NCBI RefSeq assembly: GCF_030398335.1
Contig: NZ_JAOAOP010000016.1
Span: forward strand, 1 to 64,000
Direction of reading: 5' to 3'
From: Aquibium sp. A9E412
Lineage (GTDB): Bacteria; Pseudomonadota; Alphaproteobacteria; Rhizobiales; Rhizobiaceae
DNA length: 64,000 nt
Shown: positions 1-64,000 of the stretch, piece by piece
Position numbering within the stretch: position 1 is the first letter of the stretch
Layout: each line of letters starts with the position of its first letter
The notes under the pieces: model-generated
Databases searched by the model: none
What the model was told of the DNA's origin: nothing
Seen by the model: only the letters and a program-made list of their open reading frames with translations
Translations under genes and position numbers: made by a program

Positions 1-20
1 GCGGCCCGCCCGCGCCGCGG

Positions 21-1073
21 CTACATGCCTTCCGTGTACTTGTCGATCAGCGCGCGCGCCTCGTCGATCAGCGCCTGGCCGTCGATGCCCTTCTCCTCCA
101 TCTCGGCGACCCAGCGGTCGTAGACGGGCTCGGCGGCCTCGCGCCAGCGGGCGACCTCCTCGGCGTCGAGCTCGATGATGTTGTTGCCGTTCTCCACCGC
201 CATGCGGCGGCCCGGCGCATCCCACTCGGCCTGCGTGCGGCCGGCGAAGGCGGAGAACTCCTGGCCGGAATTGGCGTCGAGCACGGCCTTCAGGTCGTCC
301 GGCAGGCTCTCGTACTTGTCCTTGTTCATGGCCAGCACGAAGGCGGTGGTGTAGAGCGCGCGGTCGCCGCCGAACTCGGTGTGGTTCTGCACCAGCTCCG
401 GCACCTTCAGCGCCGGCGTCACCTCCCAGGGGATGACGCAGCCATCGATGACGCCCTTGGACAGCGCCTCGGGAATGGCCGGCACGGGCATGCCGACGGC
501 CGTCGCGCCGAGCTCCTCCAGCATGCCGGTGATGACGCGCGTCGGGGCGCGCAGCTTCTTGCCCTGAAGATCGTCGAGACCGGAGATCGGCGAGCTGGAG
601 TGGATGACGCCGGGCCCGTGCACCCAGGTGCCGATGATGTGGACATTCTCGAAGTCGGTGTCCTTCATCTCCTTCTCGTACAGGTCCCAGTAGGCCCGCG
701 AGGTCGCCTCGGCGTTGGTCATCATGAAGGGCAGTTCGAAGACCTCGACGCGCGGGAAGCGGCCCGGCGTGTAGCCGACCACCGTCCACACGATGTCGAC
801 CACGCCGTCGATTGCCTGGTCCATGAGCTGCGGCGGCGTGCCGCCGAGCGCCATGGCCGGGTAGCGCTCAATCTTGATGCGGCCGTCGGAATCGGCCTCG
901 ACGCCGTCGGCCCACGGGTCCAGCACATGCGCCGGCACGTTGGCCTGCGGCGGCAGGAACTGATGCAGCTTGAGGGTGACTTCCTGGGCCAGGGACGGCG
1001 CGGCCGCAGCCAGCCAGCCGGCGGCGGCCACGGCGCCGGCCAGCGCCAGCTTCCGGATCGAGTTGCGTGTCAT
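21..1073 (-). CDS. TRAP transporter solute-binding protein (DctP family)
   Basis: Periplasmic receptor of a tripartite ATP-independent transporter, probably for an organic acid. The 350-residue product starts with a signal peptide: basic MTRNSIRKLA, a hydrophobic Ala/Leu core, then AAAPSLAQ before the mature EVTLKLHQFLPP. The mature part has the DctP pattern, including the LQGKKLRAPTR segment and a WEVTP substrate-site region. I chose the ATG at 1073, preceded by GGAGGAA, over the longer frame to 1145, whose extra 24 residues do not look like protein and would bury the signal peptide. The DctQ and DctM membrane subunits are not visible and may lie beyond the left edge. The substrate cannot be read from sequence. 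Confidence 0.93.
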   Translation of the reverse strand: MTRNSIRKLALAGAVAAAGWLAAAAPSLAQEVTLKLHQFLPPQANVPAHVLDPWADGVEADSDGRIKIERYPAMALGGTPPQLMDQAIDGVVDIVWTVVGYTPGRFPRVEVFELPFMMTNAEATSRAYWDLYEKEMKDTDFENVHIIGTWVHGPGVIHSSSPISGLDDLQGKKLRAPTRVITGMLEELGATAVGMPVPAIPEALSKGVIDGCVIPWEVTPALKVPELVQNHTEFGGDRALYTTAFVLAMNKDKYESLPDDLKAVLDANSGQEFSAFAGRTQAEWDAPGRRMAVENGNNIIELDAEEVARWREAAEPVYDRWVAEMEEKGIDGQALIDEARALIDKYTEGM

Positions 1074-1227
1074 TCGCTTCCTCCCATTTAAAGCGATCGG
1101 TAGGCCGGGCGCCATTATCCGCCCACTCAGCGGCGGCGTCCACACCGCACTCTACCCGATCTTATGTAACAATAAAGCCAGCATGGCGGACATTCCCGTA
1201 ACGCTTGGCCGGTTTCCGGGCGGGCCC

Positions 1228-1695
1228 TCACAGCGGCAGGGCGCCGGTCTCCTTGAGCGTCTCGAGCACGATCGCCGTCTTGACGTGTTGCACCGATTCG
1301 TGGGGCAAAAGCACCCCGTTGACGAAATCGGCGAGCGATTTCAGGTCGGGCGTGACGATCTTCAGCACGTAGTCCATCTCGCCGGTCAGCGCATGCGCCT
1401 CCTGCACCTCCGGCAGCCGCGCCAGCAGCTCGGCGAAGCGGCGCGCGTTGTCGCGGTTGTGCGTGGCGAGCGTCACCGAGACGACGCTGACCAGCGGAAA
1501 GCCGAGCCGCTCGCGGTCGAGAACGGCGCGGTAGCCGCGGATCAGCCCGTCCTCCTCGAGCCGCTGGCGGCGGCGCGAGCACTGCGAGGGCGACAGGTTG
1601 ACCCGTTCCGACAGGTCGTTGTTGGTCAGCCGGCCGTCGGTCTGGAGCAGCGACAGGATCTTGCGGTCGAACTGGTCGAGCTGCGCATTCGTCAT
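1228..1695 (-). CDS. Lrp/AsnC family transcriptional regulator
   Basis: DNA-binding regulator of 155 residues. It has an N-terminal winged helix-turn-helix (LDQFDRKILSLLQTDGRLTNNDLSERVNLSPSQC, about residues 6-40) followed by a RAM ligand-binding domain (VVSVTLATHNRDNARRF through EMDYVLKIVTPDLKSL). It is transcribed away from hpd, so the likely job is ligand-responsive control of tyrosine/4-hydroxyphenylpyruvate degradation. That role is inferred from position. The start MTNAQLDQF at 1695 fits the family; the upstream extension to 1758 runs through the operator region and is unlikely. The first half-site of a long inverted repeat begins at its start codon, which suggests autoregulation. Confidence 0.93.
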   Translation of the reverse strand: MTNAQLDQFDRKILSLLQTDGRLTNNDLSERVNLSPSQCSRRRQRLEEDGLIRGYRAVLDRERLGFPLVSVVSVTLATHNRDNARRFAELLARLPEVQEAHALTGEMDYVLKIVTPDLKSLADFVNGVLLPHESVQHVKTAIVLETLKETGALPL

Positions 1696-1757
1696 GCATT
1701 CTGCCTTTCGTGTGCGCGCGACGTGCACGTTTGCAGCATCTGGCCCGGCAGAATGCA
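1695..1757. promoter_or_regulatory. Candidate Lrp-type operator: nested dyad between regulator and hpd
   Basis: TGCATTCTGCC at 1695-1705 is the exact reverse complement of GGCAGAATGCA at 1747-1757. Centred between them, within half a base, is the perfect 10-base palindrome ACGTGCACGT at 1721-1730. Arm centres are 52 bases apart, close to five helical turns, and each lies about 25 bases from the central palindrome. Lrp/AsnC proteins form octamers that wrap DNA with phased half-sites, so the arrangement fits an operator for the adjacent regulator. The function is inferred; the symmetry is seen directly. Confidence 0.65.
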
Positions 1758-1859
1758 ACCCCGATGCGGGGCCGGCGCGTTATCTTCCCATGCTGAATGA
1801 CGGCCGCAACGGCGGCCATGCGGCGTCGCAACGGCGCCAGCGACGAACAGGAGGAAACG

Positions 1860-2972
1860 ATGGGTCCCTTTCCGCACGACGCCCCGCCGCCGGAGATCAG
1901 CGAGGACAACCCGGCCGGCACCGACGGCTTCGAGTTCGTCGAGTTCGCGCATCCCGAGCCGGAGAAGCTGGCCACGCTGTTCGAACGCATGGGCTACACG
2001 CCGGTGGCGAAGCACCGCACGAAGCAGATCACCGTGTGGCGCCAGGGCGACATCAACTACATCGTCAACGCCGAGCCGGGCAGCCACGCCATGCGCTTCG
2101 TCGACGCGCACGGGCCCTGCGCCCCGTCGATGGCCTGGCGCGTGGTCGATGCGCAGCATGCCTTCGCGCACGCCGTGGCGAACGGGGCCGAACCTTACGA
2201 GGGCGACGACAAGACGCTCGACGTGCCGGCGATCGTCGGCATCGGCGGCTCGCTGATCTATTTCGTCGAGCGCTACGGCGCCAAGGGCTCGCCCTACGAG
2301 GCGGCGTTCGAGTGGCTCGGCGAGACGGATCCGAAGCCCGAGGGCGTCGGCTTCTACTATCTCGACCACCTCACCCACAACGTCTATCGCGGCAACATGG
2401 ACAAGTGGTGGGACTTCTACCGCGAGCTGTTCAACTTCAAGCAGATCCACTTCTTCGACATCGCCGGCAAGATCACCGGGCTGGTCAGCCGCGCCATCAC
2501 GTCGCCGTGCGGCAAGATCCGCATCCCGCTCAACGAATCGACCGATGACAAGAGCCAGATCGAGAGCTACCTGAAGAAGTATCGCGGCGAGGGCATCCAG
2601 CACATCGCCGTCGGCACCGACGCGATCTACGACGCGACCGACCGGCTGGCCGGCAACGGGCTCGCCTTCATGCCCGGTCCGCCCGACACCTATTACGAGA
2701 TGTCGCACGAGCGGGTGAAGGGCCACGACGAGCCGGTCGCGCGGATGAAGAAGCACGGCATCCTGATCGACGGCGAGGGCGTGGTCGGCGGCGGCGAGAC
2801 CAAGATCCTGCTGCAGATCTTCTCCAAGACCGTGATCGGGCCGATCTTCTTCGAGTTCATCCAGCGCAAGGGCGACGAGGGCTTCGGCGAGGGCAATTTC
2901 CGCGCCCTGTTCGAATCGATCGAGATGGAGCAGATCCGCACCGGCGAGCTGAAGGTCGACGCCGCCGAGTAG
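1860..2972 (+). CDS. hpd: 4-hydroxyphenylpyruvate dioxygenase
   Basis: Fe(II) enzyme converting 4-hydroxyphenylpyruvate to homogentisate in tyrosine catabolism. The 370-residue protein has two VOC-type halves. The three iron ligands are recognisable: His170 in DHLTHNV, His248 in IQHIAVG and Glu332 in FFEFIQRKG, with the conserved GFGEGNF segment near the C terminus. The start is fixed by AGGAGGAAACG just before ATG 1860; a longer frame from 1797 adds unconserved residues. It is divergent from the Lrp/AsnC gene and convergent with the monooxygenase gene pair. Homogentisate is the substrate of HmgA, encoded about 6 kb away, so the region forms a split catabolic locus. Confidence 0.97.
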   Translation: MGPFPHDAPPPEISEDNPAGTDGFEFVEFAHPEPEKLATLFERMGYTPVAKHRTKQITVWRQGDINYIVNAEPGSHAMRFVDAHGPCAPSMAWRVVDAQHAFAHAVANGAEPYEGDDKTLDVPAIVGIGGSLIYFVERYGAKGSPYEAAFEWLGETDPKPEGVGFYYLDHLTHNVYRGNMDKWWDFYRELFNFKQIHFFDIAGKITGLVSRAITSPCGKIRIPLNESTDDKSQIESYLKKYRGEGIQHIAVGTDAIYDATDRLAGNGLAFMPGPPDTYYEMSHERVKGHDEPVARMKKHGILIDGEGVVGGGETKILLQIFSKTVIGPIFFEFIQRKGDEGFGEGNFRALFESIEMEQIRTGELKVDAAE

Positions 2973-3003
2973 CGGCCGCCGGCCGCCCTTCCCCTGGTCC
3001 CGG

Positions 3004-3023
3004 GGCCGGCGCCCGCGCCGGCC
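3004..3023. terminator. GC-rich inverted repeat between convergent genes
   Basis: GGCCGGCGC at 3004-3012 is matched exactly by GCGCCGGCC at 3015-3023. It lies in the 71-base gap between the converging ends of hpd and the DUF2783 gene, where a bidirectional terminator would be expected. There is no T tract on either side, so intrinsic termination is uncertain. Confidence 0.35.
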
Positions 3024-3043
3024 TCGTTCGTCTCGGCCGCGCT

Positions 3044-3247
3044 TCAGCGCCGGGCGGCTGCGGCGATCGCCGCCTCGATCTGCGCGCGGTCGCCGACCAG
3101 ATTGGCCAGAAGCAGCACCAGACGGGCGTTGAGCGCGGCGCTCTCGGTAAAGCTCAGCCCCTCATGCGCGGCCATCAGCGCGGCATAGATGTCGTCGCCG
3201 GCCGGTCCCAGCCGGTCGCGGCCGAGTTGCGCGTCGTCGTCGGTCAT
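3044..3247 (-). CDS. DUF2783 domain protein
   Basis: Small 67-residue protein beginning MTDDDAQLGRDRLGPAGDDIYAALM and rich in Ala and Leu, with no signal peptide or membrane segment. I recognise it as DUF2783, a family usually encoded directly after a class A flavin monooxygenase. Here its ATG overlaps the TGA of the monooxygenase gene (ATGA, 3244-3247), so the two are probably translationally coupled. A role as small partner or stabiliser of the monooxygenase is inference only. The function of the family is not established. Confidence 0.85.
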   Translation of the reverse strand: MTDDDAQLGRDRLGPAGDDIYAALMAAHEGLSFTESAALNARLVLLLANLVGDRAQIEAAIAAAARR

Positions 3248-4878
3248 CCCCGCCTCCCCTGTTGCGTGCGGCCCGTCGCGCGGTCGAGCGCGGCGGCGAC
3301 GGAAGCCGCGTCGGGCGCCGCGAAGCGCGCCGCGACGTGCTGGTCGGGCCGCACCAGATAGCTCATCCCCTCGCCGTAGCGCGCCCGCACCGTGCCCGCA
3401 CGGTCGACCAGAACCCGCGTGCCGTCGGTCGGCGCGGCGCCGCGCCCGTCGACCACCGCGATGCGGTCGAGCGCGGCCGGCAGGCCGGCCGGCGGGGCGG
3501 CGCCCACCGAAAGCAGCGCGAAGCCGCCGCCGACATGGTTGAGCAGCCAGCCGGCATTGCCGTTTTCCACCGGCGCATCGGGCATCACCTGGCCCGGCGC
3601 CACGCCGGGTCCGGCGGCCGCCGGCGTCTGCAGCGACAGGCCGGCCAGCGAGCAGGGCTGCGACAGGCGGCCGGAATTGACCAGCCGGCGGGCGAAGGCG
3701 TGGTCGGCCGCCAGATCGAGCACGCTGTCGCGGAACAGCCGCTCCATCTCGGTCTTCGGCGTCATGAAGGAGGTGGCGCGGGCGGAGTTGACGATGTTCT
3801 CGTCGGCGCCGTGCACGCGCTCCTCGTCGTAGCTTTCGATCAGGCTTTCGGGCGCCGCGCCGGCAATCACGGCGGCGAGCTTCCACACCAGGTTGTCGAC
3901 GTCCTGGATGCCGCCATTGCCGCCGCGCGCGCCAAAGGGCGAGACGACATGCGCGGAATCGCCGGCGAAGATCACCCGGCCGTGCACGAAGCGCTCGAGC
4001 CGGCGGCACTGGAAGACGTAGACCGACACCCAGTCGAGCGTGAAGTCGCGGTGGCCGATCATCGCCTCGATGCGCGGGATGACGTTCTCCGGCTTCTTCT
4101 CCGCCTCCGGATCGGCGTCCGGGCCGAGCTGCAGGTCGATGCGGTAGATGTCGTCGGGCTGCTTGTGCAGGAGCGCCGACTGGCCGCGGTGGAAGGGCGG
4201 CTCGAACCAGAACCAGCGCTCGGACGGGAAATCGGCCTGCATCTCGACATCGGCGATCAGGAAGCGCTCCTCGAAGACGCGGCCCTCGAAGTCGAGCCCC
4301 AGCATGGCGCGCACCGGCGAGCGCGCGCCGTCGCAGGCGATCACCCAGCCGGCATCGAGCCTGTAGGCGCCGTCGGGCGTGTCGACGCTGACCGCGGCCC
4401 CGTCGCTGCGCGGCGCGACGGCGGTGACGCGGTTCTTCCAGCGCAGGTCGATCAGGTCGGGAAAGTCGGCCGCCCGCTCGACCAGGTACTGCTCGACATA
4501 ATATTGCTGCAGGTTGACGAAGGCCGGCATCTTGTGGCCGGGCTCGGGCAAAAGGTCGAAGCTCCAGACCTCGCGATCGCGGTGGAAGAGCCGGCCGACC
4601 TTCCAGGTGACGCCCTTGTCCAGCATGCGGTCGCCGACGCCCAGCCGGTCGAAGATCTCCAGCGTGCGCTTCGACCAGCAGATGGCGCGGCTGCCGACCG
4701 ACACCACGTCGTTGTCGTCGAGCACCACCGAGGGCACGCCGTGCAGGGCCAGGTCGATCGCCGCCGTCAGGCCGACCGGCCCGGCCCCGACGATGACGAC
4801 CGGTGCGTCGCCGCGCCCGCCGGCGTCGAGCTCGCGCGGGCGGCGATAGGCGAAGGGCTCGTAGCGATAGCGGGGCAT
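3244..4878 (-). CDS. FAD-dependent aromatic monooxygenase (MhpA-like, class A)
   Basis: Flavoprotein hydroxylase of 544 residues. An N-terminal FAD-binding motif VIVGAGPVGLTAA is followed by the class A 'DG' motif (ACDGARSPVR) and the 'GD' motif (FAGDSAHVVSPFGARGGN). A C-terminal thioredoxin-like region (from about LSLQTPAAAG) is typical of 3-(3-hydroxyphenyl)propionate hydroxylase relatives. It therefore probably hydroxylates a phenolic acid with NAD(P)H and oxygen. Its place between hpd and hmgA suggests a feeder or side reaction of homogentisate metabolism, but the substrate is unknown. ATG 4878 follows GGAAACC; the GTG one codon upstream is an alternative. It overlaps the DUF2783 gene by four bases. 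Confidence 0.9.
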   Translation of the reverse strand: MPRYRYEPFAYRRPRELDAGGRGDAPVVIVGAGPVGLTAAIDLALHGVPSVVLDDNDVVSVGSRAICWSKRTLEIFDRLGVGDRMLDKGVTWKVGRLFHRDREVWSFDLLPEPGHKMPAFVNLQQYYVEQYLVERAADFPDLIDLRWKNRVTAVAPRSDGAAVSVDTPDGAYRLDAGWVIACDGARSPVRAMLGLDFEGRVFEERFLIADVEMQADFPSERWFWFEPPFHRGQSALLHKQPDDIYRIDLQLGPDADPEAEKKPENVIPRIEAMIGHRDFTLDWVSVYVFQCRRLERFVHGRVIFAGDSAHVVSPFGARGGNGGIQDVDNLVWKLAAVIAGAAPESLIESYDEERVHGADENIVNSARATSFMTPKTEMERLFRDSVLDLAADHAFARRLVNSGRLSQPCSLAGLSLQTPAAAGPGVAPGQVMPDAPVENGNAGWLLNHVGGGFALLSVGAAPPAGLPAALDRIAVVDGRGAAPTDGTRVLVDRAGTVRARYGEGMSYLVRPDQHVAARFAAPDAASVAAALDRATGRTQQGRRG

Positions 4879-4943
4879 CACGCGGTTTCCTTGTTCGCTG
4901 CTGAAAGATGACTTATTTTATGGACAATGAAAGGCTGGTGGCC

Positions 4944-5207
4944 ATGTCTGCACCCCTGAATGCCGGACGGCACGGACCGGACGCCTTCAGCGTCGCGGAA
5001 GCCAAGGCCCGTTTTTCGGAGCTGCTGACGCGCGCCGAGCGCGGCGAGACGATCATCGTGACACGCCACGGCCGCCAGGTGGCCGTGATCGGACCGCCGG
5101 CGCCGCAGGCGGCCGACCGCGCGCGCCTGCGCGGCGCCTGGTCGGGCCGGGTGACGATCGCCGAGGACTTCGACGAGCTGGGGCCGGAATGGCAGGAATA
5201 TCTGTGA
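4944..5207 (+). CDS. Phd/YefM-type antitoxin
   Basis: Antitoxin of a type II toxin-antitoxin pair: binds and neutralises the PIN-domain toxin encoded next, and usually represses the operon. The core FSVAEAKARFSELLTRAERGETIIVTRHGRQVAVI is the classic Phd/prevent-host-death fold, followed by a C-terminal toxin-binding tail ending EWQEYL. With the start at 4944 (AAGG nine bases upstream) the product is 87 residues. An in-frame ATG at 4908 would add 12 residues. The short upstream gap toward the monooxygenase gene is visibly AT-richer than the surroundings and probably holds the promoter. Confidence 0.88.
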   Translation: MSAPLNAGRHGPDAFSVAEAKARFSELLTRAERGETIIVTRHGRQVAVIGPPAPQAADRARLRGAWSGRVTIAEDFDELGPEWQEYL

Positions 5208-5584
5208 GCCCGTCGCTCACCTTCCTGATCGACACCCACATCCTGCTCTGGACGCTCGCCGACCCGGACCGGCTGTCGCAGCGCCACGCGGCGATCGTGT
5301 TCGGCAGCGAGCGGCTGGTGGTGAGCGTGGTCACGCTCTGGGAGATCGAGATCAAGCGCAAGACCGGCAAGCTCGAAGCGCCCGGCGACGCGCACGCGCG
5401 GCTGGTGGATGCCGGCGTCGCGCTGATGCCCATCCTCGCCGAGCACGCCGTGGTCGCCGGGCGCCTGCCGCTGCACCACCGCGACCCGTTCGACCGCATG
5501 CTCGTCGCGCAGGCGAGCGTCGAAGGTCTCACGCTGGTCACCGTCGACCCGCGCTTTTCGGCCTACGACGTCGCGCTGACCTAG
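5204..5584 (+). CDS. PIN-domain ribonuclease toxin (VapC family)
   Basis: Toxin partner of the preceding antitoxin, a metal-dependent RNase. PIN acidic residues are visible: Asp in FLIDTHILLW, Glu in LWEIEIK, and Asp residues in HHRDPFDRML and VTVDPRF. I prefer the GTG at 5204, which overlaps the antitoxin TGA (GTGA) and follows AGGA at a suitable distance. An in-frame ATG at 5189 would overlap the antitoxin by 19 bases. The product is 126 residues, normal for VapC. The gene ends directly at a copy of the intergenic repeat. The pair sits between the two arms of the homogentisate locus and looks like an insertion there. Confidence 0.9.
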   Translation: MSPSLTFLIDTHILLWTLADPDRLSQRHAAIVFGSERLVVSVVTLWEIEIKRKTGKLEAPGDAHARLVDAGVALMPILAEHAVVAGRLPLHHRDPFDRMLVAQASVEGLTLVTVDPRFSAYDVALT

Positions 5585-5680
5585 AGCCGTTCTGCCTTTC
5601 ACGGGATCGCAGATCAGCTCTGACTTGTTGTTTCGACGCGTTTCCGGACGGCGAGCCGGTCTGCCTGCCGCGGAAATGCC
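5582..5680 (-). repeat. Bipartite hairpin repeat, copy A
   Basis: Begins TAGAGCC at the VapC stop codon. A first hairpin pairs TCTGC with GCAGA around CTTTCACGGGATC. A linker with TTGTTGTTTCGAC follows, then a second hairpin from GCGTTTCC (5638-5645) to GGAAATGC (5672-5679). The layout matches copies at 19.5, 44.0 and 47.8 kb. The remaining sequence up to 5766 shows no further structure. Confidence 0.75.
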
Positions 5681-5766
5681 GAACGGCACCGGACCACGGA
5701 ACCGTGCGGGGGGCGAGTGGCGGTGCGTGGCGGATGCGGCAACCATCGCGGCTCGCCTCCCGCTCC

Positions 5767-6057
5767 TCACTGGCCCGACGGCATCAGCCGGACGACGAGC
5801 CCGGCGAAGAGAACGAAGCCCGCCAGGATCGCCATCAGCAGCCGGTTCATGCGTCGGCGCAGCGCCTGCGTCTCGGCATCGGCCGCCACGCCGCGGTTGA
5901 AGGCGACGGGCAGCAGGTTGGCGTAGGCCGGCAGGCGGCTTGCCGGCGGGTAGCGGCCGGAACGGCGCTCGATGCGGTAGCACAGCCGGATCGCCGCGAT
6001 CAGCGCGGCCACGGTGGCGAGGCCCCACAGGGCGGAGACGACGGCGAACGGCGCCAC
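5767..6057 (-). CDS. Small two-span membrane protein, function unknown
   Basis: With the GTG start at 6057 the product is 96 residues and has two hydrophobic segments: residues 3-24 (PFAVVSALWGLATVAALIAA) and about 75-92 (LMAILAGFVLFAGLVVRL). A charged loop of some 50 residues lies between them. The start lies four bases after the MBL-fold gene stop, so it is probably the last gene of the hmgA operon. Longer in-frame starts inside the MBL gene give low-complexity Arg/Ser/Thr sequence and are unlikely. I do not recognise a family. Position suggests an accessory role in uptake or efflux of an aromatic acid, but nothing in the sequence proves it. Confidence 0.6.
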   Translation of the reverse strand: MAPFAVVSALWGLATVAALIAAIRLCYRIERRSGRYPPASRLPAYANLLPVAFNRGVAADAETQALRRRMNRLLMAILAGFVLFAGLVVRLMPSGQ

Positions 6058-6061
6058 CGGC

Positions 6062-7012
6062 TCAGCCCTGAAGCGCGTCCCACATCCGGCGGTCGCGCTC
6101 GGCCGTCCAGATGCGCGGGGTGTCGATGTCGCGCGCCTCGTCATAGGCGCGCGCCACGTTGAAGGGCAGGCAGTGCTCGTAGATCGCATAGTCGGAGAAC
6201 TTCGGGTCGCACTCCGCGCGCACCGCGTCCCACGCCTCCTTGAGGCTGCCGCCGCGCGCGGCGACGCGCGCCGCCGGCCGGTAGGTCGAGTGGATGAAGT
6301 CGGCCGTCAGGTCGAGCGCCTCGTTGACCCGGTCGCGGCCGACCAGCGCGTCGCCGCGGCCCGGCGCGATGGCGTCGACGTCGAAGGCGCGGATCTCCTC
6401 CAGCGTCGCCGGCCAGTCGTGGAAATGGCCGTCGCCGCAGTAGCAGGCCGACTTGTACTCGACGATGTCGCCGGTGAACATGACGTTGGCGTCGGGCACG
6501 TGGGCGACGATGTCGCCGGCGGTGTGGGCGCGGCCGAGAAACATCAGGTCGACGCGGCGGCTGCCGAGATGGACGCTCATCCGGTCGCTGAAGGTCAGCG
6601 TCGGCCAGGTCAGCCCGGGGATCGACTCGTGCCCCCGGAAAAGGCGGGGAAAGCGGGCGAACTCGGACTCCCAATCCTCCTGGCCGCGCTCGGCGACCAT
6701 GGCGCGCGCCGTCTCCGACATCACGATGTCCGAGGCGCCATAGGCCGAGGCGCCGAGCACGCGCACGGCGTGGTAGTGCGTCAGCGCGACGTATTTGATC
6801 GGCTTGTCAGTCACCGAGCGCACCTTGTCGATCACCTTGCCGGCGAGCCGCGGGGTCGCCTGCGCGTCGACGATCATCACCGCGTCGTCGCCGACGATGA
6901 CGCCCGTGTTGGGATCGCCCTCGGCGGTGAAGGCCCACAGGTCGCGGCCGATCTCGGTGAACGAGACCGTCTTTTCGGCCAGGTCGCCGGCCGAGGCAAA
7001 GGTCTTGGTCAT
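6062..7012 (-). CDS. MBL-fold hydrolase with altered metal motif
   Basis: Metallo-beta-lactamase-fold protein of 316 residues in the homogentisate operon. The signature HxHxDH appears at residues 78-84 as THYHAVR, so the two His are kept while the usual Asp and third His are Val and Arg. Later ligand-like positions remain: His in GRAHTAGDI, Asp in MFTGDIVEYK. It may bind one metal or use a different chemistry. ATG 7012 overlaps the stop of the reductase gene (ATGA). A role such as hydrolysis of a lactone or thioester side product of aromatic degradation is inference; no substrate can be read. Confidence 0.88.
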   Translation of the reverse strand: MTKTFASAGDLAEKTVSFTEIGRDLWAFTAEGDPNTGVIVGDDAVMIVDAQATPRLAGKVIDKVRSVTDKPIKYVALTHYHAVRVLGASAYGASDIVMSETARAMVAERGQEDWESEFARFPRLFRGHESIPGLTWPTLTFSDRMSVHLGSRRVDLMFLGRAHTAGDIVAHVPDANVMFTGDIVEYKSACYCGDGHFHDWPATLEEIRAFDVDAIAPGRGDALVGRDRVNEALDLTADFIHSTYRPAARVAARGGSLKEAWDAVRAECDPKFSDYAIYEHCLPFNVARAYDEARDIDTPRIWTAERDRRMWDALQG

Positions 7013-7572
7013 GCAGTCTCTCCAATGGAATAGGCCAGTTCGACGACGCCGCCCGCCCAGTTGCGGCTTGTCTCCAGCGCCAGCCGGCGCAGCGGGCCGT
7101 CGGCGAAGATCAGCGGACCCGAGCCGACCACCACCGGGATGACGAAGACCCGCAGATGGTCGAACATCCCGGCATCCATGGCGCTGCGCTGGACGATGCC
7201 GCCGCCGACCACCCAGACGGTGCGGTGGCCGGCCGCCGCAATGCGCGCGCGCAACGCCGCATAGTCGGGCGCAACGGCGGTGACGTCGTCGCGCCCCGCG
7301 TCCAGCGCCCGGCGGGTCACGACATAGGCCTGCTTGCCGGCATAGGGCCACTCGTGCCCGCCGGCGACGACATCATAGGTCGTGCGACCGAGGATCAGCG
7401 CGTCGACCGAGGCGTAGAAGGCGTCGTAGTCGGCCTGCTGCTCCTGCGACATGCCGCCGCCGGACATCAGCCAGTCGAGCCCGCCCGCCGCGTCGGCGAT
7501 CCGCCCGTCGAGGCTCATGGCGACATAGCCGACGTAGCGGGTCGGGCCGGCGGTCTCAGTCACGGCGCTCAT
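7009..7572 (-). CDS. Dihydrofolate reductase-like protein (RibD C-terminal fold)
   Basis: NAD(P)H-dependent reductase-fold protein of 187 residues. It has YVAMSLDGRIADAAGGLDWL at the N terminus, a GRTTYDVV turn and WVVGGG in the nucleotide-binding region, the pattern of RibD_C/YyaP-type proteins rather than true FolA. It overlaps fahA upstream by 17 bases and the MBL-fold gene downstream by four, so translation of these genes is coupled. Its substrate is unknown. Membership of this operon argues for a role in aromatic degradation, not folate synthesis. Confidence 0.88.
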   Translation of the reverse strand: MSAVTETAGPTRYVGYVAMSLDGRIADAAGGLDWLMSGGGMSQEQQADYDAFYASVDALILGRTTYDVVAGGHEWPYAGKQAYVVTRRALDAGRDDVTAVAPDYAALRARIAAAGHRTVWVVGGGIVQRSAMDAGMFDHLRVFVIPVVVGSGPLIFADGPLRRLALETSRNWAGGVVELAYSIGETA

Positions 7573-8575
7573 AGCGCTCCACCGTCTGCTCGATGGCGCC
7601 GAAGATCGAGTGGCCGGCGGCGTCCTTCATCTCGATGCGCACGGTGTCGCCGAAGCGCAGGAACGGCGTCGTCGGCCTGCCGTCGCGGATCGTCTCGATG
7701 GTGCGGATCTCGGCGATGCAGGAATAGCCGGCGCCGCCCTGGTCGACCGGCTTGCCCGGACCGCCGTCGAGCTTGTTCGACACCGTGCCCGAGCCGATGA
7801 TCGAGCCGGCAGCGAGCGGCCGCGTCTTCGCCGCATGCGCGACGAGGCGCGGAAAATCGAAGGTCATGTCGACACCGGCGTCGGCGCGGCCGAAGGGCCG
7901 GCCGTTGAGATCGACGGCAAGCGGCAGATGCACCTTGCCGCCGTCCCACGCCGCGCCGAGCTCGTCGGGCGTGACGGCGACCGGCGAGAAGGCCGACGAC
8001 GGCTTCGACTGGAAGAAGCCGAAGCCCTTGGCGAGCTCGGCCGGGATCAGCCCGCGCAGCGACACGTCGTTGACCAGCATGAAAAGCCGGATCGCCTCGC
8101 CGGCCGCCTCGAGGCTCGCGCCCATCGGCACGTCGTCGACGACGACGGCGACCTCGCCCTCGAGGTCGATGCCCCAGGCCTCGTCGGCGAGCCGGATGGG
8201 ATCGCGCGGCGCCAGGAAGGAGTCCGAGCCGCCCTGATACATCAAAGGATCGCTCCAGAAGCTCTCCGGCATCTCGGCGCCGCGCGCCTGGCGCACCAGC
8301 TCGACATGGTTGACGTAGGCCGAGCCGTCCGCCCACTGATAGGCGCGCGGCAGCGGCGACAGCGCGTCGTGCTCGTGGAAGCGCTCGGCCGGCACCGCGC
8401 CGTGCTCCAGGCTCTCGGCCAGCGCCTCCAGATGCGGCGCGATGCGGCGCCAGTCGTCGAGCGCGGCCTGCAGCGTCGGCGCCAGGAACGCGGCGTCGGT
8501 GCAGCGCGTCAGGTCGCGCGAGACGACGACCAGGCGGCCGTCGCGGGTGCCGTTCTTCAGCGTGGCCAGTTTCAA
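7556..8575 (-). CDS. fahA: Fumarylacetoacetate hydrolase family protein
   Basis: Probably cleaves fumarylacetoacetate to fumarate and acetoacetate, the last step of homogentisate degradation. The 339-residue protein has the FAH fold; metal-site residues are visible in IDLEGEVAVVVDD and NDVSLRG, with GSIIGSGTVSNK in the C-terminal half. The start is a TTG at 8575 (MKLATLKNGTRDGRL), supported by AGGAGG five bases upstream and by family-like N-terminal sequence. It is second in the operon, 126 bases behind hmgA, and overlaps the reductase gene by 17 bases. Other FAH-family substrates are possible, but hmgA next door makes this assignment likely. Confidence 0.92.
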   Translation of the reverse strand: MKLATLKNGTRDGRLVVVSRDLTRCTDAAFLAPTLQAALDDWRRIAPHLEALAESLEHGAVPAERFHEHDALSPLPRAYQWADGSAYVNHVELVRQARGAEMPESFWSDPLMYQGGSDSFLAPRDPIRLADEAWGIDLEGEVAVVVDDVPMGASLEAAGEAIRLFMLVNDVSLRGLIPAELAKGFGFFQSKPSSAFSPVAVTPDELGAAWDGGKVHLPLAVDLNGRPFGRADAGVDMTFDFPRLVAHAAKTRPLAAGSIIGSGTVSNKLDGGPGKPVDQGGAGYSCIAEIRTIETIRDGRPTTPFLRFGDTVRIEMKDAAGHSIFGAIEQTVERYERRD

Positions 8576-8677
8576 GCGGTCCTCCTGCCGTGTCGTTGCG
8601 TGCGGGCGGCCGGCCGCGGCGCCGGCATCGCCCGCTTCGCGACACTTAGCACCAACTCGGGCCCCTTGCGCCAGCCC

Positions 8678-8695
8678 GGCCGCCCGCGGGCGGCC
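8678..8695. terminator. Perfect 18-base palindrome after hmgA
   Basis: GGCCGCCCGCGGGCGGCC at 8678-8695 is fully self-complementary and starts six bases past the hmgA stop codon. It could act as a processing or partial termination hairpin that lowers expression of the genes after hmgA. No U tract follows, so a true intrinsic terminator is doubtful. Confidence 0.35.
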
Positions 8696-8701
8696 CGTCG
8701 G

Positions 8702-10015
8702 TCAGCTCCAGTCGCCCTCCGGCGTGCCGTCGAAGCGCTTCTTCAGCCCTGCCCAGCAGTCGATGTAGTCGTCCTGCAGCACCTCGGCCTCGGCGGCGAA
8801 GCGGGTGACGTGCTGGGGAAAGCGCGTCTCGAACATGAAGGCCATGGTGTCGTCGAGCTTCTGCGGGCCGAGATCGGCGGTCGAGGCCTTCTCGAAGCCG
8901 AAGGCGTCCGGCCCGTGCGGCAGCATCATGTTGTGCAGGCTCATGCCGCCGGGCACGAAGCCCTTCTCCTTGGCGTCGTACTGGCCTTTGATGAGGCCCA
9001 TGAACTCGCTCATGATGTTGCGGTGGTACCACGGCGGGCGGAAGGTGTGCTCGGCCACCATCCAGCGCGGCGGGAAGATGACGAAGTCGATGTTGGCGGT
9101 GCCCTCCTCGCCCGACGGCGCGGTCAGCACGGTGAAGATCGACGGGTCGGGGTGGTCGAACAGGATGGCGCCGACCGGCGAATAGGTCGACAGGTCGTAT
9201 TTGTAGGGCGCGTAGTTGCCGTGCCAGGCGACGACGTCGAGCGGCGAATGGCCGACCTCGGTGACGTAGAAGCGGCCGCACCACTTGACCGTCAGCCGGC
9301 ACGGCGTCTCCTTGTCCTCGTACCAGGCGACCGGCGTCTTGAAGTCGCGCGGGTTGGCCAGGCAGTTGGCGCCGATCGGGCCGCGGTCGGGCAGCGTGAA
9401 CTTGGCGCCGTAGTTCTCGCAGACATAGCCGCGCGCCGGGCCGTCCATCAGTTCGACCTTGAAGATCATGCCGCGCGGCACGATGCAGATCTCGCCGGGC
9501 TCCACCTCCATGACGCCCATCTCGGTGAAGACGCGCAGGCCGCCCTCCTGCGGCACGATCAGCAGCTCGCCGTCGGCGTTGAAGACATGGTCATCGACCA
9601 TCGAGACGTTGGCGACGTAGACATGCGCGGCCATGCCGGCCTGGCCGTTGACGTCGCCGGCCGTCGTCACGGTGCGCATGCCGGCGAGAAAATCCGTCTC
9701 CTCGTTGGGCATCGGCAGCGGATCCCAGCGCAGCTGGCCGATCGGCAGCTCGCTGTCGTCGAGGTTGGGCGCGCTCTTCCACGTCGCGTAGCGCACCGGC
9801 TTGAAGCGCGCCGTGTGGCGCACGCTCGGCCGGATGCGGTAGAGCCAGGAGCGCTCGTTGGTGCCGCGCGGCGCGGTGAAGGGCGAGCCGGAAAGCTGCT
9901 CGGCATAAAGCCCGTAGGCGCAGCGCTGCGGCGAGTTCTGCCCCTGCGGCAGGGCGCCGGGCAGCGTCTCGGTCTCGAAGTCGTTGCCGAAGCCCGGCAT
10001 GTAGGACAAGGCCAT
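8702..10015 (-). CDS. hmgA: Homogentisate 1,2-dioxygenase
   Basis: Ring-cleaving Fe(II) dioxygenase converting homogentisate to maleylacetoacetate. The 437-residue product matches the family length. It opens with [19 protein letters not shown] and has the conserved [14 protein letters not shown] iron-site segment, plus [12 protein letters not shown] near the C terminus. ATG 10015 is preceded by GGGAGACG; the longer frame to 10078 crosses the divergent promoter. It is first in an operon with fahA, a DHFR-like reductase, an MBL-fold protein and a small membrane protein, and divergent from a MarR regulator. Maleylacetoacetate isomerase, the next enzyme, is not in the window. Confidence 0.97.
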
Positions 10016-10071
10016 GGCGCGTCTCCCTGTCTGGCCGGCCGTTTGACCGGAGGTGCGAATTCGTTGCATGC

Positions 10072-10090
10072 GTAACAATCGGATTTGTAA
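10072..10090. promoter_or_regulatory. Candidate MarR operator between hmgA and its regulator
   Basis: The 97-base divergent gap contains an AT-richer stretch, GTAACAATCGGATTTGTAA, an imperfect inverted repeat (ACAATC against GATTTGT) within direct GTAAC repeats. GTTGCATGCGTAAC overlaps it from 10063. Its position between divergent starts is where a MarR dimer would control both genes. The role is inferred. Confidence 0.45.
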
Positions 10091-10112
10091 CTATCAACCG
10101 AGCAGGCCCGCC

Positions 10113-10568
10113 ATGTCCGACAGCGATCTCGCGCTCGAAGCCTTCCTGCCCTACCGGCTGAACCGGCTGGCCGACGCCGTCAGCCGCGACTTCTCGCGGC
10201 TCTACCGCGAGCGGCACGGGCTGACGCGGCCGGCGTGGCGCACGCTCGCCACGCTCGGCCAGTACGGCTCGATGACGGCGACGGCAATCGGCGCCCACTC
10301 GGCGATGCACAAGACCAAGGTGAGCCGCGCGGTCGCCGCGCTGGAGCGGCGCGGCTGGCTGCGGCGCAAGGCCGACGCGGCCGACCGCCGGATCGAGCAC
10401 CTGGCGCTGACGCGCGCCGGCATGGCGGCCTATCGCGACCTGGTACCACTGGCGCACGGTTTCGAGGCCGGGCTGCTCGAGGCGCTCGCACCCGAGGAAC
10501 GCGCGGCCGTCCTCGCCGGCCTGGCGGCGCTCGAGCGCGCCACCTTGACGGGCCGGGCGGCACCCTGA
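10113..10568 (+). CDS. MarR family transcriptional regulator
   Basis: Winged-helix repressor-type protein of 151 residues, divergent from hmgA. The DNA-binding core is visible: RPAWRTLATLGQYGSMTATAIGAHSAMHKTKVSRAVAALERRGWLRRKADAADRRIEHLALT, with the typical D-x-R-D/R wing (ADAADRR). I chose ATG 10113 (MSDSDLALEAFLPYRLNRL); the frame opens at 10053, but the extra 20 residues cross the operator. By position it most likely represses the hmgA operon and responds to an aromatic intermediate. The ligand is unknown. Confidence 0.92.
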   Translation: MSDSDLALEAFLPYRLNRLADAVSRDFSRLYRERHGLTRPAWRTLATLGQYGSMTATAIGAHSAMHKTKVSRAVAALERRGWLRRKADAADRRIEHLALTRAGMAAYRDLVPLAHGFEAGLLEALAPEERAAVLAGLAALERATLTGRAAP

Positions 10569-10607
10569 CGTCGCGCGAAGCCCGCATCGCGCCTCTCGGC
10601 GCCACGG

Positions 10608-10760
10608 CCCGGCGGCGCGCAGCGTCATCAGCCCGGCCTCCGTCTCGACGCCCTCGGCGATGACCGTCAGGTCGAGCGCGCGGGCGATGCCGGCGACGCC
10701 GGCGCCGATCGCCTGGCTCGCCGGCCGCGTGTCGATGCCGCGCACCAGCTTCATGTCCGT
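10608..10760 (-). pseudogene. Remnant of an EAL-domain protein
   Basis: The minus strand encodes about 50 residues that match the C-terminal third of an EAL phosphodiesterase domain: TDMKLVRGID, then IARALDLTVIAEGVETEAG and LMTLRAAG. Both sides break off. Upstream the frame becomes unrelated within a few codons, and downstream the expected QGYxxxxP end is missing. It fills most of the 225-base gap between the MarR gene and tdh. It is best read as the debris of a deleted cyclic-di-GMP phosphodiesterase gene. Confidence 0.75.
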
Positions 10761-10793
10761 TGATCGGTCAGGGAAGGCTTCGCCTTGCTGCCG

Positions 10794-11831
10794 TCAGCGC
10801 CAGTCCATCACCACCTTGCCGGCGCGGCCGCCGCGCATCGCCTCGAAGCCGGCGGCGAAGTCGTCGGCGGCGATGCGGTGGGTGATCAGGCCCGACACGT
10901 CGAGCGGCCCCTGCACCAGGGCGATCATCTTGTACCAGGTCTCGAACATCTCGCGGCCGTAGATGCCCTTGAGATGCAGCATCTTGAAGATCACCTTGTT
11001 CCAGTCGATCTCGAAGCCGGTCGGCGCGATGCCGAGGATGGCGATGCGGCCGCCATTGTTCATCGCGTCGATCATGTCGCGGAAGGCGGCCGCCGCGCCC
11101 GACATCTCGAGCCCGACGTCGAAGCCCTCGGTCATGCCGATGCGCGCCATGACGTGGCCCAGCGTCTCGTGCGAGGCGTCGACGACATGCTGCACGCCGA
11201 GCCGTTGGGCGAGCGCCAGGCGGTCGGGGCTGATGTCGGTGATCACCACCTTGCGCGCGCCGACGCACTGGGCGACCAGCGCGCCCATGATGCCGATCGG
11301 GCCGGCGCCGGTGACCAGCACGTCCTCGCCGACCAGGTCGAAGGACAGCGCGGTGTGCACGGCGTTGCCGAGCGGGTCGAAGATCGCCGCGATCTCGTCG
11401 GGCACGTCGTCGGGGATCGGCACCACGTTGTGCTGCGGGATGGCGAGATACTCGGCGAACGCGCCCGGCCGGTTGACGCCGACGCCCAGCGTGTTGCGGC
11501 ACAGATGGCCGCGCCCGGCGCGGCAGTTGCGGCAGTGGCCGCACACGATGTGTCCCTCGCCGGAGACACGCTGGCCGACACGGTATTCGCTGACCGCGGC
11601 GCCGACGTCGGCCACCGTGCCGACGAACTCGTGGCCGGTGACGAGCGGCACCGGCACGGTGGCGGCCGCCCAGGCGTCCCAGTTCCAGATGTGCACGTCG
11701 GTGCCGCAGATCGCCGTCTTGCCGACGCGGACCAGCACATCGTTGGGGCCGATCTCGGGCACCGGCACGCGCTCCATCCACAGCCCGGGCTCTGCCTTCG
11801 CCTTCACCAGCGCCTTCATCATGTTGGACAT
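10794..11831 (-). CDS. tdh: L-threonine 3-dehydrogenase
   Basis: Zinc- and NAD-dependent oxidation of threonine to 2-amino-3-ketobutyrate. The 345-residue medium-chain dehydrogenase has the catalytic zinc site ([15 protein letters not shown]), the structural zinc cysteines [15 protein letters not shown], and a Rossmann motif [12 protein letters not shown]. The start MSNMMKAL at 11831 follows GGAGGA. It lies 41 bases downstream of kbl on the same strand, so the product passes directly to Kbl. Together they form the threonine-to-glycine pathway. Confidence 0.96.
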
Positions 11832-11872
11832 CGGCGATCCTCCAGTGGGCCGCGGCGCGGCGCGCGCGCCGA

Positions 11873-13060
11873 TCAGGCGATCACGCCCAGCTCGCGGCCG
11901 ACCGTGGCGAAGGCCTCGACCGCGCGGTCGATGTCGGCGGTGCCGTGCGCGGCCGACATCTGCGTGCGGATGCGCGCCGCGCCCTTCGGCACCACCGGAT
12001 AGGAAAAGCCGATCACGTAGATGCCGTGCTCCATCAGCCGCGCTGCCATGCGCTCGGCCAGCGCCGCGTCGCCCAGCATCACCGGGATGATCGGATGGCC
12101 GTTGCCGGCGAGCGTGAAGCCGGCCGCCGTCATCTGCGCGCGGAAGCGCGCCGCGTTGTCGGCGAGCCGGGCGCGCAGCGCGCCGCCCTCCTCGAGCAGG
12201 TCGAAGACGGCGAGCGAGGTCGCGGCGATGACCGGTGCCAGCGTGTTGGAGAACAGATAGGGCCGGGAGCGCTGGCGCAGCCACTCGACCACCTGGCGCT
12301 TGCCGCTGGTGTAGCCGCCCGAGGCGCCGCCGAGCGCCTTGCCGAGCGTGCCGGTGACGATGTCGACGCGCCCCTCGACGCCGCACGCCTCCGGCGTGCC
12401 GCGGCCGTTGGCGCCGACGAAGCCGACGGCATGGCTGTCGTCGACCATCACCATGGCGTCGTGGCGCTCGGCGAGGTCGCAGATCGCCGCCAGGTCGGCC
12501 ATGGTGCCGTCCATGGAGAACACGCCGTCGGTGGCGATCAGCCGCACGCGCGCGTCGGCCGCCTCCTTCAGCCTGGCCTCGAGCTCGGCCATGTCGTTGT
12601 TGGCGTAACGGTAGCGCCGCGCCTTGGCGAGCCTGACCCCGTCGATGATCGAGGCGTGGTTGAGGGCGTCGGAGATCACCGCGTCCTGCTCGCCGAGCAG
12701 CGTCTCGAACAGGCCGGTGTTGGCGTCGAAGCAGGAGGAATAAAGGATCGTGTCCTCGAAGCCGAGAAAGCGCGAGATGCGCGCCTCGAGCGCCTTGTGC
12801 TCCTCCTGCGTGCCGCAGATGAAGCGCACCGAGGCCATGCCGTAGCCGTAGCGGTCGAGCGCGGCCTTGGCGGCGGCGACGAGGCGCGGATTGTCGGCCA
12901 GGCCGAGATAGTTGTTGGCGCAGAAGTTGAGCACCCGGCGCCCGCCGACCTCGATGGCGCCGCCCTGCGGCGAGGCGATGACCCGCTCGGTCTTGTAGAG
13001 GCCGGCCTGCCGCAATTCGGCAAGCTGGTCGTCGAGGCGGGACAGGAAGGTGTCGGACAT
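11873..13060 (-). CDS. kbl: Glycine C-acetyltransferase (2-amino-3-ketobutyrate CoA ligase)
   Basis: PLP enzyme splitting 2-amino-3-ketobutyrate with CoA into glycine and acetyl-CoA. The 395-residue protein is an alpha-oxoamine synthase: [13 protein letters not shown] near the N terminus, DDSHAVGF with the PLP-contacting His/Asp, and the Schiff-base lysine in [13 protein letters not shown] 13060 ([13 protein letters not shown]) is preferred to the upstream in-frame start at 13162, which adds a Pro/Arg-rich leader. It is the first gene of the kbl-tdh operon. Confidence 0.96.
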
Positions 13061-13190
13061 GGGCGGCGCTTTCGGACAAGGGGCGCGCGGCCGGCGGCGC
13101 GGGCCGCATCGTCCGGCTTGATAGCGAAGTTCGGCCGAAGCGGCAATCGCCCGCCCCGGCAAGGCCGCGGCCGGCCCGGCGGCCGGCGCG

Positions 13191-14285
13191 TCAGCGCTGG
13201 TAGCCCTTGCCGTAGTGGCGCTCGATGCGCGACTGGACGATCTCGAAGCAGATCGACAGGAACCAGTAGATGATCGCCGCGGCGATCAGCATCTCGAACA
13301 CCTTGAAGTCGCGCTTGCCGATGATCTGCGCGGTGCGGGTGAGCTCCCACACGCCCATCACCGAGACCAGCGAGGAATCCTTCAGCATGGCGATGAACTG
13401 GTTGCCGGTCGGCGGCACGATCAGCCGCATGGCCTGCGGAAAGACGATCTTGCGGAAGGTCAGCCGGTTCGACAGGCCGAGCGCGGCGGCCGCGTCGCGC
13501 TGGCCCTGCGGCACCCCGGCGATGCCGGCGCGGAAGATCTCCGCCAGATAGGCGCCGTAGCACAGCGACAGCGCCAGGATGCCGGAGGGCACCGCCTCGA
13601 GAGCGAATTGCGGGCCGAGCTGCGGCAGGCCGATATAGATCAGATAGACCTGCAGCAAGAGCGGCGTGCCGCGGAAGAAGGAGATGTAGAAGGTCGACAC
13701 CGCATAGGCCGGCCCGGAGGCCGACAGCCGGGCGAGCGCGGCGACCAGCGCCAGGCCGCAGGCGATCAGGATCGACAGCAGCGACACGTAGAGCGTCGTC
13801 ACCGCGCCGGTGGTGATCAGGAAGGCGATGTTGGTCTGGCCGTCGCGCGTCGTCTCGAACCACACGCCGAGGTCGCGGTTGAAGCTGTCGACGAAGGCGA
13901 TGAAGACGACCAGCAGCTCGAGCCAGACGAGCAGAACCTGGAAGCGGAAGGGCAGCGCCCTGAGCAGGAGCACGTTGAGCGCGACCGCGCCGGCGAGAAG
14001 CACGCCGGTCGCGATGTGGAGCGCCAGGCCGGCCTCGGCCTCGGGCCCCGCGCCGATCAGCGGCGCCAGCAGCGCGCCGACCCGCGTGTCGCCGAGCCCC
14101 AGCCAGGACAGAAAAACGGCGAGGCAGCCGAAAAAGACCACCTCGCCGCGCGAAGGACGAATGTCGGTGAGCCAGGTCCCGCTGACGGGACCCGGCGGCC
14201 GTTCCAGCGTGGTGTCGGAGGACGTCAAGCCGCCGGCACGCTGGATCCGCCGTGGCCGGGCGCACGCACCCGGCCGCGCGGACAT
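13191..14285 (-). CDS. Polar amino acid ABC transporter permease
   Basis: Inner-membrane permease of the HisMQ type. The C-terminal part (from [19 protein letters not shown]) carries the family EAA-like loop: [37 protein letters not shown]. The 364-residue product is longer than usual because about 130 residues before the permease domain hold three extra hydrophobic stretches ([50 protein letters not shown]). The ATG at 14285 lacks a clear ribosome site, and a TTG about 20 codons later is an alternative. It follows the binding-protein gene. No ATP-binding subunit is encoded nearby. Confidence 0.9.
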
Positions 14286-14353
14286 GGGAAGAGATCAACC
14301 CGATGGGTCATGACGGCGTCCCGAACCGTTGCACAGTCTGACGGCGTCGCCGG

Positions 14354-15181
14354 CTAGCGCACCGTGGTGAGATCGACCCCGTACCACTTCTGCGACAGCT
14401 CGGAGAGCGTGCCGTCGGCGTGCATCGCCTCGACGATCTCGGCGATCTTGGCGTCGAACTCCGGATCGCCCTTGTCGGTCGCCACGGCGAGCGGCTCGTA
14501 GAAGGCGGGCTCGCCCACGACGCGCAGCGGATAGCCGTTCTTGATCGCCTCCTGGATGGTCGGCAGGGCCGAGAACACCGCGTCGAGCCGCACGCCGTCG
14601 CCGAGCCTGAGGTCGTCGAAGGCGTTGGTGTCGGTCTCGTAGGTCTTGAGCTCGCCGGCCTCGACCTGGTACTCGAACTCCGGCACGCCCTGGGCGTCGA
14701 TCACCAGGTCCTTGTTGAGATAGGCGTCGTAGGTGCAGCCGCCGCAGGTGCCGATCACCTTGCCGTTGAGCTCCTCGAGCGAGGAGACGTCGGAGTCCTC
14801 GTGCACGGCGAAGGCGGCGGGCGTGTAGTAGTAGATCGCCGGGAAGTCGAGCACCTCGGCGCGCTTGGCCGTCGGCGTCATCGAGCCGACCGACATGTCC
14901 CAGCGGCCCGACCAGTTGCCGGCGGTGATGACCTCCCAGGACGGCGTGACGATCTCGAGCTCGACGCCCATGCGCTCGGCGATCGCCTTGCCGACGTCGA
15001 TGTCGAAGCCGTCCATCTCGTTGTTGTCGTTGAGGAACGACTGCGGCGGATACTCCGGGTCGCTCGACATGACGAGCTTGTTGTTCTCCATCACGCGGTC
15101 GAGCGTCTCGCCCGCCTGCGCCGCCGACAGGGCGAGCCCCGTCAGCGCGGCGGCGACCAGCGGCATTGCGAAATGTCTCAT
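14354..15181 (-). CDS. ABC transporter amino acid-binding protein
   Basis: Periplasmic type-3 solute-binding protein of 275 residues. A signal peptide (MRHFAMPLVAAALTGLALSAAQAG) is followed by the typical opening NNKLVMSSDPEYPPQSFLN and DGFDIDVGKAIAERMG. A CGGC pair in VIGTCGGCTYDAY could form a disulfide. ATG 15181 follows GGAGGAGACA. It lies upstream of the permease gene on the same strand, so the two form one transporter. The substrate is probably a polar amino acid. Position next to gcdH and kbl-tdh hints at amino acid catabolism but does not prove it. Confidence 0.93.
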   Translation of the reverse strand: MRHFAMPLVAAALTGLALSAAQAGETLDRVMENNKLVMSSDPEYPPQSFLNDNNEMDGFDIDVGKAIAERMGVELEIVTPSWEVITAGNWSGRWDMSVGSMTPTAKRAEVLDFPAIYYYTPAAFAVHEDSDVSSLEELNGKVIGTCGGCTYDAYLNKDLVIDAQGVPEFEYQVEAGELKTYETDTNAFDDLRLGDGVRLDAVFSALPTIQEAIKNGYPLRVVGEPAFYEPLAVATDKGDPEFDAKIAEIVEAMHADGTLSELSQKWYGVDLTTVR

Positions 15182-15220
15182 TGTCTCCTCCCTCTGATTG
15201 CGATCCCGCCGGCTAAGCGG

Positions 15221-16438
15221 TCACGAAAACGCCTGGATGCCCGTCTGCGCGCGCCCCAGGATCAGGGCATGCACGTCGTGCGCGCCCTCATACGTGTTGA
15301 CGGTCTCCAGATTCTGCGCATGCCGCATGACATGGTACTCGATCTGGATGCCGTTGCCGCCATGCATATCACGGGCCTGGCGGGCGATGTCGAGCGCCTT
15401 GCCGCAATTGTTGCGCTTGACGATCGAGATCATCTCCGGCGTCACCTTGTGCTCGTCGAACAGCCGGCCGACGCGCAGGCTGGCCTGCAGGCCGAGCGCG
15501 ATCTCCGTCTGCATGTCGGCGAGCTTCTTCTGGTAGAGCTGGGTGGCGGCCAGCGGCCGGGAAAACTGCTTGCGCTCCAGGCCGTACTGGCGGGCGCGGA
15601 ACCAGCAGTCCTCCGCCGCTCCCATCACGCCCCAGGAAATGCCGTAGCGGGCGCGGTTGAGGCAGCCGAACGGGCCCTTCAGCCCCTCGACATTGGGCAG
15701 CAGCGCCTCCTCGCCGACCTCGACGCCGTCCATCACGATCTCGCCGGTGACCGAGGCGCGCAGGCTGAGCTTGCCGCCGATCTTCGGCGCCGACAGCCCC
15801 TTCATGCCCTTCTCCAGCACGAAGCCGCGGATCTTGCCGTCATGCGCGTCGGACTTCGCCCACACCACGAACACGTCGGCGATCGGGCTGTTGGAGATCC
15901 ACATCTTGGCGCCCGACAGGCGGTAGCCGCCATCGGTCTTCTGCGCCCGGGTCTTCATGCCGCCGGGGTCGGAGCCGGCGTCCGGCTCGGTCAGGCCGAA
16001 GCAGCCGATCCATTCGCCGCTCGCCAGCTTGGGCAGATACTTCTTGCGCTGCTCCTCCGAGCCGTAGGCGTGGATCGGGTACATCACCAGCGAGGACTGC
16101 ACGCTCATCATCGAGCGGTAGCCCGAATCCACGCGCTCGACCTCGCGCGCCACCAGCCCATAGGAGACATAGCCGGCGCCGACGCCGCCATAGGCCTCGG
16201 GAATGGTGACGCCGAGCAGGCCGGCAGCCCCCATCTCGGCGAAGATCTCCGCGTCGACGGTCTCGTTCATGTAGGCGTCCTGGATGCGCGGCGCGAGCTT
16301 GTCGGCGGCGAAGCTCGCCGCCGCGTCGCGGATCATGCGCTCCTCCTCGTCGAGCTGCTCCTCGAGCAGGAAGGGATCGGACCACACGAAGCTGGCGGCG
16401 GAGGCGGCGGACTTGGGCTTGGGCTGTTCGATGTTCAT
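15221..16438 (-). CDS. gcdH: Glutaryl-CoA dehydrogenase
   Basis: FAD enzyme oxidatively decarboxylating glutaryl-CoA to crotonyl-CoA in lysine and tryptophan degradation. The 405-residue protein is an acyl-CoA dehydrogenase with the GCDH-type C terminus [20 protein letters not shown], whose Glu is the catalytic base, plus [17 protein letters not shown] and an [17 protein letters not shown] flavin/substrate segment. The [13 protein letters not shown] block distinguishes it from general acyl-CoA dehydrogenases. It lies behind an AT-rich 14-base palindrome that may be its operator. Confidence 0.94.
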
Positions 16439-16460
16439 TCTCGGCTCGGTTCCCTGTGTC

Positions 16461-16474
16461 CTTTAAGCTTAAAG
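16461..16474. promoter_or_regulatory. AT-rich perfect palindrome upstream of gcdH
   Basis: CTTTAAGCTTAAAG is a perfect 14-base palindrome 22 bases upstream of the gcdH start, in a genome where such AT-rich stretches are rare. Position and symmetry suggest a repressor operator overlapping the gcdH promoter. No cognate regulator is adjacent. Confidence 0.45.
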
Positions 16475-16486
16475 CAAAATGGCGCC

Positions 16487-16619
16487 GGGGCGAAAGCCCC
16501 CTCTTGCGTACGCTGGCTGCGGGCGCGGCCGCGCTGCCGACACGCTATGCGACATTTGCACCTCCGTGCCAACCGAACGCTAACCAAACAGGGCGAATGC
16601 CGGCGGATTCGCCGCCCTG
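16487..16619. other. Intergenic hairpins between gcdH and the GGDEF-EAL gene
   Basis: The 265-base divergent gap holds GGGGC-GAAA-GCCCC at 16487-16500 (a five-pair stem with a GNRA-type loop) and a longer imperfect hairpin at 16589-16619, CAGGGCGAAT against ATTCGCCgCCCTG with one bulged base. They may be leader structures of the two divergent transcripts. I see no open frame with coding character here. Confidence 0.35.
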
Positions 16620-16703
16620 GCCCGACGCCTTTCGGCGCCGTTAACCGGCTTCTCGGCATGGTTGCGGCCGACTGCGCGCAAACGCCGGAGGCGACCTTCT
16701 TCG

Positions 16704-18773
16704 ATGGGCGATCCAAACACAATCGGCACCAGAAAGCTCGTGCTTTTTATCAAATGCGCCTACTGGATCGCGCTCGCCATCATCGCGGTGATGGCGATGG
16801 CCTCCTACCTGCTGCTGCAGGGCATGCTCGCCGCGCACCAGAAGGACCAGTCGCTGCTGTCGCTGGTCTCCACGCAGAAGGCGCTGTCGCAGCGCATCGT
16901 GTTCCTCGCCAAGGAAGCGGAGGATGCGCCGGAAAGGCGCAAGGCCGAGCTGGTGGCAGCGCTGCGCACGGCCAATGCCGGCTTCGAGCGCAACTACGAC
17001 CGGCTGCTTTCGGTCACCGGCGTCGACGCCGCGCCGCCGGTCGGCGAGGCCGCCGATGCGCTGGCGCCGCTGTTCTTCGGCCGGCCGCACCATCTCGACT
17101 ACTTCTCCGTCGGCCTGGCGGCCAATGGCTGGCGGCTGATCGCCGCGCTCGAGCAGGACCTGTCCGGCCTGCCGCTCGCCGGCGCGTCGAGCGCGCGCGA
17201 GCGCGCCGAGCTCGACGAGACGGTGGCGACCGCCACCATGGCGGGCTACCTGGCGCTGGAAGACGTCATCTCCGGCATGGCGCAGCGGCGCGCGGCGGCG
17301 GTGCTGCGGATGCACAAGGTGCTGTTCTTCGCCACGATCGGCGTCATCGTGCTGGTCACGCTGCTGATCTTCCGGCCGATGGCCGCCATGATCCGCCGGC
17401 GCACCTCCGAGCTGGTCGAGGCGAAGAACTCGATGGCCTTCATTGCCGTGCACGACGGGCTGACGGGGCTCTACAACCGCACCTTCCTGCACAACCATTT
17501 CGACACGCTGCTCAAGGCGGCGCGGCGGCGCGGCGAGAGCCTCGCCGTGCTGCAGCTCGACCTCGACCGCTTCAAGCAGATCAACGACACGCTCGGCCAT
17601 CCCGCCGGCGACTACGTGCTGGTCAAGACGGCCGAGCGCATGCGCGCCTCGTGCCGCGCCTCCGACCTGTGCGCGCGGCTCGGCGGCGACGAGTTCGTCA
17701 TGGTGCTGAGCGGCGCCGGCACCTGGGAGGACATCAACCTGGTCGCCAAGCGCATCCTCGACAACCTCAACCAGCCGCTCGACTACGAGGGGGTGACGAT
17801 CCAGCCCGGCGCCAGCGCCGGCATCGCCGTCTTCCCGCTCGACGCCGACAATGCGAGCGACCTGCTGGTGCATGCCGATCTGGCGCTCTATGCGGCCAAG
17901 AAGACGGGCGGCGGCGGCTTCTCCTTCTTCTCCGACGAGCTGCGCGCGGAGCTCGAGCACCGCAAGCAGCTCGAGGCCGACCTGCGCGAGACCATCGCGG
18001 CACGCGGCTTCACCGTGCACTACCAGCCGCAGGTCTCGCTGGTCGACCGGCGGGTGACGGGCGTCGAGGCGCTGGTGCGCTGGCGCCACCCCGAGCGCGG
18101 CATGATCGCGCCCGGCACCTTCATTCCGGTCGCCGAGCGCTGCGGGCTGATGGCCGAGATCGGCCGCCTGGTGATGGAGAAGGCGCTCGCCGACGCGGCA
18201 TGCTGGCATCGCGCCGGCATCGCCTTCGGCCGGCTGGCCATCAACGTGTCGGGCAGCGAGCTGCGCGAGCCCGACTTCTCCGGCTTCCTGTTCCAGACGC
18301 TCGAGGAAACCGGGCTGCCGGCCGACAAGCTGTCGCTCGAGATCGTCGAGTCCGTCATTCTCGACGACGAGAAGACCGGCATCGCCGCCAAGCTGCGGCG
18401 CATCCGCGCGGCCGGGGTCCACCTCGAGCTCGACGACTTCGGCACCGGCTACGCCTCGCTCAGCCATGTCAATCCGAACGAGATCGACCGGCTGAAGATC
18501 GACCGCCGCTTCGTGCAGCGCATCGACGCCAACGGCGACAACACCAAGATCGTGCGCGCCATCACCGAGCTGGCGCGCGGGCTGGGGATCGCCATCATCG
18601 CCGAGGGCGCGGAGACCGAGGCGGAGCTGACGTCGCTGCTGGCGATCGGCTGCGAGCAGGTGCAGGGCTACTCGGTCGCCTTCCCCATGCCCGAAGCGGA
18701 GGCGCGGCAATGGATGGCGGCGCGCATGCCGAAGGCGCGGCTGGTGCCGCTGCGGGCGGGCGGCGGGCGCTGA
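16704..18773 (+). CDS. Membrane GGDEF-EAL protein (cyclic-di-GMP turnover)
   Basis: Bifunctional-type cyclic-di-GMP enzyme of 689 residues. A first membrane segment (LVLFIKCAYWIALAIIAVMA) is followed by a periplasmic region resembling the PilJ/type IV pili sensor helix (LVSTQKALSQRIVFLAKEAE), a second membrane segment (VLFFATIGVIVLVTLLIF), then GGDEF and EAL domains. The diguanylate cyclase signature GGDEF is intact at 327-331. EAL is intact at 455-457, and DDFGTG at 577-582. Both activities are therefore possible. ATG 16704 is preferred over the frame opening at 16662. It is divergent from gcdH and has no obvious partner nearby. Confidence 0.94.
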   Translation: MGDPNTIGTRKLVLFIKCAYWIALAIIAVMAMASYLLLQGMLAAHQKDQSLLSLVSTQKALSQRIVFLAKEAEDAPERRKAELVAALRTANAGFERNYDRLLSVTGVDAAPPVGEAADALAPLFFGRPHHLDYFSVGLAANGWRLIAALEQDLSGLPLAGASSARERAELDETVATATMAGYLALEDVISGMAQRRAAAVLRMHKVLFFATIGVIVLVTLLIFRPMAAMIRRRTSELVEAKNSMAFIAVHDGLTGLYNRTFLHNHFDTLLKAARRRGESLAVLQLDLDRFKQINDTLGHPAGDYVLVKTAERMRASCRASDLCARLGGDEFVMVLSGAGTWEDINLVAKRILDNLNQPLDYEGVTIQPGASAGIAVFPLDADNASDLLVHADLALYAAKKTGGGGFSFFSDELRAELEHRKQLEADLRETIAARGFTVHYQPQVSLVDRRVTGVEALVRWRHPERGMIAPGTFIPVAERCGLMAEIGRLVMEKALADAACWHRAGIAFGRLAINVSGSELREPDFSGFLFQTLEETGLPADKLSLEIVESVILDDEKTGIAAKLRRIRAAGVHLELDDFGTGYASLSHVNPNEIDRLKIDRRFVQRIDANGDNTKIVRAITELARGLGIAIIAEGAETEAELTSLLAIGCEQVQGYSVAFPMPEAEARQWMAARMPKARLVPLRAGGGR

Positions 18774-18937
18774 CCGGCGGCATGCCCGCGCAGCGCTTTG
18801 ACGGCGCCTCGTCGCGCCCCTATCCTGCCGCCTGCGCGGCGACCGCGGCGCTGGACCATGATGCCGGAGAGCGTGCAGCGGTCTTCGGACGACATCACGG
18901 CCCATCTTATTGATTTTGCTGCATGTGTGCGACGCCG

Positions 18938-18951
18938 GGGTGGCGCCACCC
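18938..18951. promoter_or_regulatory. Perfect palindrome upstream of the LprI-like gene
   Basis: GGGTGGCGCCACCC at 18938-18951 is fully self-complementary and extends, with one bulged G, to GCCGG/CCGGC on each side. It lies 28 bases before the LprI-like start, so it is either an operator or a hairpin in the leader. The rest of the 206-base gap shows no gene. Confidence 0.35.
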
Positions 18952-18979
18952 GGCCGCGGCGTGCTCTGGGGACGGATCG

Positions 18980-19372
18980 ATGCACAAGACGTCTTTCGGG
19001 CTGGTGCTTCTCGCCGCGGCGGCGCTCCTGCCGGCGCGCACCGGTGCGCAGGGCGCCGACTGGTACACGCGCGACTACCGGGCGTGCGCGGAGAAGGAAT
19101 CGACGCTCGAGACCGTCGAATGCATCGACGACCTCTATGGCCTGTGGGACGACCGGCTCAACGCGGCCTACCGCCAGGCGCTCGACTTCCTGCCGGCCGA
19201 GCGCGGCAGCGCGCTCGACGCAGTGCAGCAGCGCTGGCTGGCCTATCGCGAGGCGAGCTGCCGCTTCTACGGCTCCGGCCACGGTGCGCTGGCGCAGGTC
19301 GAGGCGGCGGTCTGCCTCTACGTGCTGACGCGCGACCGCGCGCTCGAGCTCGAAACGCTCCTCGAGCGGTGA
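18980..19372 (+). CDS. LprI-like secreted protein (DUF1311)
   Basis: Exported protein of 130 residues. The signal peptide (MHKTSFGLVLLAAAALLPARTGAQ) is followed by a helical domain with the lysozyme-inhibitor LprI pattern: paired cysteines in RACAEK and ETVECIDD, a WDDRLNAAYRQAL helix, and RWLAYREASCRFY. LprI relatives can inhibit lysozyme in the periplasm, but many DUF1311 proteins are uncharacterised. The ATG at 18980 gives a clean signal peptide, unlike the in-frame start at 18923. It is followed by a stretch of about 150 bases without visible features and then a repeat element before mutL. Confidence 0.85.
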   Translation: MHKTSFGLVLLAAAALLPARTGAQGADWYTRDYRACAEKESTLETVECIDDLYGLWDDRLNAAYRQALDFLPAERGSALDAVQQRWLAYREASCRFYGSGHGALAQVEAAVCLYVLTRDRALELETLLER

Positions 19373-19524
19373 CCGGCGCACCGCGACGGCTTCGCGGCGC
19401 GCGCGAATCCGCCTAAGCTCGCCGGCGAAGCGTGCGAGGCGGCGGCGACGGCATCATGGTCCGAAGGCTTGATATCGAGGCTCACATGCGGCGTCGGGCG
19501 CGGCCGTCCCACCTTCCCGTGCCT

Positions 19525-19623
19525 TAGAGCCGGTCTGCTTGTCACGGACTCGCAGATCGGCCCGACATTATCGTTTCAACGCGTTTGCGACCGGCGACCG
19601 GTGTCCACTTCGCCTGCAAACGC
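19525..19623 (-). repeat. Bipartite hairpin repeat, copy B
   Basis: Begins TAGAGCC. A first hairpin pairs TCTGC with GCAGA around TTGTCACGGACTC. After GATCGGCCCGA and an AT-richer linker, the second hairpin pairs GCGTTTGC (19581-19588) exactly with GCAAACGC (19616-19623). It ends 14 bases before the mutL start, so it lies inside the mutL leader. Confidence 0.78.
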
Positions 19624-19637
19624 TATAGGGAGCGGCC

Positions 19638-21443
19638 ATGCCGATCCGCCAGCTTTCCGACACGATCATCAACCAGATCGCCGCCGGCGAGGTCGTCGAG
19701 CGGCCGGCCAGCGTCGTCAAGGAGCTGGTGGAGAACGCGCTCGACGCCGGCGCGCGCCATGTCGAGATCGCCACGGCCGGCGGCGGGCTGTCGCTGATCC
19801 GCGTCGCCGACGACGGCAGCGGCATGGCGGCGGAGGAGCTGCCGCTGGCGCTGTCGCGGCACTGCACCTCGAAGCTCGGCGACGCCATCGACGACATCCG
19901 CTCGCTCGGCTTCCGCGGCGAGGCGCTGCCCTCGATCGCCTCGGTGGCGCGGCTCAGCCTGCGCTCGCGGCCGGCCGGCGCCGACGCGGCGGCCGAGATC
20001 GTCGCCGAGGCCGGCACGGTCGGACCGGTGCGGCCGGTGGCGGCAAACCGCGGCACCGCGGTCGAGGTGCGCGACCTGTTTCATGCCACGCCGGCGCGGC
20101 TCAAGTTCATGAAGAGCACGCGGGCCGAGGCGGCGGCGATCACCGAGGTGGTCAAGCGCATCGCCGTCGCCTTTCCCGACGTGCGCTTCACCCTGTCGGG
20201 CAGCGACCGCACGACGCTCGACCTGCCGGCGACCGGCGGCGACGCGGCGCGGCGCATCGCCCAGGTGATGGGCGCGGAGTTCGCCGACAACGCGATCGCC
20301 ATATCGGCCGAGCGCGAGGGCGTGCGGCTGTCCGGCCGCGTGTCGATCCCGTCCTATTCGCGCGGCAACGCGCTGCTGCAATACGCCTATGTCAACGGCC
20401 GCCCGGTGCGCGACCGGCTCGTCGCCGGCGCCCTCCGCGGCGCCTATGCCGACGCGCTGCCGGCCGACCGGCACGCGGTGGCGGCGCTGTTTCTCGAGCT
20501 CGATCCCGCGCTCGTCGACGTCAACGTGCATCCGGCGAAGGCCGACGTGCGCTTCCGCGATCCCGGCCTGGTGCGCGGGCTGATCGTCGGTGCCATCCGC
20601 GAGGCCCTGGCGCGCCAGGGGCTGCGCGCCTCCACGCAGGCCGCCGCGGCCGCCTTCGGCGCCTTCCGCCCGGGCGGGGGCAGGCCGGCGGGCACGGCGC
20701 CGGGCTGGACGCCGGAGCGCTCGCCGCAGCGCCCGCTCGAGCCGGTCGAGGCGGCCGCCGCGACGGGCTTCGCCGAAGCCGCCCAGGCCGAGCTCGCCGG
20801 CACGCCTGCGCCGAGTGCGGATGCGCGCGCCGGCACGGCCGCGCCCGACGCCGCGGCGCTGGCGCAGCGGCTCGGCGCCGCGCGCGCCCAGGTGCACGAA
20901 AACTACATCGTTGCGCAGACGGCGGATTCGCTGGTCATCGTCGACCAGCACGCCGCGCACGAGCGGCTCGTCTACGAGGCGCTGAAGGCGGCGCTCGACG
21001 CCCGCCCGCTGGCCGCCCAGATGCTGCTCATCCCGGAGATCGTCGACCTGCCGGAAGAGGACGTCGAGCGGCTTTGCGCACACGGTGCGGCGCTGGCGCG
21101 CTGCGGGCTGGAGATCGAGGCGTTCGGCCCGGGCGCGGTGTGCGTGCGCGGCACGCCGGCGCTGCTCGGCGAGGTCGACGCGCAGCGCCTGGTGCGCGAC
21201 CTCGCCGACGAGATCGCCGACAGCGACACGGCGGGCGGGCTGCGCGCCCGGCTCGACCGCGTCGCCGCGACCATGGCCTGCCACGGCTCGGTGCGCGCCG
21301 GACGGCGGCTCAAGCCTGAGGAGATGAACGCGCTGCTGCGTCAGATGGAAGCGACGCCCGGCTCGGGCACCTGCAACCACGGCCGGCCGACCTATGTTGA
21401 GCTCAAGCTGGCCGACATCGAGCGGCTGTTCGGCCGGCGCTGA
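19638..21443 (+). CDS. mutL: DNA mismatch repair protein MutL
   Basis: GHKL ATPase that couples mismatch recognition to strand removal; 601 residues. N-terminal ATPase motifs are clear: [15 protein letters not shown] and [11 protein letters not shown] Pro/Ala-rich linker (about 330-410) separates the C-terminal dimerisation domain. That domain keeps the endonuclease motif [12 protein letters not shown] at 436-447, with ACHGSVRAG and CNHGRPT further on. It is therefore a nicking MutL, as expected for a genus without MutH. GGGAG precedes the ATG, directly behind a hairpin repeat. Confidence 0.97.
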
Positions 21444-21515
21444 GCCGACCCACGCGCGCCATCTTGACGGGCCGGCGCTTTTGTGGCGGACATGCCGCGA
21501 AACGAGGCGAGGCTG

Positions 21516-21746
21516 ATGAACCGTTTCGAGGGACCGGGCGCGCGCGAGGCGCGGGTGCGCTACCTGGATGGCGACTTTCAGGTCGTCACGCCGGGCGCTT
21601 TCGTGCGCTGCGCCGTCACCGGCCAGCCGATTCCGCTCGACGAGCTGAAATACTGGAGCGTGGCCCGCCAGGAGGCCTACGCCACGGCCGAAGCCTCGCT
21701 GCAGCGCGAGCTCGAGCTCGATCCCGGCCTGCGCAAGCGCGGCTGA
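21516..21746 (+). CDS. DUF2093 domain protein
   Basis: Small 76-residue protein, MNRFEGPGAREARVRYLDGDFQVVTPGAFVRCAVTG followed by PIPLDELKYWSVARQEAYA, which I recognise as DUF2093, conserved in Alphaproteobacteria. The function is unknown. The CAVTGxPIPLDELxYWSV core is the invariant part. The start at 21516 matches the family N terminus and has GAGG upstream; in-frame ATGs at 21483 and 21492 are alternatives. It is convergent with lpxK, leaving only 19 bases between the stops. Confidence 0.85.
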   Translation: MNRFEGPGAREARVRYLDGDFQVVTPGAFVRCAVTGQPIPLDELKYWSVARQEAYATAEASLQRELELDPGLRKRG

Positions 21747-21765
21747 GACGCCGCCGCCGACAGGC

Positions 21766-22803
21766 TCAGCGGGCGGGGCGGCGCAGCCGGCCCTCGCGCC
21801 AGGCGCGCAGCGTCTGGGCGACGAGCATGGCCGGCGCGTCGGGCGGATCGAACTGCGCCTCGACGGCGAGCGTGCGCACCCGCTCGGCGAAGGCGCGGTG
21901 GCCGGCCGGCCCGCTCGTCAGCCGCACCATGTCCTTTTCCGTCGTCACCAGGTCGAGGCCCCCGGCGGCGGCCGTCGCCGCCAGGTCGTCGAGCTCCTCG
22001 GCCGTGTAGGGATGGTGGTCGGCGAAGGCGCGCCGCACCGCCACCGTCGCGCCGCACGCCTCCAGCGTGGCGAAGACCTTGTCGGGATTGCCGATGCCGG
22101 CGAAGGCGAGCACCCGGCGCCCGGCGAGCCAGCCGGCGGCGCGCGGCACGAGGCGCGCCTCGTGCACCGGGCGGGCGGCGCGCGCGGCCTGGCGCACCAC
22201 GGTGTCGGCCGCCGTACCGGTGCCCATGCGCACCAGCGCGTCGACATAGGGCCACTGGGCGAGCAGCGGCGCGCGCAGCGGCCCCGCCGGCAGCACGCGG
22301 CCGTTGCCGAGGCCGCGCCGCGCATCGACGACGATGACGGCGAGATCGAAATGCACCGCCGCGCTCTGGAAGCCGTCGTCCATGACGATGAAGTCGACGC
22401 CCTCAGCGACCAGCAGCCGGGCGCCGGCCGCCCGGTCGCGCGCCACGACGGTGGGCGCGCGGCGGGCCAGAAGCAGCGGCTCGTCGCCGACCAGGCGCAC
22501 GCTGTCGCCCGCGGGGTCGACGCGATGCGGCCGGCGCAGGCTGCCGCCATGGCCACGCGACAGGAAGCCCGGCCGCCGGCCGGCCGCCTCGGCGGCGGCG
22601 GCCAGCGCCAGCGCCACCGGCGTCTTGCCCTCGCCGCCGACGGTGAAGTTGCCGACGCACAGCACCGGCGCGCCGACCGGCCGGCGCGGCGCGCGGCGCA
22701 GCCGGTGGGCGGCGGCCAGGCCGTAGAGGGCGGCGGCCGGCGCCAGCGCCCGGGCGCGCCAGTCCGGCCGCTGCCACCAGAAGGGCGGCGCCTCGGCGCT
22801 CAC
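21766..22803 (-). CDS. lpxK: Tetraacyldisaccharide 4'-kinase
   Basis: Inner-membrane kinase adding the 4'-phosphate of lipid A. The 345-residue protein has the P-loop-like GNFTVGGEGKTPVALAL, the hydrophobic N-terminal stretch (ALAPAAALYGLAAA), the MDDGFQ motif and TTEKDMVRL near the C terminus. The start is the GTG at 22803, which overlaps the waaA stop (GTGA). It is the last gene of the DUF4170-acyltransferase-waaA-lpxK operon. Confidence 0.95.
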   Translation of the reverse strand: MSAEAPPFWWQRPDWRARALAPAAALYGLAAAHRLRRAPRRPVGAPVLCVGNFTVGGEGKTPVALALAAAAEAAGRRPGFLSRGHGGSLRRPHRVDPAGDSVRLVGDEPLLLARRAPTVVARDRAAGARLLVAEGVDFIVMDDGFQSAAVHFDLAVIVVDARRGLGNGRVLPAGPLRAPLLAQWPYVDALVRMGTGTAADTVVRQAARAARPVHEARLVPRAAGWLAGRRVLAFAGIGNPDKVFATLEACGATVAVRRAFADHHPYTAEELDDLAATAAAGGLDLVTTEKDMVRLTSGPAGHRAFAERVRTLAVEAQFDPPDAPAMLVAQTLRAWREGRLRRPAR

Positions 22804-24128
22804 CGCAGGTGCCGCGTCTCGGCCTCGGTCTCGAGCCGCGCCTTGACGATCAGAGGATGGATATAGGGCTCGAGCGCCTGCCAGGTGCGGTCGAGCGCGC
22901 CGGCCATCTCGCCGACCGCGGCACGGCCGGCGCCCGACATCGCCGTGCGCACGCGCTGCTCGGCCAAAAGCGCGCCGACGGCGCCGGCCAGCATGTCGCC
23001 GTCGCGCACCAGCCGCGCGCCGCCGCGGTCGATCAGCTTGCGGTAGGCCTCGCGGAAGTTCTGCACGTTCGGGCCGGCCAGCACCGCGGTGCCGAGCACG
23101 GCCGGCTCGATCGGGTTCTGGCCGCCCTCGCCGGTCAGCGAGCGGCCGACGAAGGCGATCTCGGTCAGCCGCAGATAGAGGCCCATCTCGCCGATCGTGT
23201 CGCCGAGCAGCACGTCGGTCTGCGCCGTCACCGCGTCGCCGCGGCTGCGCCGGGCGACCGCGAGCCCGGCACCGGCAAGCTCGCGCTCGATCGCCTCGGC
23301 GCGCTCGGGATGGCGCGGCACCACGATGGTCAGCAGCGCCGGATGCCGCGCCTTGACCTTGCGGTGCACGGCCGCCGCCACCGCCTCCTCGCCCGGATGG
23401 GTGGAGACGGCCGCCCAGGTCGGCCGCGCGCCGATCGCCGCGCGCAAGTTGCCGAGCGCGGCCTGGTCGACCGGCGGCGGCGTGGTGTCGACCTTGAGGT
23501 TGCCCGACACGGTGACCGGCCGCGCGCCGAGCGCGCGGAAGCGCTCGCCGTCGGTCTCCGACTGGGCGATGACATGGGCCAGGTTCTCGAACAGCGCCTC
23601 GGCCAGCGAGGCGCGCTTCTTCCAGTTGGCGAAGGAGCGGTCCGACAGCCGGCCGTTGACCAGCACCTGCGGCACGCGGCGCGCGCCGAGCTCCAGAATG
23701 GTCATCGGCCAGATCTCGGATTCGGCGATGATCGCCAGGTCCGGGCGCCAGTGGTCGAGGAAGCGGCTGACGGCGGGCTTGAGATCGAGCGGCACGTACT
23801 GGTGGATGACGCGCGCGCCGAGCCGCTCCTCGGCGACCTGCGCGGAGGTCACCGTGCCCGTCGTCAGCACGACGGTGATGCCGTGCGCCAGGATGCGCTC
23901 GATGAGGCCGACCACCGCGATGGTCTCGCCGACGCTCGCCGCGTGCATCCAGATCAGCGGACCCGGCGGGCGCGGCCGGCCGGCCTGGCCGTAGCGCTCG
24001 CGGCGCCGGCGGCGGTCCTCCTTGCCCTTGCTGGCGCGCCAGGCGACATAGCCGCCGATCATCGGGAAGGCCGCCGCCCCCGCCCAGCGATAGGTCCACA
24101 GGATGGCGCGCGCGAAGCGTTCGCTCAT
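22800..24128 (-). CDS. waaA: 3-deoxy-D-manno-octulosonic acid transferase
   Basis: Kdo transferase linking the LPS core to lipid A; 442 residues, GT-B glycosyltransferase with an N-terminal membrane anchor region. Motifs include IWMHAASVGET, PQVLVNGRLSDRSF, VSGNLKVD, and the donor-site block GEGGQNPIEPAVLG. ATG 24128 overlaps the upstream stop by ATGA and its own stop overlaps lpxK by GTGA, so the three genes are translationally coupled. Whether one or two Kdo residues are added cannot be judged. Confidence 0.95.
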   Translation of the reverse strand: MSERFARAILWTYRWAGAAAFPMIGGYVAWRASKGKEDRRRRRERYGQAGRPRPPGPLIWMHAASVGETIAVVGLIERILAHGITVVLTTGTVTSAQVAEERLGARVIHQYVPLDLKPAVSRFLDHWRPDLAIIAESEIWPMTILELGARRVPQVLVNGRLSDRSFANWKKRASLAEALFENLAHVIAQSETDGERFRALGARPVTVSGNLKVDTTPPPVDQAALGNLRAAIGARPTWAAVSTHPGEEAVAAAVHRKVKARHPALLTIVVPRHPERAEAIERELAGAGLAVARRSRGDAVTAQTDVLLGDTIGEMGLYLRLTEIAFVGRSLTGEGGQNPIEPAVLGTAVLAGPNVQNFREAYRKLIDRGGARLVRDGDMLAGAVGALLAEQRVRTAMSGAGRAAVGEMAGALDRTWQALEPYIHPLIVKARLETEAETRHLR

Positions 24129-24904
24129 CGGCCGCGATCGACCATGCGGTAGGCGTCCGCGGTCGCCCGGTTGAGGGCCTCCGTCAGCTCCAGCCGCTTG
24201 GCCTCCATCTGCGCGTCGTCGGCGTCGGCCGGCACGAAGATCGGCGCGCCGAGCACCAGCGCGCTGCGGCCGAACGGCAGGTTGAGCGTGGTCTTGTCCC
24301 AGCTCCTGTGCAGCACCTTGCGGCGGCTGGTGGCGATCGCCATCGGCACGATGGGCCGGCCGGTGATGCGCGCCAGCGTGACGACGCCGAGGCCGGCGAC
24401 GCGCGGCGTGCCGTGCGGGATGTCGGCGATCATGGCGACGCTCTTGCCCGCCTCGATGGCGCGCCTGAGCGCGATCAGCGCACGCGCGCCGCCCTTGTCG
24501 ACGCGCTGCACGGGGCCGCGGCCGCCCGAGCCGCGCACCACCTCGAAGCCGAAGCGCTGGGCGACCAGCGCGTTGAGCTCGGCATCGGCGCTGCGCGAGA
24601 ACAGCGCCACGGCGGCATGCTCCGGCGGGTTGAAGATCGGCGCCATCAGGTGCTGGCCGTGCCACAGCGCGGCGATCGCCGGGGCATGCTCGGCGACGAC
24701 GTCGCGCAGGTCGTGCGAGCCGGGCACGCGGCGGTTGGTGCGGTCGACGAAGCGGATGGCGCCGGCCACCGTGCCGGCGAGCGCGCCCTTGACGCGCGGC
24801 GAGGCGGCCAGCGGCTCGCGCACCAGCGTCCACAGGCGCTTGAACGGGCGCCGGCGCGCCCGGCGCTTGGCGCTCACGGCAGGCGCTGCGGCCTTCGATT
24901 CCAT
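24125..24904 (-). CDS. Lysophospholipid/lipid A acyltransferase-like protein (DUF374)
   Basis: Acyltransferase-fold protein of 259 residues. It contains IAALWHGQHLMAPIF (a WHGQ in place of the common HxxxxD start), RFGFEVVRGSGGRG, ADIPHGTPR and the family end RPIVPMAIATSRRK. DUF374 members sit in the Kdo/lipid A cluster of Alphaproteobacteria and probably acylate lipid A or a phospholipid. The exact substrate is not known. It overlaps waaA by four bases and lies four bases after the DUF4170 gene. The Arg/Lys-rich N terminus suggests membrane surface binding. Confidence 0.88.
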   Translation of the reverse strand: MESKAAAPAVSAKRRARRRPFKRLWTLVREPLAASPRVKGALAGTVAGAIRFVDRTNRRVPGSHDLRDVVAEHAPAIAALWHGQHLMAPIFNPPEHAAVALFSRSADAELNALVAQRFGFEVVRGSGGRGPVQRVDKGGARALIALRRAIEAGKSVAMIADIPHGTPRVAGLGVVTLARITGRPIVPMAIATSRRKVLHRSWDKTTLNLPFGRSALVLGAPIFVPADADDAQMEAKRLELTEALNRATADAYRMVDRGR

Positions 24905-24908
24905 CGCC

Positions 24909-25160
24909 TCAATCCCGCCCCCCGCTGGTGTCGCCGGGATCGAGCAGGCGGTGCAGATGGACGATGAAATAGCGCATCAGCGCGTTGTCGACCGTTTCCT
25001 GCGCCTTGGCGCGCCAGGCCGCCTCGGCCGCCTTGTAGCTGGGATAGATGCCGACGATGTCGAGCCGGTCGAGGTCGCGGAACTCCACCTGCGACAGCGA
25101 CGTCAGTTCGCCGCCGAACACCAGGTGGAGGAGCTGCTTGGGTTCGCCTTGTTCGGCCAT
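24909..25160 (-). CDS. DUF4170 domain protein
   Basis: Small soluble protein of 83 residues: LHLVFGGELTSLSQVEFRDLDRLDIVGIYPSYKAAEAAWRAKAQETVDNALMRYFIVHLHRLLDP. I recognise the family DUF4170, regularly first in the alphaproteobacterial lipid A/Kdo operon. The function is unknown; a regulatory or scaffolding role is only a guess. The 116-base gap upstream, after cysQ, has a clearly AT-richer stretch around 25228-25260 that probably holds the promoter of this operon. Confidence 0.87.
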   Translation of the reverse strand: MAEQGEPKQLLHLVFGGELTSLSQVEFRDLDRLDIVGIYPSYKAAEAAWRAKAQETVDNALMRYFIVHLHRLLDPGDTSGGRD

Positions 25161-25276
25161 GACGGGTCTTCAGCCTTCTCGTTCGCGCTGCAGGATGCAT
25201 GCCGCCGGCCGCTTCGGCACCTGCTCTAGCGAAAAATATTCCGATTTGAAACCATTCGTTACCGGCATCGGCGGGG

Positions 25277-26083
25277 CTACTCGTGCGGCAGGCCGGCGAG
25301 CACGCCCACCATGGCATCGAGCAGAACGCCGCTGCCGGCCGCCAGCGGGCCGTGGCGCGGGTTGCGCGTCGCGTAGCGCGGCGCGTTGCCGTGGCGGTCA
25401 CGCACCGCGCCGCCGGCCTCGCGCAGGATGAGGTCGACGGCGGCGAGGTCCCAGTCGTGCGAATCCGGCTTGATGAAGGTGCCGCCGAGCTCGCCCTTGG
25501 CGACCATGGCGACGCGGTAGGCGAGCGAGGGCACGTAGCCGACCGGCCGCATGCGGGCGCGCAGCGGCTCGGGCAGCGCGCGCAGCATGGTCTTCGGGCC
25601 GCCGAGCGCCGGCGCCTCGGCCGCCGCCGCGACGGCGATCGGCCGGTCGTTCAACGTCACGCCGCCGCCGGCCACCGCGCCGTAGATCTCGCGCCGGGCC
25701 GGACAGTCGATGACGCCGGCGACCGTGCGACCGCCCTCGACGATCGCCACCGAGACGCACCAGGTGTCGCGGCCGTCGAGAAAGGCGCGCGTGCCGTCGA
25801 TCGGGTCAACCACGAAGGTGCGCTCGGCCGACAGCCGGGCCGGCGTGTCGGCCGTCTCCTCCGACAGCCAGCCATGGTCCGGACGGGCGCCGAGCAGCAC
25901 CGCGCGCAGATGCTTGTCGACCGCCAGGTCGGCCTCGCTGACCGGCGAGCGGCCCTCCTTCCACCACACCTTGGGGTCGCGGCGGAAATGGCGCATGGCG
26001 ATCTCGCCGGCCTCGCGGGCGGCGTCGCGAATCAGGTTCAGGTCGTCGTGCGGGCGCAGCCGCGCGGGCTCAGTTACCGGCAA
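25277..26083 (-). CDS. cysQ: 3'(2'),5'-bisphosphate nucleotidase / inositol monophosphatase family
   Basis: Mg-dependent phosphatase of 268 residues. Metal-site motifs are SEETAD, DPIDGTRAF and the C-terminal HDWDLAAVDLIL; the last two define the IMPase/CysQ superfamily. The best guess is recycling of 3'-phosphoadenosine 5'-phosphate, but inositol monophosphate cannot be excluded. The start is a TTG at 26083 with GAGGG upstream, inside the end of pmbA (14-base overlap), so the genes are coupled. No ATG lies near the family N terminus (NLIRDAAREAGEIA). Confidence 0.88.
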   Translation of the reverse strand: MPVTEPARLRPHDDLNLIRDAAREAGEIAMRHFRRDPKVWWKEGRSPVSEADLAVDKHLRAVLLGARPDHGWLSEETADTPARLSAERTFVVDPIDGTRAFLDGRDTWCVSVAIVEGGRTVAGVIDCPARREIYGAVAGGGVTLNDRPIAVAAAAEAPALGGPKTMLRALPEPLRARMRPVGYVPSLAYRVAMVAKGELGGTFIKPDSHDWDLAAVDLILREAGGAVRDRHGNAPRYATRNPRHGPLAAGSGVLLDAMVGVLAGLPHE

Positions 26084-27413
26084 GGGTCATGCCCTCGATG
26101 AGAAGCGTCGGGGCGGCGGTGCCGAAATTGCGGTCGAGGTCGTTTGCCGGCGTCATGTGCAGGAACATGTCCTGCAAATTGGACGCGATCGTGACCTCGG
26201 AGACCGGGTGCGTCAGTTCGCCGTCCTCGATCCAGAAGCCGGCCGCGCCGCGGCTGTACTCGCCGGTCACCATGTTGACGCCCTGGCCGAACACCTCGGT
26301 CACGTAGAAGCCGCGCTTCAGCCCGCCGATCAGCGCCTCCGGCGTCGCCGTGCCGGGCTCGATGGCGAAGTTGGTGGCGGCCGGCGACACCGAGGAGGCG
26401 GCACGCACGCCGCGGCCGTTGGTCTGCAGGCCGAGCTCGCGGGCGACCGCCGCCGACAGAAGCCAGGCGCGCAGGACGCCGTCCTCGACCATGGTGAGCG
26501 GCCGGCCGGCGACGCCCTCGCCGTCGAAGGGGCGCGAGGACGGGCCGCGCCGGCGGTGCGGATCGTCGGTCACCGTGATGCCGGGCGCGGCGATCGGCTG
26601 GTCCATGCGGTCGCGCAGGAAGCTGGTCTTGCGGGCGACGGAGGCACCGTTGATCGCGCCGGCGAGATGGCCGGCGATGCCGCGCGCCACGCGCGGGTCG
26701 CAGACGATGGCGACGCGGCCGGTGTCGGCCTTGCGCGGGTTGAGCCGGCGCACGGCGCGCTCGCCGGCGCGGCGGCCGATGATCTGCGGCGCCTCGAGGT
26801 CGGCGTGGTGCAGCCGCGCGGAGAAATCGTAGTCGCGCTCCATCGCCGTGCCCTGGCCGGCGATCACGCTGACCGAGCGGGCGAAGCGCGTCGAGCGGTA
26901 CTGGCCGAGAAAGCCGTGCGAGGTGGCGAGCACCAGCCCGCCGGCGCCGGCGCTGGCGCCGCTTCCCGACGAATTGGTCACGCCGGGCACCGCCAGCGCG
27001 GCCTCCTCGGCGGCGAGCGCGGCCTCGCGCAGCGCCTCGCTCGACACCTCGGTATCGTCGTGCAGGTCGAGATCGGCGATCTCGGTGGCCAGAAGCCCGG
27101 CGTCGGCGAGGCCCGCATAGGGGTCTTCCGGCGACGCCTTGGCCATGGCGACGGCACGCTCGGCAAGCGCATGGCGGTCGCCCGAGGCCGTCGCCGAGAC
27201 GCTCGCCACGCGGCGCCCGACGAAGACGCGCAGCGCCATGTCGTCGCTCTCGGCCGCCTCGGTGCCCTCGACCTTGCCGAGGCGCACCGACACCGCGGTC
27301 TGCCGCGAGCGCACGATCACCGCGTCGGCGGCGTCGGCGCCGGCGCGGCGGGCAGCCTCCACCAGGCCGGCGACACGGTCGACGAGGGCTTCGCTGTGAG
27401 ACTTTCCGGACAT
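26070..27413 (-). CDS. pmbA: Metalloprotease-like protein PmbA/TldD
   Basis: Member of the TldD/PmbA (TldE) family, subunit-type peptidases involved in maturation of modified peptides and CcdA antitoxin turnover; 447 residues. Conserved blocks include VFVGRRVASVSATASG, NGRGVRAASSVSPAATNF and GEYSRGAAGFWIEDGE near the C terminus. It lacks an obvious HExxxH motif, consistent with the PmbA (TldE) partner rather than TldD. ATG 27413 (MSGKSHSEALVDR) is preferred to the frame up to 27506. It is upstream of cysQ with overlap. Confidence 0.9.
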   Translation of the reverse strand: MSGKSHSEALVDRVAGLVEAARRAGADAADAVIVRSRQTAVSVRLGKVEGTEAAESDDMALRVFVGRRVASVSATASGDRHALAERAVAMAKASPEDPYAGLADAGLLATEIADLDLHDDTEVSSEALREAALAAEEAALAVPGVTNSSGSGASAGAGGLVLATSHGFLGQYRSTRFARSVSVIAGQGTAMERDYDFSARLHHADLEAPQIIGRRAGERAVRRLNPRKADTGRVAIVCDPRVARGIAGHLAGAINGASVARKTSFLRDRMDQPIAAPGITVTDDPHRRRGPSSRPFDGEGVAGRPLTMVEDGVLRAWLLSAAVARELGLQTNGRGVRAASSVSPAATNFAIEPGTATPEALIGGLKRGFYVTEVFGQGVNMVTGEYSRGAAGFWIEDGELTHPVSEVTIASNLQDMFLHMTPANDLDRNFGTAAPTLLIEGMTLAGN

Positions 27414-27602
27414 GCGCTTCGCTTCCTGCCGGCTTCGGTGGCGGCGTTTTCGACGTGGTGGCGACGGCCGGCGCGGCGCGGCGCGCGGCCCGCCCGATCC
27501 CTGCATCTATTGTCGGCGCGCGCCATGTGCAATGGTAGCGGCTGCAGCGGGGTGCGGACGGCGCGCCCCGCGGACGGGCAGAGGAACGGGCACGGACGGT
27601 CG

Positions 27603-29405
27603 ATGGCGGTAGAGGACACGGTCACCTATTACGAGCCGCTGCTGCTGCTTGCCGGCGCCGTGGTGGCGGCGCCGCTGTTCAAGCGCATCGGCCTCGGCAC
27701 CATCCTCGGCTATCTGGCCGCCGGGGTGGCGATCGGACCGGTGGCGCGCCTCATCACCGACGGCCGCGAGCTGCTGCACGTGGCCGAGCTCGGCGTCGTC
27801 TTCCTGCTGTTCATCATCGGCCTCGAGCTGAAGCCGGCGCGGCTGTGGCAGATGCGCGGCGAGATCTTCGGCCTCGGCCTCGGCCAGGTCGTGCTGACCG
27901 GATTCGTGCTCGGGCTGATGGCGCTTTACGGCATGGGGCTGTCGGTGGCCGCGGCGACGATCGTCGGCTTCGGGCTGGCGCTGTCGTCGACCGCCTTCGC
28001 CATGCAGACGCTCGAGGAGGAGGGGGCGCTCAACACGCGCTACGGCCAGACCTCCTTCTCCGTGCTGCTGCTGCAGGACATCGCCATCGCGCCGCTGCTG
28101 CTGCTCGTGCCGCTGCTGGCGCCCGGCTCTGAGGGCGCCGAGACGATCAGCGGCACGCGCTTCGCGCTGGCGCTGGCCAGCGTCGTGGCGCTGGTGGCGG
28201 CCGGCCGCTACCTGCTCAACCCGCTGTTTCGCATCATCGCCAACGCCGGTGCCAAGGAGGCGATGATCGCCGCCGCCCTGCTCGTGGTGCTGGGCTCGGC
28301 GACGCTGCTGCAGATCGCCGGCCTGTCGATGGCGCTCGGCGCCTTCATCGCCGGCGTGATGCTCGCCGAATCCTCCTTCCGGCACGAGCTGGAGGCCAAC
28401 ATCGAGCCCTTCCGCGGCGTGCTGCTCGGCCTGTTCTTCATGGCGGTCGGGCTGTCGCTCGACCTCGGCGTGCTGGCGCAGAACTGGCTGACCATCGTGC
28501 TGGCGGTGCCGGTCCTGATGGTCGTCAAGGCGGCGCTGATCTACGGCCTGTGCCGGCTGTTCGGCAACGGCCACACGGATGCGCTGCGCGTCGCCATGGT
28601 GCTGCCGCAGGGCGGCGAGTTCGGCTTCGTGCTGTTCACCGCCGCCTCCTCGGCGGCGATCTTCCCGGCCGCCACGGCCTCGCTGCTGATCGCCGTCGTC
28701 ACCATCTCGATGGCGCTGACGCCGCTGTCGGTGCGGCTCGGCGAACGGCTGACGCGCGGCGAGGTGAGCGAGCAGATGGAGGAGGATTTCCAGGGCGCGG
28801 GTTCGGACGTGCTGATGATCGGCTTCTCGCGCTTCGGCCAGATCGCCTCGCAGATCCTGCTGGCCGGCGGCACGGAGGTGACGATCATCGACCGCTCGGC
28901 CGAGCGCATCCGGACGGTCGAGAAGTTCGGCTTCCGCATCTATTTCGGCGACGGCCGGCGCAAGGAGGTGCTCGAGGCGGCCGGCATCCGGCGCGCCAAG
29001 ATCGTCGCTGTGTGCACCAACGGGCGCGAGACGACCGACTACATCGTCGACCTGATCCGCAGCGAGTTCCCGCACGTCCGGCTCTACGTGCGCTCCTACG
29101 ACCGGGTGCACACGCTGTCGCTGAAGGCGCGCGGCATCGACTACGAGATCCGCGAGACCTTCGAATCCGGGCTGATGTTCGGGCGGCGCACGCTCGAGGC
29201 GCTCGGCGCCAGCGAAGCCTCGGCGGCCGACATCGCGGAGGACGTGCGCCGGCGCGACGAGGAGCGGCTGGCCATCCAGGCGGTCGAGGGCAGCATCTAT
29301 GCCGGGCGCGACAAGATGCATGTGCGCCCCGTGGCGCCCGAGCCGCTGGTCCGGCCGACGCGCGAATCGCGCCGCCTCGACCAGTCGGAGCCGGCCGCGG
29401 AATAG
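27603..29405 (+). CDS. Monovalent cation:H+ antiporter, KefB/CPA2 type
   Basis: Inner-membrane K+ (or Na+)/H+ antiporter of 600 residues. The first 380 residues hold about twelve hydrophobic spans with the CPA2 segments GLALSSTAFAMQTLEEEG and LGAFIAGVMLAESSF. From about 400 comes a cytosolic RCK/TrkA-N domain (VLMIGFSRFGQIASQILL, then TIIDRSAERI). The glycine-rich loop reads GFSRFG rather than the usual GxGxxG with G at the third position. No KefF-type ancillary gene is adjacent, so glutathione gating is uncertain. It is divergent from pmbA. Confidence 0.93.
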   Translation: MAVEDTVTYYEPLLLLAGAVVAAPLFKRIGLGTILGYLAAGVAIGPVARLITDGRELLHVAELGVVFLLFIIGLELKPARLWQMRGEIFGLGLGQVVLTGFVLGLMALYGMGLSVAAATIVGFGLALSSTAFAMQTLEEEGALNTRYGQTSFSVLLLQDIAIAPLLLLVPLLAPGSEGAETISGTRFALALASVVALVAAGRYLLNPLFRIIANAGAKEAMIAAALLVVLGSATLLQIAGLSMALGAFIAGVMLAESSFRHELEANIEPFRGVLLGLFFMAVGLSLDLGVLAQNWLTIVLAVPVLMVVKAALIYGLCRLFGNGHTDALRVAMVLPQGGEFGFVLFTAASSAAIFPAATASLLIAVVTISMALTPLSVRLGERLTRGEVSEQMEEDFQGAGSDVLMIGFSRFGQIASQILLAGGTEVTIIDRSAERIRTVEKFGFRIYFGDGRRKEVLEAAGIRRAKIVAVCTNGRETTDYIVDLIRSEFPHVRLYVRSYDRVHTLSLKARGIDYEIRETFESGLMFGRRTLEALGASEASAADIAEDVRRRDEERLAIQAVEGSIYAGRDKMHVRPVAPEPLVRPTRESRRLDQSEPAAE

Positions 29406-29430
29406 CCGGCCCGGCGGCCGGAGCGCTCAC

Positions 29431-29522
29431 GAACGGCGAACCGGGCCCACGTCGCCTGCGAACAGGTTATCCCCGCCGCGTTCGCGGACGGCGAACCGGA
29501 AACCACTTCGCCTGCAAACGCG
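29431..29522. repeat. Hairpin repeat, copy E (tandem partial units)
   Basis: Two adjoining units. A truncated one (GAACGGCGAACCGGG through GTCGCCTGCGAAC, 29431-29462) is followed by a second hairpin whose arms are GCGTTCGC (29478-29485) and GCAAACGC (29514-29521), one mismatch. The last base pair of the element abuts the TAA stop codon (29525-29523) of the patatin gene. It fills the gap between the antiporter gene and the patatin gene. Confidence 0.7.
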
Positions 29523-30443
29523 TTATGCGATCACCCGCGGGTGGCGCTTCTCGTAGCGCGCGACTTCCTTCTCGACGGCGCGCTTGAGTTCGTCCTTGAT
29601 CGAGGCGGTCTCGGCCAGCACGGCGTCGATCTTGAGGAAATCGAGCACGCGGAAGCGCGACACCGGCGGCTTGAGGAAGATGTGCGGCCGCTTGTGCTGC
29701 AGCTTGAGCGCGGTGATCGACTGCATCATGAGCTGGGTGGAGCCGAACATCAGGTCGACCGCGCTCGGCGGCCGCCGTGGGCTGAGCGTCGGCGCGCCCA
29801 CCACGTCGATGGCGATCAGCAGATCGGCGTCGTTCTCGATCAGGTCGAAGGGGACCGGATTGTAGATGCCGCCGTCGATCAAAAGCCGGCCGTCGCGGCG
29901 CACCGGGCGGAACAGCGCGGGGATCGCCGCTGAGGCGGCGAGCGCGGAGCGCAGCTCGCCCGTCTGGAACACCGCCTGGCGGTGACCGAAATAGTCGGTC
30001 GCCAGCACCCGCAGCGGGGTCGACAGCTCCTCGAAGGTGGCCGGCAGGCGATCGGGCAGGAAGGACTGCAGGATGCGCTCGACGTTGAACTGGCCGAGCC
30101 GCAGCCCGCCCTCCATCATCTCGCCGAAGCTCGCCGGCCGCGCGCGCCAGACCCGGCCGGCCACCTCGGCGCGGCTGGCCAGCACCTTGCGGGCGTGGTC
30201 GCGGATGTCCTGGCCGGTCATGCCGCAGGCCATGCCGGCGCCCATGATGGCGCCGATCGAGGAGCCGGCGATCACCACCGGCCGGATGCCGAGCTCGTCG
30301 AGCGCCTCGATGACGTGGATGTGGGCGAGCCCGCGCGCGCCGCCGCCGCCGAAGGCGACGGCGAAGCTCGGACCGCCGGAGGACACCGGGCGGGGCCCGG
30401 GCGAGGGAACGGCCGGCTCCGGCCGCGCACGCTTGCTGCTCAC
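29523..30443 (-). CDS. Patatin-like phospholipase
   Basis: Serine lipase of the patatin/RssA type, 306 residues. The oxyanion loop GGGGARG, nucleophile elbow GSSIG (Ser in VIAGSSIGAIMGAG) and catalytic Asp in LLIDGGIYNP are all present. It should therefore hydrolyse phospholipid or lipid ester bonds. There is no signal peptide; the first 25 residues are Pro/Ser-rich. The start is a GTG at 30443 after GGAGCGGAG. The gene is convergent with the antiporter, and its stop codon lies at the edge of a hairpin repeat. Confidence 0.92.
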   Translation of the reverse strand: MSSKRARPEPAVPSPGPRPVSSGGPSFAVAFGGGGARGLAHIHVIEALDELGIRPVVIAGSSIGAIMGAGMACGMTGQDIRDHARKVLASRAEVAGRVWRARPASFGEMMEGGLRLGQFNVERILQSFLPDRLPATFEELSTPLRVLATDYFGHRQAVFQTGELRSALAASAAIPALFRPVRRDGRLLIDGGIYNPVPFDLIENDADLLIAIDVVGAPTLSPRRPPSAVDLMFGSTQLMMQSITALKLQHKRPHIFLKPPVSRFRVLDFLKIDAVLAETASIKDELKRAVEKEVARYEKRHPRVIA

Positions 30444-30540
30444 GCTGATGCTCCGCTCCAGCTCATCGCCGCACGATCATGGGCGCGCGCGGGCCGGCGC
30501 GCAAGCGCCGCGGCCCGCTGCGGCGGCATCGCGGCCGCGC

Positions 30541-31095
30541 TCAGGCGCATTCGAAGAGGTGCATGGCGGTCTCGCCATAATCGCGCGTCTCGAGCCGGCG
30601 GAAGCCGTCGCCCGGATCGAGCGGAACGCCGGCCCGCTCCTCGACGACGCACAGCGCGCCCGGCGCCAGCCAGCCGCCGGCGCGCGCGGCCGCCAGTGCC
30701 AGCTCGGCCAGGCCGCGGCCATAGGGCGGGTCGGCGAGCAGCAGCGCGAAGGGCTGCAGCGTGCCGGCCTCGCCGAGCCGGGTGGCGTCGCGGCGGTAGA
30801 TCTTGGTGCGGCCCTGCAGGCCGAACGCCTCGACGTTGGTGCGCAGCAGGGCGCGGCCGGCCGCGCTCTCCTCGACGAACAGGCAGAAGGTCGCGCCGCG
30901 CGACAGCGCCTCGAGGCCAAGCGCGCCGGTGCCGGCGAACAGGTCGAGCACGCGCGCGCCCCCCAGGCGGTCGGCGAAGCGGTGCGCCAGAACGTTGAAC
31001 AGCGCCTCGCGCGTGCGGTCGGTGGTCGGCCGGATGGCCTCCGTCTTCGGCGCGGCGAGCGGCCGGCCGCGCAGGGTGCCGCCGACGATGCGCAT
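30541..31095 (-). CDS. rsmD: 16S rRNA (guanine(966)-N2)-methyltransferase
   Basis: SAM-dependent methylation of G966 in 16S rRNA. The 184-residue protein opens MRIVGGTLRGRPLAAP, carries RPTTDRTREALFNVL, the SAM motif VLDLFAGTGALGLEALSRGA and the catalytic motif LLADPPYGRG, all standard for RsmD. It begins three bases after the stop of the pseudouridine synthase gene, so the two rRNA-modification genes form an operon. Confidence 0.96.
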   Translation of the reverse strand: MRIVGGTLRGRPLAAPKTEAIRPTTDRTREALFNVLAHRFADRLGGARVLDLFAGTGALGLEALSRGATFCLFVEESAAGRALLRTNVEAFGLQGRTKIYRRDATRLGEAGTLQPFALLLADPPYGRGLAELALAAARAGGWLAPGALCVVEERAGVPLDPGDGFRRLETRDYGETAMHLFECA

Positions 31096-31098
31096 CGC

Positions 31099-32802
31099 TC
31101 AGCGCCCGCGCGGCGGCTTGTTCGCCGGCCGGCCCCTGCCGCCGGCGGGTCGGCCGCCGCCGGCCGGCTTGCCGCCCCCGGGGCCGCCACGGGGACCGCC
31201 TGCGGGCTTGCCCTTGCCGCCGCCCGCTCCGCTGCGCGGCTTGCCGCCGGGCCTGCCCTTGTAGCCGCCGCCCTCGGACCTGCCCTTGTAGCCACCGGCG
31301 GCGCCCTCGGACCCGCCCTTGTAGCCACCGGCGCCGCCCTCGGGCCTGGCCTTGTAGCCGCCGGCGCCGGGCTTGCGCTCGCCCTCCGGCTTGCCCTTGT
31401 AGCCGCCGGCGGGACCGGTCCGGCCGGCGGCCGGCCGCGGCCCGCGCGAGGGCGACGGCTTGCCGCCCTTGCGCCCGGGCCCGGCGTCGCGGGCAGCCGG
31501 ATCGCGGTCCGCGGGGCGGCCGCGCGGGCCGGCGCGTTCCTTCGCCTTGCCGGCAGGACCCGCGCGGTCCGGTGTCGCGGCGCGCGCGGGCGGGCGGCCC
31601 GGTCCGCGGGCGCGGCCGGTCTCCGGGCGCTCCGGCTCGGCCTGCGCCTTCGGCCCGGACGGACGGGCGCCCGGCGCCATCCAGACATTGGACGCGCGCG
31701 AGCGCGGCATCGCGGCCGGGCGCTCGGTCTCCCTGCCGCGCCGTGGCTCGCGCGGCGCGCCGGGCCGGGTCTGCAGCCGGCCGAGCGCCTCCTCGCGCTT
31801 CTGCTCGCGCCGGCGCTTGGCGTTCTGCGGCGGGCGCGACGGGCCGGCATCGCGCGCGGCGGCGCCGGCCGGCGGCGCGCTCCGCTCGCCGCCGCGCACC
31901 GGCCGGTTGGAGAACGGCGTGGCCACCGGCGCCTCGAAATTGGCACCCGCCTCGGCGACCAGCCGCTCGCCGAGCTGGTCGCGCAGCGTGCGCCCGCGCA
32001 CCTCCTGCACGGCGCCCGACGGCAGCGCGCCGAGCTGGAACGGTCCGTAGGAGACGCGGATCAGCCGCGTGACGTCGAGGCCGAGCGCGCCGAGCACGTT
32101 CTTGACCTCGCGGTTCTTGCCCTCGCGCAGGCCGAGCGTCAGCCAGGCGTTGGCGCCCTGCTCGCGGTCCAGCGTCGCCTCGATGGCGCCGTAGTAGACG
32201 CCGTCGACGGCGATGCCCTCGGCGAGCGCGGCGAGCCGGTCGGGATCGACCCGGCCGTGCACGCGCACGCGGTAGCGCCGGAGCCAGCCGGTCTCCGGCA
32301 GCTCGAGCACGCGCGCGAGCCCGCCGTCGTTGGTCAGCAGCAGCAGCCCCTCGGTGTTCATGTCCAGCCGGCCGACGGTGATGAGGCGCGGCAGGTCGGG
32401 CGGCAGGAGGTCGAAGATGGTGCGCCGGCCTTCGGGATCGCGCGTCGTCGTCACGCAGTCGGTCGGCTTGTGGAACAGGAACAGCCGGGTGCGCTCGATG
32501 GCCGGGATCGGCGCGCCGTCGACCGCGATGCGGTCGTCGGGGCCGACGGTGACGGCCGGGGTGTCGAGCACGCGGCCGTTGAGCGTCACGCGGCCGGCCG
32601 CGATCATCGCCTCGGCGTCGCGGCGCGAGGCCACGCCGGCGCGCGCCAGCCGCTTGGCGATGCGTTCGCCGGCCGGCGCCGGGCCGGCCGGCACCGCGCC
32701 GGCGCCGCGCTTTGCGGCAGCCGCGTCGCGCCCGCCCCGCTTCGGGCCGGCCGGGCCGCGCTGCGGCTTTCGGGTCTTCCTGTCGTCTGTTCTGTCGGTC
32801 AT
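31099..32802 (-). CDS. RluB/RsuA-type pseudouridine synthase with long repetitive tail
   Basis: rRNA pseudouridine synthase of 567 residues. A Lys/Arg-rich leader (about 45 residues) is followed by an S4 RNA-binding domain (IAKRLARAGVASRRDAEAMI) and the catalytic domain with Asp in GRLDMNTEGLLLLTNDG and GLREGKNREVKNV. The catalytic part ends near residue 285. The remaining half is a low-complexity basic tail rich in Pro, Gly, Arg and Lys, ending with repeats of the type GGYKGxxEG. Such tails occur on alphaproteobacterial RluB but this one is long. ATG 32802 begins MTDRTDDRKTRK. The likely target is 23S rRNA U2605 by analogy with RluB. Confidence 0.9.
   Translation of the reverse strand: MTDRTDDRKTRKPQRGPAGPKRGGRDAAAAKRGAGAVPAGPAPAGERIAKRLARAGVASRRDAEAMIAAGRVTLNGRVLDTPAVTVGPDDRIAVDGAPIPAIERTRLFLFHKPTDCVTTTRDPEGRRTIFDLLPPDLPRLITVGRLDMNTEGLLLLTNDGGLARVLELPETGWLRRYRVRVHGRVDPDRLAALAEGIAVDGVYYGAIEATLDREQGANAWLTLGLREGKNREVKNVLGALGLDVTRLIRVSYGPFQLGALPSGAVQEVRGRTLRDQLGERLVAEAGANFEAPVATPFSNRPVRGGERSAPPAGAAARDAGPSRPPQNAKRRREQKREEALGRLQTRPGAPREPRRGRETERPAAMPRSRASNVWMAPGARPSGPKAQAEPERPETGRARGPGRPPARAATPDRAGPAGKAKERAGPRGRPADRDPAARDAGPGRKGGKPSPSRGPRPAAGRTGPAGGYKGKPEGERKPGAGGYKARPEGGAGGYKGGSEGAAGGYKGRSEGGGYKGRPGGKPRSGAGGGKGKPAGGPRGGPGGGKPAGGGRPAGGRGRPANKPPRGR
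31255..31410 (-). repeat. Imperfect tandem repeat in the pseudouridine synthase tail
   Basis: On the + strand the string GTAGCC recurs at 31261, 31288, 31321, 31354 and 31399, in units of 27-45 bases. On the coding strand each unit reads Gly-Gly-Tyr-Lys plus a charged Glu-Gly spacer. Unit sizes are multiples of three, so gain or loss would stay in frame. It probably arose by slippage. Confidence 0.7.
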
Positions 32803-32950
32803 GCGGTCATCGTTCGTCGCGCCGGGGGCGCCGAGGCTTGCCAGCGGCGGCCGGTATCCGGCATGGAGGAGCCGGTGCGGCGCGCCGCGGCGCATATGCC
32901 CGCACGCGGGCGGGCGGCGCGGTGGTAACAGGAAGCGAGGCGGCTTGCGA

Positions 32951-33427
32951 GTGAAATCGGCAACGAGCGGCGCGGCGGCGCGTCCGGGCTTCATGGCGGA
33001 GGCGCTCGCCGAAGCGCGGGCCGCCGCCGGGCGCGGCGAGGTGCCGGTCGGCGCGGTGGTGGTGCGCGACGGCACGGTGGTGGCGCGCGCCGGCAACCGC
33101 ACGCGCGAGCTCGACGACCCGACCGCGCATGCCGAGATGCTGGCGATCCGGCAGGCCTGCGCGGCGCTCGGTGCCGAGCGGCTGGTCGGCGCCGATCTCT
33201 ACGTCACGCTGGAGCCCTGCGCGATGTGCGCCGGGGCGATCTCCTTCGCCCGCATCCGCCGGCTCTATTTCGGCGCGAGCGACGCGAAGGGCGGCGCGGT
33301 GGAAAACGGGCCGCGCTTCTTCGACCAGCCGACCTGCCATCATGCGCCGGAGGTCTATGCGGGGATCGGCGAAGCCGAGGCGGCGCGGCTGCTCAAGAGC
33401 TTCTTCCGCGCCAGGCGGCAGGACTGA
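32951..33427 (+). CDS. tadA: tRNA(adenine34) deaminase
   Basis: Zinc enzyme making inosine at the wobble position of tRNA-Arg(ACG). The deaminase signature is complete: HAEMLAI and PCAMCAGAI, with GEVPVGAVVVRDG upstream. I chose the GTG at 32951 (GAGG upstream) because the family's FMxxALxEA helix is preceded by a few residues; starting at ATG 32993 would begin inside that helix. This gives 158 residues. It is divergent from the pseudouridine synthase gene, so two RNA-modification genes share one promoter region. Confidence 0.93.
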   Translation: MKSATSGAAARPGFMAEALAEARAAAGRGEVPVGAVVVRDGTVVARAGNRTRELDDPTAHAEMLAIRQACAALGAERLVGADLYVTLEPCAMCAGAISFARIRRLYFGASDAKGGAVENGPRFFDQPTCHHAPEVYAGIGEAEAARLLKSFFRARRQD

Positions 33428-33591
33428 CCGGCCGGTCCGCAGGCGCGCGGCCAGGCGGCACCACACGGCGGCGACCTGCTGCCGGCATGGCGCCGCATGC
33501 CACTGCATCGCGGATCGGCCTTGCCTCCTGTCTCGAGGCGTCCCGTCCGGATGCGTTCGGGACGGCGCAGGACTCGCCGGCTCGCCCGAGA

Positions 33592-33657
33592 GCGTTTCCA
33601 GGCGACGTGGAAACCGGTTCGCCGTCCGGAAACGCGTCAAAACAATGAGTTAGAGCC
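33592..33657 (+). repeat. Hairpin repeat, copy F (second module only)
   Basis: GCGTTTCC (33592-33599) pairs exactly with GGAAACGC (33628-33635); inside, AGGCGA faces TCGCCG. The tail GTCAAAACAATGAGTTAGAGCC follows, and TTAGAG there contains the TAA stop codon of the lipoprotein gene on the other strand. The first hairpin module is missing. Upstream, CGTCCCG/CGGGACG at 33539-33564 forms another inverted repeat after tadA. Confidence 0.75.
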
Positions 33658-34339
33658 AGGGCACCAGGTCGCGCAAGCCCGTGCGGCCGTTCTTCTTGCG
33701 CGCCGCCGCCTTGGCGTCGCGCTCCTTGCGCCACTCGTCGACGCCGAGCTCGTCGGCCGGGGCGGAGGCCGCCGGCTGGCGATAGTCGGTCGGCGGCTCG
33801 CTCAGATAGCGGCGCTGGTCGGGGCTGCCCTGCCGGCTGGCGGCAAGGCGCTGCTGGAACGCCTGGCGCTGGCGAATGGTGTTCGACGGGTCGTTCGGGT
33901 TGGCGCCGACATACTGGTCGTCGCCGCGGGTGCGGCGCACCGAGGCCTCGCGCGTGCGCGGCAGGTCGTTGACGACGGCCGGCTCGAAATTGACGTTGTC
34001 GCGCTGCTCGGTCGCCTCGGCGCGGATGCGGGCGAGCCGCTCTTCCGGCGATTCGGGCCAGGCCGGGTTGCCGGCGCTGGCGATGTTGTCCTGCGGCGGC
34101 GGCAGCACCGCCGTCGACGGCGGCTTCACGATCTCCGGGCGCGGCGCGTAGACGATGCGCTCCTCGTTGTCGGGGCCGAGCGACAGAACGTCGGTCAGGT
34201 CCTCGAGGAGCTGCTGGTCGGCCGGCGTGCCGGTGCCGTAGGTCGGCGAACTGACGCAACCCGACAGCGCGAGGCCGGCGACGGCGACCGCAAGCACGGC
34301 TTGCGCGGCGCTGCGCCCTGATTTTGCGGAGCCCGTCAT
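33650..34339 (-). CDS. Predicted lipoprotein, function unknown
   Basis: Secreted protein of 229 residues with a lipobox: after MTGSAKSGRSAAQ, the hydrophobic VLAVAVAGLALSGC ends in the acylated Cys. The rest is hydrophilic and probably disordered, with Pro-rich PPSTAVLPPPQ, a charged helix PESPEERLARIRAEATEQRD, many Gln/Arg, and a basic C terminus (DAKAAARKKNGRTGL). I do not recognise a domain. Proteins of this style follow ileS/lspA in many Alphaproteobacteria; here it follows ileS directly and lspA is absent. Its stop codon lies within a hairpin repeat. Confidence 0.82.
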   Translation of the reverse strand: MTGSAKSGRSAAQAVLAVAVAGLALSGCVSSPTYGTGTPADQQLLEDLTDVLSLGPDNEERIVYAPRPEIVKPPSTAVLPPPQDNIASAGNPAWPESPEERLARIRAEATEQRDNVNFEPAVVNDLPRTREASVRRTRGDDQYVGANPNDPSNTIRQRQAFQQRLAASRQGSPDQRRYLSEPPTDYRQPAASAPADELGVDEWRKERDAKAAARKKNGRTGLRDLVPWL

Positions 34340-34506
34340 ATCCACCCGATTACCCTTCCGGACCGTGTTCTGCTCGTTTGGCCACGTCCGTGCCCGGCGA
34401 TGCCGCTTCGCCGCGGCGGGCACGGAGGGGCCATCCCCTCACCCGGCTGTCACCGAAAATTCTGGCGACATGATGACCGCCGGGCGCGCGCCGCTTGTAG
34501 CGCATG

Positions 34507-34534
34507 CGGCCGGCCGCGGCAACGCGGCCGGCCG
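34507..34534. terminator. Strong 12-pair hairpin after ileS
   Basis: CGGCCGGCCGCG (34507-34518) and CGCGGCCGGCCG (34523-34534) are exact reverse complements around a GCAA loop (TTGC on the ileS strand), 17 bases past the ileS stop. It is probably a terminator or 3'-end stabiliser. No U tract follows, so Rho-independent action is uncertain. The remainder of the gap to the lipoprotein gene shows no structure I can name. Confidence 0.5.
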
Positions 34535-34551
34535 ATCACGATTTGCCCGTC

Positions 34552-37530
34552 TCAAAGACGGCCGAGGTCGCGCAGCTCGCGCAGCGCGGCCGCATCGCGC
34601 GCCGAGACCTCCGGGAACGCCGGATCGGAGCCGACATCCTCGGTGATGCGCCACGAGCGGGCGCACTTGCGGCCCTTGGCGAGCGCCGGCACCACCGCGA
34701 CGCCGGCGACGTCGTCGAGCATGAAGGCACCGGCCGGCGGCGGCGCGTCGGTGATCTCGATGCCGCTGGTGATGCAGATCTCGGCCATGTCGCGGTCGGC
34801 GATCGCCGCGCGCAGCTCCGGCGCCGTGACGTGCACCACCGGCGCGGCCTCGAGCGAGGCGCCGATGCGCTTCTCGCGCCGCTCGACCTCGAGCGCGCCG
34901 GTGACCACGCGGCGCACCTGGCGCACCTTGCGCCACCTCTCCGCCAGCGCCTCGTCGCGCCATTCGGCGGGAATCTCGCGGAACTGCTCGAGATGCACCG
35001 ACACCGCCTCCGGGCGCCGCTCCCGCCACGCCTCCTCCGTGGTGAAGGGCAGCATCGGCGCCAGCCACGTCACCAGCGCGTCGAACAGCGTGCCGACGAC
35101 CTGCAGCGCCGCCCTGCGGCGCAGGCTCGACGGCGCGTCGCAGTAGAGCGTGTCCTTGCGCACGTCGAAATAGAAGGCCGACAGGTCGAGGGTCATGAAG
35201 TCGACCAGCGCGCGACTGACGCGCTTGAAGTCGAAGCCGTTATAGCCCTTGCGCACCACCGCATCGAGCTCGGCCAGCCGGTGCAGCATCAGCCGCTCGA
35301 GCTCCGGCATGTCGGCGACGGCGACCGTCTCGCCGGTCTCGTGCGCCAGCGTGCCGAGCATCCAGCGGATGGTGTTGCGCAGCTTGCGGTAGGCGTCGAT
35401 GTTGGTCTGCAGCACGTTCTTGCCGAGCCGCTGGTCCTCCCAGTAGTCGGTGGTCATCACCCACAGGCGCAGGATGTCGGCGCCCGACTGGTTCATCACG
35501 TCCTGCGGCACGACCACGTTGCCGAGCGACTTCGACATCTTGCGGCCGTCCTCGTCCATGGTGAAGCCATGGGTGATGACCGTCTCGTAGGGCGCGCGGG
35601 CGCGCGTTCCGCAGCTTTCCAGCAGCGAGGAGTGGAACCAGCCGCGGTGCTGGTCGGAGCCTTCGAGATAGACGTCGGCCGGCCATTTGAGGTCGTCGCG
35701 GTCCTCCAGCGTGAAGACGTGCGTGGAGCCCGAATCGAACCACACGTCGAGGATGTCGGTGACCTGGTGCCAGGCGTCCGGGTCGTGATCGTCGCCGAGG
35801 AAGCGGACCTTGGCGCCCTCGGCGAACCAGGCGTCGGCGCCCTCGGCCTCGAAGGCCTCGAGGATGCGCCGGTTGACCGCCTCGTCCTTGAGGATGGCGC
35901 CCGTGTCGTCGGCGAACACGCAGATCGGCACGCCCCAGGCGCGCTGCCGCGACAGCACCCAGTCCGGCCGGTCCTCGATCATGGCGCGCAGCCGCGCCTG
36001 GCCGGCCGCCGGCACGAAGCGCGTCGCGTCGATCGCCGCCAGCGCCCGGCTGCGCAGCGTGTCGGGGCCGGTCGTGCCGGCCGCGCCCGCGGCGCGGCCG
36101 TAGCCGGCCAGGTCCTTGTCCATGTGGACGAACCACTGCGGCGTGTTGCGGAAGATCAGCGGCTTCTTGGAGCGCCAGGAATGCGGGTACTGGTGCTTCA
36201 GCCGGCCGCGGGCGAACAGCATGTCGCGCGCGATCAGCGCCTCGATCACCGCCTTATTGGCGTCGCCCTTCTTGCCGTTGTCGTCGATCACCCGCGCCGC
36301 GCCGCCCTGGCGGTCCGGGCCGAGGCCCGGCGCGTCCCGGGTGTAGCGGCCGGCGTCATCGACGGTGAAGGGGATGGCGGTGTCGATGCCGCGCGCCTCG
36401 AGCGCCTCGCGGTGGTCCATCCAGGCGTCGAAGTCGTCGCGGCCGTGGCCCGGCGCGGTGTGCACGAAGCCGGTGCCCGCATCGTCGGTGACGTGGTCGC
36501 CGGCCAGCAGCGGCACCAGGAAGCCGTAGCCGCCGCCGAGCCCGTAGAGCGGATGGCTGCAGACCATCGCCTCGAGCTCCTGCGGCGCCACCGCGCGCAC
36601 GCGCTGCGCGGCGAGCCGGGCCTTGGCGAAGCACTCCTCGGCCAGCACGTCGGCCAGAAGCAGGCGCTCGCCGGGCTGCGGGCCGTAGTCGTTCTCGGCC
36701 TCGGTCACCGCGTAGAGGCCGTAGGCGATGCGCGGCGAATAGGAGACGGCGCGGTTGCCGGGGATCGTCCAGGGCGTGGTCGTCCAGATGACGACGTGCG
36801 CGCCCTCGAGATCCTCCGGCGCGGCGCTGCCGGGCGGCGCGGCCGGATTGCGCTTGAGCGGGAACTTGACCCACACCGTGTCGGATTCGTGGTCGTGGTA
36901 CTCGACCTCGGCCTCGGCCAGCGCGGTGCGCTCGACCACCGACCACATCACCGGCTTGGAGCCGCGATAGAGCTGGCCCGACATGGCGAACTTCAGGAGC
37001 TCGCCGGCGATCCGCGCCTCGGCGTGGAAGGCCATCGTCAGATACGGGTCGTCGAAATCGCCGACCACGCCGAGCCGCTTGAACTCCTGCGTCTGCACGC
37101 CGATCCAGTGGGTGGCGAAGTCGCGGCACTCCTTGCGGAACTCGTTGACCGGCACCTGGTCCTTGTCAAGCCCCTTGGCGCGGTACTGCTCCTCGATCTT
37201 CCACTCGATCGGCAGGCCGTGACAGTCCCAGCCCGGCACGTAGTTGGAATCGAAGCCGCGCATCTGGAAGGAGCGCGTGATGACGTCCTTCAGCACCTTG
37301 TTGAGGGCGTGGCCGATGTGGATGTTGCCGTTGGCGTAGGGCGGGCCGTCGTGCAGCACGTAGCGCGGCCGGCCGCGCGCGTCGTCGCGCAGCTTGCGGT
37401 AGAGGTCGATCTCCTCCCAGCGCGCGACGATCTCCGGCTCCTTCTTGGGCAGGCCGGCGCGCATGGGAAAGTCGGTCTTCGGCAGGTAGAGCGTGGCGGA
37501 ATAGTCGATCTTGTCAGCCGTTTCGGTCAT
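34552..37530 (-). CDS. ileS: Isoleucyl-tRNA synthetase
   Basis: Class I synthetase of 992 residues. HIGH is at 71-74 ([11 protein letters not shown]) and KMSKS near 664-668 ([11 protein letters not shown]). The editing domain lies between them (e.g. [24 protein letters not shown]). The C terminus [27 protein letters not shown] keeps one Cys of the usual four-Cys zinc element, so the zinc knuckle appears lost. ATG 37530 gives [33 protein letters not shown], a normal bacterial start. The 239-base gap upstream of the start shows no tRNA-like or T-box structure. Confidence 0.97.
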
Positions 37531-37769
37531 CGTATCGCCGTGTCGGATGGCCGAAGCCGCGCGCGGCCCCGGCAATGTCTGTGGGATGTGCGGATGGGCG
37601 CACCAGGCGCAAGCGTCCCGACCCCTCCGGCGGCATCAGGCCGCCCGGCGGGCCGGGCCGGTAATTCGCAGCGTCAGCGGCGTGAAACGGTCATGCGCGC
37701 ACATGGTCCGCGCCTTTTAGCCGAGCCGACCGGCCGAATAAAGGCCAAAGTCGCAAGGCCGCGCGGCCG

Positions 37770-38579
37770 TCAGAGCGAGAAGTCGAAGCGGTAGGTGGCC
37801 GAGACGCCGAGCAGGAACTGGTCGCGGGCACCGCGCTGGCGCACCAGGGTGGAGTCGGCGGCCGGGCCCATCAGCCGGCTGTACTCGCCGAACAGGCTGG
37901 TCGTCACCCGCTCGCTCGCCTGCCAGGTGACCGCACCGCCGAGACCGACGGCGCCGATGCCGCCGGCCGGCGCGTACACACCGAGACCGGAGGCGGCCGC
38001 CTCGGCGGCGCCGACGCCGTAATAGGCGTCGAAATAGTCGGCCGTCGCGGCCGAAAGCCGCGGCCCGCCCGACAGCCGCACGGTCGGCGTCACGTCGACG
38101 AAGGCGTCGGCGGCGAGGTCTGCGACCACCCCGTCATGGGCGCGGATGCCGCGGCGCAGCTCGCCGCGCAGGCGCAGCCAGCCGGTCGGGTAGACCTCGG
38201 CGAAGGCGCCGACCTCGGCGCCCCAGCGCACCGGGTCGAGGCCGGCGAGGTCCGGCGAATCGCCGGCATCGCGGCGAAACACGATCTTGCCGGTGGCGCC
38301 GACGCGCACGTCGCCGGTGTCGATGACGGCGATCGAGATGTTGTCGTTGCGCGAGGAGAAGCGCGTCACGGCGCCGGCGCGCGACAGCGAGACGAGCGGC
38401 TGGCCGCGGATCAGATAGTCGCGCGCGCCCGCGTAGTCGGGGGCGGTGAACACGGCAGCGCCCAGCGTGAGGTGCCAGTCGCCGGAGAACCACGCGCCGG
38501 GCTCGGCGCGCGCGCCGAGTGTGGCTGCGGCGAGCAGCGCACCGCCGGCCACCAGGCCGGCCACCTTGTTTCCGATCAT
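37770..38579 (-). CDS. MipA/OmpV family outer membrane protein
   Basis: Outer-membrane beta-barrel of 269 residues. The signal peptide MIGNKVAGLVAGGALLAAATLGARAE is followed by WHLTLGAAVFTAPDYAGARDYLIRGQPLVSLSR, the family's opening, and alternating amphipathic strands to a C terminus FLLGVSATYRFDFSL. MipA-type proteins are linked to murein enzymes or to small-molecule permeability; the specific role here is unknown. It is embedded between ribF and ileS on the same strand. Confidence 0.9.
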   Translation of the reverse strand: MIGNKVAGLVAGGALLAAATLGARAEPGAWFSGDWHLTLGAAVFTAPDYAGARDYLIRGQPLVSLSRAGAVTRFSSRNDNISIAVIDTGDVRVGATGKIVFRRDAGDSPDLAGLDPVRWGAEVGAFAEVYPTGWLRLRGELRRGIRAHDGVVADLAADAFVDVTPTVRLSGGPRLSAATADYFDAYYGVGAAEAAASGLGVYAPAGGIGAVGLGGAVTWQASERVTTSLFGEYSRLMGPAADSTLVRQRGARDQFLLGVSATYRFDFSL

Positions 38580-38690
38580 GCTCTCTCCCCCGGGCTCGGA
38601 CGCACACAGGCCCCACTGTCGGTCGAACCTAGCGCGGCGCGGTTAACGGCCCCTGCGGCGCAGCGTCGCAACCCGCGCCCCCTGCCCCGC

Positions 38691-39677
38691 TCAGCCGGCG
38701 AAGCAGATGCGCGCGTCGAGCGCCGACAGCGGCCGCACGTCGGACAAGAGCGCCCGCGCCTCGGCCTCGTCGATCCGCATCTGCGCGGTCAGCGCCTCCA
38801 GGTCGTCGAACTTCTCCTCGCCGCGCAGGAAGCCGAACAGCGACACCGTGCAGGTCTCGCCGTAGAGGTCGCCGGAAAAGTCGAACAGGAAGGTTTCGAG
38901 CAGCGGCCGGCCGTCGTCCTCGACCGTCGGCCGGCGGCCGAAGCTCGCCACGCCGTCGTGCAGGCTGCCGTCGGCGCGGCGCAGCCGCACCGCGTAGATG
39001 CCGTGGCGCAGCGCCGTCTCGGGGGCGAGCGCCATGTTGGCCGTGGGATAGCCCAGCGTGCGGCCGAGCCGGCGGCCGGCGGCCACCGTGGCCGCGACCG
39101 TGTAGCGGTAGCCGAGCAGGCCGGCCGCGCCGGCCGCGTCGCCCTCGGCCAGGCAGCCGCGGATGCGCGTCGAGGATATCACCGCGCCGCCCTCGTCGCA
39201 GAAGGCCTCGGCGAGCGACACGCCGAAGCCGTGCGCCCGGCCGGCCGCGGCAAGCTCGGCCGGGCCGCCGCCGCGCTCGCGGCCATAGTGGAAGTCGTAG
39301 CCGGTGACCGCGTGGGCGATGCCCAGGCCGCCGACCAGCACGTCGCGCACGAAGGCCTCGGGCTCGAGCGCCGCGAAGGCCCGGTCGAAGGGCTGCTCGA
39401 CCACCGCGTCGAAGCCGAGCGCGGCGAGCAGCCGCGCCTTGGCGGGCGCCGGCGTCAGCCGGAACAGCGGCACGTGCGGCGCGAAGACGCTGCGCGGATG
39501 CGGCTCGAAGGTCAGCACCAGGGCGGGCAGGCCGCGCCCGCCGGCGATCGCCAGTGCCTCGTCGAGAACGGCGCGATGACCGCGGTGGACGCCGTCGAAA
39601 TTGCCCACCGCGACGACCCCGCCGCGCAGGGTCTCGGGCAGGCCCGCGGCACCGGCGATGCGCGCGAACTCGCTCAC
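38691..39677 (-). CDS. ribF: Bifunctional riboflavin kinase / FAD synthetase
   Basis: Makes FMN and FAD from riboflavin; 328 residues. The N-terminal nucleotidyltransferase domain has VAVGNFDGVHRGHRAVLDEAL and GYDFHYGRERGGG plus ISSTRIR. The C-terminal kinase domain has GRRLGRTLGYPTANM, then SFGRRPTV and ETFLFDFSGDLYG. The start is a GTG, four bases after the stop of the HAD gene. The FAD-dependent enzymes in this window (monooxygenase, gcdH) depend on its product. Confidence 0.95.
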   Translation of the reverse strand: MSEFARIAGAAGLPETLRGGVVAVGNFDGVHRGHRAVLDEALAIAGGRGLPALVLTFEPHPRSVFAPHVPLFRLTPAPAKARLLAALGFDAVVEQPFDRAFAALEPEAFVRDVLVGGLGIAHAVTGYDFHYGRERGGGPAELAAAGRAHGFGVSLAEAFCDEGGAVISSTRIRGCLAEGDAAGAAGLLGYRYTVAATVAAGRRLGRTLGYPTANMALAPETALRHGIYAVRLRRADGSLHDGVASFGRRPTVEDDGRPLLETFLFDFSGDLYGETCTVSLFGFLRGEEKFDDLEALTAQMRIDEAEARALLSDVRPLSALDARICFAG

Positions 39678-39680
39678 GGT

Positions 39681-40550
39681 CTAGGCGAGCCGCGGGATCA
39701 CGGCCGCCGGCATGAAGCCGTGCCCGGCCAGGAAGGCGGCCAGGCGCTCGGGCTCCGGCTCGGCGCCGTCGCCATATTCGCGCGCGTGGATGCCGGCGGT
39801 GACGAACAGCGCGTCGATGCCGGCGTTCACCGCGCCCTTGATGTCGGTCAGGATGCCGTCGCCGATGGCCAGCACCTCGCTGGCGGCGACCGGGCGGCCG
39901 ATCAGCGCCTCGGCCTCGCGCAGTGCTGCCTCGTAGATCGGCCGGTGCGGCTTGCCGGCGATCATCGTGCGCCCGCCGAGCAGGCCGTAGTCGCGGGCGA
40001 GCGCGCCGGCGCACCAGATCAGCCGGTCGCCGCGCTCGACGACGATGTCGGGGTTGGCACAGATCATCGGCAGGTCGCGGGCGCGCAGCCGGGCGAGCAG
40101 CTCGGCATAGTCGTCCGGCGTCTCGCTGCGGTCGTCCTCGAGGCCGGAGCACACCACGCCCGCCGCCTCGAACTCCTCGACCAGCTCGACGTCGAGCCCG
40201 TCGAACAGCGGCAGGTCCATCTCCGGCCCGATATGGAAGACGCGGCGCGGACCCTCGGCGATCAGCGCGCGCGTCACGTCGCCCGAGGTGATCAGCTTGT
40301 CCCAGGCCTCGCACGGCACGCCGAGCGCGGCGAGCTGGCGTTCCACGGGCCCGTGCGGGCGCGGCGCGTTGGTGATGAGCAGCACCGTGCAGCCGGCCGC
40401 GCGCGCCCGCGCCAGCGCCGCGGTGGCCGCCTCGAAGGCGCCGATGCCGTTGTGCACCACGCCCCACACGTCGCACAGGATCACGGCATAGCGCTCGGCG
40501 ATGCGGTCGAGCGTGGCAATGGTCTCCGGCCTGTCCGGCATCTGTGGCAA
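39681..40550 (-). CDS. HAD-type hydrolase, TIGR01459 family
   Basis: HAD phosphatase of subfamily IIA type, 289 residues. Motif I is ILCDVWGVVHNG, motif II LLITNAPRP, and the C-terminal acidic motif is LAIGDGILTDIKGA. TIGR01459 proteins occur next to ribF in Alphaproteobacteria; the substrate is unknown, but a sugar or nucleotide phosphate related to flavin synthesis is a reasonable guess. The TTG at 40550 has GGGAG seven bases upstream; the ATG at 40541 is the alternative. Confidence 0.9.
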   Translation of the reverse strand: MPQMPDRPETIATLDRIAERYAVILCDVWGVVHNGIGAFEAATAALARARAAGCTVLLITNAPRPHGPVERQLAALGVPCEAWDKLITSGDVTRALIAEGPRRVFHIGPEMDLPLFDGLDVELVEEFEAAGVVCSGLEDDRSETPDDYAELLARLRARDLPMICANPDIVVERGDRLIWCAGALARDYGLLGGRTMIAGKPHRPIYEAALREAEALIGRPVAASEVLAIGDGILTDIKGAVNAGIDALFVTAGIHAREYGDGAEPEPERLAAFLAGHGFMPAAVIPRLA

Positions 40551-40729
40551 GATTGTCTCCCGTCGGCTGGGCTGCGGCTGCCGAACGGCGGCCGGCGCGG
40601 CGTGTCGGGATTAACCGAAGCGGTTCACCCTGTCACCAGCTTTCCCTTAACAGCATGGCCGGGGAATGCGAAAAGAAGGACGGACGGCGCCGGACGCGCT
40701 CGCGCTCCGGCGAAGCGGTGGGAGAGCCG

Positions 40730-41971
40730 ATGGAACGGGCAGCAGCGCTGGTCGCGACCCTCGCCTTGCTCGGCGCGGCAGCCGCGCTGTGGACCGGCGC
40801 GCTGCCGGAGACGACGCGCGCCTGGCTCGCCGGGCTGGCGCTCGCGCCGCTCGTGCTCGTCGCGGCACTGGCGCTGGCGCTGGCCGCGCTGGCGCTCGCC
40901 TGGCGGGCGATGCGCCGCACCGAGGCGATGCGCCGCCAGCTCGTCGTGGTCACCCGCTCGCTCGACGGCGCGCTCGGCGAGATCGAGCGACGCAGCGGCC
41001 GCGACGCCGCCTCGCTCGACGAGCTCAACCGCGCGATGGCGCGCGAGATGGGCGCGCTGAAGGCGCGGCTCGGCGCCGCGCCCGCCACACCGGCCGAGGC
41101 GGCGCCCGCCGCGGCGCCCGAGCCGGCGCCCGGCGCGGCGACGGCGGCGGCCGACGACAGCAACGTGATCTTCCATCCGGCAACGCTCAGGCGGGCAGCC
41201 GCGGCCGAGCCCGCAGCAACGTCGGAGGCGGCGTCCGGCGGGGCCGAAACCGCGCTCGCCGCCGCACTCGAGGCGGGCAGCGTGGAGGTCAGCCTCGAGC
41301 CGGTGATCTCGGTGACGAGCGGCGAGACGGCGGCCTACGAGGTGCTGGCGCACGTGCCGGGCACGGACGGCGACGCCCGCGACCTGCGCCGGCCGGCCGC
41401 CGGCGACGGGCTCGATCCGGCCCGCTTCGAGCGCGTGCTGATCGCCTCCGTCATCGCCGGCGCGCGGCGCCACCTCGGCGCGGCGGCCGAGCGCACGCCC
41501 TTCCACGTGCCGGTGTCGCAGGCGCTGCTGGCGGGCGGCGCGGAGACCGACTGGCTCGCCGAGACGCTCGCGGTGCATCCCGAGGTCGCGCGCTCCTTCG
41601 TGCTGTCGCTGCCGGCGACGGCCTTCGACGAGGCGGAGGCCTTGCGCGGCGCGCTCCGGCCCTTCCTGCAGGCGGGCGGCGGGCTCGCCGTCGAGGACTG
41701 GCCCGGCGCGCCGGACGCGGCGGCGCTGCGCGCGGCCGGCGTCACGCATGTCAAGCTTCCGGCCGGGCGGCTGCTGGCCGACCGGCAGGAGGCGATCGAG
41801 GCGGCACAGGCCGCCGGTCTCGCCCTGGTGGCGCAGGACGTGCGCAGCGACGCGCAGGCGATGGCGCTGATCGACCTCGGCGTCGAGCTGATGTGCGGGC
41901 CGCGCTTCTCGCTGCCGCGCCGGGTGAAGCCCTATCCGGGACCGCGCAGCGAGCCGCGCCAGCGCATGTGA
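40730..41971 (+). CDS. Membrane protein with degenerate EAL domain
   Basis: Protein of 413 residues. Two hydrophobic segments lie at the N terminus (AALVATLALLGAAAALW and APLVLVAALALALAALALAW), then a coiled-coil stretch, an Ala/Pro linker, and an EAL fold. The signature at 204-206 is EVL. Later catalytic blocks are eroded: the Asn block reads FHVPVSQALL, the second acidic block SFVLSLPATAFDEAE, and the DDFGTG position LAVEDWPGAPD. It is probably a non-catalytic cyclic-di-GMP or protein-interaction module. ATG 40730 has GGGAG upstream; 40655 is an alternative. Confidence 0.85.
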   Translation: MERAAALVATLALLGAAAALWTGALPETTRAWLAGLALAPLVLVAALALALAALALAWRAMRRTEAMRRQLVVVTRSLDGALGEIERRSGRDAASLDELNRAMAREMGALKARLGAAPATPAEAAPAAAPEPAPGAATAAADDSNVIFHPATLRRAAAAEPAATSEAASGGAETALAAALEAGSVEVSLEPVISVTSGETAAYEVLAHVPGTDGDARDLRRPAAGDGLDPARFERVLIASVIAGARRHLGAAAERTPFHVPVSQALLAGGAETDWLAETLAVHPEVARSFVLSLPATAFDEAEALRGALRPFLQAGGGLAVEDWPGAPDAAALRAAGVTHVKLPAGRLLADRQEAIEAAQAAGLALVAQDVRSDAQAMALIDLGVELMCGPRFSLPRRVKPYPGPRSEPRQRM

Positions 41972-42065
41972 AGCCGGCGCGGCGGCGGCTTGGTTAAGGC
42001 GCGATGAACCGGCCGCGGCGTATTGTCGGCCCGCGGGAACGCCAAATTAAGGGGTCTGTGCCACG

Positions 42066-44015
42066 GTGCATCCGGCAATTCAGGCTTGGGTGCACTCGAT
42101 GTTTCGCAGATTCTGGCAGGACAGACGCGGCAACTACATGCTCCTCACGGCGGCAGCGATCGTGCCGATCATGGGCGCTCTGGCCATCGGCATCGACTAT
42201 GCCGAGATGACGCGGCAGCGCCAGGCGACGCTCAACGCGCTCGACGCCGCCGGCATCGCCACCGCGCGCCGGGTGATCGAGGGGGCGAGCGAAGCGGAGC
42301 TGGTCACCTACGCCAACGACTTCTTTCTGGCCAATCTCGGCCCGGTCGACCCGGAGAACGCCACGCTCCAGGTCGTCCTGCCGCAGAACAACACCGGCGG
42401 CGGGACGCTGGAGCTGACCGCCGAGCTCAACTACAAGCCCTACTTCCTGCCCGCCTTCCGCGCCCTGATGAAGCCCGGCTTCGACGCCGGCTCGGCCAAT
42501 GTCGACTTCACCGCCCGCTCGGAGGTGCGGCTGAAGAACACGCTCGAGGTGGCGCTGGTGCTCGACAACTCCGGCTCCATGGACTACCGCGGCTCGGGCT
42601 CGGGCAACAAGCGCATCGACCTGCTCAAGGATGCGGCCAAGCAGCTCGTCGACACCATCGCCGCGCAGGGCGCGCAGATGAAGCAGGTGCCCAAGCCGGT
42701 GCAGTTCGGCCTGGTGCCGTTCGCCGCCTCCGTCAACGTCGGGGCCGACAAGGCGACAGAGAGCTGGATGGACACCAAGGGCGTGTCGCCGATCCATCAC
42801 GAGAACTTCGACTGGACGACGATGACCGGCCAGAAGCGGGTGCAGCTTTCCGGCGGCATGTACGTCAAGAAGGGCGACGACTGGGGCGACGAGGAGAACG
42901 AGATCGTCAGCCGCTTCACGCTGTTCGACGAGCTGACGCGCGTCACCGGCCAGGAGTGGAGCGGCGGCCAGGAGAAGGTGTGCAAGCTGTGGTGGCGCGG
43001 CAGCTGCTACTGGTGGGACTGGGAAGACACCGGCGAGTGGACCTACACCTACGGCAGCTATGCGAGCTGGCAGGGCTGCGTGGAGGCCCGGCCGCACCCC
43101 TATGACAAGACCGACACGCCGCCCAGCGCGGCCACGCCGGCCACACTGTTCGTGCCGATGTTCGCGCCCGACGAGACCGACCTGAAGGACGGCTCCGGCC
43201 GGCGCGCCAACGGCGACTGGTGGCCCGACATGCTGGGCGGCTCGCACAACGACAAGCGCCAGGCCTACATGCCGAAATACTTCGCGCCGGCGCCCGACGG
43301 CACCGCGCCGGCCGGTGCCGGCCAGGGGCCGAACGCGAGCTGCACGACCGAGCCGATCACGCCGCTCAAGGACGTCAGCAAGACGGCCGGCCTCAACGAG
43401 ATCAAGGGGGCGATCGACGCCATGGCGCCGAACGGCGCGACCAACGTGCCGCAGGGCATCGCCTGGGGCTGGCGCGTGGTGTCGGGCGGCGAGCCCTTCA
43501 CCGAGGGCCGGCCGGACAGCGAGAAGGGCAACGACAAGGTGGTGATCGTGCTGACCGACGGCGCCAACACCTACTACACGCCCGGCTCGCTGGGCTACAA
43601 CGACCTGGCCGGCAACAAGTCGACCTATTCGAGCTACGGCTACACCGGCCGCGTCCAGCCGGGCGAGACGGCGACGCGGCTGTTCATGGGCACCGGCAGC
43701 GACGTCGGCAAGTCGGACTTCTCCAACGGCAACTATTCCGACGCGCTGAACGAGCAGATGACGGCGTTGTGCACCAATGCCAAGGACTCCGGCGTCATCA
43801 TGATGACGGTGTCGCTCGACCTGTCGACGAGCGACAACGCGGAGAAGAAGCAGATCGCGGCGCTCAAGGAATGCGCCTCCTACTCGCGCTTCCGCAAGGA
43901 CCCGGACGACCCCTCGAAGCCGGCCAAGCTCTACTGGAACGCCACCGGCTCCGATCTCGCCGACAAGTTCAAGGAGATCGCCGACGAGCTGTCCAACCTG
44001 CGCATCGTCAGCTAG
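42066..44015 (+). CDS. TadG-like pilus/surface protein with VWA domain
   Basis: Surface or envelope protein of 649 residues. The N terminus has the TadE/G-type anchor (RRFWQDRRGNYMLLTAAAIVPIMGALAIGIDYAE). A von Willebrand factor A domain follows, with the metal-site motif LVLDNSGSMDY and the strand VVIVLTDGANTYY. Between them sits an unusual Trp/Tyr-rich segment bounded by cysteines (CKLWWRGSCYWWDWEDTGEW). The TadE/G domain usually goes with a tad pilus cluster, but no other tad gene is nearby. The GTG at 42066 (AAGGGG upstream) or the ATG at 42099 could be the start. The stop codon runs straight into a hairpin repeat. Confidence 0.9.
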   Translation: MHPAIQAWVHSMFRRFWQDRRGNYMLLTAAAIVPIMGALAIGIDYAEMTRQRQATLNALDAAGIATARRVIEGASEAELVTYANDFFLANLGPVDPENATLQVVLPQNNTGGGTLELTAELNYKPYFLPAFRALMKPGFDAGSANVDFTARSEVRLKNTLEVALVLDNSGSMDYRGSGSGNKRIDLLKDAAKQLVDTIAAQGAQMKQVPKPVQFGLVPFAASVNVGADKATESWMDTKGVSPIHHENFDWTTMTGQKRVQLSGGMYVKKGDDWGDEENEIVSRFTLFDELTRVTGQEWSGGQEKVCKLWWRGSCYWWDWEDTGEWTYTYGSYASWQGCVEARPHPYDKTDTPPSAATPATLFVPMFAPDETDLKDGSGRRANGDWWPDMLGGSHNDKRQAYMPKYFAPAPDGTAPAGAGQGPNASCTTEPITPLKDVSKTAGLNEIKGAIDAMAPNGATNVPQGIAWGWRVVSGGEPFTEGRPDSEKGNDKVVIVLTDGANTYYTPGSLGYNDLAGNKSTYSSYGYTGRVQPGETATRLFMGTGSDVGKSDFSNGNYSDALNEQMTALCTNAKDSGVIMMTVSLDLSTSDNAEKKQIAALKECASYSRFRKDPDDPSKPAKLYWNATGSDLADKFKEIADELSNLRIVS

Positions 44016-44117
44016 AGCGTTTCCAGGCGAGGTGGACACCGGTTCGCCGTCCGCAAACGCGGCAAGACAACAAATCGGAGCCGATCTGCAATTCCATGAA
44101 GAGCAGATCGGCCCGAG
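44013..44117 (+). repeat. Bipartite hairpin repeat, copy C
   Basis: The TAG stop of the preceding gene is part of the terminal TAGAGCGTTTCC. The first hairpin runs from 44017 to GCAAACGC ending 44060. The second is a perfect ten-pair stem, GCCGATCTGC (44080-44089) with GCAGATCGGC (44103-44112), around a 13-base loop. It is the most complete example of the two-module layout here. Confidence 0.8.
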
Positions 44118-44176
44118 CCGGGCCGGGGCGAAGCGCGGCGGCGCCCTTGCCGCTCCAGACCATATCGGCTAGGTAA

Positions 44177-44207
44177 CGCGCGCCCCGCTCCGGGGCGCGT
44201 TTTCTTT
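44177..44207 (+). terminator. Rho-independent terminator before hisS
   Basis: CGCGCCCCG (44179-44187), loop CTC and CGGGGCGCG (44191-44199) form a nine-pair stem followed by TTTTCTTT. It is the clearest intrinsic terminator in the window. It ends transcription of the TadG-like gene only 22 bases before the hisS ATG, so hisS must have its own promoter very close by, or the structure acts as an attenuator in the hisS leader. Confidence 0.8.
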
Positions 44208-44228
44208 CGTCCCGACAACGGTTTTCTC

Positions 44229-45806
44229 ATGGCGCACAGGACCGACAAGGTGAAGGCACGGCTGCCGCGCGGCCTGGTCGACCGCGGCCCCGACGACATC
44301 CGCGCCGTCGAGGCGATGCTGCGCACCATCGCCGGCGTCTACGAGCGCTACGGCTTCGACCCGGTCGAGACGCCGCTGATCGAGTACACCGAGGCGCTCG
44401 GCAAGTTCCTGCCCGACCAGGACCGGCCGAACGAGGGCGTGTTCTCCTTCCAGGACGACGACGAGCAGTGGCTGTCGCTGCGCTACGACCTGACCGCGCC
44501 GCTGGCGCGCTACGTGGCGGAGAACTTCGAGCGGCTGCCCAAGCCCTACCGCAGCTACCGCACCGGCTGGGTGTTCCGCAACGAGAAGCCGGGACCCGGC
44601 CGCTTCCGCCAGTTCATGCAGTGCGACGCCGACACGGTGGGCACGCCGGGCGTGGCGGCCGACGCCGAGATGGCGATGATGATGGCCGACGTGATGGAGG
44701 CGCTCGGCATCGCCCGCGGCGACTACGTCATCCGCGTCAACAACCGCAAGGTGCTCGACGGCTACATGGCGAAGGCCGGGCTCATTGGCGAGGCAAATGC
44801 AGGCCGGCGCTTACAGGTGCTCCGAGCGATCGACAAGCTAGACCGGCTTGGAGCGGATGCTGTTCGTGAACTGATGGGTCCAGGCCGGCTTGATGAATCG
44901 GGCGATTGGACACCCGGAGCCAACCTATCGGTTGAGCAAATCGAAATCTTCTTCCGCGCCATGCTCTCTGGTTCCGTAACACACTATAGCCCGGCGACAA
45001 CTGAAGGTTATGAGCACGGCCTACGAAGCTTTGACGGTATTCCTCACGTCGCCGACTACGACGGACTTGAAAAGCTGGCCGCCGATTTGGCAACGACCGA
45101 ATCCGGCAGCGAGGGCGCACGTGAATTGCAGGAGATGGCTGCTGTTTTCGATGCATGTGGCTATCGCGACCGCATAGACATCGACCCCTCCGTGGTGCGC
45201 GGCCTGGAATACTACACCGGCCCCGTCTACGAGGCCGAGCTTCTGGCCGAGATCCCCAACGAGGAGGGCCGCATCGTGCGCTTCGGCTCGGTCGGCGGCG
45301 GCGGCCGCTACGACGGGCTGGTCTCGCGCTTCCGCGGCGAGCCGGTGCCGGCGACGGGCTTTTCTATCGGCGTGTCGCGGCTCGCCACCGCGCTCAAGAA
45401 TCTCGGCAAGCTGCCGGCGGCCGACGGCGCCGGCCCGGTGGTCGTTCTGGCCATGGACCGCGATCCGCAGAGCCTCGGCCGCTACCAGCGCATGGTCGGC
45501 GCGCTGCGCGCCGCCGGCATCCGGGCGGAGATGTATCTCGGCGGCGCCGGCATGAAGGCGCAGATGAAGTATGCCGACCGGCGGGCGAGCCCGTGCGTCG
45601 TCATCCAGGGCGGCGACGAGCGCGAGCGCGGCGAGGTGCAGATCAAGGACCTGGTCGAGGGCAAGCGGCTGTCGGCCGAGATCGCCGACAACGTGACCTG
45701 GCGCGCGCAGCGTCCGGCGCAGGTCTCGGTCGCCGAGGACCGGCTGGTCGACACCGTGCGCGACATCCTCGACGCCCAGGCGGCGGACCGCGCGCGGGGC
45801 GCGTGA
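44229..45806 (+). CDS. hisS: Histidyl-tRNA synthetase (mosaic gene)
   Basis: Class II synthetase of 525 residues. Motif 2 region [29 protein letters not shown] and the His-binding block [17 protein letters not shown] are intact, as are [13 protein letters not shown] and GFSIGVSRL. It opens [30 protein letters not shown]. From about residue 185 to 318 the codon use and GC content change abruptly but the frame is kept and the protein still looks like an alphaproteobacterial HisRS. It is upstream of hisZ-hisG, joining histidine charging and synthesis. Confidence 0.95.
44783..45183 (+). other. Lower-GC foreign-like segment inside hisS
   Basis: Hand counts per 60-base line give 52-63% GC for 44821-44880 and 44941-45180, against 70-72% in lines checked just outside (44641-44700 and 45181-45240). 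Codons rare elsewhere appear together: TTA and CTA for Leu, ATA for Ile, GTA, ACA, TCT and TTT. Edges fall in conserved sequence ([12 protein letters not shown] on the left, [13 protein letters not shown] on the right). It encodes the insertion region between motif 2 and the His-binding block. It is best explained by homologous replacement from a lower-GC relative. Confidence 0.8.
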
Positions 45807-45924
45807 CGGCCGTGTGCAGCCTCTCCCTGGCCAGGGTTCGGTGCCGAAGAGCGCCGGCGCCCGCCCCCCGTGCCAGGGCAACGGCCGGCAAGCCAGAGGG
45901 GGGACGCACGGCCCCCGCGCCGGC

Positions 45925-47058
45925 ATGAGCCCGCGCTACCCCGCCTTCGCGCCGGACATCCTGGCGCATCTTCGCGAGCGCGGCGCGCCGCCGGTCGAGC
46001 TGCCGGTCATCCAGCCGGCCGACCCGTTTCTCGACATGGCCGGCGAGGACCTGCGCCGGCGCGTCTTCCTGACCGAGAGCGAGAGCGGCGAGGCGCTGTG
46101 CCTGCGGCCGGAGTTCACGATTCCCGTGTGCCGCGACCACATCGAAAGCCGCGCCGCCACGCCGCGCCGCTACGGCTATCTCGGCGAGGTGTTCCGGCAG
46201 CGCCGCGCCGGCGGCAACGAGTTCTACCAAGCCGGCATCGAGGATCTCGGCGACGCCGACATTGCGGCCGCGGACGCGCGCTCGCTGGCCGACGCGCACG
46301 GCCTGCTCGAGCGGCTGCTGCCGTCCGCCCGACTCGCGGTGACGCTCGGCGACCAGGCGATGTTCGAGGCGGTGCTGGCCGCGCTCGGCCTGCCGCCCGG
46401 CTGGCAGACCAAGCTGACGCGCGCCTTCGGCTCGCCGGACAAGCTCGCCGACGCGCTGGCCGAGCTCGCCGACCCGCCGGCCGCCGCGCCGCTGCCGCGG
46501 CCGGTGGCGCGGCTGGTGGCCGCCGGCGACGAGGCGGCGCTGACGGCGCATGTCGGCGAGGCGATGGAGGCTGCCGGCCTGTCGCCCAGCGCCGGCCGCA
46601 CGCCGCAGGAGATCGCGCAGCGGCTGATCGAGCGCGCGCAGCTCGCCAGCCTGCGCATCGCCGACGGCGCGCTCGCCGCGCTGCAGACCTATCTTGCCAT
46701 CCGCGCGCCGCTCGACCGGGCGGCCGACGCGCTCGCCGGCTTCGCCGACGAGGCCGGGCTGGTGCTCGACGACGCCATCGCCGCCTTCGCCGGCCGCGCG
46801 GCGGCGATCGCCGGGCACGGCCTGCCGGACGGCGCGATCGCCTTCGACGCCGCCTTCGGCCGGCCGCTCGACTACTACACCGGCTTCGTCTTCGAGATCG
46901 CGCTGCCGGACGGCGCGGACGGCGCGGCCCGGCCGCTCGCCGGCGGCGGCCGCTACGACCGGCTGCTGACGCTGCTCGGCGCGCCGCAGCCGATCCCCGG
47001 CGTCGGCTTCTCGGTCTGGCTCGACCGGGTGGAGCGCCACTGGGAGCGGCCGCGATGA
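45925..47058 (+). CDS. hisZ: ATP phosphoribosyltransferase regulatory subunit
   Basis: HisRS-like protein without synthetase activity that activates the short HisG in the first step of histidine synthesis. The 377-residue product shares class II synthetase blocks with HisS ([65 protein letters not shown]) but lacks the anticodon domain. ATG 45925 ([16 protein letters not shown]) is preferred to the frame opening at 45814. The 118-base gap after hisS contains CCCTGGCCAGGG, a perfect palindrome. It overlaps hisG by ATGA. Confidence 0.95.
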
Positions 47059-47762
47059 GCGTGACGATCGCCCTGCCCTCCAAGGGCCGGCTCAAGGAGG
47101 ACGCGCTGGCCGCGCTCGCCGCGGCCGGCCTCACGGTCGAGGCGCCGCAGGACGCCCGGCGCTACAGCGCCCGCGTCGCCGGCTTCGACGGGCTGGAGGT
47201 TGCCTTCCTGTCGGCCTCCGAGATCGCCCGCGAGCTCGGCCGCGGCGCCGTCGACCTCGGCGTCACCGGCGAGGACCTGGTGCGCGAGACGATCGCCGGC
47301 TGGTCGGACAAGGTCGAGATCGCTGCCCGGCTCGGCTTCGGCCGCGCCGACGTGGTGGTGGCCGTGCCCGACGTGTGGTTCGACGTCGCCACGATGGCCG
47401 ACCTCGACGACGTGGCGGCCGAGTTCCGCCACCGGCACGGCCGGCGGCTCAGGATCGCCACGAAATACTGGCGGCTGACGCAGCAGTTCTTCTCGCAGAA
47501 GCACGGCATCCAGGTCTATCGCATCGTCGAGAGCCTGGGCGCCACCGAGGGCGCGCCGGCGGCCGGCTCGGCCGACGTCATCGTCGACATCACCTCGACC
47601 GGCGCGACGCTCGCCGCCAACCACCTGAAGGTGCTCGACGACGGCGTCATCCTGCGCTCGCAGGCCTGCCTGGTCGCCGCCCGGCAGCCGCGCGCGGAGG
47701 CCGACGCCGCGCTGGTGGCCGAGGTCGCCGGCCGCCTCGCCGGCAACGCGCCGCAAGGCTAG
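47055..47762 (+). CDS. hisG: ATP phosphoribosyltransferase, short form
   Basis: Catalytic subunit of the first, feedback-controlled step of histidine synthesis. At 235 residues it is the short HisG that needs HisZ, and it lacks the C-terminal regulatory domain of long HisG. Motifs are [13 protein letters not shown] at the N terminus, [13 protein letters not shown] and the PRPP loop [21 protein letters not shown]. The ATG overlaps the hisZ stop. Its own TAG stop is the start of a hairpin repeat. Confidence 0.96.
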
Positions 47763-47840
47763 GGCGTTTCCAGGCGACGGATACCGCTTCGCCGTTCGCA
47801 ACCGCGTCGAAACAACACGGTCGAGCCGATCTGCGCGCAG
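47760..47840 (+). repeat. Bipartite hairpin repeat, copy D
   Basis: Starts with the hisG stop codon (TAGGGCGTTTCCAGGCGA), continues through TTCGCCG and GCAACCGC, then CGTCGAAACAACACGG and GAGCCGATCTGC. Stem arms match less well than in copies B and F, so it is a decayed copy. Its position directly at a stop codon repeats the pattern of copy C. Confidence 0.7.
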
Positions 47841-47874
47841 GCAAAAGGCAGCACGGCTCCGGAGGCCGTCGCGC

Positions 47875-49152
47875 CTACTCCTCGTCGACCAGCCTGAGGC
47901 GCAGCGAGCCGGTCGTCGTCTCGGCCGCCGCCGGGCGCCGCTCGCGCGCGGTCTCCTTGCCGGCGGCCTTGTCGGACGACCGGTCGGCGGGCGCCGCCAG
48001 CCGCTCGCCCTCGCTCTCGCCGCCGAGCTCGAGCGCCTCGATGCGGGCGCCGCGCTTGACGACCTTGTCGGTCGAGGTGAGGATCATGTCGACGTCCTTG
48101 TTGGCCTGCTGGAAGTGCTGCTGCAGCTTGCGCACGCGGTCGTCGAGCCGGCCGACATCGGCCATCAGCCGCACCACCTCGGCCTGGATGAGATGCGCCT
48201 GCTCGCGCATGCGCGCGTCCTTCAGCACCGCCTGGATGACCTGGATCGACAGCATCAACAGCGACGGCGAGACGATGACGACGCGCGCCCGGTGCGCCTT
48301 CTGCACCAGCGCCTCGTAGTTCTCGTGGATCTCGGCGAAGATCGATTCCGAGGGCACGAACATGAAGGCGGTGTCCTGCGTCTCGCCGGTGATCAGGTAC
48401 TTCTCGGCGATCGCCTTGACGTGCACCTCGACGTCGCGGCGGAAGGCCTGCTGCGCGGCCTTGCGCGCCTCGCCGCCCTCGCCCTCCTCCGCCGCGCGGA
48501 TGGCGTGCCAGGATTCGAGCGGGAACTTGGCGTCGATGACGAGCGAGGGGGCGCCGTTGGGCATGCGCACCACGCAGTCGGGCCGGCTGTTGTTGGAAAG
48601 CGTCGCCTGGAAGCTGTAGGCGTGGTGCGGCAGCCCGTCGGCGATGATCGCCTCCATGCGCGACTGGCCGAAGGCGCCGCGCGTCTGCTTGTTGGCCAGG
48701 ATGTGCTGGAGCTGCACCACCTGGCCGGCGAGCGCCTGGATGTTGCCCTGCGCGGTGTCGATCACCGCCAGCCGCTCCTGCAGCTTGGCCAGGTTCTCGT
48801 GCGTCGACCTGGTCTGCTCGCTGATCGAGCTGCCGATGCGCGTCGACAGCCCGTCGAGCCGCTCGCCGAGCGTGCGGGCGAGCTCCGACTGGCGGCTGCC
48901 GAGCAGCTCGGCCATGCTGCCGATGCGGCCCTGCATCTCGGCCTGGGCGCGGGCGATCTCGGCCATCCGCGCCTCCGCCTCGCGCGCCCGGGCATCGGCC
49001 GCCGCCGCGCGCGCGGCCTGGCCGCGCCACAGCGCGGCGACCGCGACGAGGACGAGCAGCGCGCCGCCGAACAGCACCGCGTGGCCGAGCGTGACGGTGG
49101 CGCCGCCGAGCGTGGCGAGCGGCGTGGCGAACAGCGCGGAAAGATCGGTCAT
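47875..49152 (-). CDS. rmuC: DNA recombination protein RmuC
   Basis: Nuclease-fold protein linked to limiting DNA inversions and recombination; 425 residues. One membrane segment (LGHAVLFGGALLVLVAVAAL) is followed by a long Ala/Glu/Arg coiled coil (residues about 45-150) and the RmuC domain with FGQSRMEAII, SLVIDAKFPLESW and FVPSESIFAEI. The C-terminal 50 residues are charged and disordered. It is divergent from def. Confidence 0.94.
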   Translation of the reverse strand: MTDLSALFATPLATLGGATVTLGHAVLFGGALLVLVAVAALWRGQAARAAAADARAREAEARMAEIARAQAEMQGRIGSMAELLGSRQSELARTLGERLDGLSTRIGSSISEQTRSTHENLAKLQERLAVIDTAQGNIQALAGQVVQLQHILANKQTRGAFGQSRMEAIIADGLPHHAYSFQATLSNNSRPDCVVRMPNGAPSLVIDAKFPLESWHAIRAAEEGEGGEARKAAQQAFRRDVEVHVKAIAEKYLITGETQDTAFMFVPSESIFAEIHENYEALVQKAHRARVVIVSPSLLMLSIQVIQAVLKDARMREQAHLIQAEVVRLMADVGRLDDRVRKLQQHFQQANKDVDMILTSTDKVVKRGARIEALELGGESEGERLAAPADRSSDKAAGKETARERRPAAAETTTGSLRLRLVDEE

Positions 49153-49256
49153 CGTCGCAGCCTAGACGATTCGCGCCGCGCCTATAAGACCAAAAGGGGA
49201 ACAGGCCGCGCGCACGGCGAGTTGACGCCGCGCGGGCGAGCGACTACCTGACGCGC

Positions 49257-49787
49257 ATGGCCATCCGTCCCCTCGTCATCCTGCCCGATCCCGTCCTGCG
49301 CCAGGTCTCCCGGCCCGTCGAGCGCGTCGACGACGCCGTGCGTGCGCTCGCCGACGACATGCTGGAGACTATGTACGACGCGCCGGGCATCGGCCTGGCC
49401 GCCATCCAGATCGGCGAGCCGCTGCGCATGCTGGTCATCGACGTGGCGGGCAAGGAGGAGGAGCCGGCGCCGCAGGTCTTCATCAACCCCGAGATCGTCG
49501 CCAGCAGCGATGCCGTGAACGTGCACGAGGAAGGCTGCCTGTCGATCCCCGACTACTACGCCGACGTCGAGCGGCCGGCCGGCGTGACGGTGCGCTATGT
49601 CGACCGCGCCGGCGAAAGCCGCGAGCTCGTCGCCGACGGCCTGCTCGCCACGGCGCTGCAGCACGAGATCGACCACCTCAACGGCGTGCTGTTCATCGAC
49701 CACATCTCCAAGCTCAAGCGCGACATGGTGGTGCGCCGCTTCCGCAAGCTGGCGCGCGATCGCCAGCCGGCGCGTCTGGTCGGCTGA
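49257..49787 (+). CDS. def: Peptide deformylase
   Basis: Removes the N-terminal formyl group from new proteins. The 176-residue protein has the three diagnostic motifs [21 protein letters not shown] and QHEIDHLNG, giving the Cys and two His metal ligands. It is the first gene of the def-fmt-GNAT-truA set and pairs logically with fmt, which adds the formyl group to initiator tRNA. Confidence 0.97.
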
Positions 49788-49871
49788 GGCCGCGGCCCTT
49801 GACCGGGCGGCGGCGAGCGGCTTGAAGCGGATCGGGGCCGCCGGCCCCGAACCCGCAAGGAACCCGTCGCG

Positions 49872-50807
49872 ATGCCGCTTCGCCTGATCTTCATGGGCAC
49901 GCCCGACTTCGCCGTGCCGACGCTCGAGGCGCTCGCCGCGGCCGGCCACGCGATCGCCGCCGTCTACACCCAGCCGCCGCGCGCCGGCGGCCGGCGCGGC
50001 CTCGCCGCCACCCCTTCGCCGGTGCAGCAGGCGGCCGAGCGGCTCGGCCTGGCCGTGCGCACGCCGGTTTCGCTCAAGGCGCCGGAGGAGCAGCGGGCCT
50101 TCGCCGGGCTGGCGGCCGACGCCGCGGTGGTGGTCGCCTACGGGCTCATCCTGCCGGCACCGATCCTCGCCGGCACCCGGCTCGGCTGCTACAACGGGCA
50201 TGCCTCGCTGCTGCCGCGCTGGCGCGGCGCCGCGCCCATCCAGCGCGCCGTGATGGCCGGCGACGCGGAGACCGGCATGATGGTCATGAAGATGGACGAA
50301 GGCCTCGACACCGGACCGGTGGCGCTCGCCGAGCGCGTGGCGATCGGGCCGGACACCACCGCCGGCGAGCTGCACGACCGGCTGATGCAGGTCGGCGCCG
50401 GGCTGATGGTCGAGGCAATGGCCCGGCTCGAGGCCGGCACGCTGACGCTGGCGCCGCAGCCGGCCGACGGCGTCACCTACGCGGCCAAGATCGCCAAGGG
50501 CGAGACGCGCATCGACTGGAGCCTGCCGGCCGGCCGCGTGCACGACCATGTGCGCGGGCTGTCGCCGGTGCCGGGCGCCTGGGCGCCGATGCCGCTCGGC
50601 GGCCGCGACGAGCGCGTCAAGGTGCTGCGCACGGCGCTTGCCGGCGGTGCCGGGCCGGCCGGCGCGGTGCTCGACGCCGCGCCGACGGTCGCCTGCGGCG
50701 ACGGCGCGGTGCGGCTGGTCGAGGTGCAGCGTGCCGGCGGCCGGCCGGTCGCCGGCGACGCCTTCATGCGCGGCGCGGGCCTGCAGGCGGGAGCGCGCCT
50801 GCCATGA
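49872..50807 (+). CDS. fmt: Methionyl-tRNA formyltransferase
   Basis: Formylates Met-tRNA(fMet) using 10-formyltetrahydrofolate. The 311-residue protein opens [26 protein letters not shown] and contains the folate-site motif [19 protein letters not shown] with catalytic Asn and His, plus [13 protein letters not shown] precedes the ATG. Its stop overlaps the start of the acetyltransferase gene (ATGA). Confidence 0.97.
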
Positions 50808-51304
50808 GCGCCGTCGTCATCCGCGAAGAGACGCCGCAGGACCGTCCCGCCGTGCTCGCCATGCTGCGGCGGGCCTTCGCCGGCCCGCACGAGGCGGCGC
50901 TGGTCGAGCGGCTGACGGCCGACGGCGACGTCGTCCTGTCGCTGGTCGCCGAGCGGCACGGCGACATCCGCGGCCACATCCTGTTCTCGCGCCTGACCGT
51001 CGAGACGCCCGCCGGCCGCGCCGCCGCCGTGGCGCTGGCGCCGCTCCCGGTCGACCCGGACCACCAGCGCGAGGGCATCGGCGGAATGCTGATCGACGAA
51101 GCGCATCTCCGGCTCGAGACGGCCGGCGAGACGCTGATCCTGGTGCTCGGCGATCCCGCCTATTACGGCCGCTTCGGCTACAGCCATGCGCGCGCGGCCG
51201 GCTTCGACAGCGCCTTTCAGGGCGCGGCGCTGCAGGCGCGCGCGACCGGCGAGGCGCCGCAGGCCGGCCGGCTCGTCTACGCCGCCGCCTTCCAGGCGCT
51301 CTGA
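50804..51304 (+). CDS. GNAT family N-acetyltransferase
   Basis: Acetyl-CoA-dependent transferase of 166 residues. The acetyl-CoA loop is visible as [18 protein letters not shown] (Q/RxxGxG/A type), followed by [19 protein letters not shown], the hallmark of the YhbS-like subgroup. The substrate is not known. It lies between fmt and truA with a four-base overlap upstream and six bases to truA, so it is part of the translation-related operon by position only. Confidence 0.9.
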
Positions 51305-51310
51305 CCGGCA

Positions 51311-52081
51311 ATGCCGCGCTTCCGCCTGACGATCGAGTATGACGGCACCGGCTTCTGCGGCTGGCAGCGCCAGGCCGGCCAGCCCTCGGTGCAGCAGGCG
51401 CTCGAGGAGGCGATCGAACGCTTCTGCGGCGAGACGGTGCGGCTGCGCGGCGCCGGGCGCACCGACACCGGCGTGCACGCGCTCGGCCAGGTTGCGCATG
51501 TCGACCTCGCCCGCGACTGGCCGGCCGATACCGTGCGCGACGCGCTCAACGCCCATCTGTCGATGGCCGGCGCGGCGGTGAGCGTCCTGGCGGCCGCACC
51601 GGCGGCCGGCGATTTCGACGCCCGCTTCTCCGCCACCGCCCGGCACTATCTCTATCGCATCCTCAACCGCCGCGCGCCGGCCGCGCTGGCGCGCGGCCGG
51701 GTTTGGCACGTCGCCCGCCCGCTCGACGCCGCGGCCATGCAGGCCGCCGGCCAGGCACTGGTCGGCCTGCACGACTTCACCACCTTCCGCTCGGTGCAGT
51801 GCCAGGCCAGGAGCCCGCTCAAGACGCTCGACCGGCTGGAGGTGACGCGTGCGGGCGACGAGATCCTGGTGCGCGCCTCGGCGCGCTCGTTCCTGCACAA
51901 CCAGGTGCGCTCGATGGTCGGCACGCTGAAGCGCGTCGGCGAAGGCGCCTGGAGCCGGGCCGACGTGGCCGCCGCCCTCGCCGCCCGCGACCGCGCGTCC
52001 TGCGGCCCGGTGGCGCCGCCGCAGGGGCTCTACCTCGTGGCGGTCGACTACGGCGACGCCGTCACGCCGGCACCGGCGTGA
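51311..52081 (+). CDS. truA: tRNA pseudouridine(38-40) synthase
   Basis: Modifies U38-U40 in the anticodon arm of tRNAs. The 256-residue protein has the catalytic Asp in [15 protein letters not shown], the opening [17 protein letters not shown] and [13 protein letters not shown]. It ends the def operon. Its last 20 bases overlap the end of the convergent membrane-protein gene. Confidence 0.97.
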
Positions 52082-52661
52082 GACCGAACAGGCCCTGCAG
52101 CGCGAACAGGACGGCGAGCGACAGGCCGAGCATGCCGAAATAGACGCCGGCGGCCACGCCGGTGCCGCGGTCGATGGCGATCACCGTCAGCCGCCACAAC
52201 AGCACCATCGACAGCGCGAACAGACCGAGCGACAGGAGAGCGGCGAACCCTTCGGTCGCCGGAAAGGCAAGCCGCAGCAGGGCCGGCGGCAGGGTGATCC
52301 ACACCAGGATCACCGAGGCCCAGTTGGAGGCCACGACATAGGGCACGAAGCGGTCGCCGATGCCGAGCGGTCCGGAAACGGCGGCCAGCACGGCCAGCGG
52401 CACGATCCAGGAGCCGAGGTCGATGACCGCCAGGCGCAGCGCCACCGCGACGGCGGCGCCGGCGCCGGCATCGGCCGGCACGAACTCGTGCAGCACCGAC
52501 ACCCAGCCGATCGCCAGCGCCGGCAGCGCCACGACGATGGCGAAGAAGGAATTCCAGAAGCCGTCGGCCGAAAGGTCGAGCCGGCGCATGCCGTCCGGCC
52601 GGCCGGTCATCACCTGCCACACGCCGCCCAGATAGCGCTGGATATCGTCGGCCGGGGGCAC
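52062..52661 (-). CDS. Multi-span membrane protein, function unknown (Yip1-like?)
   Basis: Protein of 199 residues with about five hydrophobic segments, e.g. [53 protein letters not shown] and [15 protein letters not shown]. The N terminus [36 protein letters not shown] looks conserved in Rhizobiales. The topology resembles Yip1-type proteins, but I would not assign a function. The start is probably GTG 52661, two bases past the dapE stop, giving coupled translation; an ATG about 20 codons later is possible. It overlaps truA tail to tail. Confidence 0.7.
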
Positions 52662-52663
52662 GG

Positions 52664-53848
52664 TCAGAACCAGTCGCGCAGGAAGCGCAGATAGATGCGC
52701 GTCAGCCGTTCGAGATCGTCGAGCGCGACGCGCTCGTCGACCATGTGCATGGTGCGGCCGACCAGGCCGAATTCGACCACCGGGCAGTGATCCTTGATGA
52801 AGCGGGCGTCCGAGGTGCCGCCGGAGGTCGACAGCGCCGGCTGCCGGCCGGTCTCCGCGGCGACCGCGCCGGCCAGCGTGTCGATCAGCGCATCGTCGCG
52901 CGTCAGGAACACCGGGCTCGCCCGGCCGGTCCACGCCAGCGCGTGGTCGACCGGCTCGGCGCGGCCGGGCCGCAGCCGGCCGGAGGCGGCCGCGCGGGCC
53001 AGCCGCGCGGCGATCTCCGCGCGCACGGTTTCCGCGTCCCAGGTGTCGTTGAAGCGGATGTTGAAGGTCGCCCGCGCGCTCTGCGGAATGACGTTGGTCG
53101 CCGGGTTGCCGACGTCGAGGCTGGTGATCTCGAGATTGCTCGGCTGGAAATGCTCCGTGCCGGCGTCGAAGGCCGGCTCGAGCAGCGCCTCGCACAGCGC
53201 GATGAGGCCGCGCACCGGATTGTCGGCCAGATGCGGATAGGCGACGTGGCCCTGCCGGCCGGTCACCGTGACGACGCCCGACAGCGAGCCGCGGCGGCCG
53301 ATCTTGATCATGTCGCCGAGCGCCTCGGGGTTGGTCGGCTCGCCGACCAGGGCGGCATCCCAGCGCTCGCCGCGGCCGGCCGCCCAGGCGAGCAGCGGCT
53401 CGGTGCCGTTGACCGCCGGCCCCTCCTCGTCGCCGGTCACGAGCAGCGACACCGAGCCCGACGGCGGGCCATCCTCGGCCACCAGCCGGGCAAGCGCGGC
53501 GACAAAGCAGGCGATGCCGCCCTTCATGTCGACGGCGCCGCGGCCATACATCATGCCGTCGGCGACGGCGGCCGAGAACGGCGGGTGCGTCCAGGCGGCC
53601 GCGTCGCCCGGCGGCACCACGTCGGTGTGGCCGGCGAACATCAGATGCGGCCCCGCCGCGCCGATGCGGGCATAGAGGTTCTCCACCGCCTGCGTGCCGG
53701 CGGCGGCGAACACCGGGCGGTCGACGCGTGCGCCGAGCGGCGCCAGCATGGTTTCGAGCGCGGCGAGCGCGCCGCCCTCGTCCGGCGTGACGGAGGGGCA
53801 GCGGATCAGCGCGGCGAGGTTTTCGGCGGGGTCGGTCGGAAGGCTCAT
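52664..53848 (-). CDS. dapE: Succinyl-diaminopimelate desuccinylase
   Basis: Zinc hydrolase producing LL-diaminopimelate for lysine and cell-wall synthesis. The 394-residue M20 protein has the metal ligands in FAGHTDVVPPGD, GRGAVDMKGG and VTGDEEGPAVNGT, plus the C-terminal STSGGTSDARF block. ATG 53848 (MSLPTDPAENLAALI) is preferred to the frame start at 53887. It follows dapD and the DUF805 gene on the same strand, placing two DAP-pathway enzymes together. Confidence 0.96.
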   Translation of the reverse strand: MSLPTDPAENLAALIRCPSVTPDEGGALAALETMLAPLGARVDRPVFAAAGTQAVENLYARIGAAGPHLMFAGHTDVVPPGDAAAWTHPPFSAAVADGMMYGRGAVDMKGGIACFVAALARLVAEDGPPSGSVSLLVTGDEEGPAVNGTEPLLAWAAGRGERWDAALVGEPTNPEALGDMIKIGRRGSLSGVVTVTGRQGHVAYPHLADNPVRGLIALCEALLEPAFDAGTEHFQPSNLEITSLDVGNPATNVIPQSARATFNIRFNDTWDAETVRAEIAARLARAAASGRLRPGRAEPVDHALAWTGRASPVFLTRDDALIDTLAGAVAAETGRQPALSTSGGTSDARFIKDHCPVVEFGLVGRTMHMVDERVALDDLERLTRIYLRFLRDWF

Positions 53849-53900
53849 GCCGGCAGGGATAATCGAACCGCCGGCGCCTGTCACCAAGGCGCCCGAGGCG

Positions 53901-54269
53901 CTATCGCTCGGCGTTGGTCCGCGTGCCGTACTGGTTGGCCCCCTCGTCGCCGGGATAGATGCAGAACAGGATGAAGGCGATGATCGACACGACCGGGATG
54001 AACAGGCTGAGGGCGAAGATGCCGGGCTTGCCGAAATCGTGCAGCCGCTTCACGCCGAGCGCCACATAGGACCACATCGAGACCAGCAGGATGACCCAGA
54101 AGCCGAGCGCCCAGGTCTCGCTCGCCGGGCTCTCCTGCGGCGCCAGCGCGAAGCGGTAGAGAAAGAACATCTGCAGGACGACGAGCAGCAGCCCGGCCAG
54201 GAAATAGGCCGCCCGGCTGACGCGTCCGGAAAAGCCGAAGAACAGCCAAAGGATCTGCCTGCCGCTCAC
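53901..54269 (-). CDS. DUF805 membrane protein
   Basis: Small membrane protein of 122 residues with three or four hydrophobic spans. The family pattern is FSGRVSRAAYFLAGLLL at the N terminus, VKRLHDFGKPG in the loop and IYPGDEGANQYG at the end. The function of DUF805 is unknown. The GTG at 54269 follows an excellent GGAGGAACC. It lies between dapD and dapE on the same strand; a link to lysine synthesis is by position only. Confidence 0.9.
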   Translation of the reverse strand: MSGRQILWLFFGFSGRVSRAAYFLAGLLLVVLQMFFLYRFALAPQESPASETWALGFWVILLVSMWSYVALGVKRLHDFGKPGIFALSLFIPVVSIIAFILFCIYPGDEGANQYGTRTNAER

Positions 54270-54287
54270 CGCGGTTCCTCCCGCCGG

Positions 54288-55145
54288 TCAGTCGCGCAGC
54301 AGCTCGTTGATCGACGTCTTGGCGCGCGTCTTCTCGTCGACCCGCTTGACGATCACCGCGCAGTAGAGGCTCGGGCCCCAGTCCTTGCCGGGCAGCGGCT
54401 TGCCGGGCAGCGCGCCCGACACGACCACCGAGTAGGGCGGCACCTCGCCGTAGAAGATCTCGCCGCTCTCGCGGTCGACGATCTTGGTCGACTTGCCGAT
54501 GTAGACGCCCATGCCGAGCACCGAGCCCTCGCGCACGATGCAGCCTTCCACCACCTCCGAGCGGGCGCCGATGAAGCAGCCGTCCTCGATGATGGTCGGG
54601 GTCGCCTGCATCGGCTCCAGCACGCCGCCGATGCCGACGCCGCCCGACAGGTGGACGTTGGCGCCGATCTGCGCGCACGAGCCGACGGTCGCCCAGGTGT
54701 CGACCATGGTGCCGGCGCCGACATAGGCGCCGAGATTGACGAAGCTCGGCATCAGCACCGCGCCGGGCGCGACGAAGGCGGAGCGCCGCACCACGCAGTT
54801 GGGCACCGCGCGGAAGCCGGCGCGCTCGAACGCCTCGGCGTTCCAGCCGTCGAACTTGGAGGGCACCTTGTCCCACCAGCGCGCGTCGTCCGGGCCGCCC
54901 TTGATGACCGCCATCGGGTTGAGCCGGAAGGACAGCAGCACCGCCTTCTTGAGCCACTCGTTGACGTGCCAGCGGCCGTCGGCGTCGCGCTCGGCGACGC
55001 GGGCGGCGCCGCGGTCGAGCAGGTCGAGCGCCTCGTCGACCGCCTCGCGCACCGCGCCGCGGGTGCCGGTGTCGACCGAATCGCGGTTTTCGAACGCCTC
55101 TTCGATGGTGGTCTCGAGGGCCGCGAGGTCGGTCTTCATCATCAT
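54288..55145 (-). CDS. dapD: Tetrahydrodipicolinate N-succinyltransferase
   Basis: Succinyl-CoA-dependent step of the diaminopimelate pathway. The 285-residue protein is a left-handed beta-helix with hexapeptide repeats in the C-terminal half ([35 protein letters not shown]). The N-terminal half carries [14 protein letters not shown] and WWDKVPSKF. Three ATG codons stand in a row; the first, 55145, has GGAG at the best distance. Confidence 0.96.
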
Positions 55146-55295
55146 CGGGGCTCCGCTACACGAGCTGTTAAGGGGGTGCGCACTAGCCTTCGACGACAAC
55201 GACCCGAAAGCCGGCGCGGAACCTATGCGAAGCGCCGAGGGGGGTCAATCTGGTAGGCGCCCGGGATGGCGCCGCAGCGGGGACACAGGGACGGC

Positions 55296-56135
55296 ATGGA
55301 GCCGACGGACCAGGCGGGCTGGACACCGCTGCCGCATTCGGACGAGGACCTCAAGCGCGCGCGCAGCGTGCCCGACACGCCGCAGACGCGGGCGGCGACG
55401 TATCGGCTGGCCTGGAACGACGAGGACTTCATGACGCAGCGCGCGCTGCGGCCGGTGCGGCTGCAGCTCGAGCTGCTCAAGACCGAGATGGTTCTGGCCG
55501 AGCGCGGCATCCGCTCCACCGTCATCCTGTTCGGCGGCGCGCGCATCCCCGAGCCGGGCGGCGAGGCGTGGGCGGCCAAGAACGAGACGCAGAAGAAGAA
55601 CCTGCTCGAAAACAGCCGCTACTACGCGGAGGCGCGCAACTTCGCGCAGCTCTGCTCGCAGCACTCGGCGATGTCCTACTATCGCGAGTTCGTCGTCGTG
55701 ACCGGCGGCGGGCCGGGCGTGATGGAGGCGGGCAACCGCGGCGCCGCCGACTGCGGCGCGCCGTCGATCGGCCTCAACATCGTGCTGCCGCACGAGCAGG
55801 CGCCGAACCGCTACGTCACGCCGGAGCTGTGCTTCAACTTCCACTACTTCGCCATCCGCAAGATGCATTTCATGATGCGGGCCAAGGCGGTGGCGGTGTT
55901 TCCCGGCGGCTTCGGCACCATGGACGAGCTGTTCGAGACGCTGACGCTGATCCAGACCGGACGCATGGAGCACGTGCCGGTGCTGCTGTTCGGCCGCGCC
56001 TTCTGGAAGCGGGCGATCGACCTCGACTTCCTGTCCGAACAGGGCACCATCTCGCCCGGCGACGAACGGCTCATCAGCTTCGTCGACACGGCCGAGGAGG
56101 CCTGGAAGATCATCGCCGACTTCTACGAGGACTGA
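55296..56135 (+). CDS. LOG/TIGR00730 family Rossmann-fold protein
   Basis: Nucleotide 5'-monophosphate phosphoribohydrolase-type protein of 279 residues. The two signatures are VVTGGGPGVMEAGNRGA and FPGGFGTMDELFETLTL (PGGxGT..E). Members hydrolyse the N-glycosidic bond of AMP or cytokinin nucleotides, or act in purine salvage; in bacteria the exact role is often unclear. About 60 extra residues precede the fold. ATG 55296 has AGGGACGG upstream, and 55266 is an in-frame alternative. It is divergent from dapD. Confidence 0.9.
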   Translation: MEPTDQAGWTPLPHSDEDLKRARSVPDTPQTRAATYRLAWNDEDFMTQRALRPVRLQLELLKTEMVLAERGIRSTVILFGGARIPEPGGEAWAAKNETQKKNLLENSRYYAEARNFAQLCSQHSAMSYYREFVVVTGGGPGVMEAGNRGAADCGAPSIGLNIVLPHEQAPNRYVTPELCFNFHYFAIRKMHFMMRAKAVAVFPGGFGTMDELFETLTLIQTGRMEHVPVLLFGRAFWKRAIDLDFLSEQGTISPGDERLISFVDTAEEAWKIIADFYED

Positions 56136-56206
56136 CGGGCGCCGCGCGGTCGCCATCCGGGAACGGGCGGCCCGCTGATGCGTTCTCCGGCCAAAGGAGA
56201 CGCGCC

Positions 56207-56461
56207 ATGTCCGGCAGGACCGATTCCGACGACGCCATGATGCGGCATCAGCAGGCCAAGGATCTGGGCCACGACACCGACACCCGCTCGCAGCCCGAGC
56301 GGGCGCGCGATGCCGAGCGCGACAGCCAGGCCGAGAGGCTGGAGGACGACGCCCGCGCCAACCGCGGCATCGGCGCCCTGTTCCGGCTCTTCAGGCGTCC
56401 CTCGCGCACCGAGCGCGTGGTCGCGCGGGCGGCCGAGAACAACGACCGGTCGCGGCGCTGA
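56207..56461 (+). CDS. Small charged protein, unknown
   Basis: Predicted 84-residue hydrophilic protein starting MSGRTDSDDAMMRHQQAKD, with a strong ribosome site (AAAGGAGA) seven bases before the ATG. The composition is rich in Arg, Asp, Glu and Gln. A short amphipathic hydrophobic patch GIGALFRLFRRPSR lies in the C-terminal third. No family is recognised. It is likely disordered and might bind a membrane or nucleic acid through the basic patch, but this is conjecture. Confidence 0.7.
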   Translation: MSGRTDSDDAMMRHQQAKDLGHDTDTRSQPERARDAERDSQAERLEDDARANRGIGALFRLFRRPSRTERVVARAAENNDRSRR

Positions 56462-56544
56462 GGCACCCGGCCGGAAAAACGAGAGCGACCTGCGCCACCG
56501 TGCCGCAGGCACCCACGGCGCGCCGCGAGACGAGGAGCAGCACG

Positions 56545-56784
56545 ATGGCGGGCAAGCCAGACGTCGCGGGCCGCACACGCGACGACGACAAGCACGACGA
56601 GACGGACCGCAACGAGCCGGAACGCGACGGCACGACCGCCGACACCGAGACAGGCGGCAATGACGGCGCGCTCGACCGGCCGATCCGGCGCACCGACAGG
56701 CGGGTTCACTCCGACGGCCGGCTGATCGGCGAGGACGGCACCGAGGAGCCCGGCGAGGGCGAGGAGGCCGGCCGGCGGCGCTGA
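56545..56784 (+). CDS. Small acidic disordered protein, unknown
   Basis: Predicted 79-residue protein, almost free of hydrophobic residues: many Asp, Glu, Arg, Thr and Gly (e.g. RTRDDDKHDETDRNEPERDG). GGAG precedes the ATG. It follows the other small charged protein after 83 bases and could be co-transcribed. The composition resembles stress- or desiccation-type hydrophilins, but there is no recognised motif. The gene ends ten bases before the convergent nucleotidase gene. Confidence 0.6.
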   Translation: MAGKPDVAGRTRDDDKHDETDRNEPERDGTTADTETGGNDGALDRPIRRTDRRVHSDGRLIGEDGTEEPGEGEEAGRRR

Positions 56785-56794
56785 GCGGCGGACG

Positions 56795-57514
56795 CTAGCT
56801 CTTCTCCGCCGCCCTCGGCGCGGCGAGCGCATTCAGGAAGCCGGCGAGATCGTCGGTCACGTAGTCGACGTCGTCGGTGTGGTCCGGATCGCTTTCCCAG
56901 ATCTCCGAGAAGGTCGGCTCGAGGTTGCGCGGCACGATGAGCACCGTCGTCATGCCGAGCGCCTTCGGCACGGCGAGGTTGCGCGCCAGATCCTCGAACA
57001 TCACCGCGTCCGGTCCCGCCACCCGGTGCAGCGCCAGGAACTTGTCGTAGGTCTCGCGCGCCGGCTTGGGCTGCAGGCCGGCCGCGACGATGTCGAAGAT
57101 GTCGTCGAAATGGTCGAGGATGCCGAGCTGCCGCGCGGTGCGCTCGGCGTGGCCGCGGTCGCCGTTGGTGAAGATGAACTTGCGCCCCGGCAGGGCGCGG
57201 ATCGCCTCGCCGAGCGCCGGATCGGGATCGATCCAGGAGTAGTCGATGTCGTGCACCTTCTCCAGGAAGTCGTCCGGGTCGATGGCGTGGCGCTCCATCA
57301 GCCCGCGCAGCGTGGTGCCGTATTCCTTGTAGAGCGCCTTCTGCAGCCGGCGCGCCTCCTCGCGCGGCAGGCTGAGCAGCTCCGAGACATAGCGCGTCAT
57401 GCGCACGTCGATCTGCGCGAACAGGTTCGAGTGGTGCGGATAGAGCGTGTTGTCGAGGTCGAACACCCATTCCCTGACATGGGCGAAGCGTGCGGCGTCT
57501 GGTTTGTCCGTCAT
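56795..57514 (-). CDS. Pyrimidine 5'-nucleotidase (HAD family)
   Basis: HAD phosphatase of 239 residues, type SDT1/YjjG. Motif I is WVFDLDNTLYPHHSNLF, motif II FIFTNGDRGHAERT, the Lys motif lies near QPKPARETYDKFL, and motif IV is VMFEDLARNLAVPKALG. The NTLYP and TNGDxxH strings mark the pyrimidine nucleotidase subgroup, acting on UMP/CMP or related substrates. ATG 57514 follows AAGGACGCC. It is divergent from the diguanylate cyclase gene. Confidence 0.9.
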   Translation of the reverse strand: MTDKPDAARFAHVREWVFDLDNTLYPHHSNLFAQIDVRMTRYVSELLSLPREEARRLQKALYKEYGTTLRGLMERHAIDPDDFLEKVHDIDYSWIDPDPALGEAIRALPGRKFIFTNGDRGHAERTARQLGILDHFDDIFDIVAAGLQPKPARETYDKFLALHRVAGPDAVMFEDLARNLAVPKALGMTTVLIVPRNLEPTFSEIWESDPDHTDDVDYVTDDLAGFLNALAAPRAAEKS

Positions 57515-57619
57515 GGCGTCCTTCTGGCCGATGCCGCCCCGCCCCGTCAAATGCCGCGCGGCGCGGACACGGAATGGAAACCCATCTATGGCATGCAGCG
57601 GCGCGTGGGGAGTCCGGTC

Positions 57620-58402
57620 ATGCGTCACACCGTTCTGCGTTCAGTTTTGATCACCGTGCTGGCGGCGATCGCCTCGCTCGGCATCGCCTACCTGGTGGTG
57701 CCCATGCTCGGCGGCGGCGTCGGGCCGATCACCATCGCCATGTGCCTCCTGTGCCCGGCGATCGTCGCCTTTCCGATCAGCCTGTACACCGAACGCCAGC
57801 GCCTGCTGCTGAGGCAGGCGAACGCGGATCTGCGCCGGGCGCACGAAGAGCTCGCCGCCGCGCATGGCGCGCTGTCCGCCATGCATGCCCAGCTCGCCGA
57901 GAAGGCGCGCCACGACGACATGACCGGCATGCTCAACCGCGAAGCCTTCTTCGACACGCTGCGCCGGGCGCGCCGCGAGGGCCGGCCCGGCACGCTGCTG
58001 ATCGTCGATGCCGACGACTTCAAGCAGATCAACGACCGGCACGGCCACCCGACCGGCGACGCGGCGCTACGCGCCATCGCCCGGGCGCTGCACGCCTCGG
58101 TGCGCGACGGCGACGCGCTCGGCCGGCTGGGCGGCGAGGAGTTCGGCGTCTTCGTGGAGAGCGCCGACCTGGCCGATGCGGCGGCCGTCGCCGAACGCAT
58201 GCGCAGCGCCACCGAAGCGATCGCCCTGCGCACCGATGCGGGCATCCCGCTGCGGCTGACCGTCAGCGTCGGCGCGGCGCGCTGGCAGGCGGATGCGCGC
58301 CTGTCGGAGGTGCTGCGCGAGGCCGACCAGCGCCTCTACGAGGCCAAGCGGCGCGGCCGCAACCGCGTCGTGCTGCCGCCCGACGCGGCCATCGCGGCCT
58401 GA
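57620..58402 (+). CDS. Membrane diguanylate cyclase (GGDEF)
   Basis: Makes cyclic-di-GMP. The 260-residue protein has two membrane spans (VLITVLAAIASLGIAYLVV and GPITIAMCLLCPAIVAFPI), a coiled coil (RQANADLRRAHEELAAAHGALSAMHAQL) and a GGDEF domain with the active site GGEEF at 171-175. No RxxD inhibitory site lies directly upstream (the residues before it read DGDALGRL). The short periplasmic loop leaves little room for a sensor, so the signal may come through the membrane helices or the coiled coil. ATG 57620 has GGGGAG upstream. Confidence 0.93.
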   Translation: MRHTVLRSVLITVLAAIASLGIAYLVVPMLGGGVGPITIAMCLLCPAIVAFPISLYTERQRLLLRQANADLRRAHEELAAAHGALSAMHAQLAEKARHDDMTGMLNREAFFDTLRRARREGRPGTLLIVDADDFKQINDRHGHPTGDAALRAIARALHASVRDGDALGRLGGEEFGVFVESADLADAAAVAERMRSATEAIALRTDAGIPLRLTVSVGAARWQADARLSEVLREADQRLYEAKRRGRNRVVLPPDAAIAA

Positions 58403-58464
58403 GCCGCAGCGCACGCTTGCCAGGGTCCGCGCCGCCGGCCTAAATCTCGCGGCGGGGGCCTTTC

Positions 58465-59370
58465 ATGGAACTGTGGATACCGATCACCATCGCCGCGGCG
58501 TTCCTGCAGAACGTGCGCTCGGCGATGCAGAAGCATCTCAAGGGCGTGATGGGCACGACGGGCGCGACCTTCGTGCGCTTCGGCTTCGGCCTGCCCTTCG
58601 CGTTCCTGTTCGTCGCCGTGCTGCATCTCGCCTTCGGCCATGCGCTGCCGCGGCCGAACGGCGGCTTCGCGCTGTGGGTGGTCGCCGGCGGCGTCAGCCA
58701 GATCGGCGCCACATTCCTGCTCGTCCACCTGTTCTCGTTCCGCAACTTCGCCGTCGGCACCGCCTATTCGCGCACCGAGCCGGCGCAGGCCGCGGTCCTC
58801 GGCCTGGTCTTCCTCGGCGAACGGGCGAGCGCCGGCGCCCTGGCGGCGATCGCCATCTCGGTGTTCGGCGTGATGCTTCTGTCGGTCTCCGACAGCCCGC
58901 TCGGCCGGCGCGGCCTGGCGCGCGCGCTCTTCGGCCGCAACGCGCTGATCGGGCTCGCCTCGGGCGCGCTGTTCGGCGTCGCCGCCGTCGCCTACCGGGC
59001 GGCCTCGCTGGCGCTCGGCGGGCCCAACTTCATGATGCAGGCGGCGGTGACGCTCGCCTTCACCATCGCGCTGCAGACGGCGCTGATGCTGGTCTGGATG
59101 GCCTGGCGCGAGCGCGCCGAGTTCGCCCGCATCGCGGCCGCCTGGAAGCCGTCGCTTATCGTCGGGCTGGCCGGCGCGTCGGCCTCCTTCGGCTGGTTCA
59201 TGGCGATGACGCTGCAGCAGGCGGCGATCGTCAAGGCGCTGGCCCAGGTCGAGCTGCTGTTCACCTTCGCCTCGTCGGTGCTGTTCTTCCGCGAGCGCAT
59301 CACGCCGAGCGAGACGGCCGGCTGCGTGCTGGTGGCCGCCGGCATCGTCGTCCTGCTGCTGGTCGGCTGA
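58465..59370 (+). CDS. EamA/DMT family transporter
   Basis: Inner-membrane permease of 301 residues with about ten hydrophobic spans in two EamA repeats (e.g. YSRTEPAQAAVLGLVFLGERAS in the first half and VKALAQVELLFTFASSVLFFRERI in the second). It probably exports or imports a small metabolite; the substrate is not predictable. It lies downstream of the diguanylate cyclase gene and is convergent with argB. Confidence 0.9.
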   Translation: MELWIPITIAAAFLQNVRSAMQKHLKGVMGTTGATFVRFGFGLPFAFLFVAVLHLAFGHALPRPNGGFALWVVAGGVSQIGATFLLVHLFSFRNFAVGTAYSRTEPAQAAVLGLVFLGERASAGALAAIAISVFGVMLLSVSDSPLGRRGLARALFGRNALIGLASGALFGVAAVAYRAASLALGGPNFMMQAAVTLAFTIALQTALMLVWMAWRERAEFARIAAAWKPSLIVGLAGASASFGWFMAMTLQQAAIVKALAQVELLFTFASSVLFFRERITPSETAGCVLVAAGIVVLLLVG

Positions 59371-59385
59371 GGCGCCCGGCAGCGC

Positions 59386-60282
59386 TCAGGGCGTGATCAG
59401 CGTGCCGGCGCCGTGCTCGGTGAACAGCTCCAGAAGCACCGCGTGCGCGGTCTTGCCGTTGAGGATGACGACGCCCTGCACGCCGCGCTCGATCGCCTGG
59501 ATGCAGGTCTCGACCTTGGGGATCATGCCGCCGGAGATCGTGCCGTCGGCGATCAGCGCGCGCGCCTCGGCGACCGTCAGCTCGTCGAGCAGCTTGCCCC
59601 CGCGGTCGAGCACGCCCGGCACGTCGGTCAGGAACAGCAGGCGCTGCGCCTCGACCGCGCCGGCGATGGCGCCGGCGAAGGTGTCGGCGTTGATGTTGTA
59701 GGTGTGGCCGTCGCGGCCCGGCGCGACCGGAGCGATGACGGGGATCATCTCGGAATGGGCGAGCAGGTCGAGCAGCGTGCGGTCGACCTCGACCGGCTCG
59801 CCGACGAAGCCGAGATCGAGCACCCGCTCGATGTTGGAATCGGGATCGGTGACGGTCTTGTGCGCCTTTTCGGCGAACACCATGTTGCCGTCCTTGCCGC
59901 ACAGGCCGATGGCCCACTCGCCCTCCGCGTTGATGAGCGCGACGATCTCCTTGTTGATCGAGCCGGCGAGCACCATCTCGACGATCTCGACCGTGCTGCG
60001 GTCGGTGACGCGCAGGCCGCCCTCGAACTTCGATTCGATGCCCATCTTCTTGAGCATGGCCGCGATCTGCGGCCCGCCGCCATGCACGACGATCGGGTTG
60101 ACGCCCGACTGCTTCAGCAGCGCGATGTCCCGCGCGAAGGCCCGGCCGAGCGTCGGATCGCCCATGGCGTGGCCGCCATATTTCACCACTACGGTCTTGT
60201 TCTCGTAGCGCTGCATGTAGGGCAGCGCGGCCGAAAGCAGGCGGGCCTGGTCCTCGGCGTTGGTCGGCGCGGCGTCGGTCAT
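59386..60282 (-). CDS. argB: Acetylglutamate kinase
   Basis: Second step of arginine synthesis. The 298-residue amino acid kinase has [39 protein letters not shown] and [15 protein letters not shown], all diagnostic. The N terminus ([17 protein letters not shown]) carries a helix of the type found in arginine-sensitive kinases, so feedback inhibition is plausible. ATG 60282 is chosen; the frame continues upstream without family character. Confidence 0.97.
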
Positions 60283-60350
60283 GGGGTCCTCGGGCGGATG
60301 GGCGGCAATCCTCATAGTGGCAATCGCCGGCGACCGCAAACGCCGCGCCC

Positions 60351-61847
60351 TCATTCCGGCACGTGAAAGGGCGCGCGCCGCGACGTCCAGCCCGACAGGC
60401 GCTCCATCTGCCCGGCCAGCGACAGCAGCGTCTCCTCGTCGCCGAGCCGGCCGACCGCCTGCACGCCGAGCGGCAGGCCGGCCTCGGTGACGTGCACGGG
60501 AAGCGCGATCGCCGGCTGGCCGGTGACGTTCTGCACCGGCGACCAGTGGGTGAACCACAGGCTCTTGTCCATGAGCTGGCCGAGAAAACGCTCGAAGCGC
60601 AGCAGCGGCGTCAGCCGCAGCCGGTCGAGCATGTCCTCGACGGCGGCGTCGACGCCGCTCGCCTGCATGGCGCCGACGGCGACCGGCGGATGGGCGAGCA
60701 GCGGCACCAGAACCGCGTCGTAGCCGGCGGTCTCGCTGAGGATGCGGCGCGACAGCGCGTTGAGCCGGCCTTGCGCGGCGGTCAGCGCGCCGCCGGAGAC
60801 GAGCTCGCCGAAGCGCGCCATCACGCGGGTGGCGCGCTCGAGCTCGCCGAGCACGCTGCGGCCGAGCCGCGCGGCCTCGAGCCGCATGGCGCCGGCGGTC
60901 GCGGCGGCGACGAGGCGGGCGAAATCGGCCATGAAGTCGCGGCCGACGAAGGCCAGGTCGACCTCCTCGACCGCGTGGCCGCCCGCGCGGGCGAGATCGG
61001 CGGCGCTGTCGAGCGCCTGCATGGTCTCGGCCGAGACCGGCAGGCCGAGCGGCGAGGTGCGGCTGACGCCGATGCGCAGCCGGCCGGGCTCGCGCGCGGC
61101 GGCCGCGGCGAAGCTCTCGCGCGGCGGCCGCGCGACATAGGGCGTCAGCGCGTCGGGCGGCGAGACCAGGTCGAGCAGCGCGGCGCAGTCGCGCACCGAG
61201 CGGGTGACGGCGTGCTGCACGGTGAGGCCGAACCAGGCCTCCGATTCGAGCGGCGTCAGCGGTACGCGGCCGCGCGAGGGCTTGAGGCCGACGAGGCCGG
61301 TGCAGGCGGCCGGCACGCGGATCGAGCCGCCGCCGTCGGAGGCGTGCGCGACCGGCACCACGCCGGCCGCCACCAGCGCGGCCGCGCCGCCCGACGAGCC
61401 GCCGGTCGTGTGGCCGGTGTTCCAGGGATTGCGGGTGGCGCCGAAGGCGCGCGATTCGGTGACCAGGCGCAGGCCGGCCTCCGGCGTGGTGCTGGTGGCG
61501 ATCGGCACCAGCCCGGCGGCGCGGTAGCGCGCCGTCAGCACCGAATCGAAATCGGGCACGAAGGGCGGCACGCGGCTGCCCGAATGGGTCGGCACGCCGG
61601 CGACCGCCAGGCCGAGATCCTTGAGCGCGGTCGGTACCCCTGCGAAGGGCAGCGCACGGTCGAGCGCGGCGGCCTGCCGGCGCGCCTGGTCGTAGAGCGG
61701 CTCGGCGACGGCGTTGATCTCGCCATTGGTGCGCTCGGCGCGGCCGATGGCGGCCTCGACCAGCTCGAGCGGCGTCACCTCGCCGCGGTTGACCAGCCGT
61801 GCCAGGCCGGTCGCGTCCTCCTGCCAGAGCAGCCGTTCCACGCTCAT
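60351..61847 (-). CDS. Amidase (amidase signature family)
   Basis: Hydrolase of 498 residues with the Ser-cisSer-Lys triad: Lys in VPTALKDLG, cis-Ser in [16 protein letters not shown] and the nucleophile Ser in [23 protein letters not shown]. It therefore cleaves amide bonds; the substrate is unknown. GatA is unlikely because gatB/gatC are absent and the C-terminal half differs ([23 protein letters not shown]). ATG 61847 begins [18 protein letters not shown]. It is divergent from the ECF sigma gene. Confidence 0.9.
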
Positions 61848-61964
61848 CCGCCTCTCCCTCGGCGCGAGGCTAGCCGGCCGGCGGCGGGCTGGCAACGTGC
61901 GCGGCATGCCGAAACGGACATTCTCCCGCGTTGCAAAACCGCGCGGATCCAGTAGGTTGGCGCC

Positions 61965-62504
61965 ATGTCGCCGGAGGAGATCACGAAGCTCATCGTCCGC
62001 GTCTCGATGAAGGATCGGGCCGCCTTCGATCTGCTTTATCGGCGCACCAGCGCGAAACTCTTCGGCGTGTGCCTGCGTATCTTGAACGACCGCGGCGAGG
62101 CCGAGGACGCGTTGCAGGAGGTTTACGCGAAGATCTGGACCAAGGCCGACCGCTTCGCGGTGTCGGAGCTGAGCCCGATCTCCTGGCTTGTCGCCGTCGC
62201 CCGCAACCATTCGATCGACCGCATCCGCGCCAAGCGCGTCAAGACGGCCGACCTCGACCAGGCGGTGGAGACGGCCGACCCGCGACCCGGACCGGAGGCG
62301 GAGGCGGAATCCTCGAGCGTGCGTGCGCAGATCGACCGCTGTCTCGGCGAGCTCGAAACCGACCGTGCGTCGGCGGTGCGCGGCGCCTATCTGAACGGCG
62401 ACAGCTACGCCGAACTGGCCGAGCGCTTCGAGGTGCCGCTCAACACGATGCGAACCTGGCTGCGACGCAGCCTGATCAAACTGAGGGAATGCCTGGAACG
62501 ATGA
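61965..62504 (+). CDS. ECF-type RNA polymerase sigma factor (SigK-like)
   Basis: Extracytoplasmic-function sigma factor of 179 residues. Region 2 reads FDLLYRRTSAKLFGVCLRILNDRGEAEDALQEVYAKIW with the -10 binding segment SWLVAVARNHSIDRIRAKR. Region 4 is YLNGDSYAELAERFEVPLNTMRTWLRRSLIKLRECL. The stop overlaps the start of the anti-sigma gene (ATGA), the usual arrangement for an RskA-type pair. Upstream, GAAAC at 61911 and CGTT at 61929 are only 13 bases apart, so autoregulation is not clear from sequence. Confidence 0.94.
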   Translation: MSPEEITKLIVRVSMKDRAAFDLLYRRTSAKLFGVCLRILNDRGEAEDALQEVYAKIWTKADRFAVSELSPISWLVAVARNHSIDRIRAKRVKTADLDQAVETADPRPGPEAEAESSSVRAQIDRCLGELETDRASAVRGAYLNGDSYAELAERFEVPLNTMRTWLRRSLIKLRECLER

Positions 62505-63223
62505 GCCCGGCGGACCACAACGAACCGGAACGCGGTAGCGACGACCTCGTCGCCGCCGAATACGTTCTGGGCGTTCTGCCGGCGGACGAACGGCAGGCCG
62601 CGGCGCGGCGGATCGACAGCGATCCGGCTTTCGCGCGGCTGGTCGATTCGTGGGAGCTGCGGCTGTCGCCGCTGGCCGCCGACTATGACGAGGTCGAGCC
62701 GCCGGCCTCCGTCAAGCGCGCGCTCGACAGCGCGCTGTTCCCGGCCGAGCCGGCGCGCCGGGCGCCCGCCGGCGGCCTGTGGAGCAGCCTGGCGCTGTGG
62801 CGCGGCCTGGCGGTCGCCTCGCTCGCCGCCCTCGTCGTCGCCGTGTCCGTCCTCATGCTCGGTCCGCTCGGCGGCCCGCAGCCCGAGCAGCGCTACGTCG
62901 CCTCGCTGTCGCACGACGACACCGACGTGCACTATTTCGTCGTCTACGACGCGCGCGAGAACGATGTCGGCCTGTCGCACGTCACCGGCGCACGGCCGGA
63001 AGGCCGCGACTTCGAGCTGTGGGTGATCCAGGACGGGACCGAGCCGCGCTCGCTCGGCGTCATCCCGGTCGGCTCCAACGTCCACCTGGCGGTGTCGGAG
63101 GCGCTGCGCACCGCGATCGACGAGGGCGCGGTGCTGGCGATCAGCACCGAGCCGCCGGGCGGCTCGCCGAGCGGCGCGCCGACCGGCCCCGTCGTCGCGC
63201 TCGGCGACCTCAAGACGATCTAG
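62501..63223 (+). CDS. RskA-type anti-sigma factor
   Basis: Membrane-bound inhibitor of the preceding sigma factor; 240 residues. A cytosolic anti-sigma domain of the zinc-less type (DDLVAAEYVLGVLPADERQAAARRIDSDPAFARLVDSWE) is followed by one membrane span (LAVASLAALVVAVSVLMLG) and a periplasmic RskA domain (GRDFELWVIQDGTEPRSLGVIP; VLAISTEPPGGSPSGAPTGPVVALGDL), whose last part is the family hallmark. Release of the sigma factor by regulated proteolysis is expected from the family. Confidence 0.94.
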   Translation: MSPADHNEPERGSDDLVAAEYVLGVLPADERQAAARRIDSDPAFARLVDSWELRLSPLAADYDEVEPPASVKRALDSALFPAEPARRAPAGGLWSSLALWRGLAVASLAALVVAVSVLMLGPLGGPQPEQRYVASLSHDDTDVHYFVVYDARENDVGLSHVTGARPEGRDFELWVIQDGTEPRSLGVIPVGSNVHLAVSEALRTAIDEGAVLAISTEPPGGSPSGAPTGPVVALGDLKTI

Positions 63224-63315
63224 CTTCCGCATCCGGCCGTCCTTCGGCACGCGGGCCGCAAGCGCCGCGGCGGCGGCCGCGCGCCTGCCGTTGCGGCATT
63301 TTTCGCCGCGGCCGC

Positions 63316-63340
63316 GAAACTTTCTCCTGCCGGCTCCGTG
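63316..63340 (+). promoter_or_regulatory. Candidate ECF promoter of the fasciclin gene
   Basis: GAAAC at 63316-63320, a 16-base spacer, then CGTG at 63337-63340, about 50 bases before the fasciclin start. An AAC-containing -35 and a CGT-containing -10 at 16-17 bases is the common form of ECF promoters. It could be read by the sigma factor encoded 0.8 kb upstream. A hairpin GCGGC-ATTTTTC-GCCGC lies just before it. Confidence 0.5.
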
Positions 63341-63391
63341 ACTAGGCGCGTCCCCCAAGCGGACGAACGCAAACGCAAAGGAGCGATATCC

Positions 63392-63949
63392 ATGCGCAAG
63401 TTCACTGCCCCCTTCCTCGCCGGCGCCGTGGCGCTCGGCGCCCTCGTCGGCGCCGCCCAGGCCGAAAACCCGATGGTCGGCGGCGCGGAGATGTACGCCG
63501 ACAAGACCATCGTCGAGAACGCCGCCAACTCCGCCGACCACACCACGCTGGTCGCCGCGGTGCAGGCCGCCGGCCTTGCCGAGACGCTGTCGGGCGACGG
63601 GCCGTTCACCGTGTTCGCGCCGACCAACGCCGCTTTCGAGAAGCTACCGGACGGCACGGTCGAGGACCTGCTGAAGCCGGAGAACAAGGAGCAGCTCGCC
63701 ACCATTCTCACCTGCCACGTGGTCGCCGCCGAGGCGATGGCGGCGGACGTCGTGCAGATGATCGAGGACGACGGCGGCGCGCATCCGGTCGAGACGGTGG
63801 GCGGCTGCACGCTGACCGCCAAGACGATGGACGGCAAGGTGATGCTCGAGGACGAGAACGGCAACGTGGCCACCGTCACGATCGCCGACGTCGACCAGTC
63901 GAACGGCGTGATCCACGTCATCGACACGGTGCTGCTGCCCAAGATGTGA
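63392..63949 (+). CDS. Secreted fasciclin (FAS1) domain protein
   Basis: Exported protein of 185 residues. The signal peptide [24 protein letters not shown] is followed by one FAS1 domain: the H1-type block [23 protein letters not shown] and the H2-type end [13 protein letters not shown]. Two Cys, in LTCHVVA and VGGCTLTA, could pair. FAS1 proteins act in adhesion or as envelope stress proteins. It follows the ECF sigma/RskA pair by 168 bases with its own AAAGGAG ribosome site; ATG 63392 is chosen over the frame start at 63338. Confidence 0.94.
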
Positions 63950-64000
63950 TCGCCGACGCGTCCGCCGGGGCAGCGGTTCGGGTCCCCCCACCGCCGCCCC

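Follow-up and report, generated by a model that had tools for sequence, protein, structure and literature searches.

In Aquibium sp. A9E412, the histidyl-tRNA synthetase gene (hisS) carries a hypervariable module at the tip of the insertion domain of its product (HisRS), enclosed by conserved flanks. On comparison with relatives we consider it probable that this module is exchangeable throughout the order of this genome (rhizobia and their relatives), that it has been recombined between lineages, and that it is kept by selection for rare types. The gene lies in a window of 64,000 nucleotides (contig NZ_JAOAOP010000016.1), by which we mean the whole stretch of DNA that was analysed. Table 1 lists the features of the locus.

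Table 1. Features of the hisS locus of Aquibium sp. A9E412, with positions as in the window.
Feature	Positions	Strand	Basis or remarks
hisS, histidyl-tRNA synthetase, 525 aa	44229..45806, stop included	+	ORF, NCBIfam, Pfam, structure
N-terminal conserved flank, codons 1-185	44229..44783	+	GC3 0.99
Low-GC3 tract, codons 186-316	44784..45176	+	Maximum-likelihood segmentation; GC3 0.55; edges ± about 3-4 codons
Front part of tract, codons 186-235	44784..44933	+	Protein mostly family-conserved; DNA AT-rich, GC3 0.52
Hypervariable core, codons 236-316	44934..45176	+	81 aa here; 41-149 aa among 199 genes
Tip, residues 249-274	44973..45050	+	Between predicted helices 235-247 and 279-286; pLDDT about 30
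C-terminal conserved flank, codons 317-525	45177..45803	+	
hisZ, HisRS-like regulatory subunit, control gene	45925..47058	+	NF008951, 560.1 bits, cut-off 364
hisG, second control gene	47055..47762	+	TIGR00070, 182.9 bits, cut-off 75.75

The hisS gene and its low-GC3 tract

The hisS gene is one uninterrupted reading frame of 525 codons followed by hisZ and then hisG, and the product matched TIGR00442 (NCBIfam) with 372.9 bits against a cut-off of 286.75. The Pfam domains tRNA-synt_His (PF13393) and HGTP_anticodon (PF03129) were both present, giving the catalytic and anticodon-binding domains of a long-form histidyl-tRNA synthetase. At E ≤ 0.001 the gene was the only match to its own protein in the genome. 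Structures of HisRS were also found by sequence, and the top fold comparison was with 3net (Z 29.4, rmsd 10.9, 399 residues aligned). The further copies expected of a silent-cassette system, as in antigenic variation, were also looked for: no recognisable second copy of hisS or of the middle segment was present in the genome, a search that a stored, unrelated type lacking flanks would escape. An intein or homing element was rejected, as no such Pfam family was found in HisRS at E ≤ 0.001, and a Pfam search of eight cores returned just two sub-threshold matches (Tudor_3 and YqgF).

An AlphaFold2 model (mean pLDDT 72, 32 sequences in the alignment) predicted the core to be a helical hairpin, with a third helix at residues 291-309 besides the two that enclose the tip. 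The low pLDDT of the tip is weak evidence of disorder, because other and conserved stretches of the model (residues 1-20, 49-88, 118-126, and 365-368) also fell below 50.

The first-pass annotation had described a sharply bounded, low-GC segment with foreign codons in this gene, its frame intact and both edges in conserved protein blocks. This description was confirmed in position and content. GC3 was 0.989 in codons 1-184, 0.563 in codons 185-319, and 0.951 in codons 320-525. A two-edge maximum-likelihood segmentation delimited the tract given in Table 1, with GC3 of 0.55 inside versus 0.97 in the flanks, 2-lnL edge intervals of codons 183-189 (left) and 312-319 (right), and a likelihood ratio of 128, compared to at most 23 in 20 shuffled controls. 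In the family conservation profile, conserved blocks flank the left edge on both sides and stand just to the right of the right edge.

The dip was also extreme for the region. In a GC3 scan by 80-codon windows, which covered 44 genes from a rough calling of the 64-kb stretch, the lowest value in hisS (0.512) was the minimum of all 13,327 (median 0.95). Three other called genes had an 80-codon GC3 window below 0.70. In the first (25710-29405) the low window lies near codon 121, far upstream of the first Pfam match; the domains are a Na/H exchanger (residues 650-1008) and TrkA_N (residues 1035-1146), and the frame extends some 600 codons upstream of them. The ORF was probably drawn too long, a fusion being less likely, and since its domains begin only at residue 650 the dip falls in a probably non-coding upstream part. 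The other two, minus-strand ORFs at 59386-60558 and 60351-62210, had GC3 of 0.55-0.58 in their first 80 codons, with minima at the first listed codons; these may be starts placed too far upstream or genuine low-GC ends.

Conserved flanks and unrelated cores among relatives

A total of 220 loci were collected from one genome per species and none were dropped, yielding 199 distinct hisS coding sequences including that of Aquibium. Three sets (30, 30, and 80 loci) were the best matches to the window, which itself was in the first two, and 80 further loci were chosen by hand, mostly one per genus. Because loci were picked partly by similarity to the window, core frequencies are not population estimates. 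The first 109 relatives, which include some genes twice from two sources, were 73-85% identical to the Aquibium protein in the N flank and 64-83% in the C flank, versus 27-43% in the middle segment, whose length varied from 95 to 185 residues.

Among the 199 genes, conservation collapsed at residues 236-310 of the Aquibium protein. Mean GC3 of the other sequences was 0.48-0.67 over these residues and 0.58-0.95, mostly near 0.8, in the flank steps. Family means of GC3 alone cannot separate a tract of DNA from effects of the residues, because the conserved flank steps 51-55, 326-330, and 446-450 were as low as the core. In the Aquibium gene the contrast is clear: codons 186-235 encode mostly conserved protein at a GC3 of 0.52, compared to 0.97 in the flanks. 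A class-level sample from outside the order comprised 66 genomes, of which 65 had a HisRS match. The ten closest of these (L251-L260) had cores of 58-62 residues whose GC3 differed from that of the flanks by no more than about 0.1. Judged from these ten, hypervariability seems limited to the order of this genome or at least more pronounced there.

Single-linkage clustering of 227 sequences at 45% identity yielded 95 core types: a canonical group with 96 members, 16 smaller types, and 78 singletons. At 50% identity, 88 clusters were obtained among 199 sequences. There were 333 pairs whose flanks had a DNA identity of 0.90 or higher; these and the following pair counts are not independent, as pairs share members. 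A non-canonical core was present in 160 of them, and all 160 had core protein identity below 0.45 (40/40 pairs of two non-canonical cores and 120/120 mixed pairs). Among the 173 canonical pairs, core identity was above 0.75 in 143, below 0.45 in 14, and between these limits in 16. With flanks of at least 0.92 (82 pairs), 34 cores were below 0.45, 42 above 0.75, and six between. This two-valued divergence partly reflects the existence of two core classes. The closest flanks gave the clearest cases: L112 and L122, from one genus (genomes G041 and G200), had 96.0% identical flanks and a core identity of 30%; the corresponding values were 94.3% and 29% for L018/L186, and 94.1% and 18% for L024/L175. 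None of the 40 non-canonical pairs shared a type. Conservation by descent is thus seen only within the canonical group and in some less close pairs, e.g. L128/L146 (flanks 0.872, core 0.88). The left edge of divergence varied from about residue 171 to 240 (steps of 10 residues). The right edge was constant: each of the 13 plotted pairs with different cores had it in the step of residues 311-320, and the fourteenth plotted pair has similar cores.

The cores did not follow the flanks. Between pairs of sequences, the protein distance in the N flank was correlated with that in the C flank (Spearman 0.72), compared to 0.10 for N flank and core (-0.01 for non-canonical, 0.33 for canonical cores). 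Placed on a FastTree flank tree, the 17 recurring core types required 44 changes (minimum 16). With the canonical group removed 33 were required (minimum 15), versus a mean of 39.7 and a lowest value of 36 in 100 shuffles; a number below the shuffles and above the minimum indicates some joint inheritance and much mixing. Type 2 (core 65-66 residues) has seven members. Five belong to genera known by code, which cannot be matched to names; the other two are a Mesorhizobium and an unplaced member of the Rhizobiaceae. Types 4, 14, and 15 each cross family boundaries. L249 and L132, from two families of the order, have the same 96-residue core type (FACFEGRT in common; SLPLGV and SMPLGV).

Sharp edges, together with a segment whose history runs against that of both flanks, make hisS a mosaic gene at the family level, where the sequence patterns leave in-frame replacement of the insertion-domain segment well supported. 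For the Aquibium allele itself, we infer replacement from the edges in its composition and from its relatives. The claim of the first-pass annotation that this segment had been replaced in frame thus stands mainly for the family. It had also named, as evidence against a mosaic, the same dip in all close relatives combined with congruent trees. That combination was not found: the dip turned out to be common, though not universal, among relatives, so that it is not peculiar to this genome, and the histories of the segments are incongruent.

The alternative that survives best, which we nevertheless regard as unlikely, is a surface loop under little constraint that evolves very rapidly in place, with AT bias, by mutation and indels and with no transfer. 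The conservation minimum at the core, the lack of any non-canonical type kept between close pairs, and the raised synonymous divergence of the core are all in its favor. For types 2-16 (types 0 and 1 excepted), 50 of the 51 same-type pairs had less third-position identity at identical residues in the core than in the flanks, a comparison in which high flank GC3 inflates the flank values. In 14 hand-picked same-type pairs, core synonymous divergence was near that of the flanks in seven (six canonical pairs and L128/L146), raised about 2-7 times in five (L071/L084, L234/L235, L009/L038, L081/L085, and L062/L063), and saturated in two (L034/L065 and L114/L130). The canonical group showed the same tendency: for the 145 pairs whose flanks reached 0.90 and whose cores reached 0.6 in identity, the ratio of core pS to flank pS had a median of 1.49 (≤1.3 in 48 pairs, ≥1.9 in 25). 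Such a raised rate could result from allele exchange within a type, weaker codon bias, or local mutation.

Against change in place, pN was lower than pS in all 145 of these pairs (median pN/pS 0.19, highest 0.42), which shows that substitution within the canonical type is under purifying, not positive, selection; as no non-canonical pair met the limits, within-type constraint applies to the canonical group only. Flanks that are 96% identical leave little time for complete loss of similarity along with changes in length, and the conserved front part of the Aquibium tract is AT-rich too. Above all, the same types recur in distant genera and families. L073 and L150, from different genera, have 75% identical cores with flanks 75% identical in DNA, whereas L073 and L085 have unrelated cores (25%) with flanks of 93.9%, a pattern that fast change in place does not give.

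Control genes, tRNA-His, and the question of a donor

Control genes were compared in 62 loci from named genomes (61 with hisZ and 61 with hisG), using pairs with flanks of at least 0.90. In the 68 core-different pairs, the mean of the lowest 60-codon window was 0.21 for hisS, 0.77 for hisZ, and 0.78 for hisG; hisS was the lowest of the three in every pair, and no divergence break like that of hisS was found in hisZ or hisG. The other 83 pairs gave 0.77, 0.79, and 0.79, respectively, with hisS lowest in 26. A comparison of whole loci in 11 pairs is coarse for the neighbours, since downstream minima span intergenic gaps and upstream values are means only.

The tRNA-His gene of Aquibium, read directly, carries A73 and U72 but does not encode G-1, and thus belongs to the G-1-independent histidine system of alphaproteobacteria. 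These are the same features as in the Caulobacter-type system, where A73, U72, and the anticodon are the identity elements, independent of G-1 (PMC9976931). The subject there is tRNA identity and the loop of motif 2, whereas the variable module is located elsewhere in HisRS. The Aquibium tRNA-His was letter-identical in 9 of 198 other genomes, and a degenerate pattern had a match in 193 of 199. Among the matches listed, every tRNA-His ended in GTACCA and some stem positions varied. Three genome pairs (G024/G124, G103/G175, and G038/G133) combined identical tRNA-His with unrelated cores. Altered tRNA recognition was rejected as the main driver on account of such individual pairs, and the earlier proposal that exchange of this region alters it found no support.

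Module exchange might instead reflect co-evolution between HisRS and an internal partner, e.g. a regulator or a member of a complex, and not the action of an antagonist. Constraint within the canonical type, meaning that sequence matters, is compatible with this. We rate it slightly below change in place, as neither hisZ nor hisG co-varies with the core and identical tRNA-His occurs beside unrelated cores; the other neighbours were covered by the coarse comparison only.

In hosts with flank GC3 above 0.75, mean core GC3 was 0.74 for canonical (n = 72) and 0.59 for other cores (n = 116), the canonical cores thus also being somewhat below their flanks (0.86). Non-canonical cores had lower GC3 than their own flanks in 128 of 131 cases, 19 of these by less than 0.1; exceptions in the order sample included L225, L233, and L242 (core GC3 0.84-0.90). 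Even in low-GC hosts (flank GC3 below 0.65) with a non-canonical core, core GC3 was the lower in 6/6. A single low-GC donor is therefore unlikely, and low GC follows the class of the module.

Searches for a donor agreed with this. In 394 genomes of the family, the best-scoring match to the middle segment had 44% identity, and among matches that covered most of the segment identity reached 54% at most; higher identities were limited to its first 55-60 residues. For the tip, comparison with the 217 of 226 other tips that were long enough gave scores no better than those of shuffled tips. Twenty plasmid records matched the middle segment, all below 60% identity (six annotated as histidine--tRNA ligase, two as hypothetical protein, and 12 without annotation under the match). 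Phage records yielded no match, and in viral contigs five stretches fitted a pattern, none of them a relative. A low-GC donor was thus sought without result in family genomes, plasmids, phages, and viral contigs. As a side observation, the replicons NZ_CP040819.1, NZ_CP023549.1, NZ_CP015293.1, and NZ_CP031947.1, filed as plasmids and from Rhodobacteraceae-like genera, carry an annotated hisS.

These results leave very little room for the original proposal, in which this genome received the segment in a single replacement from an alphaproteobacterium of lower GC and its recognition of tRNA-His was altered. The sharp boundaries and the foreign codons would fit, as would the finding that the nearest genomes of the front part of the tract differ from those of the flanks. 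However, hypervariable low-GC segments occupy the same place throughout the family and the order, no near relative emerged as donor, GC3 is low in low-GC hosts too, and identical tRNA-His accompanies unrelated cores. The least probable explanation, barely credible in our view, is that a need for slow translation or an overlapping element maintains the AT-rich codons: low GC3 at the same place in many relatives would agree with it, but it leaves the replacement of protein between sister genomes unexplained, and the drop in GC3 is slight in the 19 non-canonical cores mentioned above.

Possible selection on the module

We propose that recombination in hisS between conserved blocks would swap the module in frame, as suggested by the mosaic pattern with its varying left and constant right edges. 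The module types would be old; some of them recur in distant genera and families, and sister genomes often bear unrelated modules. Selection for rare types would then keep the replacements, most likely through a putative agent in contact with this part of the HisRS surface. A toxin, a phage protein, or an antibiotic directed at the synthetase would be examples; it is turnover by itself that suggests such selection. The phage and viral searches gave no relative, and no partner or toxin was identified either. Divergent alleles may escape whatever raises GC3 in the host, e.g. GC-biased conversion, which we offer as a conjecture for the low GC.

The picture resembles that of a recognition polymorphism: the scaffold is conserved, sister genomes carry unrelated modules, types recur across genera and families, and the module shows no tie to the cognate tRNA. 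We put forward, tentatively and with less confidence than module exchange itself, that an essential synthetase here carries an order-wide polymorphism of the recognition type, with dozens of old HisRS module types under rare-type selection by a putative agent. In HsdS of type I restriction systems, target-recognition domains are exchanged. HsdS and HisRS have in common a conserved scaffold, unrelated variable modules, and recombination in conserved flanks; they differ in that the carrier here is an essential synthetase and the ligand is putative. Mosaic penicillin-binding protein genes show interspecies replacement within an essential gene under selection by a known drug. Part of an essential gene would likewise be replaced between species in hisS, with very many types and a putative agent in place of the known drug. 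Within the rhizobial group a tRNA synthetase is the target of agrocin 84, an antibiotic from a bacterium of that group directed against the LeuRS of its rival in Agrobacterium (PMC5059758); this differs in concerning LeuRS and not HisRS, and the available part of the source mentions no module exchange. Our literature search, in which subscription papers were largely out of reach, found no title describing hypervariable exchange in HisRS, which does not show its absence from print.

If the module behaves as a recognition allele, it would point to an undiscovered toxin, phage factor, or antibiotic acting against HisRS in rhizobia. It would also warn against the use of whole hisS as a phylogenetic marker in rhizobia, tRNA synthetases being conserved genes that are used in phylogenies. 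The hisS core further offers an opportunity to ask why hypervariable DNA that has been replaced should be rich in AT, even where the host itself is low in GC.

The gene directly upstream of hisS (42066-44015) has a product in which a von Willebrand A domain is accompanied by a Tad match below threshold, which by sequence suggests a surface (Flp-pilus-like) function beside the his genes.
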